Positions 1-64,000 of a stretch of 64,000 nt of DNA are shown piece after piece. The position numbers and the translations under genes are program-made. Under the pieces are notes generated by a model. It made no database searches and was not told the origin of the DNA. It worked only from the letters and a program-made list of their open reading frames with translations. The stretch covers positions 744,001-808,000 of the forward strand of contig NZ_LMSU01000002.1 in assembly GCF_001429625.1 (NCBI RefSeq), in the 5' to 3' direction. The DNA comes from Nocardioides sp. Soil805 (GTDB taxonomy: Bacteria; Actinomycetota; Actinomycetes; Propionibacteriales; Nocardioidaceae). The first letter of the stretch is position 1. Every line of letters starts with the position of its first letter.

Positions 1-2
1 AA

Positions 3-779
3 CCGTCCCTGCGCACCGTGCAGGGCACGCTCGAGGAGGCCCTGGCCACGGCGTTCCGCGTCCCGGCCGTGCGGGTCGTGTGCGCGGGGCGCACCGACAC
101 CGGCGTGCACGCCCGCGGCCAGGTCGTGCACCTCGACGTCTCGCCCGAGGACCTGCAGCGGGCGGCGGGACGCGCGGAGCAGCCGCCCCTGGAGGCGCTG
201 GTACGCCGCGTCAACGGCCTGCTGCCCGCCGACGTGCGGGTAGGCCGCGGGGTCGAGGCGCCGGAGGGGTTCGACGCACGCTTCTCCGCGAGCTGGCGGC
301 GCTACGCCTACCGGGTGGCCGACTCCCCGGAGCTGGTCGACCCGCTGCTGCGCGCGCACGTGCTGGCCTGGCCGCGGTCGCTGGACCTCGACGCCATGAA
401 CGCGGCGGCGTCCAGCCTGGTGGGGCTGCGCGACTTCGGGTCGTTCTGCAAGCGCCGCGAGGGAGCGACCACCGTCCGGACCCTGATGGAGCTCTCGTGG
501 AGCCGCGACGAGACCGGGGTCGCCGTCGCCCGGGTGGTGGCCGACGCCTTCTGCCACAGCATGGTCCGCTCGCTGGTCGGCTGCCTGCTCGCCGTGGGGG
601 ACGGACGCAAGCCGCCGGAGTGGGCGGCCGAGATCATGGCCGCGCGTCGCCGCGACCCCGCACTGACCGTCGTACACGCCCACGGCCTGACGCTGGAGGA
701 GGTCGGCTACCCGGAGGGCGCCGAGCTCGCGGCGCAGGCCGATCGGGCCCGCAACACCAGGGAGGCCGTCGATGGCTGA
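3..779 (+). CDS. truA: tRNA pseudouridine synthase A (5' end outside window)
   Basis: The enzyme isomerises uridines 38-40 of the tRNA anticodon stem-loop to pseudouridine. The visible protein contains the TruA active-site segment [15 protein letters not shown] with its catalytic Asp, followed by the family's FDARFSA and second-half SFCK regions. The reading frame stays open to the left edge (the codons before position 18 read PSLRT), and family members have about 20 more residues there (AYDGT/FHGW). The gene is therefore truncated by the window, and the GTG at 18 is not the real start. Its stop lies inside the start of the next gene (8-nt overlap), so the two are translationally coupled. In actinobacteria truA usually follows rplQ. 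Confidence 0.95.
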
Positions 780-1371
780 GGACCACTACTTCTCCGCGGA
801 CCCCACCGCGCCGTTCGAGCGGGAGACGTTCACGGCGTCCGTGTGGGGCCACGAGCTGGAGCTGACGAGCGGTGCGGGGGTGTTCAGCCGGGGGCACCTC
901 GACCACGCGACGGCCGTGCTCCTGCGGGAGGTCGAGCCGCCGGTCGCGGGTCGGTTCCTGGACCTGGGCTGCGGGTACGGCGTGATCGGGCTGGCCATCG
1001 CCAAGGCCGTGCCGCTGTCTTCGGTGATCGGCCTCGAGGTCAACGAGCGCGCGATCCTGCTCGCCAACGAGAACGCCAAGGCGCTCGGGGTGAGTGGCCA
1101 CTTCGTCGCCTGCCGCGCCGCGGACGTGCCGAGCGACATGCAGTTCGACGAGATCTGGTCCAACCCGCCGATCCGGATCGGCAAGGAAGCGCTGCACGAG
1201 CTGCTGCTGACCTGGCTGCCGCGGCTCGCGCCGGGTGGCCGGGCCGTGATGGTGGTCGGCAAGAACCTCGGCGCCGACTCGCTCCAGCGCTGGCTGGGGG
1301 AGCAGGGCTACCCGACGACGCGGCTCGCGTCCGCCAAGGGCTTCCGGGTGCTGGAGACCCGGCGGGGCTGA
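772..1371 (+). CDS. class I SAM methyltransferase, RsmC-like
   Basis: A 199-residue SAM-dependent methyltransferase. Motif I is [11 protein letters not shown], and the catalytic motif IV is NPPIR, which is diagnostic of the RsmC/RlmG group that makes N2-methylguanosine in rRNA. It corresponds to the C-terminal catalytic half of E. coli RsmC (16S m2G1207); the N-terminal pseudo-methyltransferase half is absent, as is usual for the short Gram-positive form. The start ATG overlaps truA by 8 nt. The exact rRNA target is an inference. A strong hairpin follows the stop codon. Confidence 0.8.
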
Positions 1372-1377
1372 GACCCG

Positions 1378-1408
1378 CGCCGGACGCCCGTCGTGCGGGC
1401 GCCCGGCG
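1378..1408. terminator. hairpin terminator between convergent genes
   Basis: Two 13-nt arms (1378-1390 and 1396-1408) pair with a single A-C mismatch around a 5-nt loop, right after the methyltransferase stop and before the stop of the minus-strand gene. There is no T-run, so this is a GC-type, probably bidirectional, terminator. Confidence 0.7.
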
Positions 1409-1425
1409 TCGGGGTCACTGGTCGG

Positions 1426-1707
1426 TCAGGACTCGATCTGCTCGATGATCGCGTCGACGTCGGTGTCGGAGAACAGCGGCAGGATCACCATCGTCCACTC
1501 CGACCGCTTGTCGTCGAGGGCGCTCGCGAGGTCCCACGCGGCCTGGGCGCCCATGGGGCCGAGACGGACGACGTCGCCGGCCTCGTCGTCGTCGAAGTCG
1601 GTGTCGACCTCGACCATCCAGGTGTCCGACCAGTCGGTCGCGAAGTCCTCGAACGAGGCGTCCTTGTCGTCGGGGGTGTCCTCGGCGACGGGGAAGATGA
1701 GGCCCAT
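1426..1707 (-). CDS. small acidic protein of unknown function
   Basis: About 93 residues when started at the ATG of MGLIFPVAED; a longer version starting at MNPSAP (1746) is possible. The product is strongly acidic, with stretches such as DTDFDDDEAGD, and has no signal peptide or membrane segment. It contains several Trp residues (DWSDTW, AAWDL) and ends in a DVDAIIEQIES helix-like segment. I do not recognise a family. It is convergent with the methyltransferase gene and stands alone; its promoter side faces the low-GC two-component island. Codon use is high-GC and looks native. Confidence 0.7.
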   Translation of the reverse strand: MGLIFPVAEDTPDDKDASFEDFATDWSDTWMVEVDTDFDDDEAGDVVRLGPMGAQAAWDLASALDDKRSEWTMVILPLFSDTDVDAIIEQIES

Positions 1708-1882
1708 GTGAGTTCCGTTCGTGTCGGGTGGCGCGGACGGGTTCATCGTGGCACGTCGGCGCAACCAGCCCGTACGCCGCGGGTGCGTGCGGCGGATAAA
1801 GCGATCGCGAGACTCTTCAAAGCGTTCGTTGGTCGTCGGTTGGCCAGTTCAGGTTAAGGATGCGGCTTCGCTCCCGCGGCCA

Positions 1883-1888
1883 TAGGCT
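1883..1888 (+). promoter_or_regulatory. -10 hexamer TAGGCT, leaderless start
   Basis: TAGGCT ends 6 nt before the ATG at 1895, so transcription should start at or next to the start codon. There is no Shine-Dalgarno. This supports 1895 as the response-regulator start. Confidence 0.5.
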
Positions 1889-1894
1889 CCCTCC

Positions 1895-2533
1895 ATGTGG
1901 AGAAGAGCCCCCGTTCCAGGCGAACCGGACATCGAGCAGGTGCGAAGGAAGTCGCGGATCCTTGTCATCGACGATCAAGCGTTCCCAGCTCAGCGAAGCT
2001 TTACGCGCGACGGGTATCACTTTGAACGGTGGCCAGCGATCCGAAACATGACGCAGTTAACGGACGGTGATTGGGACGTTATTCTGCTTGATATTCAGGG
2101 GGTTGGCCTTGTTGAAAGTCCGGACCTTCAGGGCCTCGGAATTCTGAAACACATTAAGAAGGCAAACCCGGCGCAAGCGGTGATTATTTACTCTGCCCAG
2201 CCTCAGGCGGTGTCCTCCACTGAATACTTAACGCTGGCCGACGCCGTCTTCGATAAGGGCATGAGCTATCTCGAATATAAGGAAAAGGTCGATGAACTAC
2301 TAGTGCGTCATGCGACGCCAGGTTACTTCATTGCCGCCATGAATCGAGAACTAGGCGAAAGTGCTGCGCTAGCACCTCGCGCTGTGCCACTAGCCCTCCG
2401 TGGGTTTAGGAAAGGCAATGCGGACGGTTTGCGTCGCTACTTAAGTTCCTCGTTGACTGATCAAGAGAAGGCTGAGCTCATTACGCATGTTATTACCATC
2501 GGCATCCGAGTGGTCGGTGCGGTGTCATCGTGA
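1895..2533 (+). CDS. response regulator, receiver domain with unknown C-terminal tail
   Basis: A 212-residue protein. The receiver domain (about residues 20-140) has a full set of phosphorylation residues: acidic pair D26-D27 in VIDDQ, acceptor D66 in LLDIQG, S100 in YSAQ, and K121 in DKG. The last 70 residues (ALRGFRKGN..., RRYLSSSLTDQEKAEL) match no DNA-binding domain that I recognise, so the output is unknown. Base composition is low: I count 58 G+C in the 120 bases 2041-2160, against 43 of 60 at 961-1020 in the neighbouring methyltransferase. Rare codons such as TTA, ATA-type and AAA occur, indicating acquisition by transfer. The stop overlaps the kinase start as GTGA. It is probably phosphorylated by that kinase. 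Confidence 0.85.
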   Translation: MWRRAPVPGEPDIEQVRRKSRILVIDDQAFPAQRSFTRDGYHFERWPAIRNMTQLTDGDWDVILLDIQGVGLVESPDLQGLGILKHIKKANPAQAVIIYSAQPQAVSSTEYLTLADAVFDKGMSYLEYKEKVDELLVRHATPGYFIAAMNRELGESAALAPRAVPLALRGFRKGNADGLRRYLSSSLTDQEKAELITHVITIGIRVVGAVSS

Positions 2534-3672
2534 CAATTGGCCCATGGCCCCTGTTCCCCTATCCAACGATCACGTCCAGTGGAGTAACAGACGGATCGCT
2601 GTTTCCGGTTCACGCGGACTGTCAATACTGCCCTACTCGCGAGTGCGTTAAAGACGATGGAGCGCCCGTCGGCATTTCAAAGCAATGCCGTTTCGGGCTC
2701 ACCTACGCACGTGTCGATGACAACCGCGTCGTTGCCGGCGTTGTCACGTCAGACCTTCCTGCCACCACTCAGAGGGCGCGCAAACGGATTCGACGGGAAC
2801 CGCAGCGACATGTGCGTGCAGCAACCCTAAGGTCCTCCATCGAGGCCGCACGCAGGCTCGGGGTCGGCGTGGTTGACGACATGGAGGCCGCGCGGCAAGA
2901 AGCATTTGCGAGATTGGAGACCGATCCTGAGTTCCTTCGTTCGCTAGCGGAACAGCTGCGCCAGGACTTTGCTGACAACTTGAATCAAAGTCACGACTTC
3001 CTGCAGTTAGTCAAGTTGGTTCGTGGTCATGCGGAGTCCCTGTTGCATGACCGATACCCCGACCTGCCCCCGTCGGAGGCGGCGGACAAGTTGCCGACCG
3101 AAGGGGCGATCTACTACTCGACGGAACTGATGCTGTTGAAGATGGATTCGATGGTCTTTCTCAACGAGATCAACATTGTTCATGGAAGTGAACGTCGATT
3201 CAAGGTTCATTCCTTCTTCCTCAAGTACCTCAGGATATACGACTGGCAGGCAAGGGAAAAGGATCTGCGCGTTCGTCTCGAAGGGACTTGCCACTCCTCC
3301 GTCTTTTACAATGATAAGGCGATTGGGGCGGTCTTCCAAGGACTTCTAGACAATCTGGTGAAGTATTCGCCACCAAGTTCTTCGGCTGCCGTAACTTTCA
3401 ACGAACTTGAGGACCACATCTCGATAACCTTCACGTCCCTCGGCCCGCGCATCGAGCAACATGAACGACAACAGATCTTCCTTCCTAAATATCGCGCAAA
3501 AGCGGCGAGAGCTATTGAGATGACGGGTCTCGGCGTTGGGCTAGCCGCGGCAAAGCAGATTTCGGACGCGTTAGATCTGGAGCTTCAAGTCGAGCAGGAC
3601 GACACCGAGGATGGGCGCTTCCCTGGCCGCTTCCGAACCACTTTTAACGTCCGGCTCCAGCGGGCGCAGTGA
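2530..3672 (+). CDS. soluble sensor histidine kinase with N-terminal Cys cluster
   Basis: A 380-residue protein with no membrane segment. The N-terminus has four cysteines, C31, C34, C39 and C53 (C-x2-C-x4-C-x13-C), which could bind Zn or an Fe-S cluster. A helical region follows. H155 in NQSHDFLQLV is the likely phosphoacceptor, in a degenerate DHp helix without the usual HE.RTPL sequence. The second DHp helix is FLNEINIVHG. The C-terminal HATPase domain has an N-box at GLLDNLVKYSPP (N275) and a G2 box at TGLGVGLAAAKQI (from G333). The GTG start overlaps the response-regulator stop by 4 nt, so the pair forms an operon. The base composition is low-GC, like its partner. The ligand and the phosphotransfer target outside this pair are unknown. 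Confidence 0.82.
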   Translation: MTIGPWPLFPYPTITSSGVTDGSLFPVHADCQYCPTRECVKDDGAPVGISKQCRFGLTYARVDDNRVVAGVVTSDLPATTQRARKRIRREPQRHVRAATLRSSIEAARRLGVGVVDDMEAARQEAFARLETDPEFLRSLAEQLRQDFADNLNQSHDFLQLVKLVRGHAESLLHDRYPDLPPSEAADKLPTEGAIYYSTELMLLKMDSMVFLNEINIVHGSERRFKVHSFFLKYLRIYDWQAREKDLRVRLEGTCHSSVFYNDKAIGAVFQGLLDNLVKYSPPSSSAAVTFNELEDHISITFTSLGPRIEQHERQQIFLPKYRAKAARAIEMTGLGVGLAAAKQISDALDLELQVEQDDTEDGRFPGRFRTTFNVRLQRAQ

Positions 3673-3693
3673 CTAATGGCTGCTAGTCGCCTT

Positions 3694-3716
3694 CCAGACG
3701 GATAGGGAACGTCTGG
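3694..3716 (+). terminator. hairpin after the two-component pair
   Basis: CCAGACG (3694-3700) pairs with CGTCTGG (3710-3716) around a 9-nt loop, 21 nt after the kinase stop. There is no T-run. Confidence 0.45.
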
Positions 3717-3790
3717 GGAACCCGCGATCGGCACAGAGAGAGCGGGGCCACGGGTCACACATGCCGAGATGGCATCCGGATACGCCTGCG

Positions 3791-3817
3791 GCCCCGCCGG
3801 TGTCGCGTGGGCGGGGT
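3791..3817 (-). terminator. weak hairpin downstream of the HNH gene
   Basis: CCCCGCC (3792-3798) pairs with GGCGGGG (3810-3816), extendable by one G-U pair, just after the stop of the minus-strand HNH gene. Confidence 0.35.
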
Positions 3818-3831
3818 CCGGGGCGTGGTGG

Positions 3832-5199
3832 TCAGAGGTCCGGCGGGTGCGAGGTGCCGGGTTCGGGCCAGGCGCGTCCGGTGGCTCGGCTGCCGGTGTA
3901 GTCGCGCAGGTAGGTGAAGCCAAAGGGGCTGGTCCAGGTGAAGACGCCCGGCTCGGTCATCTCGTAGCGCCATCGGCCGTGGGTCTTCAACCGATGGTGC
4001 CGCCGGCACAGCGCAGCGAGGTTGTCGGTGGACGTCAGTCCGCCGCGCTCGGGGTGGTCGTGGTCGTACGGGATCACGTGGTCGAGGTCGCATCGCCTCG
4101 CGTTGCGTCCGCACCACGGGAACACACACGTCCCGTCGCGGACGATCACGTGCTCACGGATCTTCTCTGTGGGCTCGTAGCCCTTGCACTCGAGGCGGTC
4201 CCGGAGGTCGATGACGGGCTTGACGACGACCTGGGCATCGGGGCGTCCGCACCAGGCGCGGATCTGCTCGACCGACAGCACTCGCTGGCCGGCCTGCTCG
4301 ACCCGTGCCACCAGCTCCTTGCCGGTGCTGTTGGTCGTCTTGTCGTGGTGGGTGATGGCGTCGGCCGACAGGTGGGCGTGGAGCACGACCTGGGTGACGG
4401 GTGCCGAGGCTCGCTGCGCCGGCACCTCACTCACCGGGGAGTCCTCGTCGAACCCGATGCTGAGCTGGTGTCGAGCGAGGTCGCCGAGCGCGGTCGCGCG
4501 CCTGCCGTCGACGGTGTCGGTCGACCCAAGACGTGCCAGGTGCTCGGCGCCGGACTTCACCGCGGCGGCCAGGGCGAGCGCGTCGGGGATCTCCAGGCTC
4601 GCCTCCAGTCCCATGGTCCCGTCGTACGACGCCTGCTCGGTGTCGAAGGTGACGTGCCGCTTGTCTGCGCTCTTCTCGAGCGCGTCAGCAACCTGGTCGG
4701 GCATGAACCGCACCCTCGCCTCGTCCACCACACGCCCCAGCTGCGCGGGCGTCAGCCGGGACGCGCACCAGAAAACCTGCTCGTCCACGAACGTCGCCGC
4801 TTCCAGGGTCAGGTCGATGGTGGTGTCCGCGATCAGCCGGGCCCGCCACCCGGCAACCAGGCCCGCCTGCACGGCACCCCAGAGCTGGGGCAGGCGGTAG
4901 GCCAGCTCCACGCACTGGGACAGGAAGTGGCCGGCGCTGTCGTTGGTGCGACCGAGCATCGTCGCGAACTCCGGGACGCAGAACTCGTCGATCGCCGGGG
5001 ATCCCTCACCTGCGAACGTCTTGGGCGAGGTGAAGCAGGCTTCGGCGAACTCCGGGTCCGCCAGGTGCAGGTCTGCCCAGTGCACGCCGAGACGCATCAT
5101 CTCCACGTCCTCCGCCGCGGCCCGTTCGCGGGAGGCTCGGACCGCGCGCAGCAGCGCGGCCGGAGTCTCCGGCAGCGCGGGTGCGGCGGTCTTGGTCAT
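3832..5199 (-). CDS. DUF222 / HNH endonuclease domain protein (13E12 family)
   Basis: A 455-residue protein with the layout of the actinobacterial 13E12/REP13E12-like family: a long helical DUF222 region (about 30-330) followed by a C-terminal HNH nuclease. In the HNH, the zinc-type cysteines and catalytic His are visible as CVFPWCG, RCDLDHVIPYDH and ALCRRHHRLKTHGRW. Members occur in many, often variable, copies per genome. Their natural role is not established, although DNA cleavage is expected. It lies next to the low-GC island but its own codon use is high-GC and native-looking. It is a single gene, with no partner methyltransferase. Confidence 0.88.
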   Translation of the reverse strand: MTKTAAPALPETPAALLRAVRASRERAAAEDVEMMRLGVHWADLHLADPEFAEACFTSPKTFAGEGSPAIDEFCVPEFATMLGRTNDSAGHFLSQCVELAYRLPQLWGAVQAGLVAGWRARLIADTTIDLTLEAATFVDEQVFWCASRLTPAQLGRVVDEARVRFMPDQVADALEKSADKRHVTFDTEQASYDGTMGLEASLEIPDALALAAAVKSGAEHLARLGSTDTVDGRRATALGDLARHQLSIGFDEDSPVSEVPAQRASAPVTQVVLHAHLSADAITHHDKTTNSTGKELVARVEQAGQRVLSVEQIRAWCGRPDAQVVVKPVIDLRDRLECKGYEPTEKIREHVIVRDGTCVFPWCGRNARRCDLDHVIPYDHDHPERGGLTSTDNLAALCRRHHRLKTHGRWRYEMTEPGVFTWTSPFGFTYLRDYTGSRATGRAWPEPGTSHPPDL

Positions 5200-5306
5200 G
5201 GCTCAAGCCAAGCAGGGACCACCGACAATCAGACGGCGAAAACAGCCGGATGGACCGGCATGTGGACACGACTTTCGAGGACTTCCAGGACGCCGGGAGC
5301 AAGCGC

Positions 5307-5987
5307 TCAACGACGCCCGGCGCGGATGAGGTCGACGACCTCGGCGGTGGGGCGCACGTCGCCGTACGAGCGGTGGACGACGTGCAACGTGGCGTTGTGG
5401 TCGCGGTCGCGCGTCGCGGCGCAGGCATCGGCGACGAGGATGACCCGGAGGTCGAGAGTCGCCGCGTCGCGGACGCTCGCCTCGACACAGACGTTGGTGA
5501 CCGTGCCCGTCACGACGACGGTGTCGACGCCACGCGCGGCGAGGAGGGCGGGCAGGTCGCTGCTCCCGGGGAAGAAGGCGCTGTACGCCGTCTTCTCGGC
5601 GACGACGTCCCCGTCGGCGACCGCGAGCTCCGGCCACAGGCGCTCGGCCGGGGTGCCGGGACCTCCGGACCGTGCGTAGCGCTCGGCGATCTCCTCTCCC
5701 CGGTGCTCGCGGTCGCGGGGGGTGGGCTCGCGATAGCCGGGCACGACCCACGCCACCGTGCCCCCGGCGGAGCGCAGCTCCTCGGCGAGGAGGTTGACCT
5801 GCGGAATGATGCCGCGGCAGTACGCCGACTCCTCCACGAAGAACGGCACGACGTCGATGACGACCAGCGCGGTGCGCGTCGGGTCCAGGGTCTCGAAGGC
5901 GTGGCGACGACCTCGGCGCTCCTCGAGGCGCAGGTACTCGCGCTCCTCGATGTGCCAGTCGTGGAAGGCGACGTCGGTGCTGGTCAT
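5307..5987 (-). CDS. isochorismatase-family cysteine hydrolase
   Basis: A 226-residue member of the isochorismatase/nicotinamidase-like fold. The catalytic triad is visible as D45 (VVIDVVPFF), K132 (AEKTAYSAF) and C167 (GTVTNVCVEAS), with the usual cis-peptide region GTVTN. The N-terminal 35 residues (AFHDWHIEERE) are an extension outside the core fold. The substrate cannot be deduced; amides such as N-carbamoyl compounds, nicotinamide or ureidoacrylate are typical of the family, and a metal-site HxH of nicotinamidases is not obvious. It appears monocistronic, with a leaderless -10 box in front of the ATG. Confidence 0.85.
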   Translation of the reverse strand: MTSTDVAFHDWHIEEREYLRLEERRGRRHAFETLDPTRTALVVIDVVPFFVEESAYCRGIIPQVNLLAEELRSAGGTVAWVVPGYREPTPRDREHRGEEIAERYARSGGPGTPAERLWPELAVADGDVVAEKTAYSAFFPGSSDLPALLAARGVDTVVVTGTVTNVCVEASVRDAATLDLRVILVADACAATRDRDHNATLHVVHRSYGDVRPTAEVVDLIRAGRR

Positions 5988-5993
5988 GGGCGG

Positions 5994-5999
5994 AGGGTA
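5994..5999 (-). promoter_or_regulatory. -10 hexamer TACCCT, leaderless start
   Basis: On the minus strand TACCCT ends 6 nt before the ATG at 5987. There is no Shine-Dalgarno, so the mRNA probably starts at the start codon. Confidence 0.5.
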
Positions 6000-6003
6000 G
6001 GCG

Positions 6004-6747
6004 TCACGCGGGTCGCGAGGCGACGAGCACGCCGATCTTGTCGATCCGGTGCTCGGGGTTGTCGAACTCGTCGGCCCAGTAGTTGCCGGCCGCGTGGTCC
6101 TCGAGGGTGGCGCAGGTCGAGAGCGTGATCATCGCCCGCCTGGCCTCGACGCCGGGTCGCCCGGGGACCGGGGCACGCTGCGCCGCCAGGGAGTCCTCGG
6201 AGCGGAACGACGTCCAGCGGGTGCGGCGTACCTCGTAGACGTGCACCGTGTCGCCCACCCGCACGAGGACGCGGCTCCCGCGGGGCAGCGACGGCAGGTA
6301 GCGGAAGGGCTGGGTCGAGGACAGTCGGTGGCCGGTGACGATGTGGTTGCCCACCTCCCCGGCCGCGACCCCACCGCCGGGACCGCGGGGTGAGGCGAGC
6401 GAGCCGTCGTTCTGGAGGGCGGTGCCCGCCGCGTCGTCGGGCGACCCGCGGTAGTGCACCACCGGGAAGTCCCGCAGCCCGAGCCGCGGCACGGTGAGGA
6501 AGGCCCGGCGCGGCTCCGGCCGCGGGGTGGCCGTCGAGGGCGAGGGAGTCGACGGCGCGGGCGTGGTCGGCAGCGACGACGGGGACGGGGTGCCGGACGG
6601 GGTGGACGACGAGGCGGACGGCGAGGCGGGAGCGGGCGCGGTGCGGGGCTCCGGGCCACCCCGGGGAGCGGCCGACGGGGACGAGCACCCGGACGCCACC
6701 AGGGCGCCGCCGAGCGCGAGCCCGACCACCCGTCGTACGCCTGCCAT
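6004..6747 (-). CDS. sortase family transpeptidase with lipoprotein-like N-terminus
   Basis: A 247-residue protein. The sortase core spans about 82-245: H140 in IVTGHR, catalytic C212 in ITLSTC, and a late Arg (R234, EHRIDKIG) as the third residue. The TLSTC form is closest to class D/E sortases. The N-terminus is a signal sequence ending VASGC (C21), which looks like a lipobox, followed by about 55 residues rich in Pro, Ser and Thr that would span the wall. Sortases usually keep an uncleaved membrane anchor, so lipid anchoring would be unusual. No LPxTG substrate gene or pilin lies nearby, so the housekeeping substrate set must be elsewhere. Confidence 0.82.
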   Translation of the reverse strand: MAGVRRVVGLALGGALVASGCSSPSAAPRGGPEPRTAPAPASPSASSSTPSGTPSPSSLPTTPAPSTPSPSTATPRPEPRRAFLTVPRLGLRDFPVVHYRGSPDDAAGTALQNDGSLASPRGPGGGVAAGEVGNHIVTGHRLSSTQPFRYLPSLPRGSRVLVRVGDTVHVYEVRRTRWTSFRSEDSLAAQRAPVPGRPGVEARRAMITLSTCATLEDHAAGNYWADEFDNPEHRIDKIGVLVASRPA

Positions 6748-6753
6748 CCCCCC

Positions 6754-6759
6754 ACGCTA
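6754..6759 (-). promoter_or_regulatory. -10 hexamer TAGCGT, leaderless start of sortase gene
   Basis: On the minus strand TAGCGT is followed by six G residues and then the ATG at 6747. The G-run could also act as a weak Shine-Dalgarno. Confidence 0.45.
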
Positions 6760-6809
6760 GGAGCGGCGCACAAGCCGGGCGGCGTGATCGCACCTGCAAG
6801 AGTGGGCGC

Positions 6810-7853
6810 ATGACGTACGAGGCAGCCGAAGACCGCTACGACTCGATGGACTACCGCCCCACCGGCAGGAGCGGGCTCAAGCTCCCCGCCCTGAGCCTGG
6901 GGCTGTGGCAGAACTTCGGGACCGACCGTCCCGAGGAGACGCAGCGGGCCATCCTGCGCCGCGCCTTCGACCGCGGTGTCACGCACTTCGACCTGGCCAA
7001 CAACTATGGCCCGCCCTACGGCCGCGCCGAGGAGAACGTCGGACGCTACCTGCGCGACGACTTCGCGTCCCACCGCGACGAGCTCGTCATCTCGACCAAG
7101 GCCGGCTGGGACATGTGGCCGGGCCCGTACGGCCAGGGGGGCGGGAGCCGCAAGTACGTCCTGGCCAGCCTCGACCAGTCGCTGGCGCGGCTGGGCCTGG
7201 ACTACGTCGACATCTTCTACAGCCACCGCTTCGACCCCGAGACGCCCGTCGAGGAGACGATGATGGCGCTCGACACGGCCGTCCGCAGCGGCCGCGCGCT
7301 GTACGCCGGCATCTCGTCGTACTCCGCCGAGCGGACGCACGAGGCGGCGACGATCGCCCGCGAGCTCGGCACCCCGCTCCTCATCCACCAGCCCTCGTAC
7401 TCGATGCTCAACCGCTGGATCGAGACCCCCGCCAACGGCGGTCGCAGCCTGCTCGACGAGCTCGAGGAGCAGGGGATGGGCTGCATCGTCTTCACCGCGC
7501 TCGCCCAGGGGCTGCTCACCGACCGCTACCTGCACGGCGTCCCGGAGGACAGCCGTGCCGCGCGCGACGACAGCACGCTGGCCGGTCTCGAGGACGACGT
7601 GCTCGACCGCGTCCGCGCCCTCAACGAGATCGCGCAGCAGCGCGGCCAGAAGCTGGCCCAGCTCGCCCTCCAGTGGGCACTGCGCGACCGGCGCGTCACC
7701 AGCGCCGTGATCGGGGCGAGCAGCGTCGAGCAGCTCGACACCAACCTCGACGCGCTCGACGGGCCGCCGCTGACCGACGACGAGCTGGCCGCCATCGACC
7801 GGCACGCCGTCGACTCGGGCGTCAACCTCTGGGCGAAGCAGACCGAGGAGTGA
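6810..7853 (+). CDS. aldo/keto reductase (YghZ / L-glyceraldehyde-3-phosphate reductase type)
   Basis: A 347-residue NADPH-dependent aldo/keto reductase. The catalytic tetrad is D61, Y66 (DLANNYGPPYG), K97 (STKAGWDMWPGPYG) and H139 (FYSHRFD). The sequence FDLANNYGPPYG and the GQGGGSRK segment are characteristic of the AKR14/YghZ subgroup that reduces L-glyceraldehyde 3-phosphate and methylglyoxal. The length is typical. AAGAGT sits 6 nt before the ATG and may be a leaderless -10 box. The stop overlaps the next gene by GTGA, so the flavoenzyme downstream is co-translated, suggesting a shared role in carbonyl or redox stress (inference). Confidence 0.9.
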   Translation: MTYEAAEDRYDSMDYRPTGRSGLKLPALSLGLWQNFGTDRPEETQRAILRRAFDRGVTHFDLANNYGPPYGRAEENVGRYLRDDFASHRDELVISTKAGWDMWPGPYGQGGGSRKYVLASLDQSLARLGLDYVDIFYSHRFDPETPVEETMMALDTAVRSGRALYAGISSYSAERTHEAATIARELGTPLLIHQPSYSMLNRWIETPANGGRSLLDELEEQGMGCIVFTALAQGLLTDRYLHGVPEDSRAARDDSTLAGLEDDVLDRVRALNEIAQQRGQKLAQLALQWALRDRRVTSAVIGASSVEQLDTNLDALDGPPLTDDELAAIDRHAVDSGVNLWAKQTEE

Positions 7854-9241
7854 GCCCGGCACCACGACGGGTCGTGGTGGTCGGCGCCGACGCCGCCGGC
7901 ATGTCGGCCGCCCACCAGGCCCTGCGCACGGCACGGCGGACCGGCGACGAGCTCGCCATCACGGTCCTCGACCGCGGCACCCACACGTCGTACTCCGCCT
8001 GCGGCATCCCCTACTGGATGGCCGGCGAGGTGGGCTCGGTTGACGAGCTCGTGGCCCGGACCGCCGAGCAGCACCGCGCGGCCGGCATCGACCTGCGGCT
8101 CGGGACCGAGGTGGTCGCGGCCGACGTCGCCGCGCGCACGGTGACCACGGCCGCCGGCGAGACCCTGGAGTACGACGAGCTGGTGGTGGCCACCGGGGCC
8201 CCGGCGATCGTGCCCGACTGGGCGCTGCGGCCCGACGGCACGCCGTACGACATGGTCGGGCCCGTCAAGACCCTCGACGACGGTGCCGCCTGGCTGGACC
8301 GCTTCGACGCCGCCGGCGACGGTGCGCACGTGGTGGTGGTCGGGGCCGGCTACATCGGCGTCGAGGTCGCCGAGGCGGCCCTGCGCCGTGGCCTCGGCGT
8401 GACCGTGGTGACCCGCGGGCGCGGGCTCGCGCTGCTCGAGGACGAGATGTCCGAGCGGGTGGCCGTGGCGCTGTGCGACGCCGGCGCCGAGGTCGTGCTC
8501 GGTGTCGAGGTGACCGGCCTCGACGTGGCGCAGGACGGAGCGGGGGCCGAGCGGGTGACCGGGGTGCGCTGGGAGGGGGACCAGCGCGACGCCGACCTCG
8601 TCGTGCTCGCCATCGGGGTCCGGCCCGGCACGGACTTCCTCACCGGCTCGGGGCTGGAGACCGCCGACAACGGCGCCCTGCGCCCGGACCCGCACGGCCG
8701 CGTCGCCGACGGGGTGTGGGCGGCGGGCGACTGCTGCGAGGTGCGCCGTCGCATCGACGACCGGTGGGTCTTCCGGCCCCTCGGCACGCACGCCACCAAG
8801 CACGGGCGCGCCCTCGGGGACAGCCTCGCCGGGGGAGAGCTGGCCTTCCAGGGGATCGTGGACACCTCGATCACCCGCTTCGCCGCGGGCGGGCAGTACC
8901 TTGAGATCGCGCGCACCGGCCTGGGTCGCGCGGAGGCCGAGGAGGCCGGCCACGACCCCGTGACGCTGGTGACCGAGGGGACCACCGCCACCGGCTACAT
9001 GCCCGAGGCCGACCCGATCGCGGTGTGGGTGATGGCCGACCGGGACACCCGGCGGCTGCTCGGCGTCCAGGTGGTCGGCGGCCACGGTGCCGGCAAGCGC
9101 GTCGACACCGCCGCCGCCGTCCTGTGGGCGCAGGGCACGGTCGACGACCTGGCGTGGATGGACCTGGCCTACGCCCCGCCGTTCTCGTCGACGTGGGACG
9201 TCCTGCAGATCGCGGCCCGCCGGGTCGCCGAACGGATCTGA
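7850..9241 (+). CDS. FAD/NAD(P)H disulfide reductase, CoA-disulfide reductase / NADH oxidase type
   Basis: A 463-residue flavoprotein starting at a GTG that overlaps the aldo/keto reductase stop. The FAD-binding GxGxxG-like motif is VVVGADAAGMSAA (residues 9-21). The single redox-active C51 in SYSACGIPYW is diagnostic of the CoA-disulfide reductase/NADH oxidase/NADH peroxidase group. An NAD(P)H-binding Rossmann motif, VVVGAGYIGVEVAEA, lies near 163, and the second FAD motif VWAAGDCCEV near 283. The C-terminal dimerisation domain is complete (VQVVGGHGAGKRVD, MDLAYAPPFSSTWD). It may reduce CoA or mycothiol-type disulfides or act as an NADH oxidase; the sequence does not decide between these. 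Confidence 0.88.
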   Translation: MSPAPRRVVVVGADAAGMSAAHQALRTARRTGDELAITVLDRGTHTSYSACGIPYWMAGEVGSVDELVARTAEQHRAAGIDLRLGTEVVAADVAARTVTTAAGETLEYDELVVATGAPAIVPDWALRPDGTPYDMVGPVKTLDDGAAWLDRFDAAGDGAHVVVVGAGYIGVEVAEAALRRGLGVTVVTRGRGLALLEDEMSERVAVALCDAGAEVVLGVEVTGLDVAQDGAGAERVTGVRWEGDQRDADLVVLAIGVRPGTDFLTGSGLETADNGALRPDPHGRVADGVWAAGDCCEVRRRIDDRWVFRPLGTHATKHGRALGDSLAGGELAFQGIVDTSITRFAAGGQYLEIARTGLGRAEAEEAGHDPVTLVTEGTTATGYMPEADPIAVWVMADRDTRRLLGVQVVGGHGAGKRVDTAAAVLWAQGTVDDLAWMDLAYAPPFSSTWDVLQIAARRVAERI

Positions 9242-9244
9242 GGG

Positions 9245-10504
9245 CTAGACCCCGGCGACGGCCTTGCGCACCTCGTTGACGCACAGCGCCACGAAGGCCA
9301 GCGCGATGATCGTCATCAGCACGTTGGAGTGCAGCTTGTTGCGCCACTCGACGGGCGTGCGGTCGGTGTTGAGCAGCCACAGCAGGGTGACGGCGAGGAA
9401 GGGCATGAAGAACGCGCCCAGCACGCCGTACGCCAGGATCAGCCAGACCGGCTTGCCGAGGAAGAGCATCGCCATCGGCGGGAAGGTCAGCCACAGGATG
9501 TAGGCCTTGTACCACTTGCCGCCGGCGCGGGCGTCGGCGTCGTCGCTGTGACCGCCGCGCACGTTGGTCATGAAGTCGGCGAACATCAGCGAGACGCCGT
9601 TCCACACGCCGACCAGCGACGACATGGCGGCGGCCCAGAAGCCGATCAGGAAGACCTTGCCGGCCCACTGGCCGTAGCGGTCCTGGAGCACCACCGCGAG
9701 GTCGACCAGGCCGGCGTCGCCCTGCTCGATGGCGACGCTGGTGGAGTAGAGGAGCTCGGCACCGACGATGAGGGTGGCGAGCACGAAGATGCCGGTCACG
9801 ACGTAGGCGACGGTGTTGTCGATGCGCATGACCCGCATGTACGCCGGGGTGGACCAGCCCTTCTCACGCAGCCAGTAGCCGTACGCCGCGAGGGTGATGG
9901 TGCCGCCGACGCCACCGGCGAGGGCCAGGGTGTTGACCAGCCCGCCGTCGGGGATGCGCGGGGCCAGCCCGGTGAGCAGCTCGGGGATGTTGGGCGTGGC
10001 CAGCAGCGCGGCGCCCACCATGGTGACGAACATCAGCCCGACCAGGGCCGCCAGCACCTTCTCGAAGGTGCTGTAGCGACCGGTCCACACGAGCGCGAGC
10101 CCGATCAGCCCGGAGATGATGCCCCACCACGTCACCGAGAGGACGCCGGTGAGCCCGGCGAGCGCGAGCCCGGTGCCGGCCATGGCGGCGGCGCCGTACA
10201 CGAAGCCCCAGATCACGATGTACGGCGCGAAGTACCACGTCGTCCAGATGCCCAGCGAGCGCCAGCCCTCGAAGATCGTGCGCCCGGTGGACAGCGAGTA
10301 GCGGCCCGCGCCCTCGACCAGGACGATCTTCATCAGGCACCCGACGACCACGCACCACAGCAGTGTGTAGCCGAACTTCTGCCCGGCGATCAGGGTGGCG
10401 ACGAGGTCGGCCGCACCGACGCCGGTGGCGGCGACGACGAGGCCCGGACCGATGACGCGCCACTTCGGGACGGTGGTCGTGGTCTGCTGGTTCTGGACGG
10501 ACAT
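9245..10504 (-). CDS. Nramp-related membrane transporter lacking canonical metal motifs
   Basis: A 419-residue protein with about 11 hydrophobic segments and the overall order of Nramp (MntH) transporters, for example GPGLVVAATGVGAADL in the first helix and the conserved amphipathic loop WYKAYILWLTF near the end. The first-helix DPGN motif is replaced by TGVGAAD, and the sixth-helix MPH motif by TLAAYGYW, so the classic Mn/Fe site is missing. It belongs to a divergent Nramp-like group whose substrate is not clear. The stop is 4 nt from the flavoenzyme stop (convergent). A TAGGGT box lies 6 nt before the ATG. Confidence 0.8.
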   Translation of the reverse strand: MSVQNQQTTTTVPKWRVIGPGLVVAATGVGAADLVATLIAGQKFGYTLLWCVVVGCLMKIVLVEGAGRYSLSTGRTIFEGWRSLGIWTTWYFAPYIVIWGFVYGAAAMAGTGLALAGLTGVLSVTWWGIISGLIGLALVWTGRYSTFEKVLAALVGLMFVTMVGAALLATPNIPELLTGLAPRIPDGGLVNTLALAGGVGGTITLAAYGYWLREKGWSTPAYMRVMRIDNTVAYVVTGIFVLATLIVGAELLYSTSVAIEQGDAGLVDLAVVLQDRYGQWAGKVFLIGFWAAAMSSLVGVWNGVSLMFADFMTNVRGGHSDDADARAGGKWYKAYILWLTFPPMAMLFLGKPVWLILAYGVLGAFFMPFLAVTLLWLLNTDRTPVEWRNKLHSNVLMTIIALAFVALCVNEVRKAVAGV

Positions 10505-10510
10505 GGGCCC

Positions 10511-10516
10511 ACCCTA
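10511..10516 (-). promoter_or_regulatory. -10 hexamer TAGGGT, leaderless start of Nramp-like gene
   Basis: On the minus strand TAGGGT ends 6 nt before the ATG at 10504. It lies in a short palindrome (ACCCTAGGGT, 10511-10520), which could itself be an operator for this divergent region. Confidence 0.5.
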
Positions 10517-10590
10517 GGGTGGTCCAGACCACTCGCGACACGCCGCCCGCCGGATTTAACGCGTGGCTCCGCGCCCACGCGTCACGGACA

Positions 10591-12294
10591 ATGGCCGACG
10601 TGGGACATGTGGATGTGTCGGGAGTGCGCTACGAGCTGCCCGACGGACGAGTGCTTCTGGACGATGTGGGCTTCCGGGTCGGCGACGGTGCGAAGGTCGC
10701 CCTGGTGGGTGCCAACGGCGCCGGCAAGACGACGCTGCTTCGGATCGTGACGGGCGACCTCGTCCCGCACGCCGGGGCGGTCACCCGCTCCGGCGGGCTC
10801 GGGGTGATGCGCCAGTTCGTCGGCCACGGCGGGATGGACGAGACGGTCGCCGACCTGCTGCTCAGCGTCGCGCCGCCCCGGGTGCAGGCCGCCGCGCGGG
10901 CGGTCGACGAGTGCGAGCTCGCGCTCATGGACACCGACGACGAGGCGACGCAGATGCGCTACGCCGAGGCGCTGGGCGAGTACGCCGACGCCGGCGGCTA
11001 CGACCTCGAGGTCACGTGGGACACGTGCACCGTGGCCTCGATGGGGATGCCCTACGACCGGGCCCGGCACCGCTCGCTGTCCACCCTGTCCGGGGGCGAG
11101 CAGAAGCGGCTGGTCCTGGAGTACCTCCTGCGCGGTCCCGACGAGGTGCTGCTGCTCGACGAGCCGGACAACTACCTCGACGTGCCCGGCAAGATCTGGC
11201 TCGAGCAGCGCATCCGCGAGTCGGGCAAGACCATCCTGTTCATCAGCCACGACCGCGAGCTGCTGGCCAACACCGCGACCCGGATCGTCACCGTCGAGCT
11301 CGGTGCCGCCGGCAACACGGTCTGGACCCACCCCGGCGGCTTCGCGAGCTACCACGCGGCCCGCGAGGACCGGTTCCTGCGCTTCGAGGAGCTGCGCCGG
11401 CGCTGGGACGAGGAGCACGCGAAGATCAAGGCGCTGGTGCTGCGGCTCAAGATCAAGTCCGAGTACAACGACGGCATGTCCTCGCAGTACCGCGCCGCCC
11501 AGACGCGGCTGCGCAAGTTCGAGGAGGCCGGCCCGCCGACCGAGCAGCCCCGCGAGCAGCAGGTCAGCATGCGGCTCAAGGGCGGGCGCACCGGCAAGCG
11601 TGCCGTCGTGTGCACCGACCTCGAGCTGACCGGCCTGATGAAGCCCTTCGACCTCGAGGTCTGGTACGGCGAGCGGGTCGCGGTCCTCGGCTCCAACGGC
11701 TCGGGCAAGTCGCACTTCCTGCGGCTGCTCGCGGCCGGCGGCAGCGACCCCGACGTCGAGCACCGCCCGGTGGGGGAGCCGCCCGCCCCGGTGCCGCACA
11801 CCGGGTCGGCCAAGCTGGGGGCCCGGGTCCGCCCGGGCTGGTTCGTGCAGACCCACGACCACCCCGAGCTGCGCGGCCGGACCCTCCTGGAGATCCTGCA
11901 CCGCGGTGACGGGCAGCCCGCCGGGCAGGGCCGCGCCGGCATGGGTCGCGAGCAGGCGAGCCGGGTGCTGGACCGCTACGAGCTCGCCCACGCGGGCGAG
12001 CAGACCTTCGAGTCGCTGTCCGGCGGTCAGCAGGCGCGCTTCCAGATCCTGCTGCTGGAGCTGAGCGGGGCGACGCTGCTGCTGCTCGACGAGCCCACCG
12101 ACAACCTCGACGTGCAGAGTGCCGAGGCCCTGGAGAGCGGCCTGGAGGCCTTCGACGGCACCGTGCTCGCGGTCACCCACGACCGGTGGTTCGCCCGCGG
12201 CTTCGACCGGTTCCTCGTCTACGGCGCCGACGGCGAGGTCTACGAGTCCGACGGACCCGTCTGGGACGAGGGCCGGGTGGCCCGGGTCCGATGA
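10591..12294 (+). CDS. ABC-F family ATPase
   Basis: A soluble protein of about 567 residues with two ABC domains and no membrane segment. The first domain has Walker A GANGAGKTT, signature LSGGEQKR and Walker B LLLDEPDNYLD. The second has GSNGSGKSH, LSGGQQAR and LLLDEPTDNLD. Between them lies the charged linker (EEHAKIKALVLRLKIKSEYND), so this is an ABC-F protein that works on the ribosome (EttA/Uup-like or antibiotic protection) rather than a transporter. The start could be the ATG at 10591 or the GTG at 10600. A GACAAT box 7 nt before the GTG would make that a leaderless start. The stop overlaps the next gene by ATGA. Confidence 0.88.
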   Translation: MADVGHVDVSGVRYELPDGRVLLDDVGFRVGDGAKVALVGANGAGKTTLLRIVTGDLVPHAGAVTRSGGLGVMRQFVGHGGMDETVADLLLSVAPPRVQAAARAVDECELALMDTDDEATQMRYAEALGEYADAGGYDLEVTWDTCTVASMGMPYDRARHRSLSTLSGGEQKRLVLEYLLRGPDEVLLLDEPDNYLDVPGKIWLEQRIRESGKTILFISHDRELLANTATRIVTVELGAAGNTVWTHPGGFASYHAAREDRFLRFEELRRRWDEEHAKIKALVLRLKIKSEYNDGMSSQYRAAQTRLRKFEEAGPPTEQPREQQVSMRLKGGRTGKRAVVCTDLELTGLMKPFDLEVWYGERVAVLGSNGSGKSHFLRLLAAGGSDPDVEHRPVGEPPAPVPHTGSAKLGARVRPGWFVQTHDHPELRGRTLLEILHRGDGQPAGQGRAGMGREQASRVLDRYELAHAGEQTFESLSGGQQARFQILLLELSGATLLLLDEPTDNLDVQSAEALESGLEAFDGTVLAVTHDRWFARGFDRFLVYGADGEVYESDGPVWDEGRVARVR

Positions 12295-13316
12295 GCGACC
12301 TCGACGTCCGGGAGCTCGATCCCGACGACGACGCGGCGTTCGGCGCGTGGCATCACGTGTACGAGGTCGCCGAGCGGCACGAGCTCGGCGACGTCGCGAC
12401 GACGTGGCAGCTCGAGGAGGTCCGGGCCGCGATGCGCGACGGCGGGTCCCACTCCTGGAGCGGCGGCTGGTGCGGCGTCGTCGACGGCGAGACCGTCGCG
12501 GCCGGTTGGATGCGGACCCCGCTGCTCGACAACCCCGAGCTGGCCGAGATGACGGTGCACGTGCTGCCCGCGCACCGGCGTCGCGGCCACGGCTCGACGG
12601 TCCTCGCGCACCTCGAGTCGGTCGCCCGCGAGCGGGGTCGCCGGGTCCTCAACGGCCTCGCGTCCTGGCCGTACGACGCGGGGTCCGACGGGGCGGGCGC
12701 GTCCGGGCCGGGCTTCGCCGCCGCGCGCGGCTGGATGCTCGCGCTCTCGGAGGTCCAGCGCGAGCTGCACCTTCCCGTGCCCGCGGGACTCCTCGACCGC
12801 CTGGCGCGCGACGCGGCGCGCGCGCACTCGTCGTACACGCTGCGGTCGTGGGCGGGGCCGGTGCCCGACGACCTGCTCGCCGGCTGGGCCGAGGTGACCT
12901 CGAGCCTGGCGACCGAGGCGCCGACCGGGGACCTCGACCTGGAGCCGGAGGTCGTCAGCCCCGACGTGGTGCGCGAGCGCGAGACGACGATCGCGAAGCA
13001 GGGGCGCACGAAGTACAACACCGTGGCCCTCGACGCGGACGGCGTCGTGGTCGCCTACACCGACCTCGCCACCACGGTCCACGAGCCGGGGAGGGCCTAC
13101 CAGTGGGGGACCCTCGTCCGGGGAGAGCACCGCGGCCACCGGCTCGGGGTCGCGGTGAAGGTCGCCAACCTGCGCCTGCTGCAGGACGAGCGGCCCGACG
13201 TGCGCCGGCTGACGACCTACAACGCCGAGGTCAACGCGCACATGATCGGTGTCAACGAGGCGCTCGGCTTCGTGCCGGTGGCCCGGCTCGGGGACTTCCA
13301 GAAGCGCCTGGGGTGA
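12291..13316 (+). CDS. GNAT acetyltransferase with two tandem GNAT domains
   Basis: A 341-residue protein starting at the ATG that overlaps the ABC-F stop. The first GNAT domain carries an acetyl-CoA loop HVLPAHRRRGHGS (about 85-97). The second has LVRGEHRGHRLG (about 270-281) and ends in TYNAEVNAHMIGVNEALGFVP. The layout matches mycothiol-synthase-like double GNAT proteins, but it is not MshD on motif grounds and the substrate is unknown. A second paralogue with the same C-terminal signature lies at 38787-39797. Being downstream of an ABC-F protein suggests the two are expressed together, possibly in drug self-protection (inference). Confidence 0.82.
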   Translation: MSDLDVRELDPDDDAAFGAWHHVYEVAERHELGDVATTWQLEEVRAAMRDGGSHSWSGGWCGVVDGETVAAGWMRTPLLDNPELAEMTVHVLPAHRRRGHGSTVLAHLESVARERGRRVLNGLASWPYDAGSDGAGASGPGFAAARGWMLALSEVQRELHLPVPAGLLDRLARDAARAHSSYTLRSWAGPVPDDLLAGWAEVTSSLATEAPTGDLDLEPEVVSPDVVRERETTIAKQGRTKYNTVALDADGVVVAYTDLATTVHEPGRAYQWGTLVRGEHRGHRLGVAVKVANLRLLQDERPDVRRLTTYNAEVNAHMIGVNEALGFVPVARLGDFQKRLG

Positions 13317-13346
13317 GGCGCCGGGTGTCCCCGAGCCGGGTCCGCC

Positions 13347-14675
13347 TCAGCTGGTCGGGACGCCGTTCTCCGGCGGGGCGTCGTCGGCCGACCCGGAGTC
13401 GTCGGTGGTGATCTCGGCGTCGCCGATGTCGGTCACCAGCACGTCGGTCAGCGGCTTGCCCTTGCCGCCCTCGAGCTCGAGGATCCGCATCCCGGAGATG
13501 CCCATGTGGCTGTCCGCGCTGTAGCGGAACGGTGCGAGCTGGGGACCGTCCCAGTCCGTGCCGCCCTCCTCGACGGCCTCGACGAGGCCCTCGCGGGTGA
13601 GGTCCTCGCCGGCGGCGTCGAGCGCCTGGACGAAGGCGTAGGCCTGCGACATGCCGTAGATGCGGTAGTTGGTCAGCTCGCCGTCCTCTCCGTGCTCGTC
13701 CCACACCTTCTGCCAGAGCTGGACCCACGGGTCCTCGGGGTTGTCGACGCCGGGGATGTACTCGGTCGTCATCACGCCGTCCAGCGCCGTGGAGTCGCCG
13801 TCGACGGCGCCCTCGGAGAAGCGCTCCAGCAGCGAGCCGACCAGCGCCGGGTCGGAGCCGATGTTGGCGTAGAACCACTGCGGCTTGTAGCCCGTCTTGA
13901 GCGCCACCAGCTGGCTGAGCGCGGTGTAGGACGGGGTGTTGAACGCCAGGACCAGGTCGGCCTTCTTGGCCTGGAGGCCCGAGACCTGCGGCGCCACGTC
14001 GGTGTTGCCGGAGGTGTAGCGCTCGACCGCGACGATCTGGTCGTCGACGTACTGGCGCACGCCCTTCTCGGCGTCCTCGCCGAGGTCGTCGTCCTGGAGG
14101 AAGAGGCCGACCTTGGCGTCGGGCATGTTCTCGGCGACCCACTGGCCGATGATCTTGCCCTCCGACTCGTAGTCGGGCTGCCAGCCGAAGGTCATCGGCC
14201 GGTTCTCCACGTCGTCGCCCCACTGCAGCGAGCCCGAGGACACCATCATCTGCGGGACGCCCTCGTCGTTGAGGTAGTCGGCGACCGACGCCTGGGTGGG
14301 CGTGCCGAGCGAGCCGACGGTGGCGAACACCTCGTCCTTGAGGACGAGCTCGTTGGTCACGGTGCTGGTGGTGGTGGGGTTGTAGCCGTCGTCCTTGACG
14401 ATGTAGTCGATCTGGCGGCCGTGGACCCCGCCCTGCTCGTTGACGTAGTCGAAGTAGGCCTGGGCGCCGGTCGGGATCTCGGAGTAGCCCGGGGCGGCGA
14501 CGCCGGTCAGCGGGAACGTGCCGCCGATCGTCACCGTGTCGTCGGTGACGCCCGGGGTGTCCGCGGCGGCCTCGCCGTCGGAGCTGTCGCGTCCGCCCGC
14601 CCCGCACGCCGTGAGGGCGAGGGTCGCGGCGAGGGTGGCGACCAAGGGGCCGCCACCCCGGATGTGTCTCGTCAT
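13347..14675 (-). CDS. livK: branched-chain amino-acid-type ABC transporter, substrate-binding lipoprotein
   Basis: A 442-residue periplasmic-binding-fold protein of the Leu/Ile/Val family. The signal peptide ends in the lipobox LTAC (near residue 24), so it is a lipoprotein. The domain begins TVTIGGTFPLTG and includes the typical GVHGRQIDYIVKDDGYNP region. It is the last gene of a five-gene operon (livG-livF-livH-livM-livK). Its ATG overlaps the livM stop, and an AAGGGA ribosome site lies upstream within livM. The ligand could be branched-chain amino acids, urea, amides or aromatic acids; neighbouring acyl-CoA dehydrogenases suggest a carboxylic substrate (inference). Confidence 0.88.
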   Translation of the reverse strand: MTRHIRGGGPLVATLAATLALTACGAGGRDSSDGEAAADTPGVTDDTVTIGGTFPLTGVAAPGYSEIPTGAQAYFDYVNEQGGVHGRQIDYIVKDDGYNPTTTSTVTNELVLKDEVFATVGSLGTPTQASVADYLNDEGVPQMMVSSGSLQWGDDVENRPMTFGWQPDYESEGKIIGQWVAENMPDAKVGLFLQDDDLGEDAEKGVRQYVDDQIVAVERYTSGNTDVAPQVSGLQAKKADLVLAFNTPSYTALSQLVALKTGYKPQWFYANIGSDPALVGSLLERFSEGAVDGDSTALDGVMTTEYIPGVDNPEDPWVQLWQKVWDEHGEDGELTNYRIYGMSQAYAFVQALDAAGEDLTREGLVEAVEEGGTDWDGPQLAPFRYSADSHMGISGMRILELEGGKGKPLTDVLVTDIGDAEITTDDSGSADDAPPENGVPTS

Positions 14676-15754
14676 GATGCTGTTCCCTTCGTGGTGGTGG
14701 GTGAGGTCGTACGACGGGTGGTCGCCGAGCGCTGCACGGCGCCGCGCAGCGAGCCGACGATGCCCGCGGGGGCGAGGAGGATGACGGCGACCATCACGAG
14801 CCCGTAGACGAGCGGGGCCAGCTCCGCGGCCTGGATGTCGCTGAGTCCCGCGCTGCGGCCGACGTCGGTGACGACGCTCGGCAGGAAGGTGAGCAGCGCG
14901 GCGCCGATGAGGGCCCCGGCGAGGCTGCCCAGCCCTCCGAGCACGATCGCGGCGAGCAGGGTGAGGCTGAGGGTCAGGGTGAAGGCGCTGGGGGCGGCGA
15001 GCTTGACCGTGAAGGCCAGGATCGCGCCCGCCGCGCCCGCCGCGGCGGCGCTCACCATGAAGGCGGAGACGCGGGCGCGCCCGAGGTCGATGCCGGCCAG
15101 CTCCGCGGAGACCTCGTCGTCGCGCACGGCCCGCCAACGCCGGCCGGTGCGTCCGGCGCTGAGGTTGGCGAGCAGCACGAAGACGACGATCAGCGTCAGC
15201 CACCCGACGTACGCCGTGTAGCGGGAGCGGGAGAGGTCCTGGCCGGTCACGAAGAACGCCAGGTCGAGCACCCACACCGGGATGTCGGGCATCACCACGC
15301 GCAGGCCCTGCTCCCCGCCGAGGGTCTCCTTGAAGTAGAGCGCGATGCCCGGCACCGCCACCGCCAGGGCCAGCGTCGCGCCGGCCAGGTAGGGGCCGTG
15401 CAGGCGGGCGGCCGCCAGCCCGACCGCCGCACCGACGACGAGGGTGACGGCCACCGCGGCGAGGATGACCAGGCTCAGCGGCAGCGACGAGTCGCTGTCG
15501 GGCAGCAGCAGCGCGGAGGTGTAGGCGCCGATGGCCATCAGGGCGCCGTGGCCCAGCGAGAGCTGGCCGTTGGTGCCGGTGAGCACGGTCAGTCCGCCGG
15601 CGGCGATGCCGAGGTAGGCCATCGAGGCGAGCTGGGTGTTGCGGTAGTCGGAGATGCTCTCGACCACGACGACCACGACGAGGAGGCCGACGAGGGCGAG
15701 GAAGAGGTGCCGGGCGAGCACGTTGCGGCGCACGGCGGTGATCCGGTCGCGCAT
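14672..15754 (-). CDS. livM: branched-chain amino-acid ABC transporter permease LivM
   Basis: A 360-residue permease with about 9 membrane segments. The family hallmark GLTVLTGTNGQLSLGHGALMAIGAY is present (start near residue 54), as is the cytoplasmic EAA-like loop DDEVSAELAGIDLGRARVSAF, which contacts the ATPases. It overlaps livH by one base (TGATG) and the binding-protein gene by 4 bases. The Thr/Ser-rich C-terminal tail (RRTTSPTTTKG) is an extra. Confidence 0.92.
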   Translation of the reverse strand: MRDRITAVRRNVLARHLFLALVGLLVVVVVVESISDYRNTQLASMAYLGIAAGGLTVLTGTNGQLSLGHGALMAIGAYTSALLLPDSDSSLPLSLVILAAVAVTLVVGAAVGLAAARLHGPYLAGATLALAVAVPGIALYFKETLGGEQGLRVVMPDIPVWVLDLAFFVTGQDLSRSRYTAYVGWLTLIVVFVLLANLSAGRTGRRWRAVRDDEVSAELAGIDLGRARVSAFMVSAAAAGAAGAILAFTVKLAAPSAFTLTLSLTLLAAIVLGGLGSLAGALIGAALLTFLPSVVTDVGRSAGLSDIQAAELAPLVYGLVMVAVILLAPAGIVGSLRGAVQRSATTRRTTSPTTTKGTAS

Positions 15755-16632
15755 CAGACCCTCCGCTCCGCGGCCTGGGCGAAGAGGCCGCCGGGCTTGA
15801 GCGTGAGGACGAGCATCAGGATCACCAGGGCCGCGAGGGCGACGAGCTGGCTGCCGACGTACCCGCTCACGAAGCTCAGCGAGAGGCCCAGGATCAGGCC
15901 GCCGACGACCGCGCCCAGCGGGCTGTCGAGGCCGCCGAGCACGGCGGCGACGAAGCCGAAGACCACCACCGAGTCCATGTACGACGGGTGCACCAGGCTG
16001 CCGCCGGCGATCAGCAGGCCGGCGAGGGAGCCGACCAGGGACGCCAGCGCCCAGCCGAGGGTGAGCATGGCGCCGACCTTGACCCCGAGCAGCCGGGCGA
16101 CCTCGGAGTTGAAGGCCGACGCACGCATCCTCAGTCCCACGTCGGTGAAGCGGAACAGCGCCACCAGCAGGCCCATGACCACCAGCACCGACACGATGGT
16201 GAAGATGCCGAAGCCGTTGAGGGCGATGGTGGTGCTCCCGACGGTCAGCCCCTCGAGGCCGAAGGGCGCGGGGAAGGACCGGTAGCGGTTGCCGAAGACG
16301 ACGGCCGCGAGCCCGTGCAGGACGATGAAGAGCCCGAGGGTGAGGATCACCGCGTTGATCTCGGCCTTCCCCTCGACGGGCCGGATGACCACCCGCTCGA
16401 GCACGGCGCCGAGCACCAGGCCGGAGACCAGGGCGGCGACGAAGCCGAGCCAGTAGGAGTGGCCGGCGTCGATGACGACCAGGGCGACGAAGGTGGTGAG
16501 CATCGCCATCGGGGCCTGGGCGAAGTTGACGATCCGGGTCGAGCGCCAGATCAGCACCAGCGCGAGGGCGAAGGCGGCGTAGACCATGCCCAGCGTCAGG
16601 CCGCTGAGGGCGGTGTTGAGGAACTGCTGCAC
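15754..16632 (-). CDS. livH: branched-chain amino-acid ABC transporter permease LivH
   Basis: A 292-residue permease with about 8 membrane segments, including NTALSGLTLGMVYAAFALALVLIWRST at the start (the LivH signature) and the EAA-like loop DVGLRMRASAFNSEVARLLGV near 165-185. It starts with GTG, preceded by AGGAG at 7-nt spacing. It lies 21 nt after livF and overlaps livM by one base. Confidence 0.92.
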   Translation of the reverse strand: MQQFLNTALSGLTLGMVYAAFALALVLIWRSTRIVNFAQAPMAMLTTFVALVVIDAGHSYWLGFVAALVSGLVLGAVLERVVIRPVEGKAEINAVILTLGLFIVLHGLAAVVFGNRYRSFPAPFGLEGLTVGSTTIALNGFGIFTIVSVLVVMGLLVALFRFTDVGLRMRASAFNSEVARLLGVKVGAMLTLGWALASLVGSLAGLLIAGGSLVHPSYMDSVVVFGFVAAVLGGLDSPLGAVVGGLILGLSLSFVSGYVGSQLVALAALVILMLVLTLKPGGLFAQAAERRV

Positions 16633-16653
16633 AGGGGGGCTCCTGGTGGGGGG

Positions 16654-17358
16654 TCAGAATCCGAGGTAGGCGTGGCGGAGCTGGTCGTCGCCGGCCAGCT
16701 CGTCGGCGGGGGCGTCGGCCACCACGCGGCCGAGGTTGAGCACGACGCCGTGGTCGGCGACGGACAGGGCGCTGCGGGCGTTCTGCTCGACGAGCAGCAC
16801 GCTGAGTCCCTCCTCGCGGACGAGGGTGCGGACGAGGCCGAAGATCTGCGCGACGATCCGGGGCGCCAGCCCGAGCGAGGGCTCGTCGAGCAGCAGCATC
16901 GTCGGCCGCGCCATCAGGGCCCGGCCGATCACGAGCATCTGCCGCTCACCGCCCGACAGGGTGCTGGCCAGGGCGGCGCTGCGATCGCCCAGCACGGGGA
17001 AGAGGTCGTAGATGCGCGTGAGGTCGGCCGCGGACACCCGGCCGCCGCGACCGAGGCCGCCGAGGCGGAGGTTCTCCTCGACGGTGAGCTCGGTGATGAC
17101 GCCGCGCCCCTCCGGGACGTGGGCCAGGCCGAGCCGGGGCATCTTCTCCGCAGCCACCGACTCCAGGCGGGTCCCGCCGAGGTCGATGGTCCCGCTGCTG
17201 GCCCGGTGCAGGCCCGAGACGGTCCGCAGCAGGGTGGTCTTGCCCGCGCCGTTGGCCCCGAGGACGGCGGTGATCTCGCCCTCGCGGGCGGTCAGGGAGA
17301 CGTCCTCCAGCGCGGTGACCGGGCCGTAGCCGGCGGTGAGGGAGCTGAGGGTGAGCAT
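16654..17358 (-). CDS. livF: branched-chain amino-acid ABC transporter ATPase LivF
   Basis: A 234-residue ATPase: Walker A GANGAGKTT, signature LSGGERQML, Walker B MLLLDEPSLGLAP, and switch LLVEQNARSAL. The LSGGERQ signature and the EQNA switch are the LivF pattern. The ATG overlaps the livG stop by one base (TGATG). It forms the heterodimeric ATPase with LivG. Confidence 0.93.
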   Translation of the reverse strand: MLTLSSLTAGYGPVTALEDVSLTAREGEITAVLGANGAGKTTLLRTVSGLHRASSGTIDLGGTRLESVAAEKMPRLGLAHVPEGRGVITELTVEENLRLGGLGRGGRVSAADLTRIYDLFPVLGDRSAALASTLSGGERQMLVIGRALMARPTMLLLDEPSLGLAPRIVAQIFGLVRTLVREEGLSVLLVEQNARSALSVADHGVVLNLGRVVADAPADELAGDDQLRHAYLGF

Positions 17359-18119
17359 CAGTGCACGTCCTCCCCGAGGTAGGCGGCCAGCACCGCGGGG
17401 TCGTGGCGGACCTCGTCGGGGGTGCCGTGGGCGATGACGCGGCCGAAGTCGAGGACGGTGATCTCGTCGCAGACCCTCATCACCAGGTCCATGTGGTGCT
17501 CGACGAGGAGCACCGACATCTGCTCGGTGAGCGTCCGCACGAGGTCGCCGAGCTCCTCCATCTCCGCGGCGGAGAGCCCGCTGGCGGGCTCGTCGAGGAG
17601 CAGCAGGTCCGGCTCGGACACCAGGGCCCGGGCCAGGGCCACCCGCTTGCGGATGGGGTAGGGCAGGCTCGGCGGGTAGCGGTCGGCGTACGCCGCGACG
17701 CCGAGGTCCTCGAGCGCCGAGCGCGCCCGGTCGCGCAGCGCCCGCTCGTCGGCGCCGGCCCGGGGGAGGGCGAGCAGCCCGCCGAGGAAGCCGGAGCGGG
17801 CGTGATGGTCCGCGCCGACCATGACGTTGTCGAGCACCGTCATCCGGTCGAAGAGACCGAGCCCCTGGAGCGTGCGGGCCATCCCGAGGCGGGGCAGGTC
17901 GCGCGGTCGCAGGCCCTCGACCCGCTCCCCGCGTCGTACGACGTCGCCGCTGTCGGGCTGCACGAAGCCGCAGGCGACGTTGAACAGGGTGGTCTTACCG
18001 GCACCGTTGGGGCCGATGACGCCGTGCACCTGGCGGGGGCCGACGGTGAGGCCGACGTCCTGGAGGGCGGTGAGCCCACCGAAGGTCACGGTGATGCCGC
18101 TGAGCTGGAGTTCGGTCAC
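17358..18119 (-). CDS. livG: branched-chain amino-acid ABC transporter ATPase LivG
   Basis: A 253-residue ATPase: Walker A GPNGAGKTT, Walker B LLLDEPASGLSAAE and switch LLVEHHMDLVMRVCDE, which are LivG hallmarks. The signature region is degenerate (PSLPYPIRKRVALARAL instead of LSGG/LSYGQQR). The GTG start at 18119 is chosen because GGAGG lies about 10 nt upstream; an in-frame ATG at 18170 is possible. It is the first gene of the liv operon and divergent from the PucR regulator. Confidence 0.9.
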   Translation of the reverse strand: MTELQLSGITVTFGGLTALQDVGLTVGPRQVHGVIGPNGAGKTTLFNVACGFVQPDSGDVVRRGERVEGLRPRDLPRLGMARTLQGLGLFDRMTVLDNVMVGADHHARSGFLGGLLALPRAGADERALRDRARSALEDLGVAAYADRYPPSLPYPIRKRVALARALVSEPDLLLLDEPASGLSAAEMEELGDLVRTLTEQMSVLLVEHHMDLVMRVCDEITVLDFGRVIAHGTPDEVRHDPAVLAAYLGEDVH

Positions 18120-18234
18120 GAGCGCGTCTGACCTCCGGGTCCGAGATGTGATGCGCACCACTCTCGCCATCCCGGGCGGCGAACACATTGGGCGCGGCGC
18201 ACAAGATCCGTCCCGGAAACCTCCGTCGCGCTGG

Positions 18235-18247
18235 CGCACTGTGTGCG
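18235..18247. promoter_or_regulatory. perfect 13-nt palindrome between liv operon and pucR-type gene
   Basis: CGCAC and GTGCG arms flank a 3-base centre in the divergent intergenic region, 59 nt before the regulator start. It is a candidate operator for the PucR protein; no experimental motif supports it. Confidence 0.3.
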
Positions 18248-18305
18248 GGGAGTGACACGGTGGCGTCGTGTCCCGGGGCAGCGAGAGCATCAGCGAGGGT
18301 GCGGC

Positions 18306-19502
18306 GTGAGCGCCGTGCGGTGGACCGACCCGGAGCCCGATGCCGTGGCCCGGGCCTGGCGCCTGGTGCTGCACCGCGCCGACGAGATCGCCGACGTCAT
18401 CTCCTCACGGCTGCTGGCCAGGGACGTCGACGCCTACCGCACGATCAGCCCGCACCTGCCCGACGACGTCCGGCACAGCTGTCGCGAGCACATCCGGCGC
18501 GGCCTGCAGAACCTGTCGGGAGTCAGCACCGACACCGCCACCGCGGTGGAGCTGTGGCGCGAGACCGGTCGGCGACGGGCCCGCCAGGGCGTCCCGCTGG
18601 AGCTGGTCCTCAACGCCTACACGATGGGCGCGCGGGTCCTGTGGGAGGCACTGACCGAGACGGCCACGCGACACGAGCACGTGCCCGACGCCGACCTGCT
18701 CGGCGCGGCCCGCGGGGTCTGGGCCAACCTCGACGTGCAGAACGCCGTCCTCATCGAGGCCTACCACCGTGAGCGGGCCCGGGTGCAGCGCCGCGACCAG
18801 CAGCGCCAGCAGACGGTCCTCGACGGCCTCGTCGACGGCCGCGGCGGTGACCCGTCCTTCGCCGTCGGGGCGCGGGCCGCCCTGGGCGTCGGCACCGACC
18901 ACGCTGTGTCCTGCGTCGTGGTGCTGGCCGACGGCGAGGGCGCCGACGCGGTCGGTCCGGTCGAGGACCGGCTGGACCGGCATGGCCTCGTCTCGCACTG
19001 GCACGTCCGCTCGGGCGTGGCCTACGGGCTGGTGTCCGGCGCGCTGCCGGACGAGGCGGTCCTGGTGGGCCTGCTCGCCCCGGTGGCCACCGGTCGTACG
19101 GCGGTCGCCGGCAGCAGCGGGGGCCTCGCGGGCTTCGGCACGGCCTTCCAGCTGGCGCTACGGGCCGCCGAGACGCTGACGCCGGGCGACTGCGACGCGG
19201 TCGGCGTGACCGACCGGCTGCCCGAGGTCCTGCTCGCCGGGGACTCGCACGTCACGCCGCTGCTGATGGCCGAGGCCTTCGGCGACCTGCTCGACCACCC
19301 CCAGGCCGAGACCCTCCTGGCGACCCTGCGCACCCTGCTCGCGCACGACGGGTCGCCGACCCATGCGGCCGAGGAGCTCTACTGCCACCGCAACACGGTG
19401 ATCTATCGGATGAAGCAGATCGAGCGCCTCACCGGCCGGCACCTCGCCGACCCACGCGACAAGATGCTGCTGTGGCTGGCGGTCACCGCGCACGCAGCCT
19501 GA
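18306..19502 (+). CDS. PucR-family transcriptional regulator
   Basis: A 398-residue protein started at a GTG with a GAGGG ribosome site. The C-terminus is the PucR helix-turn-helix (HTH_30): THAAEELYCHRNTVIYRMKQIERLTGR, then DPRDKMLLWLAV. The N-terminal and middle parts (GGDEF-like CdaR region) bind the effector in this family. It is divergent from livGFHMK and upstream of the convergent acyl-CoA dehydrogenase operon, so it probably controls uptake and breakdown of a shared substrate (inference). The final codons blend into a tandem repeat. Confidence 0.88.
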   Translation: MSAVRWTDPEPDAVARAWRLVLHRADEIADVISSRLLARDVDAYRTISPHLPDDVRHSCREHIRRGLQNLSGVSTDTATAVELWRETGRRRARQGVPLELVLNAYTMGARVLWEALTETATRHEHVPDADLLGAARGVWANLDVQNAVLIEAYHRERARVQRRDQQRQQTVLDGLVDGRGGDPSFAVGARAALGVGTDHAVSCVVVLADGEGADAVGPVEDRLDRHGLVSHWHVRSGVAYGLVSGALPDEAVLVGLLAPVATGRTAVAGSSGGLAGFGTAFQLALRAAETLTPGDCDAVGVTDRLPEVLLAGDSHVTPLLMAEAFGDLLDHPQAETLLATLRTLLAHDGSPTHAAEELYCHRNTVIYRMKQIERLTGRHLADPRDKMLLWLAVTAHAA

Positions 19503-19540
19503 GCACCGCGCACGCGGCGCGAGCACCGCGCACGCGGCGC
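19481..19540 (+). repeat. 20-bp tandem repeat across the 3' end of the pucR-type gene
   Basis: Two identical 20-bp copies (19501-19520 and 19521-19540) directly follow a degenerate third copy (19481-19500, 15 of 20 matching) that encodes the last residues of the regulator. The stop codon sits at the copy boundary. Confidence 0.8.
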
Positions 19541-19549
19541 GAGCGCCGG

Positions 19550-20722
19550 TCACACGAAGGCGCTGATGCCCGTCTCCGCCCGACCGATGAGCAGCTTCTG
19601 GATCTGCGAGGTGCCCTCGTAGAGCGTCATCACCCGGGCGTCGCGCAGGTACTTCGCCGCCGGGTAGTCGTCGACGTACCCCGCACCGCCGTGCACCTGG
19701 ATGGCGTTGTTGGCGGCGCGGACGGCGGCCTCGGAGGCGAAGAGCTTGGCCTTCGACGCCGCGGTGCCGAAGGGCTCGCCCCGGTCGACGAGGTCGGCGC
19801 AACGCCACACGAGCAGCCGCGCGGCGTCGGCGTCGACGGAGATGTCGGCCAGCATGTCCTGCACCAGCTGGAACGACGCGATGGGCCTGCCGAACTGGGT
19901 GCGGGTGGTGGCGTACTCCACGGCCGTCTCCAGGCAGCCCTGCACGATGCCGACGCAGCCGGCGGCCACGGCGAGCCGGCCCTTGTCGAGGGTGCTCATG
20001 GCGATCTTGAAGCCCTTGCCGACCTCGCCGAGGACGGCCGAGGCCGGGACGCGCACGTCGGTGAGGAAGAGCTCGGCGGTGGCCTGGCCGCGCAGCCCGA
20101 GCTTGCCCTTGATCTCACGGGCTTCGAAGCCGGGGGTGTCGGTCGGGACGAGGAAGGCCGTCACGCCGCGCGGTCCGTCGTCGCTGGTGCGGGCGAAGAC
20201 GAGGGCCACGTCGGCCCAGGTGCCGTTGGTGATGAACAGCTTCTGGCCGTTGAGCACCCAGTCAGCCGCTTGTCCTGAGCCTGTCGAAGGGTCGCGGGTG
20301 GCCCGCGAGGTGAGGTTGCCGGCGTCGGAGCCGGTGTCGGGCTCGGTGAGGCCGAAGCAGCCCAGCTTGCTCGCCGTGGCCAGCTGGGGGAGCCACTCCT
20401 GCTTCTGCTCCTCGGAGCCGAAGAAGAGGATCGACTTGCCGACCAGGCCGCTGCTCACCGACACGATCCCGCGTAGTGCCGAGTCGGCCCGGCCGAGCTC
20501 CTCCATGGCCAGCGCGTAGGTGACGTAGTCGCCGCCCAGCCCGCCGTACTCCTCGGGGATGGTCAGGCCGAAGAAGCCGATCTCGGCCATCTTGGGCACG
20601 ATCGCGAGGTCGACCGCCTCGTCGCGGTCCCATTGCGTGCGGTGCGGGACCGCCTCCTTGTCCAGGAAGCTGCGCGCGAGGTCACGGAAGGCCTGCTGCT
20701 CGTCGGAGAGGGAGAGGTCCAT
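19550..20722 (-). CDS. acyl-CoA dehydrogenase
   Basis: A 390-residue flavoenzyme. Features include the N-terminal helical domain, the flavin-binding segments CFGLTEPDTGSDAGN and WVLNGQKLFITNG, and C-terminal YEGTSQIQKLLIGR, where the catalytic base of the medium-chain type is read from YEGT. It oxidises acyl-CoA to 2-enoyl-CoA and passes electrons to ETF. Between SRATRD and ADWVLNG the protein carries a short Gly/Ser insertion, PSTGSGQA, made by a dispersed 21-bp repeat (20271-20291). It is the last of three overlapping dehydrogenase genes; its ATG overlaps the previous stop by one base. Confidence 0.93.
   Translation of the reverse strand: MDLSLSDEQQAFRDLARSFLDKEAVPHRTQWDRDEAVDLAIVPKMAEIGFFGLTIPEEYGGLGGDYVTYALAMEELGRADSALRGIVSVSSGLVGKSILFFGSEEQKQEWLPQLATASKLGCFGLTEPDTGSDAGNLTSRATRDPSTGSGQAADWVLNGQKLFITNGTWADVALVFARTSDDGPRGVTAFLVPTDTPGFEAREIKGKLGLRGQATAELFLTDVRVPASAVLGEVGKGFKIAMSTLDKGRLAVAAGCVGIVQGCLETAVEYATTRTQFGRPIASFQLVQDMLADISVDADAARLLVWRCADLVDRGEPFGTAASKAKLFASEAAVRAANNAIQVHGGAGYVDDYPAAKYLRDARVMTLYEGTSQIQKLLIGRAETGISAFV
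20271..20291. repeat. dispersed 21-bp repeat, copy 1 (PSTGSG-encoding)
   Basis: This differs at one position from 59314-59334. Read on the minus strand it encodes PSTGSG in frame in the acyl-CoA dehydrogenase; read in other frames it gives CPEPVEG and FDRLRT. It is the short repeat recognisable from many environmental bacterial genomes by these peptides. Confidence 0.8.
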
Positions 20723-21876
20723 CAGCCCAACGCCTCCAGGGTGTCGTGGTCGGTGACGCCCGCGGCCAGGGCGCCGAGGTGGTGGTCGCCGTCGCCGAAG
20801 AGGTGGTCCAGCACCGTGAGGTGGGCGGTAGCGGTGCCCACGGAGTACTCCGCGGTCATCGCGATGCCGCCGTGCAGCTGGATGGCCTCCTGGCCGATGT
20901 GCCGCGAGGCCCGGCTGGTCTGCAACGCGCACCGGGCGGCCGCGTCCCGCAGGGCGTCGCGGTCACCGGACGCGATGGTCATCGTCGCCCAGTCGACGAC
21001 GCTGTGGGTCAGCTCGAGCGAGACGTACATGTCCGCGGCGCGGAAGGTCAGCGCCTGGAAGGTGTTGAGCGTGACGCCGAACTGCTTGCGGCTCGTCAGG
21101 TACGACGTCGTGGCCGCGAGCTGGGCCTGCATCACGCCGAGCGCCTGGTTGGCGGCCATCACCCGGGTGAGGTCGAGCATCGTGGCGATCGTCGCCGACC
21201 GGTCGGTGCCGGCGTCGCCGAGCGGCACGGCGGGCGTCGCGTCGAGGACGAGCCGGGCGGCGCGCCCCCCGTCGTACGTCGGGTAGCCGGTGCGCTCCGC
21301 GGTGTCGCCGTCGCTCGTGAAGTCGACGAGGAACAGGCCGGTGCCGCCGTCGGGCAGGGTGGCGGTGACCACGACCTGGTCGGCGCGGGCGCCGTGCAGG
21401 ACCGGGTCCTTGGCACCGGTGAGGGTCCAGCCCTCCCCGTCCCGGGTGGCCGTGGTCCCGGGGGCGTCGATGGCCCAGCGCGGGCCGTCGGGCTCGTCGT
21501 GGGCGACGGCGAGCACCCGCTCGCCCGCCGCGACGGCCCCGAGGACCTCGGCGCGCTGCTCGGCGGTGCCCGCGGCCGACACCAGCCCACCGGCCAGCAC
21601 CACCCCGGTCAGGTAGGGCTCGGGGGCCAGCACCCGGCCGAGCTCGCGGCACACGATGCCGATCTCGACCGGACCGGCGCCGACGCCACCGTCGCTCTCG
21701 GCGAACGGCAGGCCCAGGACGCCCATCTCGGCCAGGCGGGCCCACAGGTCCTCGTCGAAGCCGGGGTCCTGCGCGGTCGTCCGGCGGCGGACCTCGTAGT
21801 CGCCGTACTGCTTGGTGAGGAGGCCGCGCACGGCCTCGCGCAAGGCCTGCTGCTCGTCGTCGTAGGTGAAGTCCAT
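20722..21876 (-). CDS. acyl-CoA dehydrogenase, probable non-catalytic partner subunit
   Basis: A 384-residue acyl-CoA dehydrogenase-fold protein. The N-terminal domain is MDFTYDDEQQALREAVRGLL. The mid domain TLTGAKDPVLHGARAD replaces the usual flavin-binding TEPD segment. The C-terminus has IQLHGGIAMTAEYSVG but no YEG/GSNE catalytic Glu segment. It resembles the small subunit of heteromeric actinobacterial dehydrogenases (pimeloyl-CoA or steroid ChsE-type pairs). The gene lies one base after the next-upstream dehydrogenase, which keeps the Glu, so the two probably form an alpha2beta2 complex (inference). Confidence 0.88.
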   Translation of the reverse strand: MDFTYDDEQQALREAVRGLLTKQYGDYEVRRRTTAQDPGFDEDLWARLAEMGVLGLPFAESDGGVGAGPVEIGIVCRELGRVLAPEPYLTGVVLAGGLVSAAGTAEQRAEVLGAVAAGERVLAVAHDEPDGPRWAIDAPGTTATRDGEGWTLTGAKDPVLHGARADQVVVTATLPDGGTGLFLVDFTSDGDTAERTGYPTYDGGRAARLVLDATPAVPLGDAGTDRSATIATMLDLTRVMAANQALGVMQAQLAATTSYLTSRKQFGVTLNTFQALTFRAADMYVSLELTHSVVDWATMTIASGDRDALRDAAARCALQTSRASRHIGQEAIQLHGGIAMTAEYSVGTATAHLTVLDHLFGDGDHHLGALAAGVTDHDTLEALG

Positions 21877-21877
21877 G

Positions 21878-23029
21878 TCAGAGTCCCAGGATCGTGCGGG
21901 CGATGATCTGGCGCTGGATCTCGTTGGACCCGCCGTAGATCGACGCCTTGCGGAGGTTGAGGTAGGTGGGGGCGCTGCGGCGGGCCCAGCCCGCGAGCGG
22001 GGAGTCGTCGTCGGCGCCGGAGGCGATCGAGGCCGGCCCCGCCAGGTCGACGGCCAGCTCGCTGACGGCCTGCTGCAGCTCGGTGCCCTTGAGCTTGAGC
22101 ACCGACGAGGCCGGGTGCGGCTCGCCGCCGGCGGAGTGCGCCACCACGCGCAGGGCCGTGAGCTCGAGGGCGAGCAGCTCGTTCTCGATCTCGACGATGC
22201 GGGCCCGGACGTAGGGATCGTCGAGCCGGTCGCCGGCGTTGGCCTTGAGGGTCGCGAGCGCCCGCTTGGTGAGGCCCACCGGGGCCACGCCGACGCGCTC
22301 GTTGCCGAGCAGGAACTTGGCGATCGTCCAGCCGCCGTTGAGGTCGCCGACGAGCATGTCGCCGGGGACCCGGACGTCGGTGAACCAGACCTCGTTGACC
22401 TCGTGGCCACCGTCGATGAGCTCGATGGGGCGCACCTCGACGCCCGGCAGCGTCATGTCGATGAGCAGCATCGAGATACCGGCCTGCTTCTTCACGTCGG
22501 GGTCGGTCCGCACGAGGGTGAAGATCCAGTCGCCGTACTGGCCCAGGGTCGTCCAGGTCTTCTGCCCGTTGACCACCCAGTCGTCGCCGTCGCGGACGGC
22601 GGTGGTGCGCAGGCTGGCCAGGTCCGAGCCCGCGTCGGGCTCGGAGAAGCCCTGCGACCACCAGATGTCGAGATTGGCCGTGGCGGGGAGGAAGCGCTCC
22701 TTCTGCTCCTGGGTGCCGAACTGCGCCAGCACCGGACCGATCATGGAGGCGTTGAACGCCAGCGGGATCGGCACACCGGCGCTCTGCATCTCCTCGTGCC
22801 ACAGGTGTCGCTGCAGGTCGCTCCACCCGCGCCCGCCCCACTCCTCGGGCCAGTGCGGGACGGCCAGCCCGGCCTTGTTGAGCACCTGCTGGCTCTCCAC
22901 GATCTGCTCACGGGTGAGGTGGCGACCCTCCAGCACCGTGTCGCGGATCTCCTGGGGGAACTCGGTGGTGAAGAACGTGCGCATCTCCTCGCGGAACGCG
23001 GCGTCCTCGGCGGACAGCTCGAGCTGCAT
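21878..23029 (-). CDS. acyl-CoA dehydrogenase, catalytic subunit of a heteromeric pair
   Basis: A 383-residue protein and the first gene of the dehydrogenase operon. Flavin motifs are QGFSEPDAGSDLAS and WVVNGQKTWTTLGQYGDW, and the C-terminal IYGGSNEIQRQIIART carries the Glu used as catalytic base in this subgroup. The PHWPEEWGG and FMGN-like FNASMIGP segments match FadE-type enzymes of lipid and steroid side-chain degradation. The ATG has no close Shine-Dalgarno. A 16-bp hairpin lies upstream but belongs to the preceding protease gene. Confidence 0.92.
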   Translation of the reverse strand: MQLELSAEDAAFREEMRTFFTTEFPQEIRDTVLEGRHLTREQIVESQQVLNKAGLAVPHWPEEWGGRGWSDLQRHLWHEEMQSAGVPIPLAFNASMIGPVLAQFGTQEQKERFLPATANLDIWWSQGFSEPDAGSDLASLRTTAVRDGDDWVVNGQKTWTTLGQYGDWIFTLVRTDPDVKKQAGISMLLIDMTLPGVEVRPIELIDGGHEVNEVWFTDVRVPGDMLVGDLNGGWTIAKFLLGNERVGVAPVGLTKRALATLKANAGDRLDDPYVRARIVEIENELLALELTALRVVAHSAGGEPHPASSVLKLKGTELQQAVSELAVDLAGPASIASGADDDSPLAGWARRSAPTYLNLRKASIYGGSNEIQRQIIARTILGL

Positions 23030-23107
23030 GGGACTCCTCTGGGTCGTCGCCGGGTGGGGCGCTCCCCATCATGGCGCGGACCGCCACAGGAGGCGATGTG
23101 CGCAGCG

Positions 23108-23145
23108 CCCAGTGCCCCGGGGGCGGGGGCCCCCGGGGCACTGGG
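23108..23145 (-). terminator. 16-bp perfect hairpin after the HtrA-like gene
   Basis: Arms 23108-23123 and 23130-23145 are exact reverse complements around a 6-nt loop, starting 9 nt past the protease stop. There is no T-run. It isolates the downstream acyl-CoA dehydrogenase operon. Confidence 0.8.
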
Positions 23146-23154
23146 CCGGTCGGC

Positions 23155-24381
23155 TCAGCTCGTGGCGGCGTCCGAGTCGAGCGCGAGCGTGGCACTCTGC
23201 TCCTGGCCGCCGCTGGTCCAGGTGACCTCGACCTTGTCGCCGGGCCGGTAGGACCGGATGGTGGCGACCAGCGAGTCGGCGTCGGTGATGGCGTGGTCCT
23301 CGACCCGGGTGATGACGTCGCCGGCCTCCAGGCCCGCCTCGCCTGCGGTCGAGCCGTCGCTGACCTCCTTCACCAGGGCCCCGGTGGCACCCTCGGCGGC
23401 CGTGCCGGAGTCGCCGACCTGGATCCCGAGGCGCGCGTGCGTGGGGGTGTCGCCGGCGATCATCTGGTCGACGATCGGCATCACCTCGTCGATGGGGATG
23501 GCGAAGCCGAGGCCGATCGAGCCGCCCTGCTCGCTGGTGCTCTGCGACGCCGTGCGGATCGAGGAGTTGATGCCCACCACGGCGCCGGTCATGTCGACCA
23601 GCGGGCCACCGGAGTTGCCGGGGTTGATGGCCGCGTCGGTCTGGATGGCGGGGTACGTCGTGGAGTTGCCCTGGCTGTCCGTGCCGACGTTGACGGGGCG
23701 GTCCAGCGCGCTCACGATGCCGCTGGTGACGGTGGAGTCGAGGCCGAAGGGCGCGCCGAAGGCGACCACGTCCTGTCCCACGTCGAGGTTGGCCGACTTG
23801 CCGATGGTCGCGGGGGTGAGGTCGCTGACGCCGTCGGCCTTGATCACGGCGGTGTCGGTGAGCGGGTCGGTGCCGAGGACCTCGGCGGGCGCGCTGGTCC
23901 CGTCGGCGAAGTAGACCCGGACCGTGCCGCCGCCGCCCGCAGCGACCTCGACGACGTGGTTGTTGGTGAGGATCGTGCCGTCGGCGCTCAGGATGATGCC
24001 CGAGCCCGAGCCCTCACCCTGCTGACCGGCCACGCGGATCGTCACCACGGACGGCAGGACGGCCGTGGCGACCGCCTCGACCGAGCCGTCGGCCGCGGGG
24101 CTGTCGCCCTGGTCCACGACGGGGGTCGTGGCCGTCGCCGTCGCCGTGGACGACGTGCTGGAGCCCTGGGTCTGGTCCCACAGGGCCGCCCCGCCGAAGC
24201 CGGCGCCGCCGCCCACGAGCAGGGTGGTGGCCAGCACTCCGGCCACCAGGCCACCGCGCCGACGGCGCGGCGGTGCCGGGGGCGCCGGCGGGGCCTGCTG
24301 GTACGGGTTGGTCCCGTAGGCCTGCGTGCCGTACGGGTGGGACGTCGGGTCCTGGGGCGGGGGCGGGGGCACGGTGCTCAT
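23155..24381 (-). CDS. HtrA/DegP-like trypsin serine protease with PDZ domain
   Basis: A 408-residue membrane-anchored protease. A Pro/Gln/Tyr-rich cytoplasmic N-terminus (about 1-45) is followed by one membrane segment (GGLVAGVLATTLLVGGGAGF) and a Ser/Thr linker. The trypsin domain then has its triad: His in TNNHVVEV, Asp in DPLTDTAVIK and Ser in NPGNSGGPL. A C-terminal PDZ domain (LGIQVGDSG..., AGLEAGDVITRVED) follows. It degrades or processes misfolded envelope proteins. The ATG of MSTVPPPPP is chosen; CACACT lies 6 nt before it, a possible leaderless -10. Start codons further upstream would extend into poor sequence. Confidence 0.92.
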   Translation of the reverse strand: MSTVPPPPPQDPTSHPYGTQAYGTNPYQQAPPAPPAPPRRRRGGLVAGVLATTLLVGGGAGFGGAALWDQTQGSSTSSTATATATTPVVDQGDSPAADGSVEAVATAVLPSVVTIRVAGQQGEGSGSGIILSADGTILTNNHVVEVAAGGGGTVRVYFADGTSAPAEVLGTDPLTDTAVIKADGVSDLTPATIGKSANLDVGQDVVAFGAPFGLDSTVTSGIVSALDRPVNVGTDSQGNSTTYPAIQTDAAINPGNSGGPLVDMTGAVVGINSSIRTASQSTSEQGGSIGLGFAIPIDEVMPIVDQMIAGDTPTHARLGIQVGDSGTAAEGATGALVKEVSDGSTAGEAGLEAGDVITRVEDHAITDADSLVATIRSYRPGDKVEVTWTSGGQEQSATLALDSDAATS

Positions 24382-24444
24382 GTCCCGAGTGTGTGCCGCC
24401 ACCCTGTGTGCCGGCTGAGAGCCCGCTGGGAAGGTGCCGAGACC

Positions 24445-24984
24445 TCAGCGGGGCAGGTCGGGCAGGGCCAGCCACTCGGCCCAGGGCAGGTCGCGACCGA
24501 CGTACCGGGGTCGTCGCAGGGGCCACGCCGCGGCGATCCAGCGCGGCACCAGGTCGTCGAGGGCCGCCTCGAGGTCGGTGCCCACGCACTCGTCGACGAC
24601 CCACCACGAGATCTCCGCGTCCGCGCCCACCTGCTGTGCCGACTGCTTCTGGGGAGGGTCGATGTAGACGCAGCCCAGCAGCGCTGTCTCGTCGGTGTCG
24701 AGCAGGGCGTAGTTGAAGGACTCGTGGGTGAGCATCTCGGCGGCGTGCCGGGCGAGGTCCTCCCGGTCCTGCTCGCGCGTCATGCCGGCGGGCGGCCACC
24801 CCCAGGCGTCGCCGTAGATCCGCCACAGGCGCTCGCGGGAGCCCATGACGGCCACCATGTCCAGGTCGACGTCCTCGGCCCGGATGGGGCGCAGGTGGTG
24901 TCCCAGCCCGACCTCGACGTGGGTGGGGTGCTCGAAGGACGGGGGCAGCCACGGCGTGGGCGGCGGGACGGCTGGCTGGGACAC
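24445..24984 (-). CDS. GNAT-like acetyltransferase
   Basis: A 179-residue protein started at a GTG with GAGAGG upstream. The core reads HLRPIRAEDVDLDMVAV (typical GNAT beta1-alpha1), then FNYALLDTDETALLGCVYIDPP and AEISWWVVDECVGTDLEAAL, which replaces the canonical acetyl-CoA loop. The substrate is unknown. It lies 44 nt downstream of the sigma-factor gene and may be co-transcribed with it. Confidence in the fold is moderate. Confidence 0.65.
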   Translation of the reverse strand: MSQPAVPPPTPWLPPSFEHPTHVEVGLGHHLRPIRAEDVDLDMVAVMGSRERLWRIYGDAWGWPPAGMTREQDREDLARHAAEMLTHESFNYALLDTDETALLGCVYIDPPQKQSAQQVGADAEISWWVVDECVGTDLEAALDDLVPRWIAAAWPLRRPRYVGRDLPWAEWLALPDLPR

Positions 24985-25028
24985 GGGTCGGCCTCTCTCG
25001 GGTGCGTGCGCTGGGCTCGGGCGCGGGC

Positions 25029-25550
25029 TCAGCCGGCGACCGCGAGGTCGTCGCGGGCCAGCATGGCCCGCAACCGGGCCAGCGCGTGGTGGGTGTTGGA
25101 CTTGACGGTGCCGGACGAGCAGCCCAGGGCCGCGGCCGTCTCGGCGACGGAGAGGCCCTCGTAGAACCTCAGGGCGATGGTGCTGCGCTGGCGGGGCGGC
25201 AGGGCCGCGACGAGGTGCCACAGCTCGCCCGCCCGGCTCGCCGGCACCGAGGTCCCGAGCCCACCCCCCGTGGGCTCGGGAACCTCGCTGCGCACCGACT
25301 CGTGGCGGTACGACGGTTGCCGGCACCAGCTGATGTGCTGGTTCAGCATCGCCCGGCGCACGTAGGAGTCGGCGGCCCCCGGGTCCCTGATCGCGGCCCA
25401 GTGCGGCAGCACGCGCAGCAGGGCACCCTGGAGCACGTCCTCGGCCCGGTGCGGGTCCCCGGTGATGGCCGTGGCCGCCCGCAGCAGGGCGGGCCGGCGC
25501 ACCGCCACCCAGGTGGCGAACGACGGGTCGTCCGCGACCGCGGCGTCCAT
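25029..25550 (-). CDS. SigE-family ECF RNA polymerase sigma factor
   Basis: A 173-residue ECF sigma factor: region 2 (LLRAATAITGDPHRAEDVLQGALLRV) and region 4 (LPPRQRSTIALRFYEGLSVAETAAAL, then CSSGTVKSNTHHALARLRAML). The SGTVKS helix-turn-helix and total length fit the actinobacterial SigE-like (ECF50-type) group. It lies 7 nt after a membrane protein gene and has no strong ribosome site of its own, so it is translationally coupled. The membrane protein may act as its regulator (inference). Confidence 0.9.
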   Translation of the reverse strand: MDAAVADDPSFATWVAVRRPALLRAATAITGDPHRAEDVLQGALLRVLPHWAAIRDPGAADSYVRRAMLNQHISWCRQPSYRHESVRSEVPEPTGGGLGTSVPASRAGELWHLVAALPPRQRSTIALRFYEGLSVAETAAALGCSSGTVKSNTHHALARLRAMLARDDLAVAG

Positions 25551-25557
25551 GGCGACG

Positions 25558-26235
25558 TCAGCGTCCCCGGCGGGAGGCGAGCAGGCCCACCGCGGTGACC
25601 GTGAGCCACACCGGACCCACCATCCCGGCCATGTACTGCAGCGGGCTGACGGCCAGCAGGAGCAGGAGGGCCCCCAGTCCGTAGCCCAGCAGTCCGAGCC
25701 AGCGGGCGTAGCCGCCGGCGCGCGCGGCCATTCCCAGGGCGACCGCCGTCAGGCCGGCCGTGCCCCACAACCAGGGGATCGTCCCGAGCCAGTGGCCGAA
25801 GAACACGCCCACCTCCGGCACCAGCTGGTCACCCTCGGCGAGGCCGAACACGAACTCGGTGGTGAGCCCCGAGCCCAGCAGCTGCGCCGCGGAGACGAGG
25901 AGCAGCCCGGACAGGGCGACCGTCGGCAGGGTGCTGCCGGTCGGGAGGCGACCGGCCATGTCGCGGTGCAGGCCCGCGGCGAAGACCACCAGGAGCAGCG
26001 CCGAGACCATGGTGGCGACGTGGAAGACGAGGATGGGGGTGGTCATCTCGGCCAGCCGTGCGGCGATGGCCGGGGCGTCCCCCGCGATGTCGGGCTCGTA
26101 GACGGCCCCGGTGCCCATGCTGGCGGCGATGGAGGCGACGCCGGCCAGGCCGGCGCCCACACCCGCGAGGAGCCAGCGGCGTCCGGTCGGGGTGGTGGTG
26201 CCCGGCGTCGTACCGGGCTCGAGGGTGGTGGTCAC
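25558..26235 (-). CDS. polytopic membrane protein in operon with a sigma factor
   Basis: A 225-residue protein with about six hydrophobic helices (for example LLAGVGAGLAGVASIAAS, ILVFHVATMVSALLLVVF, YGLGALLLLLAVSPL). The GTG start has AGGAG at 6-nt spacing. The pattern resembles DUF4386-type proteins, but I cannot assign a function. The tight spacing to the downstream ECF sigma gene is notable; it has no visible anti-sigma ZAS motif, so any inhibitory role is unproven. Confidence 0.75.
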   Translation of the reverse strand: MTTTLEPGTTPGTTTPTGRRWLLAGVGAGLAGVASIAASMGTGAVYEPDIAGDAPAIAARLAEMTTPILVFHVATMVSALLLVVFAAGLHRDMAGRLPTGSTLPTVALSGLLLVSAAQLLGSGLTTEFVFGLAEGDQLVPEVGVFFGHWLGTIPWLWGTAGLTAVALGMAARAGGYARWLGLLGYGLGALLLLLAVSPLQYMAGMVGPVWLTVTAVGLLASRRGR

Positions 26236-26361
26236 GGCGTCTCCTAGACGGTGGACGGGCGACCGGTCGGCCGCGGCACCACTCTCGGAGCAGCGGGCGT
26301 CACGGCGCCACGCACAGCCGCAGGTGTACGGGTGGTGTGCGGGTGGGTGTCGGGGACGCGC

Positions 26362-28683
26362 TCAGGTGGGGCGGTCGTCGCCGAGCGCCAGGCGGGCGGC
26401 GGCGTCGGGCGCCAGCGCCCGGCCGGCGTCGAGGGCGTCGTCGTACCGGTCGGCCCCGAGCCGGTGCCGCGCCTGCTCGGCCGCGGCCGCCACCGCGTCC
26501 GGGTCGGGGCGGTAGTAGCCGTAGCCGCGGGAGCCGATCCCCTCGCGGATCGCCTGGGCTGCGCCGAGGAGGAGCGGGACGCGCGAGACCGTGCCCTCGG
26601 CGGCCTCGATGACGGCCAGCGCGTCGAGCAGGTAGGCGAGGTTGGCCTGGTCGCCGGTCTCCACCGACAGGCGCAGGCCCTCGTCGAGATGTCCCCGGGC
26701 GCGGGCGTGCCGGCCGCGGGAGAGCTCGACCTGGCACAGGTTGTAGAGCGCGATGTACGACGCCAGCCGGTCGCCGCGGCGCCGGGCCGAGGCGAGCCCG
26801 TCCTCCACGCGGCGCACGGCCTCGTCGGGATCGCCGCGCAGCAGGGCCACGGTCCCGAGCCAGATGTGGGCCAGGGCCCACGTCCACTCGGACTCCGCGC
26901 CGCCCTCGGCGGCCAGCACGAGGGCCGCCTCGAAGCGGTGCTGCGCGGTGGCCAGGTCGCCGCGCGCCAGGGCCGCCAGCCCGACCCCCGCGACCGAGTT
27001 GGAGTCGATCACCGGATCGCCCACCGAGTGCGCATGGGCGTCCTGCCACCAGTGCAGGGCCGCGTCGACGTCGTCCGCCGCGAAGCACATGGTCGCCGCC
27101 GCCAGGGCGGCTCGTGAGTGCACCGCGTCGTCCATCCGACCCTGGGCGAGCGCGGCCTCCGACAGCCGTCGACCGTGGCCCTGGAGGCCACGCAGCCACC
27201 AGTAGAGCCACAGCGCCCACGCCATCCGGGCGGCTCCCTCCACGTCGCCGGCGGCCAGCATCCGCTCGGCCGCCGCGGAGAGGTTGGGGTGCTCGGGGTC
27301 GATGCGGGCCAGCGCCGCCACCTGGCCCCCGTCGCGGTACCGCGGCCCGGTGGCCTCGGCCAGCGCGAGGTAGTGGGCCGCGTGCGCCGCCGTGGCCGCC
27401 TCCCACTCGCCCTCCTCCCGGAGCAGCGACCGGGCGTACTGCGCCACGGGCTCCAGCATCCGGAACCGCGGTGTGCCGGCCACGCTCGTCACCAGCGAGT
27501 GCTCGACCAGCGACTCGAGCCTGGGCACGGGTGACCCGACCGGGTCGCCCGTGCGGGCGACGACCGCCTCCAGGTCCTCGAGCGTGAAGCCCCCGACGAA
27601 GACGCCGAGCAGCCGGAGGAGCCGCTGCTCGTCCGCCCCCAGCAGCCCGTGGCTCCAGTCGAGGGTGGCGCGCATCGTCCGCTGCCGGGCGGGCAGGTCC
27701 CGCGCCCCGCCGTCCAGGGCGCCGTCCAGCCGGGCGAGCAGCGCGGGCGGGTCCAGGAGCCGGGCGCGGGCGGCGGCCAGCTCCAGGGCCAGGGGCAGCC
27801 CCGCCAGGCGCACGCACGTCGCCGCCACCGCCTCGTGGTCGCCGGGGGCTCTGCCCCAGCCGGGACTGACGGCACCGGCACGCTCGAGCAGGAGCCGGGC
27901 CGCGGGGGAGTCGGGGACCGGGGTGCTGGCGGAGGGCAGCGCCAGCGGCTCGACGGCGACCTCGGTCTCGCCACGCACCCGCAGCGGGGCACGGCTCGTG
28001 GTGAGCACCGTGAGGTCGGGGACGGCCTCGATGAGCGCGGCCACGTCCGGAGCCGCGTCGAGGAGGTGCTCGAGGTTGTCGAGCACCAGCAGCAGGTGCT
28101 GGCCGCGGAGCCGCTCGACCAGGTCATCGGTGAGGGAGCGTCCGGCCCCGCGCGTCGCGTCCACCGCGTCGGCGATCGCGGGCAGCACCGCGGAGGCCTC
28201 GAGCAGCGGGGCCAGCTCCACGAGCGTCACCCCGTCGGCGTAGCGGTCGCGGACCCGCTCAGCGACGGCGATCGCGAGCCGCGACTTGCCCACGCCGCCC
28301 GGGCCGCTGAGGGTGACCAGGCGGTGCGCGGCGAGCAGGCGGGCTGCGCGTATTACGTCGTCCTCGCGACCCAGCAGCTGCGTCGGCGGCACGGGCAGGT
28401 CGCGCGGTCGGGTCGTGGCCGCGTCCGCCGCGGTGCGCACCGAGCGGGCCCGGGGCGGCACCGCCGCGATCAGCCGGGAGCGGCCCGTGTCGTCGAGCCC
28501 CAGTGCCTCGGCCAGGGCGCGCACGGTGTGCGGGTAGGGCCGGGTGCGGGTGCCGCGCTCGAGGGCGCTGATCGCGTGGGGGCTCAGGCCGGCCCGTCTG
28601 GCCAGCTCCTCCTGCGAGAGCCCGGCGCCCTCGCGCAGGGCGCGCAGCACGGCCGCCAGCGAGCCCGCGTCGTCTCCCGCCAC
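26362..28683 (-). CDS. XRE-type regulator with AfsR/MalT-like NB-ATPase and TPR domain
   Basis: A 773-residue regulator. The N-terminal XRE helix-turn-helix is LREGAGLSQEELARRAGLSP (about 16-45). The P-loop is GPGGVGKS (127-134), followed by Walker B LLLVLDNLEHL and LTTSRAPLRV, as in AfsR/LuxR-type STAND ATPases. The C-terminal 400 residues are helical, TPR-like repeats that sense an effector. No C-terminal LuxR helix-turn-helix is present. The GTG start has GGAGGGG 3-8 nt upstream. It is divergent from the amylopullulanase gene, so by analogy with MalT it may be a maltodextrin-responsive activator (inference). Confidence 0.85.
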   Translation of the reverse strand: MAGDDAGSLAAVLRALREGAGLSQEELARRAGLSPHAISALERGTRTRPYPHTVRALAEALGLDDTGRSRLIAAVPPRARSVRTAADAATTRPRDLPVPPTQLLGREDDVIRAARLLAAHRLVTLSGPGGVGKSRLAIAVAERVRDRYADGVTLVELAPLLEASAVLPAIADAVDATRGAGRSLTDDLVERLRGQHLLLVLDNLEHLLDAAPDVAALIEAVPDLTVLTTSRAPLRVRGETEVAVEPLALPSASTPVPDSPAARLLLERAGAVSPGWGRAPGDHEAVAATCVRLAGLPLALELAAARARLLDPPALLARLDGALDGGARDLPARQRTMRATLDWSHGLLGADEQRLLRLLGVFVGGFTLEDLEAVVARTGDPVGSPVPRLESLVEHSLVTSVAGTPRFRMLEPVAQYARSLLREEGEWEAATAAHAAHYLALAEATGPRYRDGGQVAALARIDPEHPNLSAAAERMLAAGDVEGAARMAWALWLYWWLRGLQGHGRRLSEAALAQGRMDDAVHSRAALAAATMCFAADDVDAALHWWQDAHAHSVGDPVIDSNSVAGVGLAALARGDLATAQHRFEAALVLAAEGGAESEWTWALAHIWLGTVALLRGDPDEAVRRVEDGLASARRRGDRLASYIALYNLCQVELSRGRHARARGHLDEGLRLSVETGDQANLAYLLDALAVIEAAEGTVSRVPLLLGAAQAIREGIGSRGYGYYRPDPDAVAAAAEQARHRLGADRYDDALDAGRALAPDAAARLALGDDRPT

Positions 28684-28758
28684 AGTCCCCTCCCCGGTCC
28701 GGCAGGACGCGAGTGTAGTGACGCGGACGCCTCCGCGGACCCCCTCCGGGGTGAAGGT

Positions 28759-28821
28759 CCTGCAAGATCGGCACGCCGCTGAGCGCGTCGTCCGTGAAAG
28801 ATCTTGCAGGGCTTGCAAGAT
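28759..28821. promoter_or_regulatory. operator cluster with CTTGCAAG-type half sites
   Basis: CCTGCAAGATC (28759-28769) and its exact reverse complement GATCTTGCAGG (28800-28810) are followed by the palindrome CTTGCAAG (28812-28819). Repeats of this sequence are known as MalR/Reg1 sites in Streptomyces amylase and malE promoters. The last site overlaps the -35 element of the downstream promoter. Confidence 0.7.
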
Positions 28822-28842
28822 GACGGCACCAGTCCCTAACGT
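28813..28842 (+). promoter_or_regulatory. pulA: promoter of the amylopullulanase gene
   Basis: TTGCAA (28813-28818), an 18-nt spacer, then TAACGT (28837-28842). The predicted transcript starts near 28849, leaving about 36 nt of leader containing GGGAG before the GTG. The -35 lies within the CTTGCAAG operator, which would suit repression. Confidence 0.55.
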
Positions 28843-28884
28843 GACGCCCGCCACATCCACCGCACGACCTTCTCGGGAGTCCCA

Positions 28885-31800
28885 GTGCGCACCCCCCTCG
28901 CGGCCGTCCTCGGCCTGCTCGTCTCCGGCTCCGCCCTCGCGGTCGTGCCGTCCCCCGCCCTCGCCGACCACACCCCTGCGCCGGAACGGGTCACCCTCGT
29001 CGGCGACCTCCAGTCCGAGCTCGGCTGCGCCGACGACTGGGCCCCCGCGTGCGACGCCACGCGCCTCGAGCCCGTCGCGGGCACGACGTCGTACTCGCTC
29101 GACGTCGAGGTGCCCGCCGGCACCTACGCGTTCAAGGTCGCCCTCGGCGGCGGGTGGGAGGAGTCGTACGGCGCCGACGGCGGCGCGGCGAACGTCCCGC
29201 TCGTCCTCCAGCACGACGCGACCCTGGTCTTCTCCTACGACCACGCGTCGCACCGCGTCTCCGTGGCGCCGGCCGAGCAGCCGACCGCCGAGGTGACCGA
29301 CGCCGACGAGGCGATGGCCGGCACGTCGCTGCGCACGCCGCTGACGCGGGAGCGCTTCTACTTCGTGATGGCCGACCGGTTCGCCAACGGCGACCCCTCC
29401 AACGACACCGGCGGGCTCACCGGCGGGCCGATCGAGACGGGCCTCGACCCGGCCGCCAAGGGCTTCTTCCACGGCGGCGACATCGCCGGGCTCTCGGACC
29501 GCCTCGACTACATCGAGGGGATGGGCACCACCGCCATCTGGCTGACCCCGAGCTTCAAGAACCGCCCCGTCCAGGGCGCGGGCGACCAGGCGAGCGCCGG
29601 CTACCACGGCTACTGGGTCACCGACTTCACCCGCATCGACCCGCACTTCGGCACGAACGCCGAGCTCGAGGCCTTCATCGACGAGGCCCACGCGCGCGGC
29701 ATCAAGGTCTTCTTCGACATCATCACCAACCACACCGCCGACGTCATCGACTACACCGAGGACGGTGCCAACACCTACGTCGGCAAGGAGGCGGCTCCCT
29801 ACCGCGACGCCGCGGGCGAGGAGTTCGACGACCGCGCGTACGCCGGTGGCGAGACCTTCCCCGAGCTCGACGCCGCCACGTCGTTCCCCTACACCCCGGT
29901 CTTCCGCTCCGAGGCCGACAGAGGCGTCAAGGTGCCGGCCTGGCTCAACGACCCCACCAACTACCACAACCGCGGCGACTCGACCTTCGCCGGCGAGTCC
30001 TCGACGTACGGCGACTTCGTCGGCCTCGACGACCTCTTCACAGAGCAGCCGGACGTGGTCGACGGGATGGTCGACGTCTACAAGACCTGGGTCGACTTCG
30101 GCATCGACGGCTTCCGCATCGACACCGTCAAGCACGTCAACATGGAGTTCTGGCAGGAGTTCGCCCCCGCGATGCGGACCGAGGCGAAGCGCGTGGGCAA
30201 CGACGACTTCTTCGCGTTCGGCGAGGTCTACGACTCCAACCCGGCGTACCTGTCGAGCTTCACCACCGAGGGCCGCCTCGACGCCACCCTCGACTTCGGC
30301 TTCCAGGGCGCGGGCACCGGCTTCGCCAAGGGCGCCGCGACCACCAAGCTGCGTGACTTCTACGCCGGCGACGACCACTACACCGACACCGACTCCAACG
30401 CGTACTCGCTGCCGACCTTCCTCGGCAACCACGACATGGGGCGCATCGGCAGCTTCCTGGCCGGCACCGACCAGGTGCTCGAGCGGGACCGCCTCGCGCA
30501 CGCCCTGATGTACCTCACCCGCGGGCAGCCGGTCGTCTACTACGGCGACGAGCAGGGCTTCACCGGCGACGGCGGCGACCAGGACGCGCGACAGGACATG
30601 TTCCCCAGCCGGGTCGCGAGCTACAACGACGACGACCTCATCGGCACCGACGCGACGACCGCCGAGGCCAACTTCGACACGAGCCACCCGCTCTACACCA
30701 CGATCCGCGACCTGGCCCGGCTCCGGGAGACCCACCCCGCCCTCGCCGACGGCGCCCAGCTGCACCGCTACGCCTCCGACGGCCCCGGCGTCTTCGCCTT
30801 CAGCCGCATCGACGCCGAGGAGGACCGCGAGCACGTGGTGGCCCTCAACAACGCGACCACCGCCAAGACCGTCACGTTCGGCACCGAGATGCGCCGGGGC
30901 ACCTTCACCCAGCTCTGGCCGGCGGGCCGGTCCTCGCTGCGCAGCGACGCCGAGGGCCGCGTGACCGTGACCGTCCCGCCGCTGTCCGCGGTGGTGTGGC
31001 GCGCGAACGGCACCCTGGCGAAGCGCAAGGAGGCTCCCGCCGTGCACTTCGAGGAGCCGTCCGCGGGCGGGGTCGTCGGCGGCCGGGCGCCGCTCGAGGT
31101 CGCGGTCCCCGACGGCGGCTTCAACGAGGTCACCCTCGCCTGGCGCCCGGTCGGCGGCGGCGAGTGGACCCCGCTCGGCACGGACGACAACGCGCCGTAC
31201 CGCGTCTTCCACGACGTCTCCGCCCTGGCCGAGGGCACCCTGGTCGAGTACCGCGCGGTGCTGCGCGACAGCTCGGACAACCTCTCGGTGACCTCGACGT
31301 ACGCCACCGTCGGCGACCCGGCCGCCGAGCCGGCCCCCGGCGGCGGAGGCAGCACCGGCCCGGTCACCCAGCCGACCTCCGTGTCCGTCCCCGGCAGCCT
31401 CGACTCCGAGATGGGGTGCCCGGGGGACTGGATGCCCGCGTGCGAGCAGGCGCAGATGTCGCTGGACGCGAACGACCTGGTCTGGCGGAAGACCGCGTCC
31501 CTCCCGGCCGGCAGCTACGCCTACAAGGCCGCCATCGACGGCTCGTGGGACGAGAACTACGGGGCCGGCGGCGCACCCGGGGGAGCCGACATCCCCCTGA
31601 CGCTCGACGCGCCGCGGGACGTGACCTTCTACTACGACCACGCGACGCACTGGATCACCAGTGACGCCCAGGGCCCGATCATCACCCTGGCCGGCAGCAT
31701 GCAGTCCGAGCTCGGCTGCGCCGACGACTGGTCGCCGGCCTGCATGCGCGGGTGGCTGCAGGACCCCGACGGCGACGGCACCTACACCTTCGCCACCACC

Positions 31801-34572
31801 GCGCTCCCGGCCGGCAGCTACGCGACCAAGGTCGCCCACGGCCTGTCGTGGACCGAGAACTACGGTGCTGACGGTGCCCGCGACGGTGCCGACATCGCCT
31901 TCGACGTCCCCGCGGCAGGAGTGGAAGTGGTCTTCTCGTACGACGCGGCCAGCCACCGGCTGAGCGTCAGCTCCCGCGCCGCCGGCGCCACGCCGGACCT
32001 CGCCGTCGCCAAGGCCCAGTGGGTGCGCGACGACCTCGTCGCCTGGGACGTCCCCGATGCCGCCTCGCGCCGCTACCGCCTTCACTGGTCCACGGCCGGC
32101 GACCTGGCGGTCGACGCCGAGGCCGTCACCGGCGGTTCCAGCGTGCCGCTGCGGCTCGACCCGGCCGGGCTGCCCGCCGACGTGCTGGCCGACTTCCCGC
32201 AGCTCGAGGGCTACGAGGCGTTCCGGCTGGACCGCACCGCCGTCCGGCAGGTGCGCGAGATCCTGACCGGCCAGCTGGCCGTGGCGTCGTACGACACCGG
32301 CGGTGCGCTGCACGACGCCACCGGCGTCCAGGTCCCCGGCGTGCTCGACGACGTATACGCCGCCGCGGCCGACCGCGCGCTGGGAGTCACCTGGCGCGGC
32401 CCCCGCCCGACGCTGTCGCTGTGGGCGCCGACCGCCCAGTCCGTCGCCGCCGTGGTGGGCGGACAGCTGGCGCCGATGGCGCGACAGGCCGACGGCACCT
32501 GGACGGTCACCGGACCGGCCGCGTGGAAGGGGGCGGCGTACACCTACCAGGTCACGGTCTGGGCGCCCGCCGCCCAGCAGGTCGTCACCAACCGGGTGAC
32601 CGACCCCTACTCGGTGGCCCTGACGACCAACTCCGCGCAGTCCCTGGTCGTCGACCTCACGGACCCGGCGCTCGCGCCGGCTGGCTGGTCGCGCACCGCG
32701 GCCCCGCGGATCGCCCAGCCCGAGGACCGCAACGTCTACGAGCTGCACGTGCGTGACTTCTCCATCGGCGACGAGACCGTGCCGGCGGGGGAGCGGGGCA
32801 CCTACCTCGCCTTCACCCACGACGACACCGCCGGCATGCGCCACCTGCGCGGGCTGGCCGACGCGGGGCTCAACACCGTGCACCTGCTCCCGGCCTTCGA
32901 CATCGCCACCATCGAGGAGCGACGCTCCGCCCAGGCGGTCCCGGCGTGCGACCTCGAGGCGATGGCCCCGGACTCCACCGAGCAGCAGGCGTGCATCGAC
33001 GCGGTCCGCGGCAAGGACGGCTTCAACTGGGGCTACGACCCGCTGCACTACACGACCCCGGAGGGCTCCTACGCCACCGATCCCGAAGGCACGCGCCGCA
33101 CCGTCGAGTTCCGCCGGATGGTGCAGGGCCTCAACGGTGCCGGGCTCCAGGTCGTCATGGACGTCGTCTACAACCACACGGCGGCGAGCGGCCAGGCGGC
33201 CACGTCGGTCCTCGACCGCGTCGTCCCCGGCTACTACCAGCGCCTCGACGCCAAGGGTGCGGTCGAGACCTCCACGTGCTGCTCCAACACCGCCACCGAG
33301 CACCGGATGATGGAGAAGCTGATGATCGACTCCGTGCTCACCTGGGCGCGCGAGTACAAGGTCAACGGGTTCCGCTTCGACCTGATGGGCCACCACAGCC
33401 TGGAGAACATGCAGCACCTCCGGGCCGCGCTCGACCGGCTCACCGTGCGCCGCGACGGCGTCGACGGCCGGTCGGTCTACCTGTACGGCGAGGGGTGGAA
33501 CTTCGGTGAGGTCGCCGACGACGCCCGCTTCGTGCAGGCCACCCAGCGCAACCTGGCCGGGACCGGGATCGGCTCCTTCAGCGACCGGCTCCGCGACGCC
33601 GTGCGCGGCGGCGGCCCGTTCGACGAGGACCCGCGGGTCCAGGGCTTCGGCTCCGGCCTCCTCACCGACTCCAACGGGGCGGCGGCCAACGGCACTCCCG
33701 CGGAGCAGCGCACCCGGCTCCTGCACCTGGAGGACCTGGTCAAGCTGGGCCTGGCCGGCAACCTGCGCGACTTCTCGTTCCGCAGCTCGACCGGCGACAC
33801 GGTGAGGGGTGAGGACGTCGACTACAACGGCCAACCGGCCGGGTACGCCGCCGACCCCAGCGAGACCGTCACCTACGTCGACGCCCACGACAACGAGACG
33901 CTCTTCGACTCCCTCGCGTTCAAGCTGCCGCAGGGCACCTCGATGGCCGACCGGGTCCGGATGAACACCGTCTCCCTGTCCACCGTCGCGCTGTCCCAGG
34001 GGGTGGTGTTCTGGCACGCCGGCACCGACCTGCTCCGCTCCAAGAGCCTGGACCGCAACTCCTACGACTCGGGCGACTGGTTCAACCGCGTCGACTGGTC
34101 GAGGCGCGAGAACACCTTCGGCTCGGGGCTGCCGCTGGAGGAGGACAACGCCGCCAAGTGGGACTTCATGCGCCCGCTCCTGGCCGACCCGGCACTGGAG
34201 CCCGGACCGGAGGCGATGGACGCCGCGCACGCCGCCGCCCTCGACCTGCTGCGGCTGCGCACGTCCTCGCCGCTCTTCCGCCTCGGCAGCGCCGCCGCGA
34301 TCCAGGACAAGGTGTCCTTCCTCGACGCCGAGCCCGGTGTCGTCGCGATGCTCATCGACGACACCGTGGGCGCCGACGCGGACGCCGACCGCGACGGGGT
34401 GCTGGTGGTCTTCAACGCGACGCCCTCGGCCACCACGGTCTCGGGTGCCGGCACCGGGTGGGCCCTCCACGACGTGCAGGCCTCCGGCGCGGACGAGGTC
34501 GTCAAGGGAGCCACGGTGGCCGCGGACGCGGTGACCGTCCCGGCCCGCACGACGGCGGTCTTCGAACGCTGA
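28885..34572 (+). CDS. pulA: secreted amylopullulanase: alpha-amylase and pullulanase in one chain
   Basis: A 1895-residue exoenzyme that cuts alpha-1,4 and alpha-1,6 bonds of starch, pullulan or glycogen. Order: signal peptide to about 30 (ALA-D); X25-type module 36-129 ([13 protein letters not shown]); GH13 alpha-amylase about 150-700 with D413 (GFRIDTVKH), E447 (FGEVYD) and D517 (LGNHDM); two further X25 modules at about 833-926 and 933-1029, each starting with a SELGCADDW-like or SEMGCPGDW motif; pullulanase N2-like domain from about 1044; CBM48 near 1175; GH13_14 pullulanase from about 1283 ([11 protein letters not shown]) with D1499, E1536 and D1669; and a C-terminal pullulanase domain. 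Both catalytic sites are intact. The GTG has GGGAG at 5 nt. A strong hairpin ends the transcript. Confidence 0.95.
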
Positions 34573-34602
34573 GGGCGACCCCGCGCGGTCGCACCACGAC
34601 GC

Positions 34603-34639
34603 ACGACGCCCCCGACAGGAGACCTGTCGGGGGCGTCGT
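34603..34639. terminator. 17-bp perfect hairpin between convergent pulA and gltA
   Basis: Arms 34603-34619 and 34623-34639 are exact reverse complements around the 3-nt loop AGA. There is no T-run. It probably works in both directions. Confidence 0.8.
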
Positions 34640-34664
34640 ACGTGACGGGTGCGTCAGCGGACGA

Positions 34665-35972
<1,308 letters not shown>

Positions 35973-36078
35973 GTCGGCTCCTTGCTGGGGGGTTCGTGGG
36001 ATTCCCGCCCAACCTAGCCGCGACCTCGCCGGGGGTGCTAACCCGCCCGCTCGGCGGTGGACAACGCCGTTCCGCGTT

Positions 36079-36108
36079 TTGACCCCCCTCCTACGGGCGC
36101 CGTAGTCT
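36079..36108 (+). promoter_or_regulatory. rplM-rpsI promoter
   Basis: TTGACC (36079-36084), an 18-nt spacer and TAGTCT (36103-36108): a near-consensus housekeeping sigma promoter, giving a leader of about 150 nt. Confidence 0.7.
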
Positions 36109-36264
36109 TGCTGGTCGCGACTCCTGCCGCGCTCGGGTCCCCGCACGGGACCGAGGGTGCAGACCTGGATGAAGAGAAACCAGGCAGTGTTCGTCAGAAG
36201 CCGCCGCAGCACACCGGGTGGGACACCTCCCTCCCGGACCTACGAACGAGAACGGGATACAGCC
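36109..36264 (+). ncRNA. structured 5' leader of the L13-S9 mRNA
   Basis: About 150 nt precede the rplM start. Three hairpins can be drawn: CTCGGGTCCC with GGGACCGAG (36132-36155, one bulge), CCTGG with CCAGG (about 36164-36184), and a CCGGG/CCCGG stem just before the start region. Ribosomal protein operons are often autoregulated through such leaders, but this one does not match a leader that I can name. Confidence 0.45.
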
Positions 36265-36708
36265 GTGCGCACGTACAGCCCCAAGCCCGCTGACATCCAG
36301 CGTGAGTGGCTCGTCATCGACGCCACCGACGTGGTCCTGGGACGCCTCGCCGTCCAGACCGCCAACCTCCTCCGCGGCAAGCACAAGCCGACCTTCGCCC
36401 CGCACATGGACATGGGTGACTTCGTCATCATCGTCAACGCGGACAAGGTCGCCCTCTCCGGCAACAAGAAGGTCACCAAGCTGGCCTACCGCCACTCGGG
36501 CTACCCGGGCGGCCTGTCCGCCACGCCCTTCGGCGAGCTGCTGGAGAAGGACGCCCGCAAGGCCATCGAGAAGGCTGTCTGGGGCATGCTCCCCAAGAAC
36601 AAGCTCGGCCGCCAGGTGCTGAAGAAGCTCAAGGTGTACGCCGGCCCGAACCACCCCCACGCGGCCCAGCAGGCCATCCCGTTCGAGATCTCCCAGGTCT
36701 CCCAGTAA
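36265..36708 (+). CDS. rplM: 50S ribosomal protein L13 (uL13)
   Basis: A 147-residue protein with the L13 core [15 protein letters not shown], the nucleic-acid-binding [18 protein letters not shown], and HSGYPGGL. The length equals the family norm when started at the GTG of [10 protein letters not shown], with a GGGA ribosome site. A longer in-frame start at 36157 adds residues not seen in homologues. It is the first gene of the rplM-rpsI unit, with 21 nt to rpsI. Confidence 0.97.
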
Positions 36709-36729
36709 TCCCGATCGAGGACTCACTCA

Positions 36730-37236
36730 ATGACTGACAACATCGAGAGCACCGAGGTCGAGGAGACCTTCGAGACCAACGCCGAGGGCGTTGCCTACAG
36801 CTCCGAGAGCTCCCCGTCCGCCGACACCCCCGCCCGCCCGGCGACCATCGCGCCCGCCGGCGCCACCGGTCGTCGCAAGGAGGCCGTCGCCCGCGTCCGG
36901 ATCGTTCCGGGCACCGGCGAGATCACGGTCAACGGCCGTTCGCTCGACAGCTACTTCCCCAACAAGCTGCACCAGCAGATCGTGAACGAGCCGTTCACCA
37001 GCCTGCAGCTCGAGGGTCGCTTCGACGTGATCGCCCGCATCCACGGTGGCGGCATCGCGGGCCAGGCCGGCGCCCTGCGCCTCGGCATCGCCCGCTCGCT
37101 CAACGCCGTGGACGTCGAGGCCAACCGCGCCACGCTCAAGAAGGCCGGGCTGCTCACGCGTGACGCCCGCGCCGTCGAGCGCAAGAAGGCCGGTCTCAAG
37201 AAGGCCCGCAAGGCCTCGCAGTTCAGCAAGCGCTGA
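36730..37236 (+). CDS. rpsI: 30S ribosomal protein S9 (uS9)
   Basis: A 168-residue protein. The conserved core begins [17 protein letters not shown] and ends in the basic tail [12 protein letters not shown], whose final Lys-Arg reaches the P-site tRNA anticodon. The first 38 residues are an acidic, Ser/Glu/Thr-rich extension ([12 protein letters not shown]) typical of actinobacterial S9 and absent in E. coli (130 residues). It is co-transcribed with rplM; glmM follows after 19 nt. Confidence 0.97.
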
Positions 37237-37255
37237 TCGGCTGACGTCGAGCACC

Positions 37256-38605
37256 ATGACTCGACTCTTCGGCACGGACGGGGTCCGGGGCCTGGCGAAC
37301 GCCTCCTTGACGGCGGAGCTGGCCCTGGACCTGTCCGTGGCCGCTGCCCATGTCCTGGCCGACCGCGGAGAGTTCGCGGGGCACCGTCCCCGCGCCGTGG
37401 TGGGTCGGGACACGCGCATCTCCGGACAGTTCCTCGAGGCGGCCGTGGTCGCCGGGCTCGCCTCCGCGGGCGTCGACGTGCTGCTGCTCGGCGTCCTGCC
37501 GACGCCCGGGGTGGCGCACCTGACCGACACGCTCGGCGCCGACCTCGGCGTCATGCTGTCGGCCTCGCACAACCCGATGCCCGACAACGGCATCAAGTTC
37601 CTCGCCCGCGGCGGGCACAAGCTCGACGACGCGATCGAGGTCGCCATCGAGCGCCGGATGCGCGAGGAGTGGCGACGCCCCACCGGCGGCGACGTCGGTC
37701 GGGTCACGACGTACGACGCCGCCGTCACCGACTACGCCGCCCACCTGGTCGCCGCGACCCGCCGGCCCCTGGCCGGGCTGAAGGTCGTCCTCGACTGCGC
37801 GGAGGGCGCGGCCCACGAGGTCGGCCCGCTGGCGCTGCGTGACGCCGGTGCCGAGGTGATCGCGATCCACGCGTCCCCCGACGGCCTCAACATCAACGAC
37901 AACTGCGGCTCGACCCACCTCGGCTCCCTCCAGCGGGCGGTCGTCGAGCACGGCGCCGACGCGGGCTTCGGCCTCGACGGCGACTCCGACCGCTGCCTGG
38001 CCGTCGACCACGAGGGCAACGTCGTCGACGGCGACCAGATCCTCGCCGTCCTCGCCCTGGCCCTGCGGGACGAGGGCCGGCTCGCCAAGGACACCGTCGT
38101 GGCGACGGTGATGAGCAACCTCGGCTTCGTGCAGGCGCTGCGCGGCGCTGGCATCGGCGTACGCCAGACCAAGGTCGGCGACCGCTACGTCCTCGAGGCG
38201 ATGAAGGTCTCGGGCTACTCGCTGGGCGGTGAGCAGTCCGGCCACGTGATCCTCTCCGACCACGCCACCACCGGCGACGGCATCCTGACCGCCCTCAAGG
38301 TGCTGGAGCGGATGGCCGCCACCGGGCGGTCGCTGCAGGAGCTGGCGGGTGTGATGGTCCGCCTGCCGCAGGTGCTGGTCAACGTCCCCGACGTCGACAA
38401 GGCCCGCACGGACGACGACGCGGTGCTCGCCGCCGCGGTCGCCGAGGAGGAGGCCGCGCTGGGCGACACCGGCCGGATCCTGCTGCGCCCCTCCGGCACC
38501 GAGGCGCTCGTGCGCGTGATGGTGGAGGCGCCGTCGCTCGAGACGGCCCACTCCGTCGCCCACCGCCTCGCCGACGTGGTCAAGCGCCAGCTCGCCCTCG
38601 ACTGA
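37256..38605 (+). CDS. glmM: phosphoglucosamine mutase
   Basis: A 449-residue enzyme that converts glucosamine 6-phosphate to glucosamine 1-phosphate for UDP-GlcNAc and peptidoglycan. Motifs: phosphoserine loop [12 protein letters not shown] (S104), metal loop DGDSDR, sugar-binding GGEQSGHV, and phosphate-binding RPSGTE. Full length. The start ATG lies 19 nt after rpsI, as in other actinobacteria. Together with glmS 2.3 kb downstream it covers two of the three steps to UDP-GlcNAc. Confidence 0.97.
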
Positions 38606-38650
38606 CGGCCCGGCGCCGCGGGCCGCGGGCCCGTCGAGCTCGCCGCCGCT

Positions 38651-38730
38651 GAAGTCCCACGCACCTGCGCGGAAGTCCGGGCTCGTGGGCACGTCTGGTC
38701 CTGCACTTCCACGCACGTGTTCGGAAGTCC
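38651..38730. repeat. two related hairpin-forming repeats after glmM
   Basis: Two copies of a 27-28 nt sequence (38651-38678 and 38704-38730) share CCACGCAC and CGGAAGTCC. The second can fold through ACTTCC and GGAAGT. They sit between the glmM stop and the next promoter and may be a terminator or a repeat remnant. Confidence 0.45.
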
Positions 38731-38773
38731 ACGCCGCTGGCGATATCCGGGTGCTCCGGCTCCGGGACTCGCC

Positions 38774-38779
38774 TAGGGT
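38774..38779 (+). promoter_or_regulatory. -10 hexamer TAGGGT, leaderless start
   Basis: TAGGGT ends 7 nt before the GTG at 38787, with no Shine-Dalgarno between. Confidence 0.5.
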
Positions 38780-38786
38780 CGCGGCC

Positions 38787-39797
38787 GTGACCCTCGAGAT
38801 CCGCGCCGTCGACCCGCACGACGAGATCGGGCTGCGGGCCTGGTGGGAGGTCGGCCACGCGGCCACGCGGGAGCGGCCGGGCACACCCTTCCCGGCCTGG
38901 GAGGTCAGCCGCACGGCCCTGCCCGCGGCCAACCCCGAGCGGGACACCACGCTGGTCGGCGCCTTCGACGGTGACGCGATGGTGGGAGCGGCGCTCGTCC
39001 TGGCCCCGCTGAAGGAGAACCTGCACACCTGCGGCTTCGACCTCTACGTGCTGCCCGCCCGGCGCCGGGCGGGGGTCGGCTCGCTGCTTCTCGCCGACGT
39101 CGAGGCGCGGGCATCGGCGCTCGGCCGCACCACGCTGCAGTGCGAGGCCTACGTCCCACCGGGACGGACGGGACCGGCCGAGCAGTTCGCGCTCGCCCGG
39201 GGGTACGCCGTCGCCAGCCGGGAGGGCTTCAAGGAGCTGGCCCTGGACGAGTACGCCGCACGGCGCACGACGCTCCTGGCCGACGTCGGGTCACGCGCCG
39301 ACGACCACCGCATCGTCGTGTTCGACACGGTCTGCCCCAAGGAGCACGTCGAGTCCTTCGGCCGGCTGCTGGGGATGCTCATCTCCGAGATCCCGCTCGG
39401 CGCCCTCGACCTCGAGGACTCCGAGTGGACGCCGGAGCGGCTGCGCGCCGCCGAGGAGCGGCTCGTGTCGATCGGGCGGCACGTGCTCACCGCACTGGCG
39501 ATCGCCCCCGACGGGTCGGTCGCCGGCTCCAGCGACGTCCGCGTCAACGACGCCGACCCGACCCACGGGCAGGTCGGGATCACGCTCGTGGACCCCGCCC
39601 ACCGGGGCCGCCGGCTGGGGCTCGCCCTCAAGATCGCCACCCACGACCTCGTCCGCGCGACGTACCCGCAGTGCGTGTCAGTCGACACCTGCAACGCCGA
39701 GGTCAACACGCACATGAACGCGGTGAACGAGGCGCTGGGCTACCGCAGCATCGAGACCCTGCTGGAGCTGCAGAAGGTCCAGCCGGCGCGAGGTTGA
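38787..39797 (+). CDS. GNAT acetyltransferase with two tandem GNAT domains
   Basis: A 336-residue protein. The first GNAT domain has YVLPARRRAGVGSLL (about 90-104); the second has LVDPAHRGRRLGLALKI (about 268-284), ending TCNAEVNTHMNAVNEALGYR. This last segment nearly matches that of the protein at 12291-13316, so they are paralogues. The substrate is unknown. It is monocistronic between glmM and coaA, transcribed from its own leaderless promoter. The conserved NAEVN-HM--VNEALG motif may mark the family's substrate site (inference). Confidence 0.82.
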   Translation: MTLEIRAVDPHDEIGLRAWWEVGHAATRERPGTPFPAWEVSRTALPAANPERDTTLVGAFDGDAMVGAALVLAPLKENLHTCGFDLYVLPARRRAGVGSLLLADVEARASALGRTTLQCEAYVPPGRTGPAEQFALARGYAVASREGFKELALDEYAARRTTLLADVGSRADDHRIVVFDTVCPKEHVESFGRLLGMLISEIPLGALDLEDSEWTPERLRAAEERLVSIGRHVLTALAIAPDGSVAGSSDVRVNDADPTHGQVGITLVDPAHRGRRLGLALKIATHDLVRATYPQCVSVDTCNAEVNTHMNAVNEALGYRSIETLLELQKVQPARG

Positions 39798-39810
39798 CGC
39801 GCGGTCCGGT

Positions 39811-40794
39811 TCAGAGCTTGCGCAGGCGCACGTACCGCACGGAGTGGTCGGAGTCCTTGCGCAGCACCAGGGTGGCGCGGGCGCGGGTGGGAGCGACGTT
39901 CTCGACGAGGTTGGGGCCGTTGATGGCGTCCCAGATGCGGCCGGCCTCGGCGCGGGCCTCGGTCTCGGAGAGCATGGCGTACTTGCGGAAGTAGGAGAGC
40001 GGGTCCTGGAACGCCGTCTCGCGCAGCCGCAGGAACCGCTCGACGTACCAGCGCTTGATGTCGCCGACGGCCGCGTCGACGTAGACCGAGAAGTCGAAGA
40101 AGTCGCTGACGGCCAGGCCGGCCTTGCCGTCGTCGCGGACCCGCGCGGGCTGCAGGACGTTGAGGCCCTCGATGATCACCACGTCGGGGCGCTTGACCAC
40201 GACCTTCTCGCCGGGGACCACGTCGTAGACGAGGTGGGAGTAGATCGGCGCCTCGACCTCGTCCTTGCCGGACTTGATGTCCACGACGAAGCGCATCAGC
40301 GCCTTGCGGTCGTAGGACTCGGGGAAGCCCTTGCGGTGCAGGATGCCGCGCCGCTCGAGCTCGGCGTTGGGGTAGAGGAAGCCGTCGGTGGTGACCAGCG
40401 CGACGTTGGGGTGCTCGGGCCAGTGGGCGAGCATCTGCTGCAGCACGCGGGCGGTCGTCGACTTGCCGACGGCCACCGACCCGGCCAGCCCGATCACGAA
40501 CGGCGTGCGCGGCGGCTGCTGGCGGTGGAGGAACTCCTCCTGCTCGCGGTGCAGGCGACCGGCCGAGGCGACGTACAGCGAGAGCAGGCGCGACAGCGGT
40601 AGGTAGACCTGCTCCACCTCGTGGAGGTCCAGCGCGTCGCCGAGGCCTCGGAGCCGGGCCACCTCAGCGGGGGAGAGGGGGTTCTCGGTCTCCTGGGCGA
40701 GCGCCGCCCACGCGGCCCGTTCGAGCTCGACGTAGGGAGAGGTCTCGTTGGCACCGGGGAGACCCTCCCGCTCAGCGGCACCGGCGGCGGACAT
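39811..40794 (-). CDS. coaA: type I pantothenate kinase
   Basis: A 327-residue enzyme that phosphorylates pantothenate in the first step of CoA synthesis. Motifs: P-loop GSVAVGKST, then [10 protein letters not shown], the RKGFPESYD segment and IIEGLNVLQ, all characteristic of bacterial CoaA. The ATG of MSAAGAAE is chosen; AACAAT 7 nt before it may be a leaderless -10. It is convergent with the GNAT gene and divergent from glmS. Confidence 0.96.
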
Positions 40795-40846
40795 GCGCAG
40801 GATTGTTGCACCGGCGTCGGGCCACGGGGGGACCGGCACGCTTGCG

Positions 40847-40852
40847 TAGACT
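40847..40852 (+). promoter_or_regulatory. extended -10 TGCGTAGACT, leaderless glmS start
   Basis: TAGACT with an upstream TG ends 7 nt before the glmS ATG, with no Shine-Dalgarno. The glmS mRNA therefore probably lacks a leader, leaving no room for a glmS ribozyme. Confidence 0.55.
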
Positions 40853-40859
40853 CCCGCCC

Positions 40860-42716
<1,857 letters not shown>

Positions 42717-42723
42717 CCACCGC

Positions 42724-43074
42724 ATGATCGTCGGCGTCGGCATCGACGTGGTCGACCTCGACCGCTTCGAGGAGTCCCTGCAGCGCACCCCGGCCCTGCG
42801 CGCCCGGTTGTTCACGCCGGCCGAGGCGTCGCGGCCGCACGCGTCGCTGGCCGCCCGCTTCGCGGCCAAGGAAGCCATCGCCAAGGCGCTCGGGGCGCCG
42901 GTGGGCATGGCCTGGCACGACGCCGAGATCGTCTCGGAGGAGACCGGCCGGCCGCGCTTCGAGATCCGCGGGACGGTGCTCGCTCAGGCCGAGGCCCTCG
43001 GCGTCCGGCACGTCCACGTCTCGCTCTCGCACGATGCCGGGATCGCCTCGGCCGTGGTGGTCCTGGAGGGCTGA
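42724..43074 (+). CDS. acpS: holo-[acyl-carrier-protein] synthase
   Basis: A 116-residue enzyme that attaches 4'-phosphopantetheine from CoA to acyl carrier protein. Motifs: [13 protein letters not shown] (Mg-binding Asp) and [12 protein letters not shown] (catalytic Glu/Lys), plus HVSLSHD near the C-terminus. Length is typical. It follows glmS by 7 nt with no own promoter visible. Together with coaA nearby it links CoA supply to fatty acid synthesis. Confidence 0.96.
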
Positions 43075-43096
43075 GGGGTCCCTCTGGCCGCTGGGC

Positions 43097-43102
43097 TAGG
43101 TT
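43097..43102 (+). promoter_or_regulatory. -10 hexamer TAGGTT, leaderless start
   Basis: TAGGTT ends 6 nt before the ATG at 43109. There is no Shine-Dalgarno. Confidence 0.55.
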
Positions 43103-43108
43103 GACGTC

Positions 43109-43405
43109 ATGGGCTTCCTGGACTCCGTCAAGAACGCGCTCAAGGGTGCTGTCACCGCCCCGCCGAGGACCGCGGCGCCGGAGCCCACCGGGGCCGTCGG
43201 GTCGCCGGAGCCCCCGGCCACGACGGAGCCGGGATCCGGCCCGCCGGCGCCGGTCTTCACGACGTACACCATCCTCACCGGAGACACGCTCGCCGACATC
43301 GGCGCCCGGCACGGGGTGACGCGCGACGAGCTCGCCCGCGTCAACGACATCGACGAGCCCGACCTGATCTTCCCGGGCCAGGAGCTCCGCATCCCGGTGG
43401 GCTGA
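43109..43405 (+). CDS. small LysM-domain protein without signal peptide
   Basis: A 98-residue protein. The first 16 residues are amphipathic (MGFLDSVKNALKGAV), and a Pro/Glu/Thr-rich linker runs to about 50. A complete LysM domain follows at about 51-97: TYTILTGDTLADIGARHGVTRDELARVN and PDLIFPGQELRIPV. LysM domains bind GlcNAc in peptidoglycan or chitin, yet no export signal is present, so it may be cytoplasmic, as with some actinobacterial and BON/LysM proteins. It has its own leaderless promoter. Confidence 0.88.
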   Translation: MGFLDSVKNALKGAVTAPPRTAAPEPTGAVGSPEPPATTEPGSGPPAPVFTTYTILTGDTLADIGARHGVTRDELARVNDIDEPDLIFPGQELRIPVG

Positions 43406-43432
43406 CCGCGCCGGCCGGTCCGCACCAGCCGC

Positions 43433-43438
43433 TAGCGT
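43433..43438 (+). promoter_or_regulatory. -10 hexamer TAGCGT, leaderless nnr start
   Basis: TAGCGT ends 6 nt before the ATG at 43445. There is no Shine-Dalgarno. Confidence 0.55.
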
Positions 43439-43444
43439 GGCGGC

Positions 43445-44812
43445 ATGCGCCGTGCCCACACCGTCTCCCAGGTGCGTGACGCCGAGGCCGACCTCATGCG
43501 GACGCTGCCCGAGGGCACCCTCATGCAGCGCGCCGCCTCCGGTCTCGCCCACGCCGTCCTCGACCTGCTCGGCGGCGGCTACGGCCACCGGGTCCTGCTG
43601 CTGGTCGGCTCGGGGGACAACGGCGGTGACGCGCTGTACGCCGGGTGCGCGCTGCTGCGGCGCGGCGCCCGGGTCGAGGCGCTGCTGCTCGGCAGCAACC
43701 ACCACGAGGAGGGACTGGTGGCCCTCCGGGCGGCCGGCGGGGGAGTGGTCGACGACGTCGCCGACGCGCACCGGCCCGACGTCGTGGTCGACGGCATCGT
43801 CGGCATCGGGGGTCGTGGCGGCCTGCGGCCCGCGGCGGTGGCCGCGTTGGACGCCGTCGCGGGGGTCCCCGTCGTGGCGGTCGACGTGCCCTCCGGCGTC
43901 GGCGTCGACACCGGCGAGCTCGAGGGACCGCACGTGGTCGCCGACCTCACCGTCACCTTCGGCACCCACAAGGTGGCCCACCTCGTCGGGCCCGCCGCCG
44001 GGGCGTGCGGCGTGGTGCACCTGGTCGAGCTGGGACTGGATCTGCCGACCGCCGCCGTCGAGGCGCTCCAGGCCGCCGACGTCGCCGCGCTGGTGCCCCG
44101 GCCGGCGCCGGACGACCACAAGTACTCCCGCGGCGTCGTCGGCGTCCGCGCCGGCTCCGACACCTACCCCGGGGCCGCGCTGCTGTGCGTCGCGGGCGCG
44201 GGCAGCGGACTGGTCGGCATGGTCCGCTACGTCGGCAGCGCGGCCGACCAGGTGCGGGCCTCGCACCCGGAGGTCGTCGGCGACGGCCGGGTGCAGGCCT
44301 GGGTCGTGGGCCCGGGTGGCGGCGACGAGGCCGAGGTGCAGCTGGCGGCGGCGCTCGCGGACGGCGTGCCCGTGCTCGTCGACGCCGACGGGCTGGCGCA
44401 CGTGCGTCCCGGGCAGGCGGCGGTGCTCACCCCGCACGCCGGTGAGCTCGCCCGGATGCTGGGGATCGACCGGGAGACCGTCGAGGCCCGGCCGCTGGCC
44501 CACGCCCGCCTCGCTGCCGAGCGGTACGACGCCGTGCTGCTGCTGAAGGGCCGCCACACCCTCGTCGTGGCCCCCGACGGCCGGACCCGGGTCACCACCA
44601 CCGGCCTGCCCTGGCTGGCCACGGCCGGCGCGGGCGACGTCCTGTCGGGGCTGATCGGCGCCCTGCTCGCCGCCGGTCTCGCTCCGTGGGACGCCGCCTC
44701 GGTCGGCTCGTGGCTCCACGGAGCCGCGGCCACGCTGGCGTCGGGCGGCGGACCGCTGGTCGCGGGGGACGTCGCCGCCGCTCTCCCGGCGGTGGTGCGG
44801 TCCCTCCGGTGA
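43445..44812 (+). CDS. nnr: bifunctional NAD(P)H-hydrate epimerase / ADP-dependent dehydratase
   Basis: A 455-residue repair enzyme. The N-terminal YjeF_N epimerase domain (about 1-200) has GSGDNGGDALYAG and VDVPSGVGVDTGE and equilibrates R and S NAD(P)HX. The C-terminal dehydratase domain (about 215-455) has VLTPHAGELARML, LLKGRHTLV, and the ADP-site GAGDVLSGLIGALLA, and it restores NAD(P)H using ADP. Both halves are complete. It lies between acpS and alr, a conserved actinobacterial order. Confidence 0.96.
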   Translation: MRRAHTVSQVRDAEADLMRTLPEGTLMQRAASGLAHAVLDLLGGGYGHRVLLLVGSGDNGGDALYAGCALLRRGARVEALLLGSNHHEEGLVALRAAGGGVVDDVADAHRPDVVVDGIVGIGGRGGLRPAAVAALDAVAGVPVVAVDVPSGVGVDTGELEGPHVVADLTVTFGTHKVAHLVGPAAGACGVVHLVELGLDLPTAAVEALQAADVAALVPRPAPDDHKYSRGVVGVRAGSDTYPGAALLCVAGAGSGLVGMVRYVGSAADQVRASHPEVVGDGRVQAWVVGPGGGDEAEVQLAAALADGVPVLVDADGLAHVRPGQAAVLTPHAGELARMLGIDRETVEARPLAHARLAAERYDAVLLLKGRHTLVVAPDGRTRVTTTGLPWLATAGAGDVLSGLIGALLAAGLAPWDAASVGSWLHGAAATLASGGGPLVAGDVAAALPAVVRSLR

Positions 44813-44846
44813 CCCGTGCGGGCTGACGGATGGAAGAATCGCCGAC

Positions 44847-45965
44847 ATGCCCGCCCGTGCCGAGATCGTCGTCGACCTCGCGGCGATCCGTCACAACGTG
44901 CGCCGGCTCCGCGAGGTGGTGGGCCCGGACGTGGCGATGATGGCCGTGGTCAAGGCCGACGGCTACGGCCACGGGATGGTCCCCGTGGCCCGCGCCGCAC
45001 GTGAGGCCGGCGCCGGGTGGCTGGGCGTCGCGACCATCGACGAGGCCCTGGCGCTGCGCGACGCCGGCGACACCGGGCGGGTGCTGTGCTGGCTCACCGT
45101 CCCCGGTGAGGACTACGCCGCCGCGGCGGCCGCGGACCTCGACGTCACGGCGTACTCCGTGGCCGCGCTCGAGGAGATGGTCGCCGCCGGCGTCGCCCGC
45201 GTGCAGCTCAAGGTCGACACCGGCCTCTCCCGCGGGGGCGCGGCCCGTGCCGACTGGCCGGCCCTCTTCGCCCGGGCCGCCGCGCTCGAGGAGGAGGGAC
45301 GGACGCGGATCACCGGCGTCTGGTCGCACCTGGCCGCGAGCGACGATCCCGACCACCCCGCCAACGCCGCGCAGGAGGACGCCTTCCGCGACGCGCTCGC
45401 CCTGGCCGCGGAGGCGGGCCTGCGCCCCGAGGTGCGCCATCTCGCCAACTCCGCGGCGGCCGTCCTGCGGCCCGGCGCTCGCTACGACATGGTGCGCTGC
45501 GGCATCGCGGCGTACGGCCTCGATCCCGCTCCCGGCGTGACGCCCGACCTGGGCCTGCGCCCGGCGATGACCGTCCGCGCCGACCTCGCGATGGTCAAGC
45601 GCATCGCCGCCGGGGACGGCGTCTCCTACGGCCACACCTGGGTCGCCGAGCGCGACACGTCCGTCGGCGTCGTCCCGGTCGGGTACGGCGAGGGCGTGCC
45701 GCGCGCCGCCGGCAACCGGGTCGAGGTGTGGGCGGGCGGAGCGCGCCGGCCGGTGCGGGGACGGGTCTGCATGGACCAGGTCGTCGTCGACCTGGGAGAC
45801 GACGAGCTGCGGGCCGGCGACGACGTCGTCCTGTTCGGCCCCGGTGACCGCGGCGAACCCACCGCGCTGGAGTGGGCCGAGGCGCTGGACACCATCAACT
45901 ACGAGATCGTGACGCGGATCGGCGGACGCCTGACCCGCCGCCACGTGGACGGAGGAACGGCATGA
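44847..45965 (+). CDS. alr: alanine racemase
   Basis: A 372-residue PLP enzyme making D-alanine for peptidoglycan. The PLP lysine is K36 in VVKADGYGHG. The second-domain tyrosine region is VSYGHTWVAERDT, and the active-site Met/Asp segment RVCMDQVVVDLGDD is present. AAGAAT sits 7 nt before the ATG, a plausible leaderless -10. The stop overlaps the next gene by ATGA. Confidence 0.97.
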   Translation: MPARAEIVVDLAAIRHNVRRLREVVGPDVAMMAVVKADGYGHGMVPVARAAREAGAGWLGVATIDEALALRDAGDTGRVLCWLTVPGEDYAAAAAADLDVTAYSVAALEEMVAAGVARVQLKVDTGLSRGGAARADWPALFARAAALEEEGRTRITGVWSHLAASDDPDHPANAAQEDAFRDALALAAEAGLRPEVRHLANSAAAVLRPGARYDMVRCGIAAYGLDPAPGVTPDLGLRPAMTVRADLAMVKRIAAGDGVSYGHTWVAERDTSVGVVPVGYGEGVPRAAGNRVEVWAGGARRPVRGRVCMDQVVVDLGDDELRAGDDVVLFGPGDRGEPTALEWAEALDTINYEIVTRIGGRLTRRHVDGGTA

Positions 45966-47047
45966 GCGGCGTTCGGGGTGCCCTCGGGCGCCGGGTGATG
46001 GGAGCCGCCGCGGGGGCGGCCGGCCTGGCCGCGGCGGGCGCCGCCGTGGGCGTGGTCGCCCACCGCAACCGGGTGATCGCCCACCGGGGCCTCGGGGACC
46101 GTACGCCGTTCGGCTCGCTGCACTCCGCGCCGCTGCACGTGATCGCCGACGACGCCGTCGACCTGTACACCGAGGTCGACGAGCCCGACCCCACCCAGCA
46201 CAGCCCGCTCGCCACCGGCGACATGACCGTCGTCTTCGTGCACGGCTACTCGATGAACCTCGACTGCTGGCACTTCCAGCGCGCCGGCTACCGCGGCCAG
46301 GTCCGCACCGTCTTCTACGACCAGCGCTCCCACGGCAAGTCCGCGCGCTCGTCGGAGGAGAACGCCACCATCGACCAGCTCGGCAAGGACCTGCTGCGGG
46401 TCATCGAGCAGACCGCGCCCGGCCCGGTCGTGCTCGTCGGGCACTCGATGGGCGGCATGAGCATCATCAGCCTCGCCCAGCAGCACCCCGAGCTCTTCGG
46501 CGACCGGATCGTCGGGGTGGCCCTGATCTCCACCACCGCCGGCGGCCTGGACCCCGGCCGGATCCTCTTCCCGATGCTGCCGATGGGCATGGGCGGTCGC
46601 GTCATGGGACGTGCCGTCCGCACCCTCGACCGCGGCCACCGGGTCGTCGACCTGGCCCGCAAGTGGGGTCACGCGATCGCCGACGTCGTCACGGACCGCT
46701 ACGCCTTCGGCGACGACGTCCCCGGCCACTACGTCGAGTTCCTCTACGACATGCTCAACGCGACGCCCTTCGCGGTGGTCGCCGACTTCTACCCGGCCTT
46801 CGCGACCCTCGACCACTTCGACCACGTCGAGGTCCTCGGCAAGGTGCCGACCGCCGTCATCTGCGGGACCGACGACAAGATCACCAGCGTCGGGCACAGC
46901 CGCAAGCTGCACTCGCGCATCCCCGGGTCCAGCCTCCTGGAGTGCCAGGGTGCCGGCCACATGGTGATCCTCGAACGCCACGAGGACGTCAACGCCGAGC
47001 TCGACGACCTCATCTCGCTCGCGCTCGCCCGGATGGAGGCCTCGTGA
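45962..47047 (+). CDS. alpha/beta-fold hydrolase
   Basis: A 361-residue serine hydrolase. The N-terminus is a hydrophobic Ala/Gly-rich segment (GAAAGAAGLAAAGAAVGVVA, about 14-34) that may anchor or export it. The oxyanion region is VFVHGYSMN, the nucleophile elbow VGHSMGGM, a late acid ICGTDDKIT, and the catalytic His GAGHMVILE. The substrate is unknown. It is coupled to alr by ATGA, with GGAGGAAC upstream, and its stop overlaps the tsaE fusion start (GTGA). This gene is regularly found between alr and tsaE in actinobacteria. Confidence 0.9.
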   Translation: MSGVRGALGRRVMGAAAGAAGLAAAGAAVGVVAHRNRVIAHRGLGDRTPFGSLHSAPLHVIADDAVDLYTEVDEPDPTQHSPLATGDMTVVFVHGYSMNLDCWHFQRAGYRGQVRTVFYDQRSHGKSARSSEENATIDQLGKDLLRVIEQTAPGPVVLVGHSMGGMSIISLAQQHPELFGDRIVGVALISTTAGGLDPGRILFPMLPMGMGGRVMGRAVRTLDRGHRVVDLARKWGHAIADVVTDRYAFGDDVPGHYVEFLYDMLNATPFAVVADFYPAFATLDHFDHVEVLGKVPTAVICGTDDKITSVGHSRKLHSRIPGSSLLECQGAGHMVILERHEDVNAELDDLISLALARMEAS

Positions 47048-47928
47048 CCCTCGTCGTACGCCGCGTCGGCCCCGAGGCGACCACCCACGTTCTGGCCGTG
47101 GTGCGGGAGGCCTTCGGCGCCCGCCCGGTCCTCGACCCGCCCGCCGACGCGATGGCCGAGACGGCCGAGAGCGTCGCCGCGGAGCTGGCGGCGGACGGCG
47201 GCCTCCTCGCCACCCTGGACGGACGTCCGGTCGGCGCGCTGCTGTTCGCCCCGCGCCCCGACGCGCTCTACCTGCGCCGCTTCGGCGTCGTGCCCGACGC
47301 CCAGGGCCACGGGGTCGCGGCCGCGCTGGTCGAGGAGGCCGTGGCCGCCGCCGTCGGCCACGCCTGCCTCGGTGTGCTGGCCCGCGAGGAGCTGCCAGGG
47401 ACGATCGGCTTCTGGGAGCGGCACGGCTTCCGCGAGGTCGACCGGCGCTCGCCGTACGTCGAGCTGCGCCGGGCCCTCCCCACGGCGTACGACGCCCCGG
47501 ACGCCGACGCGATGCGTGAGCTGGGCACCCGCGTGGGCGCCGCCCTGGGGGCCGGCGACCTGGTCGTGCTGACGGGCGAGCTCGGGGCCGGCAAGACGAC
47601 CTTCACCCAGGGGCTGGGGGAGGGGCTCGGGGTGCGCGGAGGCGTCACCTCGCCGACCTTCGTCATCGCCCGCGTCCACCCGTCGCTGGCCGATGGTCCG
47701 GACCTGGTCCACGTCGACGCCTACCGGCTCGGTGGCATCGCCGAGCTCGACGACCTCGACCTCGACACCTCGCTCGACACGGCCGTCACCGTCGTGGAGT
47801 GGGGGGCCGGGCTGGCCGAGGCCCTGGCCGAGCGGCGCCTCGACGTGACCATCACCCGGGCACTGGCCGACGAGGTGGGGGCCGACGGCCTCGACCCGCG
47901 TCGCGTCGAGCTGCGCCGGGTCCTCTGA
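47044..47928 (+). CDS. tsaE: GNAT domain fused to TsaE (t6A complex ATPase)
   Basis: A 294-residue fusion. Residues 1-145 form a GNAT fold with acetyl-CoA loop VPDAQGHGVAAAL (about 83-95) and GFWERHGF. Residues 150-294 are TsaE: Walker A GELGAGKT (178-185), TSPTFVIA, HVDAYRL and VVEWGAGLAE. TsaE drives cycling of the TsaB-TsaD complex that makes t6A37 on ANN-decoding tRNAs. Standalone TsaE is about 150 residues, so the GNAT half is an addition in frame, with no stop or ribosome site between the halves. The GNAT half has no known role in t6A synthesis. Confidence 0.92.
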   Translation: MTLVVRRVGPEATTHVLAVVREAFGARPVLDPPADAMAETAESVAAELAADGGLLATLDGRPVGALLFAPRPDALYLRRFGVVPDAQGHGVAAALVEEAVAAAVGHACLGVLAREELPGTIGFWERHGFREVDRRSPYVELRRALPTAYDAPDADAMRELGTRVGAALGAGDLVVLTGELGAGKTTFTQGLGEGLGVRGGVTSPTFVIARVHPSLADGPDLVHVDAYRLGGIAELDDLDLDTSLDTAVTVVEWGAGLAEALAERRLDVTITRALADEVGADGLDPRRVELRRVL

Positions 47929-47938
47929 CCGACGTCGG

Positions 47939-47944
47939 TAACCT
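47939..47944 (+). promoter_or_regulatory. -10 hexamer TAACCT, leaderless tsaB start
   Basis: TAACCT ends 6 nt before the GTG at 47951 and gives tsaB-rimI-tsaD an internal promoter. Confidence 0.5.
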
Positions 47945-47950
47945 CGCACC

Positions 47951-48619
47951 GTGCTCCTCGCCTTCGACACCGCCACCCCCCTCGTCACCGCCGCCCTGCA
48001 CGACGGTGAGGACGTGGTCGCCGAGCGCACCTCGACCCAGCCGATGAAGCACGGCGAGCAGCTCGCCCCGCTCATCGAGGCGCTGCTCCACGACCGCGGC
48101 CTGGTCCGCCAGGACCTCACCGCCATCGCCGTCGGCGTCGGTCCCGGGCCGTTCACGGGCCTCCGGGTCGGGCTGGTCACCGCCCGCACGCTCGCGCTGG
48201 CCCTCGAGCTCCCGGTGTACGGCGTCTGCACCCTCGACGTGCTGGCGATCGAGGCGGTGGACACGGGCGCGGTCCACGAGGACTTCGTGGTCGCCACCGA
48301 CGCCCGTCGCAAGGAGGTCTACCTCGCGTCGTACGACGCCGACGGCGCCCGCCTCGTCGGACCCGACGTCCTCAAGCCGGCCGACGCCGCCACCGCGGCT
48401 CCCGTGGTCGGCGAGGGCGCCCTGCTCTACCCGGAGGCCTTCCCGCACGCCGTCGGGCCCGCCCGGCCCAGCGCCGGCTGGCTGGCCCGCGTGGTGGCCG
48501 AGGAGCGCGCGGAGCTCCTCGACCCCGAGCCGCTCTACCTGCGTCGACCCGACGCGGTCGTCAACGCCGCCCGCAAGCAGGTGCTGGCCGACGACCCCTC
48601 GCGGGGGCCCGCCCGGTGA
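47951..48619 (+). CDS. tsaB: t6A tRNA modification scaffold protein TsaB
   Basis: A 222-residue inactive paralogue of TsaD. It starts VLLAFDTATP and shows QLAPLIEALL, VGVGPGPFTGLRVG and DARRKEVYLASY, all hallmarks of TsaB, which bridges TsaD and TsaE. The GTG start is supported by a -10 box 6 nt upstream and by the family's N-terminus. Its stop overlaps rimI by GTGA. Confidence 0.96.
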   Translation: MLLAFDTATPLVTAALHDGEDVVAERTSTQPMKHGEQLAPLIEALLHDRGLVRQDLTAIAVGVGPGPFTGLRVGLVTARTLALALELPVYGVCTLDVLAIEAVDTGAVHEDFVVATDARRKEVYLASYDADGARLVGPDVLKPADAATAAPVVGEGALLYPEAFPHAVGPARPSAGWLARVVAEERAELLDPEPLYLRRPDAVVNAARKQVLADDPSRGPAR

Positions 48620-49092
48620 CCCGACCGGCGATCCGTCAGGCGTCCGCGGCGGACGTCCCCGCCGTCGCCGCCCTCGAGCGTGACGTGTTCGGCCCCGACG
48701 CCTGGGACGAGCCGGCCGTGCTGGCCGAGCTCGAGGGGCCGGGCCGCCGGTTCGTCGTGGCCGCGGGACCGGCCGGGGAGCTGGCCGGCTACGCCGTGTC
48801 GATGACCCTCGGCGACATCGTCGACCTGCAGCGGATCGCCGTGCACCCCTCGTCGCGGCGCAGCGGGCTGGCCACCGCCCTGCTCGAGGACCTCCTCGCC
48901 CACCCCGGGCCGGCCGACCGGATGTTGCTGGAGGTCAGCGAGCGCAACCAGTCGGCGCTCGCGTTCTACGCCGCGCACGGCTTCAGCCGCATCGACGTGC
49001 GGCCCCGCTACTACCGCGACGGGGCGGACGCACTGGTCCTGCACCGAGCCCTCACCCCGCCGCGGGACCCGTCGGGGACAATGGCGCCATGA
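48616..49092 (+). CDS. rimI: RimI-type ribosomal protein N-acetyltransferase
   Basis: A 158-residue GNAT protein. The order [20 protein letters not shown], then [20 protein letters not shown] (acetyl-CoA loop) and [18 protein letters not shown] is typical of RimI, which acetylates the S18 N-terminus in E. coli and has wider activity in actinobacteria. The gene sits between tsaB and tsaD with overlaps on both sides (GTGA and ATGA), the usual arrangement. Confidence 0.93.
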
Positions 49093-50135
49093 GTGACGCA
49101 CCCCTCGTGCTCGGCATCGAGACCTCCTGCGACGAGACGGGGGTCGGCATCGTCCGTGGCCACACCCTGCTCGCCGATGCCGTCGCCAGCAGCGTGGACG
49201 AGCACGCCCGCTTCGGTGGCGTGGTGCCCGAGGTGGCGAGCCGGGCCCACCTCGAGGCCATGGTGCCCACCATCGAGCGCGCCTGCGAGACCGCCGGCGT
49301 CGCGCTGCGCGACGTCGACGCCATCGCGGTCACCAGCGGCCCGGGGCTGGCCGGTGCGCTGCTGGTCGGCGTCGCGAGCGCCAAGGCCCTCGCGCTGGGT
49401 CTCGGCAAGCCGCTGTACGGCGTCAACCACCTCGCCGCGCACGTCGCCGTCGACCAGCTCGAGCACGGCCCGCTGCCGGAGCCCTGCCTGGCCATGCTGG
49501 TCTCGGGCGGCCACTCCAGCCTGCTCCGCGTCGAGGATGTGACCACGGGCGTCGAGCCGTTGGGCGCCACCATCGACGACGCCGCCGGCGAGGCGTTCGA
49601 CAAGGTCGCGCGCCTCCTCGGGCTGCCGTTCCCCGGCGGGCCGCACATCGACCGGGCGGCGGCCAGCGGCAACAGCGTCGCCATCGACTTCCCGCGCGGG
49701 CTCACCGGACGCCGCGACATGGAGCGGCACCGCTTCGACTTCTCCTTCAGCGGCCTCAAGACCGCCGTCGCCCGCTGGGTGGAGACCCAGCAGCGCGCCG
49801 GGGCCACCATCGACGTCCACGACGTCGCCGCGTCCTTCCAGGAGGCGGTGTGCGACGTGCTGACCCGCAAGGCCATCGACGCGGCCACCAGCCAGGGGAT
49901 CGAGGACATCCTCATCGGTGGCGGGGTGGCGGCCAACAGCCGGCTGCGCGCCATGGCGGAGGAGCGCGCCGCGGCGCAGGGGATCCGGGTGCGCGTGCCG
50001 CGGCCCGGCCTGTGCACCGACAACGGCGCGATGGTGGCGGCCCTGGGGGCCGAGCTCGTGCAGAGAGGTCGAGCGCCGTCGGCGCTCGACCTCCCTGCAG
50101 ACTCGTCGCAGCCCATCACCACCGTGGTGGCCTGA
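49089..50135 (+). CDS. tsaD: tRNA N6-threonylcarbamoyladenosine transferase TsaD
   Basis: A 348-residue catalytic subunit of t6A synthesis. ASKHA-fold motifs: [14 protein letters not shown], metal-binding HLAAHVA, substrate loop [31 protein letters not shown], and C-terminal [11 protein letters not shown] and [10 protein letters not shown]. Full length. It overlaps rimI by ATGA. A 13-bp hairpin lies within its final codons. Confidence 0.98.
50065..50093 (+). terminator. 13-bp perfect hairpin within the 3' end of tsaD
   Basis: Arms 50065-50077 and 50081-50093 are exact reverse complements around a 3-nt loop, ending 42 nt before the tsaD stop. Only 12 nt separate tsaD from the convergent gene, so the terminator may lie inside the coding sequence. 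Confidence 0.4.
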
Positions 50136-50147
50136 GGGCCGCGGACC

Positions 50148-51665
50148 TCAGTCCAGCACGCCCGTGCCGGCCGACTCGTCGCCGAGCCAGTCCTGCTCGT
50201 AGACCAGTGCGTCGCGCTGCTCGCTGCGCTCGTCGTTCTTCTTGCCGCCGCGCCCGCCGGAGGCGGAACCGTTGCTGCCGCGGCGGAACAGGCCCCTGCC
50301 CTTGCCCTGGCCGGCTGCCTTGGCGGCGTTCTTGGCTGTGCCCTTCGTGGTGCCCTTCGAGCCCGTGGTCGAGCCCTTGCCGGCGGCCGAGGCGCCGGAC
50401 CTGCCCGCGGCACCGCGTGAGGTGGCGCCCTTGATGCCGCCCGCCTTGGTGCCCGAGCGGCTGCCGGCACCGGCCGCGGTGCGTGAGGCACCCTTGGCGC
50501 CCGCCGCGCCCCGGGAACCCCCCACGGAGGAGCCGCGGGAAGCGCTGCCGGTCGACCGGGCGCCGGCGGCCGAGCCCCGGCTCAGCGAGCCCGGGCCGGA
50601 GGAACGCGTCGTCGCGCCGATGCCCTTGACACCCGCGCTGCGCAGCTGGGGTGCGGGAGCGGCACCGCGCAGGCCGGCCGCACCGGCCGCGCCGCCGGCG
50701 ACACCGCCGGCAGCCATGCCGGCGCTGCCGAGGCCGCCACCACCGCTGCCGCCCGGGGCGCTCGGCGTGTAGCCGCCGGGCGAGGAGCCCGGCGAGTAGT
50801 CGAAGCCTCCGTCGGTGCCGCCGACCACGTTGGTGCCCGGGTGGAACGTGGGCACGTGGGGCGGGTGGTTGGTGGGGGGAAGGGTCGTGATCGGCGGCTG
50901 CGGTTCCCGGATCTCAGGATCGCGGATCTCGGGGTCGCGGATCTCCGGGTCGCGGATCTCCGGGTCCCGGATCTCGGGGTCCCGGATCTCCGGGTCGCGG
51001 ACCTCGGGGTCGCGGATGTCGGGGACGTCCGGGTTACGGGTCGGGGTGCCGGGGGTCCCAGGGGGAACCACGGGACTGCTGGGCGGGGTGCTGCCGCCCG
51101 GGGTCGTGGGGGAGTCCACCGGGTCGGGCTCGCCGTGGATCTCCTTCATGACCTGCGCCTGGGCCTCGTACTCCTTGTCCATGGCCTGGAGCGCCTTGTG
51201 CGCGTTGTCCTCGTACATCTGCTCGTTCTGCAGGTACTGGGTCATCTGCGAGTTGTACTGCCCCATCGCGGTCGACTGCGCCTCGGTGGGCTGCTGGCCC
51301 GGCAGCGGGCCCTCGGGCTTGGTCGGCGGCTGGTTCATCGGGCTCGACAGCTGGATGCCGTTGCGCGCCGCGATGGCCTGGTAGGCCGCGCCCTGGGCGG
51401 CCCCGAGGGCCCCAGAGCCCTTGCGCAGGTCATCGGCGGCGAGATGGAGCTTCTCGCTGATCTCGTTGAACTTGGCGACCATCGCCGCGCCCGCCTGGCC
51501 CTCGATCTCGCTGTCGATCGTCCGGCCGTGCGAGCGGAGGCCGTCGGCGAGGTCGTCGACCACGGTCGCCCGGGTGCTCCAGTTGTTGGAGGCCTGGGAG
51601 ATCGACTCGTCGTCGGCGCTGGCGAGGACCGCCTGGAGGCGGTCGCGGTAGTAGCGGCTGACCAT
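50148..51665 (-). CDS. WXG100/ESX-type secreted protein with RDPEI repeats
   Basis: A 505-residue protein. Residues 1-110 form a helical hairpin like WXG100/PPE-class substrates (NNWSTRATVVDDLADGLRSHG, then IEGQAGAAMVAKFNEIS). A Gln-rich helix follows. At about 213-250 comes a run of RDPEI/RDPEV pentapeptides encoded by 15-bp DNA repeats. After this are Pro/Gly-rich and Ala/Gly/Ser/Lys-rich low-complexity regions. The acidic C-terminus YEQDWLGDESAGTGVLD resembles tails of other actinobacterial ESX-linked proteins. There is no Sec signal. It overlaps the 144-residue partner by one base. No EccC-like ATPase or other ESX machinery is in the window. Confidence 0.7.
   Translation of the reverse strand: MVSRYYRDRLQAVLASADDESISQASNNWSTRATVVDDLADGLRSHGRTIDSEIEGQAGAAMVAKFNEISEKLHLAADDLRKGSGALGAAQGAAYQAIAARNGIQLSSPMNQPPTKPEGPLPGQQPTEAQSTAMGQYNSQMTQYLQNEQMYEDNAHKALQAMDKEYEAQAQVMKEIHGEPDPVDSPTTPGGSTPPSSPVVPPGTPGTPTRNPDVPDIRDPEVRDPEIRDPEIRDPEIRDPEIRDPEIRDPEIREPQPPITTLPPTNHPPHVPTFHPGTNVVGGTDGGFDYSPGSSPGGYTPSAPGGSGGGGLGSAGMAAGGVAGGAAGAAGLRGAAPAPQLRSAGVKGIGATTRSSGPGSLSRGSAAGARSTGSASRGSSVGGSRGAAGAKGASRTAAGAGSRSGTKAGGIKGATSRGAAGRSGASAAGKGSTTGSKGTTKGTAKNAAKAAGQGKGRGLFRRGSNGSASGGRGGKKNDERSEQRDALVYEQDWLGDESAGTGVLD
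50911..51030 (-). repeat. 15-bp tandem repeat array encoding RDPEI
   Basis: Eight 15-bp units, the last degenerate, run in frame with the minus-strand gene. Units vary only at a few positions (ATCTCSGGGTCSCGG on the plus strand), mostly silent, so the pentapeptide is conserved while the DNA drifts. Confidence 0.9.
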
Positions 51666-52099
51666 CAGTCGTCACGTCCTGTGGTGTCGGCCGGGCCTTG
51701 GGCCGGCGGGGTGCGGCGGTCGCCGTCCATCTGGTCGACGGCCAGCTCGGTGCGGTGCAGCAGGGCCAGGGCGGCGGCCTCGGAGTCCGCGTCCTTGGCG
51801 CTGATCTCCTTGTCGAAGTCCTGCATGGCCTGCATCGTGGCCGCGATGCCGGACACCGCCTCGATGAGGGTGTTCTGCAGCGCGAGGTGGGCCTTGGTGG
51901 TGTGGGTGCCCAGGTACTGGGCGCTCCCAGCCGACCCGAACCAGGCGTCCTTGACGGGGCGCAGCTGGTTGGGCGCCAGCTCGTCGGGGGACGTCTCCAG
52001 GATCGCGACGATGCTGTTGATGACGTCCGGTGGGACCTTGACCGAGCTCAGCGTGCTGCGAACGCCGCTGATGCCGCCGACATCGGCTAGCAGGACCAT
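51665..52099 (-). CDS. WXG100-like small protein
   Basis: A 144-residue helical protein with a WFG turn (KDAWFGSAGSAQYL, near residue 53) between two helices, as in WXG100 proteins. Its C-terminal tail is disordered and charged. The ATG has a GGGGAGG ribosome site 7-8 nt upstream. It is the first gene of a pair, overlapping the 505-residue protein by TGATG, and the two probably form a heterodimer for type VII secretion (inference). It is longer than classic 100-residue members. Confidence 0.65.
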   Translation of the reverse strand: MVLLADVGGISGVRSTLSSVKVPPDVINSIVAILETSPDELAPNQLRPVKDAWFGSAGSAQYLGTHTTKAHLALQNTLIEAVSGIAATMQAMQDFDKEISAKDADSEAAALALLHRTELAVDQMDGDRRTPPAQGPADTTGRDD

Positions 52100-52221
52100 G
52101 GTGTGCCTCCCCTTGGCTCCATGTGGTGGTGGACAGATGCGAGTGTGGGCGGCTCGCGCCGCGTCACGCTCGTTCCCCGCGGTGGCGGACCCCAAACCCC
52201 GGGGTCCGCACATTCGCGACA

Positions 52222-52227
52222 TAGTGT
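52222..52227 (+). promoter_or_regulatory. -10 hexamer TAGTGT before the lipoprotein gene
   Basis: TAGTGT predicts a transcript start near 52234. GGAAGG at 52255-52260, 8 nt before the GTG at 52269, would then be the ribosome site. Confidence 0.4.
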
Positions 52228-52268
52228 GCCCGGCAACGATGACCTCGTCCCCTCGGAAGGCGAAATCA

Positions 52269-53339
52269 GTGACACCACGCGTGGGCCCAGCGGCAGCAGC
52301 AGCGGTTCTCTCCCTCGTCCTCGCCGGGTGCGCTGGTGACACGGACGAGACGCCCGAGGCGTCGAGCTCCGAGTCGGGTACGCCGGAGTCGTCACCGAGC
52401 GCTGGCGAGTCGCCGTCCGAGACCGAGTCCGACTCAACCCCTGCCGTCGCTCCCGCGGCCGGGCCCGCGCTCGCGATCGACGGGGTGCGGCTCCGGGCCC
52501 CGATCACGTGGTCGCAGGTGCCGGACAAGCTGTCCTTCCGGCAGGCCGCCTTCCCCCCGTTCCACGAGTCCTACGTCTCGGTCTTCCGCTTCCCCAACCT
52601 CAGCGGAGCCACCCTGGACGTGCTGGGAGACGCGTCCTTGAAGAACAAGGACTGGACGCCCCGGGCCCAGCGCCTCGAGGACCAGGTCATCGACGACCAA
52701 CCGGTCTACCACCTCGCCGGACCGCGGAGGGACGGCGCCCACCGGGAGACGTTCGGGACCGTCCTGGACGACGCCGAGCTCCAGGTGACCTTCGAGTTCA
52801 CCGAGGACGAGCCCCCGGCCTACCGCGACGACGTGATCGCCAGCGTGCTGGAGACGGTCGACTTCGGCGAGGCGTCCGTCGAGCTGCCCGAGCCCGGCTC
52901 CGTCGCCCCGGCGCCCGCGCGCGGTCCGGTCATCAAGATCCCCGCGGCCCGGCTGCGCATCCCGGTCTACTGGGAGGCGACGGACTTCCCACTCCCCACG
53001 CTGACGGGCGCCTTCCCGCGGGGCGTGCTCGGCACCTCGATCAGCCTGGCCACGACTCCCCAGGGCGACGTCGCCGACCTGGAGGAGCTGGGAGACGCGT
53101 CGGTGACGGCGAAGGGCTGGAGGTCCCGCGCGACCCGGCTCGACGACGTCGTCATCGACGACCAGCCGACCGTCCACGTGGCCGGTGACGTCGCTCCCGG
53201 CACGTACGTCGAGAGGTTCGCCCTGCTCGTGGACGGCGAGCGCCTCGACGTGACGTTCACCTTCGCCAACGACGAGAAGCCGGCCTACCGCGACGAGATC
53301 GTGGCCAGCGTCCTGCCCACGATCCGCCTCGCCGGCTGA
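52269..53339 (+). CDS. lipoprotein with two duplicated unknown domains
   Basis: A 356-residue lipoprotein. The signal peptide ends in lipobox LAGC (C21), followed by an acidic Ser/Glu/Thr linker to about 60. Two repeats of about 125 residues follow. Both contain an LRxPxxW/LRIPVYW segment, LGDAS, RAxRLxDxVIDDQP, and end ExPAYRDxxxASVL. I do not recognise the family. The GTG at 52269 is preferred for its GGAAGG ribosome site; an in-frame ATG at 52239 would give a longer, less typical n-region. It is convergent with the sigma/propeller operon. Confidence 0.75.
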   Translation: MTPRVGPAAAAAVLSLVLAGCAGDTDETPEASSSESGTPESSPSAGESPSETESDSTPAVAPAAGPALAIDGVRLRAPITWSQVPDKLSFRQAAFPPFHESYVSVFRFPNLSGATLDVLGDASLKNKDWTPRAQRLEDQVIDDQPVYHLAGPRRDGAHRETFGTVLDDAELQVTFEFTEDEPPAYRDDVIASVLETVDFGEASVELPEPGSVAPAPARGPVIKIPAARLRIPVYWEATDFPLPTLTGAFPRGVLGTSISLATTPQGDVADLEELGDASVTAKGWRSRATRLDDVVIDDQPTVHVAGDVAPGTYVERFALLVDGERLDVTFTFANDEKPAYRDEIVASVLPTIRLAG

Positions 53340-53353
53340 TCCTCAGCGCCCCG

Positions 53354-54592
53354 TCAGCCGACGAGGTGCGTGGGGAACCGGTACTCGGTGCTCATCTGGG
53401 CGGGGGCCGGACCGACGACCCGCTCGACACGCCCGTCGATGGTGGCGCGGACGACGTACTGCTCGTTGCGCTGCGTGACGGTCGCGAGCAGCGTCGTGGC
53501 GTCCTCCCAGACGACGTCGCTGACGGCGGCCGCGGACCGGACGTCGTTGCCGCTCACGAAGTCGACCACCGGCTCGCCCGTGGTCGCGTCGAGGATGCCG
53601 ACGCTGGGAGATCCCAGGCTGTCCGAGTAGTCGGCGAGCCCGACGATGAAGCGACCGTCGGGGCTGAAGTCGCCGAGCTGGTGGTCGCACGTCTCCCACT
53701 CGAGGTCCTGGTCCGCGGAGAGCGGGTCCAGGACGGCCGAGCAGGAGTCGTCGCCGGTGTACTCCGTCTGCCCGGCGACCAGGCCGGTCACCGAGGACGC
53801 GCTCACGACGCGGTTGAAGCCGCCGAACTCGGTCATGGTGCCGTCGGCGGCGACCACTCGATAGGACAGCTGCCCGGTGTCCGGGTCGTTCGCCTCGACG
53901 ACGACGGAGTCGTCCGAGACGTAGCCGAGCGGCCGGTGGACCGCCTCCTCGCTGGTGCGGGTGGCGACGTCGGTGTACGTGTAGTCCGCGACCCGGGGCA
54001 GCGCCGTGGTGAGCAGCGTCCACCGCCCCGCTCCGTCGTACTGGGTGAACGCCACGCGCCCGCCGTCCTCGCGCACCGCGAGTCCGCGGGCCGGTCCGCC
54101 TGCCCCGTCGGTGACCCGGAAGTCGCCGTCCAGCATTTCGACCGTGATGCCGATGTCGGGCGCTCCTTGCGCCAGGGCGACCCAGCCCCCGTCCCCGTCC
54201 GGGACGATCTGGAGGTAGGCCTCGGGGAGGTCGTAGGTCGCAGCGGGGGTGACGAGCTGCTTGGCGTCGACGACGAGGTACGGGACCCGCGGGGCCGCGC
54301 CCTCCGGGGCCGAGCGCGGGTCGAGGGGCACCGGCTCGGGGATCGGGGTGATCGTCTCCGCCGGCTGGAGGTCGAGTCCCCGGCCGTCGCCGGTGGGGAG
54401 CAGGGACAGCGGGACCACCACCGCGGCGATGACGGCGGCGGCCGCCACGCCCGCGACCGCGGTACGGCGGCGGCGGATCGAGGTGGCGCGGCCGCGGACG
54501 GCGAGCAGGTCGAGCGGGGTGTCGTGGAGGGCGTCGGCGCGCCGCTGCAGGGTCTCGCCGAGCTGGCGGGCCAGGTCCTGGTCGTGGGTCAT
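53354..54592 (-). CDS. membrane-anchored propeller-like protein, probable sigma-factor partner
   Basis: A 412-residue protein. About 42 cytoplasmic residues (QLGETLQRRADALHDTPLDLLAVRGRA) are followed by one membrane segment (VAGVAAAAVIAAVVVPLSLLP, about 46-66) and an extracytoplasmic domain with repeats such as DGDGGWVALAQ, DGGRVAFTQYDGAG and DFSPDGRFIVGLADY, which suggest a WD40/TolB-like beta-propeller. The ATG overlaps the stop of the ECF sigma gene. This topology fits an anti-sigma or co-sensor protein, but no ZAS domain is seen. Confidence 0.75.
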   Translation of the reverse strand: MTHDQDLARQLGETLQRRADALHDTPLDLLAVRGRATSIRRRRTAVAGVAAAAVIAAVVVPLSLLPTGDGRGLDLQPAETITPIPEPVPLDPRSAPEGAAPRVPYLVVDAKQLVTPAATYDLPEAYLQIVPDGDGGWVALAQGAPDIGITVEMLDGDFRVTDGAGGPARGLAVREDGGRVAFTQYDGAGRWTLLTTALPRVADYTYTDVATRTSEEAVHRPLGYVSDDSVVVEANDPDTGQLSYRVVAADGTMTEFGGFNRVVSASSVTGLVAGQTEYTGDDSCSAVLDPLSADQDLEWETCDHQLGDFSPDGRFIVGLADYSDSLGSPSVGILDATTGEPVVDFVSGNDVRSAAAVSDVVWEDATTLLATVTQRNEQYVVRATIDGRVERVVGPAPAQMSTEYRFPTHLVG

Positions 54593-55131
54593 CGCTCCTC
54601 CTCCCGGAGCTCGGTGTGGCGGGGGTCGAGGCTGCGGGGTGCGCGGGCGCGCAACCCGGCCAGCGCGCGGCTGGCCTGGGACTTCACGGTGCCGGGGGAG
54701 ATGCCCATGACGTCGGCGATCTCGGCCTCGGAGAGGTCCTCGTAGTAGCGCAGCACCAGCACGGTGCGCTGCTTGGGCGGCAGGGTCTGCAGGTAGGACC
54801 ACAGCGCGGCGCCGAGGCCGTCGTCGTGCTCGTCGTGGACGGGCTGCTCGGGCATGTCGTCGGTGCTGTGCTCGCGGCGCTTCCACGCCCGGCGCCACAG
54901 CGAGTTGTGCTCGTTGACCATGATCCGCCGGACGTAGCCGTCCAGCGCCCCACGGTCGCGGACCTTGTCCCACGACAGGTAGAGCTTGGCCAGCGCCGTC
55001 TGGAGCAGGTCCTCGGCCGCTGCGCGCTCGCCGGTCAGGAGGTACGCCGTGCGCAGCAGGGCCGCCTGGCGCGCGGCCATGTAGGAGGAGAACTCCTCGT
55101 CCCTGCTGGTCTGCCTGCTGCTCTGGGGCAC
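54589..55131 (-). CDS. SigE-family ECF RNA polymerase sigma factor
   Basis: A 180-residue sigma factor. Region 2 is [27 protein letters not shown], and region 4 is [58 protein letters not shown] at the N-terminus is typical of the SigE-70 group of actinobacteria. The GTG of VPQSSRQ is chosen because GGGAGAT lies 7 nt upstream. It overlaps the downstream membrane propeller gene by ATGA, making a sigma/regulator module. Confidence 0.9.
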
Positions 55132-55315
55132 TGCATCTCCCGTGACGACACCCGGTGCACTGATCACCGACTCACCTCCCCATCCAATCGTGTGCCGCCC
55201 CTCGCATGTGCGGCACGTGGTGAGGACGCCGCCGGGGGGAGGCGGGTTGCATCCGGTTTGGCAGGATGGCGAGGCTCGCCCCACACCACACCGCACCGAC
55301 ACACCAGGAGTGCAC

Positions 55316-56401
55316 ATGCAGCAGGTCAAGGCCGTCGTCGCGAAGGCCGAGGGAGCGCCCGTCGAGGTGGTCACCATCAACGTGCCCGACCCGGGTCCGG
55401 GCGAGGCGCTGGTGAAGGTGCAGGCCTGCGGGGTCTGCCACACCGACCTCCACTACCGCGAGGGCGGGATCAACGACGACTTCCCGTTCCTGCTCGGCCA
55501 CGAGGCGGCCGGCGTCGTCGAGGCGGTGGGCGACGACGTCACGGACCTGGCGCCGGGCGACTTCGTGGTCCTCAACTGGCGCGCGGTGTGCGGCAGCTGC
55601 CGGGCGTGCGAGCGCGGCGAGCCGTGGTACTGCTTCGCCACACACAACGGCACCCAGAAGATGACGCTGGAGGACGGCACCGAGCTGACCGCCGCCCTGG
55701 GCATCGGCTCGTTCGCGGAGAAGACCCTCGTCGCGGCCGGCCAGTGCACCAAGGTCGACCCCGAGGCCCGCCCGGCCGCCGTCGGCCTGCTGGGCTGCGG
55801 CGTGATGGCCGGCCTCGGTGCCGCCATCAACACCGGCAACGTGACCCGCGGAAAGTCCGTCGCGGTCATCGGCTGCGGCGGCGTCGGCATGGCCGCCATC
55901 GCCGGCTCCGCCCTGGCCGGAGCCTCGACGATCATCGCCGTCGACATCGACGACACCAAGCTCGGCTGGGCGCGCGACATGGGCGCCACCCACACGGTCA
56001 ACTCGAAGGAGTCCGAGCCGGTCGAGGCCATCCAGGCTCTCACCGGGGGACACGGCGCCGACGTCGTGATCGACGCGGTCGGACGTCCCGAGACGTGGAA
56101 GCAGGCGTTCTACGCCCGCGACCTGGCCGGCACGGTCGTGCTGGTCGGCGTACCGACGCCGGACATGGTGGTCCCCGACATCCCGCTCATCGACGTCTTC
56201 GGTCGCGGCGGGTCGCTCAAGTCCAGCTGGTACGGCGACTGCCTGCCGTCGCGCGACTTCCCGATGCTCGTCGACCTCTACCGGCAGGGTCGGCTCGACC
56301 TGGACGCCTTCGTCACCGAGGAGATCTCCATCGACGACGTCGAGGCGGCCTTCGACAAGATGCACGGCGGTGCCGTGCTGCGCTCGGTGGTGGTGTTCTG
56401 A
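55316..56401 (+). CDS. mscR: S-(hydroxymethyl)mycothiol dehydrogenase
   Basis: A 361-residue zinc alcohol dehydrogenase of the MscR/AdhE2 type, oxidising the formaldehyde-mycothiol adduct and reducing S-nitrosomycothiol. Catalytic zinc ligands are in [15 protein letters not shown] and LGHEAAG; structural zinc cysteines are in [17 protein letters not shown]; the NAD-binding motif is [11 protein letters not shown]. The segment [16 protein letters not shown] matches M. tuberculosis MscR (Rv2259). The ATG has AGGAG at 6 nt. It is coupled to a metallo-hydrolase gene, as Rv2259-Rv2260 are. Confidence 0.93.
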
Positions 56402-57012
56402 TGGGCGGCCTGCGGGTGGACCACGCGGTCGTGTCGGGCACCTTCTCCCTCGACGGAGAGGTGCACGAGGTCGACAACAACATCTGGGTGGTCGGTGACG
56501 ACGAGGAGTGCGTGGTGATCGACGCGCCCCACGACGTCGACGCGATCCTCGACGTCGTCGGCGGGCGGCAGGTCAAGGCGATCCTGCTGACCCACGCCCA
56601 CGACGACCACTGCCGGGTCGCCCCCGAGCTGCGACAGCGGGTGAGCGCGCCGATCCTGCTGCACCCCGACGACCGGCCGCTGTGGGAGCTGACCCACACC
56701 GACGAGCTGTGGGACGTCGACATCGAGGACGGCCAGTCGATCAAGGTGGCGGGCGCCTCGCTCAAGGTCCTGCACACGCCCGGCCACGCGCCCGGTGCGG
56801 TCTGCGTCTACGTCCACGACCTCGACTGCGTCTTCACCGGCGACACCCTCTTCCAGGGTGGTCCCGGTGCGACCGGCCGCTCCTACAGCGACGGCGACCT
56901 GATCAAGGACTCCATCCGCAGCCAGCTCTTCCGGCTGCCCGACGAGACGGTCGTGCACACCGGCCACGGCGACGACACCACCATCGCCGCCGAGCGCGAG
57001 GCGCTCAGCTGA
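56401..57012 (+). CDS. metallo-beta-lactamase-fold hydrolase, probable S-formylmycothiol hydrolase partner
   Basis: A 203-residue MBL-fold protein. The metal motif is LLTHAHDDHC, with later ligands in HTPGHAPGAVC, FTGDTLF and HTGHGDDTTI; the first motif HAHDDH is complete. The ATG overlaps the mscR stop by one base. In mycothiol users this partner is thought to hydrolyse S-formylmycothiol to formate, which is inferred here from context. Its 3' end is repeated in tandem downstream. Confidence 0.85.
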   Translation: MGGLRVDHAVVSGTFSLDGEVHEVDNNIWVVGDDEECVVIDAPHDVDAILDVVGGRQVKAILLTHAHDDHCRVAPELRQRVSAPILLHPDDRPLWELTHTDELWDVDIEDGQSIKVAGASLKVLHTPGHAPGAVCVYVHDLDCVFTGDTLFQGGPGATGRSYSDGDLIKDSIRSQLFRLPDETVVHTGHGDDTTIAAEREALS

Positions 57013-57060
57013 TACAGCGCGAGGCGCTCGGCTGATGCAGCGCAAGGAGCTCGGCTGAGA
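56993..57060 (+). repeat. 23-bp tandem repeat across the MBL gene stop codon
   Basis: Three copies (56993-57015, 57016-57038, and a shorter, diverged 57039-57060). The first holds the last codons and TGA stop of the gene; the next two repeat that coding end and stop. Read in the matching local frame, each copy ends in REALS-stop, REALG-stop or KELG-stop. Confidence 0.85.
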
Positions 57061-57096
57061 TTGGGGGCGCGGCGTCCCGGCTGGGAGACTGTCGGG

Positions 57097-58878
57097 ATGC
57101 TGCGCCGCGTCGTACCTGTCCTGCTCGCGCTGGGGCTGACCGCCTCCGCGTGCAGCGGCGACCCCGCGTCCGAGCCGGCGGCGGCTCCCTCGGCGGAGCC
57201 CACGGCGGCGGAGACCACCCCGCCCACGCCGGCCGAGCGCCTCGGCCTGGTCGAGGGCTGGGGTCCCACGCAGGCCGAGCTCGAGCGGGCGGCCCGGCTG
57301 GTCGGACGGATGTCGCTGCCCGAACTCGCCGGCCAGGTGATCGTGGCGGAGTGGCGCGGGACGACGGCGCCTGTGGCGATGGTGCGCCAGCTCCACCTCG
57401 GCGGGGTGATCGCCTTCTCCGACAACGTCGCCTCCACCGGGCAGATCCGCTCGGTCAACGCGACCCTGGAACGCGCCGTACGACGCCCGTGGCCGCTGTT
57501 CGTCTCCGTCGACCAGGAGGGCGGCATCGTCGAGCGGGTCAAGGGCGACGCCACCCGCTTCCCGACCTTCATGTCCGCCGGGGCCGCGGGGGACCCGCAG
57601 GTGACCACGGCGGCCTACCGCGCCAGCGCCGCGGAGCTGCGGGGCCTCGGCTTCGACGCGGTGTTCGCCCCGGACGCCGACGTCACCTCCGGGCCGGCGG
57701 ACCCCACCATCGGCTCGCGCTCGGCGGGCTCGGCCCCCGGGACGGTCGGCACCCAGGTGGAGGCCGCGGTCGAGGGGATCGAGCAGGCCGCGGTGGTGCC
57801 GGTGCTCAAGCACTTCCCGGGCCACGGGTCGGTGCCGCAGGACAGCCACCTCACGCTCCCGGTGCAGGACCGCAGCAGGAAGCAGCTCGCCGCCGTCGAC
57901 CTCGCCCCCTTCGCGACCGCCGTCGAGGCGGGCGTCCCCGCCGTGATGGTCGGGCACATCGACGTCCGCGCGATCGACCCCGGGGTGCCGTCATCGATGT
58001 CGCGCCGGATGGTGACCGGCGTGCTGCGCGAGCAGCTCGGCTTCGACGGGGTGGCGATCACCGACTCGCTGTCGATGGCGGGCGTCCAGCAGCAGTACGA
58101 CGCCGCGCGCTCGGCCGTGCAGGGCCTGCGCGCCGGCAACGACGTGCTGCTGATGCCGCCCTCGCCGGCCGCCGCCCGGGCCGGGATCGTGCGGGCCGTG
58201 CGCTCCGGGTCACTGCCCCGCCGCCGGCTCGAGCAGGCAGCGGCGCGGATGGTCGCGCTGCTCCTGCACTCCGAGGGCACACCCGCCCAGCGGCGGGGTC
58301 GGCCCGCCGGCTCCGGGCGGGCGGCCTCGCGCGCGCTCAGCGCCGCCGCGATCACGAGTGTCGCCGGGGAGTGCCGCGGGCGCCTCGTCGGCGACGTCGT
58401 GACGCCCGTCGGGGACCCGGTGGCCGTGGCCAACTTCGCCGGCGCCGCCCGGGCGGCCGGCCTCGACGTCCTCACCCGCCGGGCCGCCCCGGCGTCCCTG
58501 ACGACCGCGGAGCCTCCGCCCCGGCGGAAGAAGAAGGAGAAGGTCCAGGCCTTCGAGCGCCGCCGCGCCGCGTGGAAGACGCGCGAGCGTCGCCGGGTGG
58601 CGGCCCTGGAGCGGTGGAACGACGCCGAGGACGCGCGCCTCGCCGCCGGCACGAGCATCGGCTTCACGGGCTTCCAGGACACGACGTACGACGGTGAGGT
58701 CGCCGTCGCGACCGACACGCCGTACGTCCTGGGCCGGGTCTCCGCCCCCGTGCGCCTTGCGACGTACGGCGACACCCCGGGCGCCATGTCCGCGCTCGTC
58801 GACGTCCTGCTCGGACGGGCCTCGGCCCCCGGCCGGCTGCCGGTCGCCGTGGCCGGGGTCGAGCGCCGCGGCTGCTAG
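57097..58878 (+). CDS. glycoside hydrolase family 3 beta-N-acetylhexosaminidase lipoprotein
   Basis: A 593-residue lipoprotein with the signal ending in TASAC and a Pro/Ala/Glu linker to about 45. The GH3 domain (about 60-385) includes FVSVDQEGGIVERV, VLKHFPGHGSVPQDSHLTLP (catalytic His on the flexible loop of NagZ-type enzymes), VMVGHIDV and the nucleophile Asp in AITDSLSMAGV. The C-terminal 200 residues are a family-poor domain with a basic, coiled stretch (RRKKKEKVQAFERRRAAW). It probably trims peptidoglycan GlcNAc. GAGACT 6 nt before the ATG may give a leaderless start. Confidence 0.92.
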   Translation: MLRRVVPVLLALGLTASACSGDPASEPAAAPSAEPTAAETTPPTPAERLGLVEGWGPTQAELERAARLVGRMSLPELAGQVIVAEWRGTTAPVAMVRQLHLGGVIAFSDNVASTGQIRSVNATLERAVRRPWPLFVSVDQEGGIVERVKGDATRFPTFMSAGAAGDPQVTTAAYRASAAELRGLGFDAVFAPDADVTSGPADPTIGSRSAGSAPGTVGTQVEAAVEGIEQAAVVPVLKHFPGHGSVPQDSHLTLPVQDRSRKQLAAVDLAPFATAVEAGVPAVMVGHIDVRAIDPGVPSSMSRRMVTGVLREQLGFDGVAITDSLSMAGVQQQYDAARSAVQGLRAGNDVLLMPPSPAAARAGIVRAVRSGSLPRRRLEQAAARMVALLLHSEGTPAQRRGRPAGSGRAASRALSAAAITSVAGECRGRLVGDVVTPVGDPVAVANFAGAARAAGLDVLTRRAAPASLTTAEPPPRRKKKEKVQAFERRRAAWKTRERRRVAALERWNDAEDARLAAGTSIGFTGFQDTTYDGEVAVATDTPYVLGRVSAPVRLATYGDTPGAMSALVDVLLGRASAPGRLPVAVAGVERRGC

Positions 58879-60080
58879 ACGGGCTCGACCAGCAGGGCGG
58901 TCCCGGAGCCGGCGACCCGGGTCATGACCAGGGTGCCCTCGTTGTCGCCGGAGAGCGCGAGGCGCTTGCGCAGCAGCTCGGGCACCACGTCGACGCCGCG
59001 CTTCTTGATGGCCAGGCGGCCGATCCGGCGCTCGCGCAGGGCGGCCCGGAGCGGCTTCTCCCGGTAGGGCAGCTCCTCGAGCACCCGGTAGGAGCGGGCG
59101 AAGGGGGAGTGGAACGCCTCGTCGGAGGTGACGTAGGCGATGTGCTCGTCGACCAGGCCGCCCCCGACCCCGGCGGCCACGGCGGTGACCAACCCGGCCC
59201 GGATGACGGCTCCGTCGGGCTCGTAGAGGAACGCGCCGACGTCGCGCACCGGGCGCGGCCGACCGGCGTACGGGTCGTCCTCGTCGGTGAGGGTGGCGAG
59301 CCCGCCCGCCGCGTGTCCTGAGCCCGTCGAAGGGATCACGGTGGCCCGACGACGGACGGTGGCCAGCACCGGCGACCACAGCGCCGCCTCCTTGACCTCG
59401 CCGGCGTCACTGACCCACTCGGCCTCGATGCCGTCGGGCAGCATCGCGTGGGGGATGCCGGGCGCGACCTTGACCACGGCGGTGCCGGTCAGGAGCTCGA
59501 GCACGAACGGCCACGGCGGGGTCCACCCCTCCGCGTCGAAGACCCGGCCCCGCGCCCCCCGACGTGCGGGGTCGGCGAAGACGGCCCCGAAGCCCGAGAC
59601 GTCCAGGGTGGTGGCGTCGGCGACCTGGACGGCGCCGGGCAGCCCGAGGGCGTCGAGGTTGGCCTGCGCGAGGGCGACACGCACCGGGTCGAGGTCCACC
59701 CCGGCCGCGGTCAGGCCGGCGCGGGCGAAGGCCAGCAGGTCGCCGCCGATGCCGCAGCCGAGGTCGAGGACACTGTCCGGTCGGGCCGCCGCGAGCCGGG
59801 CCGCCCGGTGCTCGGCGACCCGGAAGCGGGTCGCCTGCTCGAGCGCGTCCGGGGTGAAGAACATGCGGGGGGCCAGGTCCCCGAACTTCGCGACCGCCCG
59901 GGCCCGCAGCTGCACCTGGGTGGTGGCCGCGGCGGCACGGGCGGGGTCGGGCTCGAGGCGGCGCACCGCCGTGGTGGCGCGGACCGGGTCACCGCCATGA
60001 TCGACCCATGCGTGGGTCGCCTCCTCCAGCAGCCGCCGGCCGGCATCGGTCTGGAGCCAGGCCAGCGTCTCGAGGTCCAC
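58875..60080 (-). CDS. class I SAM methyltransferase with THUMP-like domain
   Basis: A 401-residue protein. The N-terminal helical part is followed by a SAM-binding domain with SVLDLGCGIGGDLLAFARAG and AVFADPARRGARGR, a DPAR-type catalytic motif of nucleic-acid methyltransferases. The C-terminal THUMP-like domain (IGRLAIKKRGVDVVPELLRKRL) suggests an RNA substrate, possibly tRNA or rRNA. An in-frame insertion PSTGSGHA comes from the dispersed 21-bp repeat at 59314-59334. Its stop and that of the convergent GH3 gene share the palindrome CTAG. Confidence 0.85.
   Translation of the reverse strand: MDLETLAWLQTDAGRRLLEEATHAWVDHGGDPVRATTAVRRLEPDPARAAAATTQVQLRARAVAKFGDLAPRMFFTPDALEQATRFRVAEHRAARLAAARPDSVLDLGCGIGGDLLAFARAGLTAAGVDLDPVRVALAQANLDALGLPGAVQVADATTLDVSGFGAVFADPARRGARGRVFDAEGWTPPWPFVLELLTGTAVVKVAPGIPHAMLPDGIEAEWVSDAGEVKEAALWSPVLATVRRRATVIPSTGSGHAAGGLATLTDEDDPYAGRPRPVRDVGAFLYEPDGAVIRAGLVTAVAAGVGGGLVDEHIAYVTSDEAFHSPFARSYRVLEELPYREKPLRAALRERRIGRLAIKKRGVDVVPELLRKRLALSGDNEGTLVMTRVAGSGTALLVEPV
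59314..59334. repeat. dispersed 21-bp repeat, copy 2 (PSTGSG-encoding)
   Basis: It differs from 20271-20291 at one of 21 bases, has the same orientation, and is read in the same frame, giving PSTGSG in the host protein. Confidence 0.8.
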
Positions 60081-60142
60081 GCCAGCATCTTGTCAGGCGG
60101 TTCCGTGTCGCTCCGGCCCCCCGACGTGGCAAGTTCTCCTCC

Positions 60143-61153
60143 GTGCGCAAGCTGCTGCTGGTCCTCGTGCCCGTCCTGCTCATCGCCGCCCTCGCCGGCG
60201 GCGGCATCTGGCTGTCCCAGAAGGAGGAGCCGCCCACCGCGGGCGGCACCCTCGTGGACGAGGCTGCCGACGGCCTGTTGGTGGGCAGGAGCACCGACGT
60301 CCGCGTGCCCTGGGGCCGGCTGCAGGTCACCGTGACCGAGCCGCTGGACGGCATCGAGACCGACGACCAGACGGCGAGCGGGTCCTTCCTCGGCGTCCAG
60401 GTCGAGCTGCGGGCCACCGACGACACCGTCCCGGTGGACCGGCTCCCCGACGCCTCGCTCGAGGACCCGGTCTTCGGCGTCACCGCCGACGGTGAGGAGT
60501 GGGAGCTCCCCGCGCTCACGGGCTGGGTGGACGGCGTCGCGATCGTGCCCGGTGCCCGCCGCCAGTACGTCGCGCTGCCCGCCGGCGCCGAGGAGGTCGC
60601 GGTGACCATGACCTACGACGGGGTCACCCAGACCATCGACGCAACCACGGCCGACGTCACCACCGGCGACGCGGCGCCGCTCTACGACGCGTCCTTCGCC
60701 AGCCCCGGGGCGCCCTGCGGGGACCAGCTCTGGAGCACCGGCGCCGCCGCGGTCGAGGGGGCCGTGTCGGGCTGCTTCGTGCGGTCGTCGGTTAGCCACG
60801 CGTACGTCGCCGGGCTGGGCTGGGCGCCGGAGGGCTCGCGGTGGCTGGTCGTCACCGTCGTCCCGGGTGCGCCGAGCGCCTTCGAGAAGCGGCGCGGCAC
60901 CTACCAGGTCTCGGACGCCGAGACGTCGTACGCCCTCGGCTTCACCGAGCCCGTCGAGGTGTACGCCGCCAACGACCTGCTGCCGGACACGGTGGAGCCC
61001 GACCTGCTCGACCCGCAGGTCGTGGTCTTCGAGGTGCCGCAGGACCGGGGGACCGGCCAGATGGACATCCGCACGGGCCTGACGGGCGAGCTCCAGGGCC
61101 GGGGAGGGACGCGGACCGCCCGCGCACTCGTCGTGCAGGGGGCCTTCGTCTGA
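60143..61153 (+). CDS. membrane-anchored extracytoplasmic protein of unknown function
   Basis: A 336-residue protein. Residues 1-25 form a single hydrophobic anchor or signal (LLLVLVPVLLIAALAGGGIWL). The rest is predicted outside the cell: beta-rich, Asp/Thr/Val-rich, with two similar-looking beta halves (about 40-165 and 195-335) and two cysteines (APCGDQ, GCFVRS) that could form a disulfide. I do not recognise the family. The GTG has no ribosome site; CAAGTT lies 7 nt upstream as a weak leaderless -10. It sits just before the groES control region. Confidence 0.72.
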   Translation: MRKLLLVLVPVLLIAALAGGGIWLSQKEEPPTAGGTLVDEAADGLLVGRSTDVRVPWGRLQVTVTEPLDGIETDDQTASGSFLGVQVELRATDDTVPVDRLPDASLEDPVFGVTADGEEWELPALTGWVDGVAIVPGARRQYVALPAGAEEVAVTMTYDGVTQTIDATTADVTTGDAAPLYDASFASPGAPCGDQLWSTGAAAVEGAVSGCFVRSSVSHAYVAGLGWAPEGSRWLVVTVVPGAPSAFEKRRGTYQVSDAETSYALGFTEPVEVYAANDLLPDTVEPDLLDPQVVVFEVPQDRGTGQMDIRTGLTGELQGRGGTRTARALVVQGAFV

Positions 61154-61162
61154 GGGCTGCCG

Positions 61163-61189
61163 CTAGCACTCGCTCGGGGGGAGTGCTAG
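61163..61189 (+). promoter_or_regulatory. CIRCE element 1 (HrcA operator)
   Basis: CTAGCACTC and GAGTGCTAG are exact inverted 9-mers with a 9-nt spacer, matching the CIRCE consensus geometry. They lie 152 nt before groES. Confidence 0.93.
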
Positions 61190-61197
61190 CGTCTGAC

Positions 61198-61224
61198 TTG
61201 GCACTCTCACCCTGAGGGTGCCAG
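61198..61224 (+). promoter_or_regulatory. CIRCE element 2 (imperfect)
   Basis: TTGGCACTC, a 9-nt spacer and GGGTGCCAG: same geometry as element 1, 8 nt further on, with two weak pairs. Two operators suggest tight HrcA repression of groESL. Confidence 0.8.
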
Positions 61225-61340
61225 TGCTTGCGACGACGTACGACCCCCGCGACGGCGTGCGGCAGAGCAAGCCCCAACGTACGAGAGCAATCGCTCTCGA
61301 GCCCGTCTCGACCAACGTGGAAAGTGGAGGTTGATCCGAA

Positions 61341-61634
61341 GTGTCGGTCAACATCAAGCCCCTCGAGGACCGCATCGTCGTCCAGCCGCTCGACGCCGAG
61401 CAGACCACGGCCTCCGGCCTGGTCATCCCGGACACCGCCAAGGAGAAGCCCCAGGAGGGCGAGGTCCTGGCCATCGGCCCCGGCCGCATCGACGACAACG
61501 GCAACCGCGTCCCGCTCGACGTCGCCGTGGGCGACAAGGTCATCTACAGCAAGTACGGCGGCACCGAGGTCAAGTACGCCGGCGCCGAGTACCTGATCCT
61601 CTCCGCCCGCGACGTCCTCGCCGTCGTTTCCTGA
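61341..61634 (+). CDS. groES: co-chaperonin GroES (Cpn10)
   Basis: A 97-residue co-chaperonin that caps GroEL. It starts [15 protein letters not shown], and the mobile loop (about 17-33) reads [19 protein letters not shown], with [10 protein letters not shown] after it and [13 protein letters not shown] at the end. The GTG has GGAGG 10 nt upstream. The leader of about 120-150 nt contains the two CIRCE elements. It is followed by a long hairpin with a T-run before groEL. Confidence 0.98.
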
Positions 61635-61639
61635 TCTCC

Positions 61640-61711
61640 GATAGTCCGTGACGATCGGACCCTCCGGCGAGGCTGCCCCGGGTCCGAACGTCACGGACTA
61701 TCTCCCTTTTT
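61640..61711 (+). terminator. long hairpin with T5 tract between groES and groEL
   Basis: Outer arms 61640-61653 and 61689-61702 are perfect 14-mers. After one A-A mismatch the stem continues with 8 more pairs (61655-61662 with 61680-61687). The T5 run at 61707-61711 follows 4 nt later. This has the form of an intrinsic terminator, 4 nt past the groES stop, so it should reduce groEL relative to groES or act as an RNA stability element. Confidence 0.75.
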
Positions 61712-61728
61712 CCGCAAGGAGCACTTGA

Positions 61729-63351
<1,623 letters not shown>

Positions 63352-63366
63352 CCCACAGCACCACCA

Positions 63367-63404
63367 CGAAGGCCGTCGTCTCCCTCGGGAGGCGGCGGCC
63401 TTCG
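63367..63404 (+). terminator. hairpin terminator after groEL
   Basis: An 18-nt arm (63367-63384) pairs with 63387-63404, with two G-U pairs and a tight 4-nt loop, starting 16 nt after the groEL stop. There is no T-run. Confidence 0.75.
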
Positions 63405-63413
63405 CGCGTCACT

Positions 63414-63473
63414 GGCCCTCAGTCGCGCAGCGGGGCCCTCAGTCGCGGAGCGGGGCCCTCAGTCGCGGAGCGA
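63414..63473 (-). repeat. 20-bp tandem repeat across the 3' end of the last gene
   Basis: Three 20-bp copies (63414-63433, 63434-63453, 63454-63473) with one or two mismatches. The third holds the final codons and stop (63461-63459) of the minus-strand gene; the other two lie just downstream of that stop. Confidence 0.85.
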
Positions 63474-64000
63474 GGCGAGCCCCTCGCGCCACGGCTCGGT
63501 GCACCGGCTGTCGAGGACCGGGCGCTCCAGGGTCTTGAGGTGGTAGACGCGGTACTCGTCGCACACGGTGGCGACGTACTGGTAGCGCTCGAGCAGCTCC
63601 TCGCCGATCCGCTCGGTCCCGGTCTCGGACCAGGTGTCGAGGGCGGTGAACTCCACGAACCACGTGGGCGCGGCCGGTCCGGTGAGCAGGTCGCGCAGCT
63701 CGACGAGGTCGGGGTCCAGGGTGCGCATCGGCAGGGACCACAGGTGCGGGTACGGCGAGCGCAGGCCGCTGGCCCACTGGATGTCGGCCCGGCCGCCGTA
63801 GACGACCAGGGTGTCGCCCGGACGTGCGGCCCGGCCGATGGCCTCGCCGGCGTAGTACTCGACGGGGCGGTAGCGCTCCTCGGTGCTGTCCCACCAGCGC
63901 CACAGGGAGTCGAGGCTGCTCAGCACGACGAGGACCACGAGGGCCTGGGTGACCCCCGTGGTGACGCGGGACCAGACGCGGAAGCGGTGCGGCAGGCGCT
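63459..64000 (-). CDS. C-terminal part of a membrane protein, possibly a polytopic glycosyltransferase (5' end outside window)
   Basis: The reading frame is open to the right edge, so only the last 180 residues are visible. They begin with a basic stretch (RLPHRFRVWSRV), followed by a hydrophobic helix (TQALVVLVVLSSLDSLW) and a soluble C-terminal domain (GDTLVVYGGRADIQWASGL, WFVEFTALDTWS). A last helix followed by a small extracytoplasmic domain is the layout of GT39/GT87-like mannosyl- or arabinosyltransferases, but the catalytic part is not in the window, so this is tentative. The GTG at 63938 is not the real start. Confidence 0.6.
   Translation of the reverse strand, partial: RLPHRFRVWSRVTTGVTQALVVLVVLSSLDSLWRWWDSTEERYRPVEYYAGEAIGRAARPGDTLVVYGGRADIQWASGLRSPYPHLWSLPMRTLDPDLVELRDLLTGPAAPTWFVEFTALDTWSETGTERIGEELLERYQYVATVCDEYRVYHLKTLERPVLDSRCTEPWREGLASLRD

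What the first reader, a model, noticed from the sequence alone, without database searches (positions are those of the whole stretch)
1895..3672. Low-GC two-gene phosphorelay island with a Cys-cluster soluble kinase and receiver-only regulator
By hand count 58 of 120 bases at 2041-2160 are G+C, against 43 of 60 at 961-1020. The two genes overlap (GTGA). The kinase is cytoplasmic, with C31/C34/C39/C53 and a degenerate phosphoacceptor helix (H155). The regulator has all receiver residues but an unrecognised 70-residue output tail with no DNA-binding motif. Known two-component pairs have a classic HisKA and a helix-turn-helix; this pair has neither. It could be a mobile signalling or defence module whose tail is the effector or a protein-interaction domain.
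Basis: partly seen in the sequence, partly recalled or inferred. Interest (0 to 1): 0.72.

Follow-up and report, generated by a model that had tools for sequence, protein, structure and literature searches.

The report
Mobile two-gene phosphorelay, candidate phage defence
A small, foreign-looking pair of genes encodes a soluble sensor kinase and a partner switch protein with no DNA-binding part; the same pair hops between chromosomes and plasmids of unrelated bacteria and belongs to a catalogued but untested candidate virus-defence family, of which this is a divergent version.

Summary
RR 1895-2533 (212 aa) and HK 2530-3672 (380 aa) overlap by GTGA, are 55% GC in a 72.5% GC window, and the counts and residues quoted are right. 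Both match PADLOC's untested candidate defence family PDC-M43 (A = RR, B = HK), so the kind is already modelled, though only its core matches. The module is mobile: 2 of 216 genomes of the genus carry it, at unrelated chromosomal sites, low-GC in both; a third genome shows the empty site; relatives sit on an Escherichia coli, a Shewanella, a Phaeobacter and a 6.2-kb Kosakonia plasmid. All six loci hold both genes. Shared oddities not in the finding: every RR has one hydrophobic segment (N-terminal TM in gamma-proteobacteria, C-terminal helix here and in two others), and every HK lacks the Asp of the DxGxG ATP box. H155 aligns with the HisKA phospho-histidine, so the DHp is degenerate, not absent. 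The Cys cluster is conserved in the second genome only. Best reading: a horizontally moved phosphorelay whose receiver acts directly, perhaps at the membrane, probably in defence; defence and membrane action are untested. Structure models were too poor to use. New variant of a known, uncharacterised kind.

The parts
1895..2533 (+). Response-regulator-like gene (RR), 212 aa; PDC-M43A relative
   Evidence: ORF; PADLOC PDLC04646 E 2.7e-16 over residues 11-136; Response_reg E 0.0019, below Pfam cut-off
1952..2305 (+). Receiver domain, about residues 20-137; D26/D27 (1970-1975), phosphoacceptor D66 (2090-2092) followed by family motif D-[ILV]-x-G-V-G, S100 (2192-2194), K121 (2255-2257)
   Evidence: PmrA/CheY/NtrC alignments; invariant columns D26 D27 D66 G69 V70 G71 in six relatives
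2306..2530 (+). 75-residue C-terminal tail, no known domain; residues 141-160 95% identical to the second genome, rest divergent
2471..2527 (+). C-terminal hydrophobic, amphipathic segment AELITHVITIGIRVVGAVS (residues 193-211), the most hydrophobic stretch of the RR
   Evidence: KD19 mean 1.47, highest helical moment of the protein; helix 189-211 only in a very low-confidence model
2530..3672 (+). Soluble histidine-kinase-like gene (HK), 380 aa; PDC-M43B relative
   Evidence: ORF; HATPase_c E 2e-11; PADLOC PDLC04647 E 2.8e-15 over residues 220-358
2620..2688 (+). Cys cluster C31-x2-C34-x4-C39-x13-C53 in the N-terminal domain
   Evidence: all four identical in G063, absent from the plasmid relatives
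2992..2994 (+). H155, presumed phosphoacceptor, in SHDFLQLV
   Evidence: aligned with the H-box His of SrrB 6paj; FADNLNQSHDFLQLVKLVRGHAE identical in G063
3352..3366 (+). N box N275-x-x-K278-Y279 of the ATPase domain
   Evidence: invariant in six relatives
3436..3450 (+). Degenerate G1 box S303-L-G-P-R307 in place of DxGxG
   Evidence: Asp replaced by Ser or Met in all six relatives
3526..3540 (+). G2 box G333-x-G335-x-G337
   Evidence: invariant in six relatives
3775..5278 (-). Neighbour, not part of the module: dispersed multicopy HNH-endonuclease-like unit (gene 3832-5199)
   Evidence: at least five other copies 82-89% DNA identity in the same genome; absent beside the pair in G063

Best explanation
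A horizontally transferred two-gene phosphorelay of the PDC-M43 kind. The soluble kinase senses an intracellular cue with its small N-terminal domain, which in this lineage carries a four-cysteine (perhaps metal or redox) site. It then autophosphorylates at H155 and passes the phosphate to D66 of its partner. The phosphorylated receiver does not bind DNA; its tail, ending in a hydrophobic helix, acts directly, most likely by associating with or disturbing the cell membrane once the receiver dimerises, so that an infected or stressed cell stops growing. Shown here: the genes, the conserved residues, the co-occurrence, the mobility, the family match and the hydrophobic segment. Inferred: phosphotransfer, the cue, membrane association, and a role in defence. 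Sub-confidences: mobile co-inherited HK-receiver module 0.95; non-transcriptional output 0.65; defence role 0.5; membrane-acting output 0.35.
For: Both genes at all six loci found; presence in 2 of 216 genomes of the genus and in no further genome of the family, order, class and phylum samples; different sites and low GC in both genomes; empty site in G021; no pair at glnA in 20 relatives. PADLOC PDC-M43A/B hit every RR and every HK scanned. Candidate defence genes near two plasmid copies. Every RR has one outstanding hydrophobic segment, at one end or the other. No DNA-binding or other output domain.
Against: No experiment on PDC-M43 was found; two other PDC systems tested in a native host gave no defence (PMC12409345). 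No recognised defence gene beside the pair in either chromosome of this genus. The C-terminal segment scores 1.47, under the usual 1.6 for a membrane helix, and carries an Arg in the middle. The G1 box is degenerate, so kinase activity is uncertain. The window proteins match only the core of the PADLOC profiles.
Confidence: 0.45

Rival explanations
1. An accessory two-component pair with a normal signalling job: the tail is a protein-interaction domain that controls a host regulator or enzyme, and the hydrophobic segment is only an anchor or a dimerisation helix. No defence.
For: Intact receiver residues and H155; tail block 141-160 is as conserved as the receiver core, typical of a binding surface; no recognised defence genes adjacent in the two chromosomes of the genus.
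Against: Extreme patchiness, small mobile carriers and match to a family built from genes embedded among defence genes; a tail tuned to a host protein would travel poorly.
Confidence: 0.3
2. The kinase is not an ordinary ATP histidine kinase: with the adenine-binding Asp of DxGxG lost across the family, it is a pseudokinase or phosphatase, or reads another nucleotide, and the pair works as a nucleotide or metal sensor with the receiver as a bound partner.
For: G1 Asp replaced by Ser or Met in six of six relatives while the N and G2 boxes are kept; the H-box lost its R-T-P part.
Against: N box, G2 box, H155 with its following acid, and every receiver residue are retained; one histidine-kinase structure hit (8dx0) also aligns Asn, not Asp, there.
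Confidence: 0.15
3. Passenger DNA without a selected function in this genome, captured beside a repetitive HNH element.
For: Low GC, next to a dispersed multicopy unit.
Against: Saturated synonymous and low non-synonymous divergence from the second genome; both frames intact; no HNH unit beside the pair in G063.
Confidence: 0.05

Closest known systems
PDC-M43 (PADLOC-DB 2.0.0 phage defence candidate, PDC-M43A + PDC-M43B)
   Same: Same two genes in the same order; receiver core and ATPase core match at E 1e-15; the gamma-proteobacterial plasmid relatives match over nearly their full length
   Different: Only the core of each profile is matched; here the hydrophobic segment is at the C-terminus, the N-terminal TM and linker are missing, and the kinase has a four-Cys site
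Classical HisKA two-component systems (PhoR/PnpS, SrrB)
   Same: DHp-like helix with H155 aligned to the H-box His, HATPase_c, partner receiver
   Different: No transmembrane sensor, H-box HDFLQL in place of HELRTP, G1 box without Asp, no DNA-binding output
Detocs (from memory: Rousset et al. 2023; paper not held)
   Same: A histidine kinase and receiver proteins used as a phosphorelay in phage defence without a transcription factor
   Different: Detocs has three genes and a receiver fused to a purine-nucleoside-phosphorylase-type effector; here two genes and no enzyme domain

Membership tests
PDC-M43 candidate defence system | RR matches PDC-M43A models and HK matches PDC-M43B models | tested here: met
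   PDLC04646 2.7e-16, PDLC04647 2.8e-15; the same for every relative scanned
PDC-M43 candidate defence system | Full-length match to both profiles, including the N-terminal part of M43A | tested here: not met
   M43A matched at 71-198 of 203, M43B at 184-322 of 347; near full length only in gamma-proteobacterial relatives. PADLOC's own coverage cut-offs were not at hand
PDC-M43 candidate defence system | Adjacent A-B gene pair | tested here: met
   A then B at six of six loci
PDC-M43 candidate defence system | Protection against phage | not testable with these tools
   no published test found
Classical HisKA two-component system | Pfam HisKA domain | tested here: not met
   no HisKA hit at E 1, though H155 aligns with the H-box His of SrrB
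Classical HisKA two-component system | HATPase_c domain with N, G1 and G2 boxes | tested here: inconclusive
   domain E 2e-11; N and G2 kept, G1 Asp lost
Classical HisKA two-component system | Receiver with D, D, D, S/T, K residues | tested here: met
   D26 D27 D66 S100 K121
DNA- or RNA-binding response regulator (OmpR, NarL, ANTAR) | Known output domain in the tail | tested here: not met
   no Pfam match to the tail at E 10, no convincing PDB match
Detocs | Three genes with receiver-PNP effector | tested here: not met
   two genes only, no enzyme domain

The most novel reading that the evidence does not exclude
A phosphorelay that ends at the membrane: phosphorylation of a receiver with a single membrane helix, found at the N-terminus or the C-terminus in different branches of the family, triggers membrane disruption or growth arrest upon phage infection, driven by a histidine kinase that uses a non-canonical nucleotide pocket.
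Probability: 0.2. Interest if true: 0.75.

Novelty: new variant of a known kind. Interest (0 to 1): 0.47.

Why it matters
Histidine-kinase phosphorelays are rarely considered as stand-alone immune modules. A compact, mobile kinase-receiver pair with a membrane helix in place of a DNA-binding domain would make a direct, testable case for phospho-signalling that ends in an effector rather than in transcription. It also supplies a divergent actinobacterial version of a catalogued but uncharacterised candidate family, with features (swapped hydrophobic helix, lost G1 Asp, Cys site) that tell experimenters which residues to mutate.

Tried and rejected
Viral-contig scans found no relative with six queries; phage records gave only generic kinase-domain matches or none. 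The five Streptomyces loci of the genome scan matched through the ATPase domain only; those read are HAMP-type membrane kinases beside OmpR-type regulators, not relatives. No shared ends, target-site duplication, tRNA or inverted repeats bound the module; similarity of the flanks between the two genomes is no more than shuffles give. The HNH neighbour as a third component was rejected: it is a genome-wide repeat absent beside the pair in G063. The E. coli plasmid pair has no close DNA match in the complete E. coli genomes. Helix-turn-helix, ANTAR and enzyme outputs gave no Pfam match at E 10. NreB-type iron-sulphur kinases were considered from memory; the Cys spacing as I recall it differs, and no test was run.

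Full report
What is there. Two + strand genes overlap by GTGA: RR, 1895-2533, 212 aa, and HK, 2530-3672, 380 aa. The island is 55.5% G+C in a 72.5% window, and its third-position G+C is 0.57 and 0.64 where seven flanking genes have 0.90-0.99. The genes are under selection: compared with the second copy found, synonymous sites are saturated (pS 0.83 and 0.79) while pN is 0.20 and 0.29.

Receiver. Profile and single-sequence comparison give an ordinary receiver (PmrA, CheY, NtrC) with D26, D27, D66, S100 and K121. A family motif D-[ILV]-x-G-V-G follows the phosphoacceptor in all six relatives. The 75-residue tail matches nothing in Pfam at E 10 and nothing convincing in the PDB. Its first part (141-160) is 95% identical to the second genome, as conserved as the receiver core; the rest has drifted, but its last 19 residues or so remain the most hydrophobic stretch in both (1.47 and 1.75).

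Kinase. HATPase_c is clear; HisKA is not found by Pfam. phmmer to SrrB (6paj) aligns the conserved block DFADNLNQSHDFLQLV with DFIANVSHELRTPI, which puts H155 on the phospho-histidine and D156 on the acid after it, with the R-T-P part lost. NCBIfam PnpS and PhoR models also align from residue 140 onwards. The N and G2 boxes are kept, but the G1 box reads SLGPR here and lacks the Asp in all six relatives (Ser or Met). That Asp normally contacts adenine (established knowledge of GHKL ATPases), so nucleotide use is uncertain. C31, C34, C39 and C53 are identical in the second genome but absent from the plasmid relatives, which appear to share the small N-terminal beta region without the cysteines (the shared region is judged by eye). 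The cluster is therefore a lineage-specific elaboration.

Relatives and mobility. In the genus, 2 of 216 genomes carry the pair; searches of the family, class, phylum and order samples found no other genome. In the second genome, G063, the pair (RR 69%, HK 59% identical) lies between glnA and an inorganic-pyrophosphatase-like gene, again at 55-58% G+C; 20 relatives have no pair next to glnA. At the window's site, G021 keeps truA, methyltransferase, the small 93-aa gene, the sortase-like gene and the aldo-keto reductase with about 65 bases where the window has RR, HK, HNH and isochorismatase-like genes. No ends, duplications or tRNA mark the insertion. On plasmids, an E. coli F-type plasmid, a Shewanella baltica conjugative plasmid, a Phaeobacter plasmid and a 6.2-kb Kosakonia plasmid (where the pair is the main cargo and the kinase runs across the record start) carry the same order RR then HK. 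All six loci have both genes.

Family. PADLOC's candidate system PDC-M43 models both genes; every RR scanned hits M43A and every HK scanned hits M43B (the Kosakonia kinase was not scanned). The gamma-proteobacterial relatives match nearly full length; the window proteins match only the core. PDC systems are described as putative, recognised by embedding among defence genes, mostly unvalidated (PMC12988326), and two others were tested without effect (PMC12409345). The Shewanella copy lies 4-6 kb from two CBASS-type 2TM effector-like genes beside a gene annotated diadenylate cyclase, and the E. coli copy near a NACHT protein with candidate-defence similarity. Neither chromosomal copy of this genus has such company.

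The membrane point. E. coli, Kosakonia and Shewanella RRs begin with a transmembrane-like helix (KD19 1.84-2.08) and a linker, then the receiver; the window, G063 and Phaeobacter RRs begin with the receiver and end with a hydrophobic or amphipathic segment (1.47-1.75). So each protein has one outstanding hydrophobic element, at opposite ends. This suggests, without proving it, that membrane contact is part of the output. Alternatively it is a mere anchor or a dimerisation helix.

Mechanism. I favour a kinase that senses an intracellular cue, phosphorylates D66, and so activates a receiver that acts directly, perhaps at the membrane, to stop growth of an infected cell. Phosphotransfer, the cue, membrane action and defence are inferred. 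Structure prediction from single sequences failed.

Verdict. The kind is already catalogued, so this is a new variant of a known but uncharacterised kind.

Noticed in passing
window 3775-5278 (gene 3832-5199, - strand): HNH-endonuclease-like gene in a 1.5-kb unit repeated at at least five other places of the same genome at 82-89% DNA identity, most copies broken into several frames. It looks like a recently dispersed element; its ends were not defined exactly.
   Followed up: partly
window 1372-6004: The interval between the truA-methyltransferase pair and the sortase-like gene is variable in relatives: nearly empty in G007, 65 bases after the small gene in G021, about 1 kb of other sequence in G012 and G030, 4.6 kb here. 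It may be a small insertion hotspot.
   Followed up: no
L025:3825-5650: Shewanella baltica plasmid pSBAL11701 has two PADLOC 2TM-effector-like genes flanking a gene annotated diadenylate cyclase, a possible unusual CBASS-like cluster with two effectors.
   Followed up: no
L026: A 6.2-kb Kosakonia cowanii plasmid carries the pair as its main cargo; the kinase gene crosses the record's start and is therefore missing from the gene table.
   Followed up: yes
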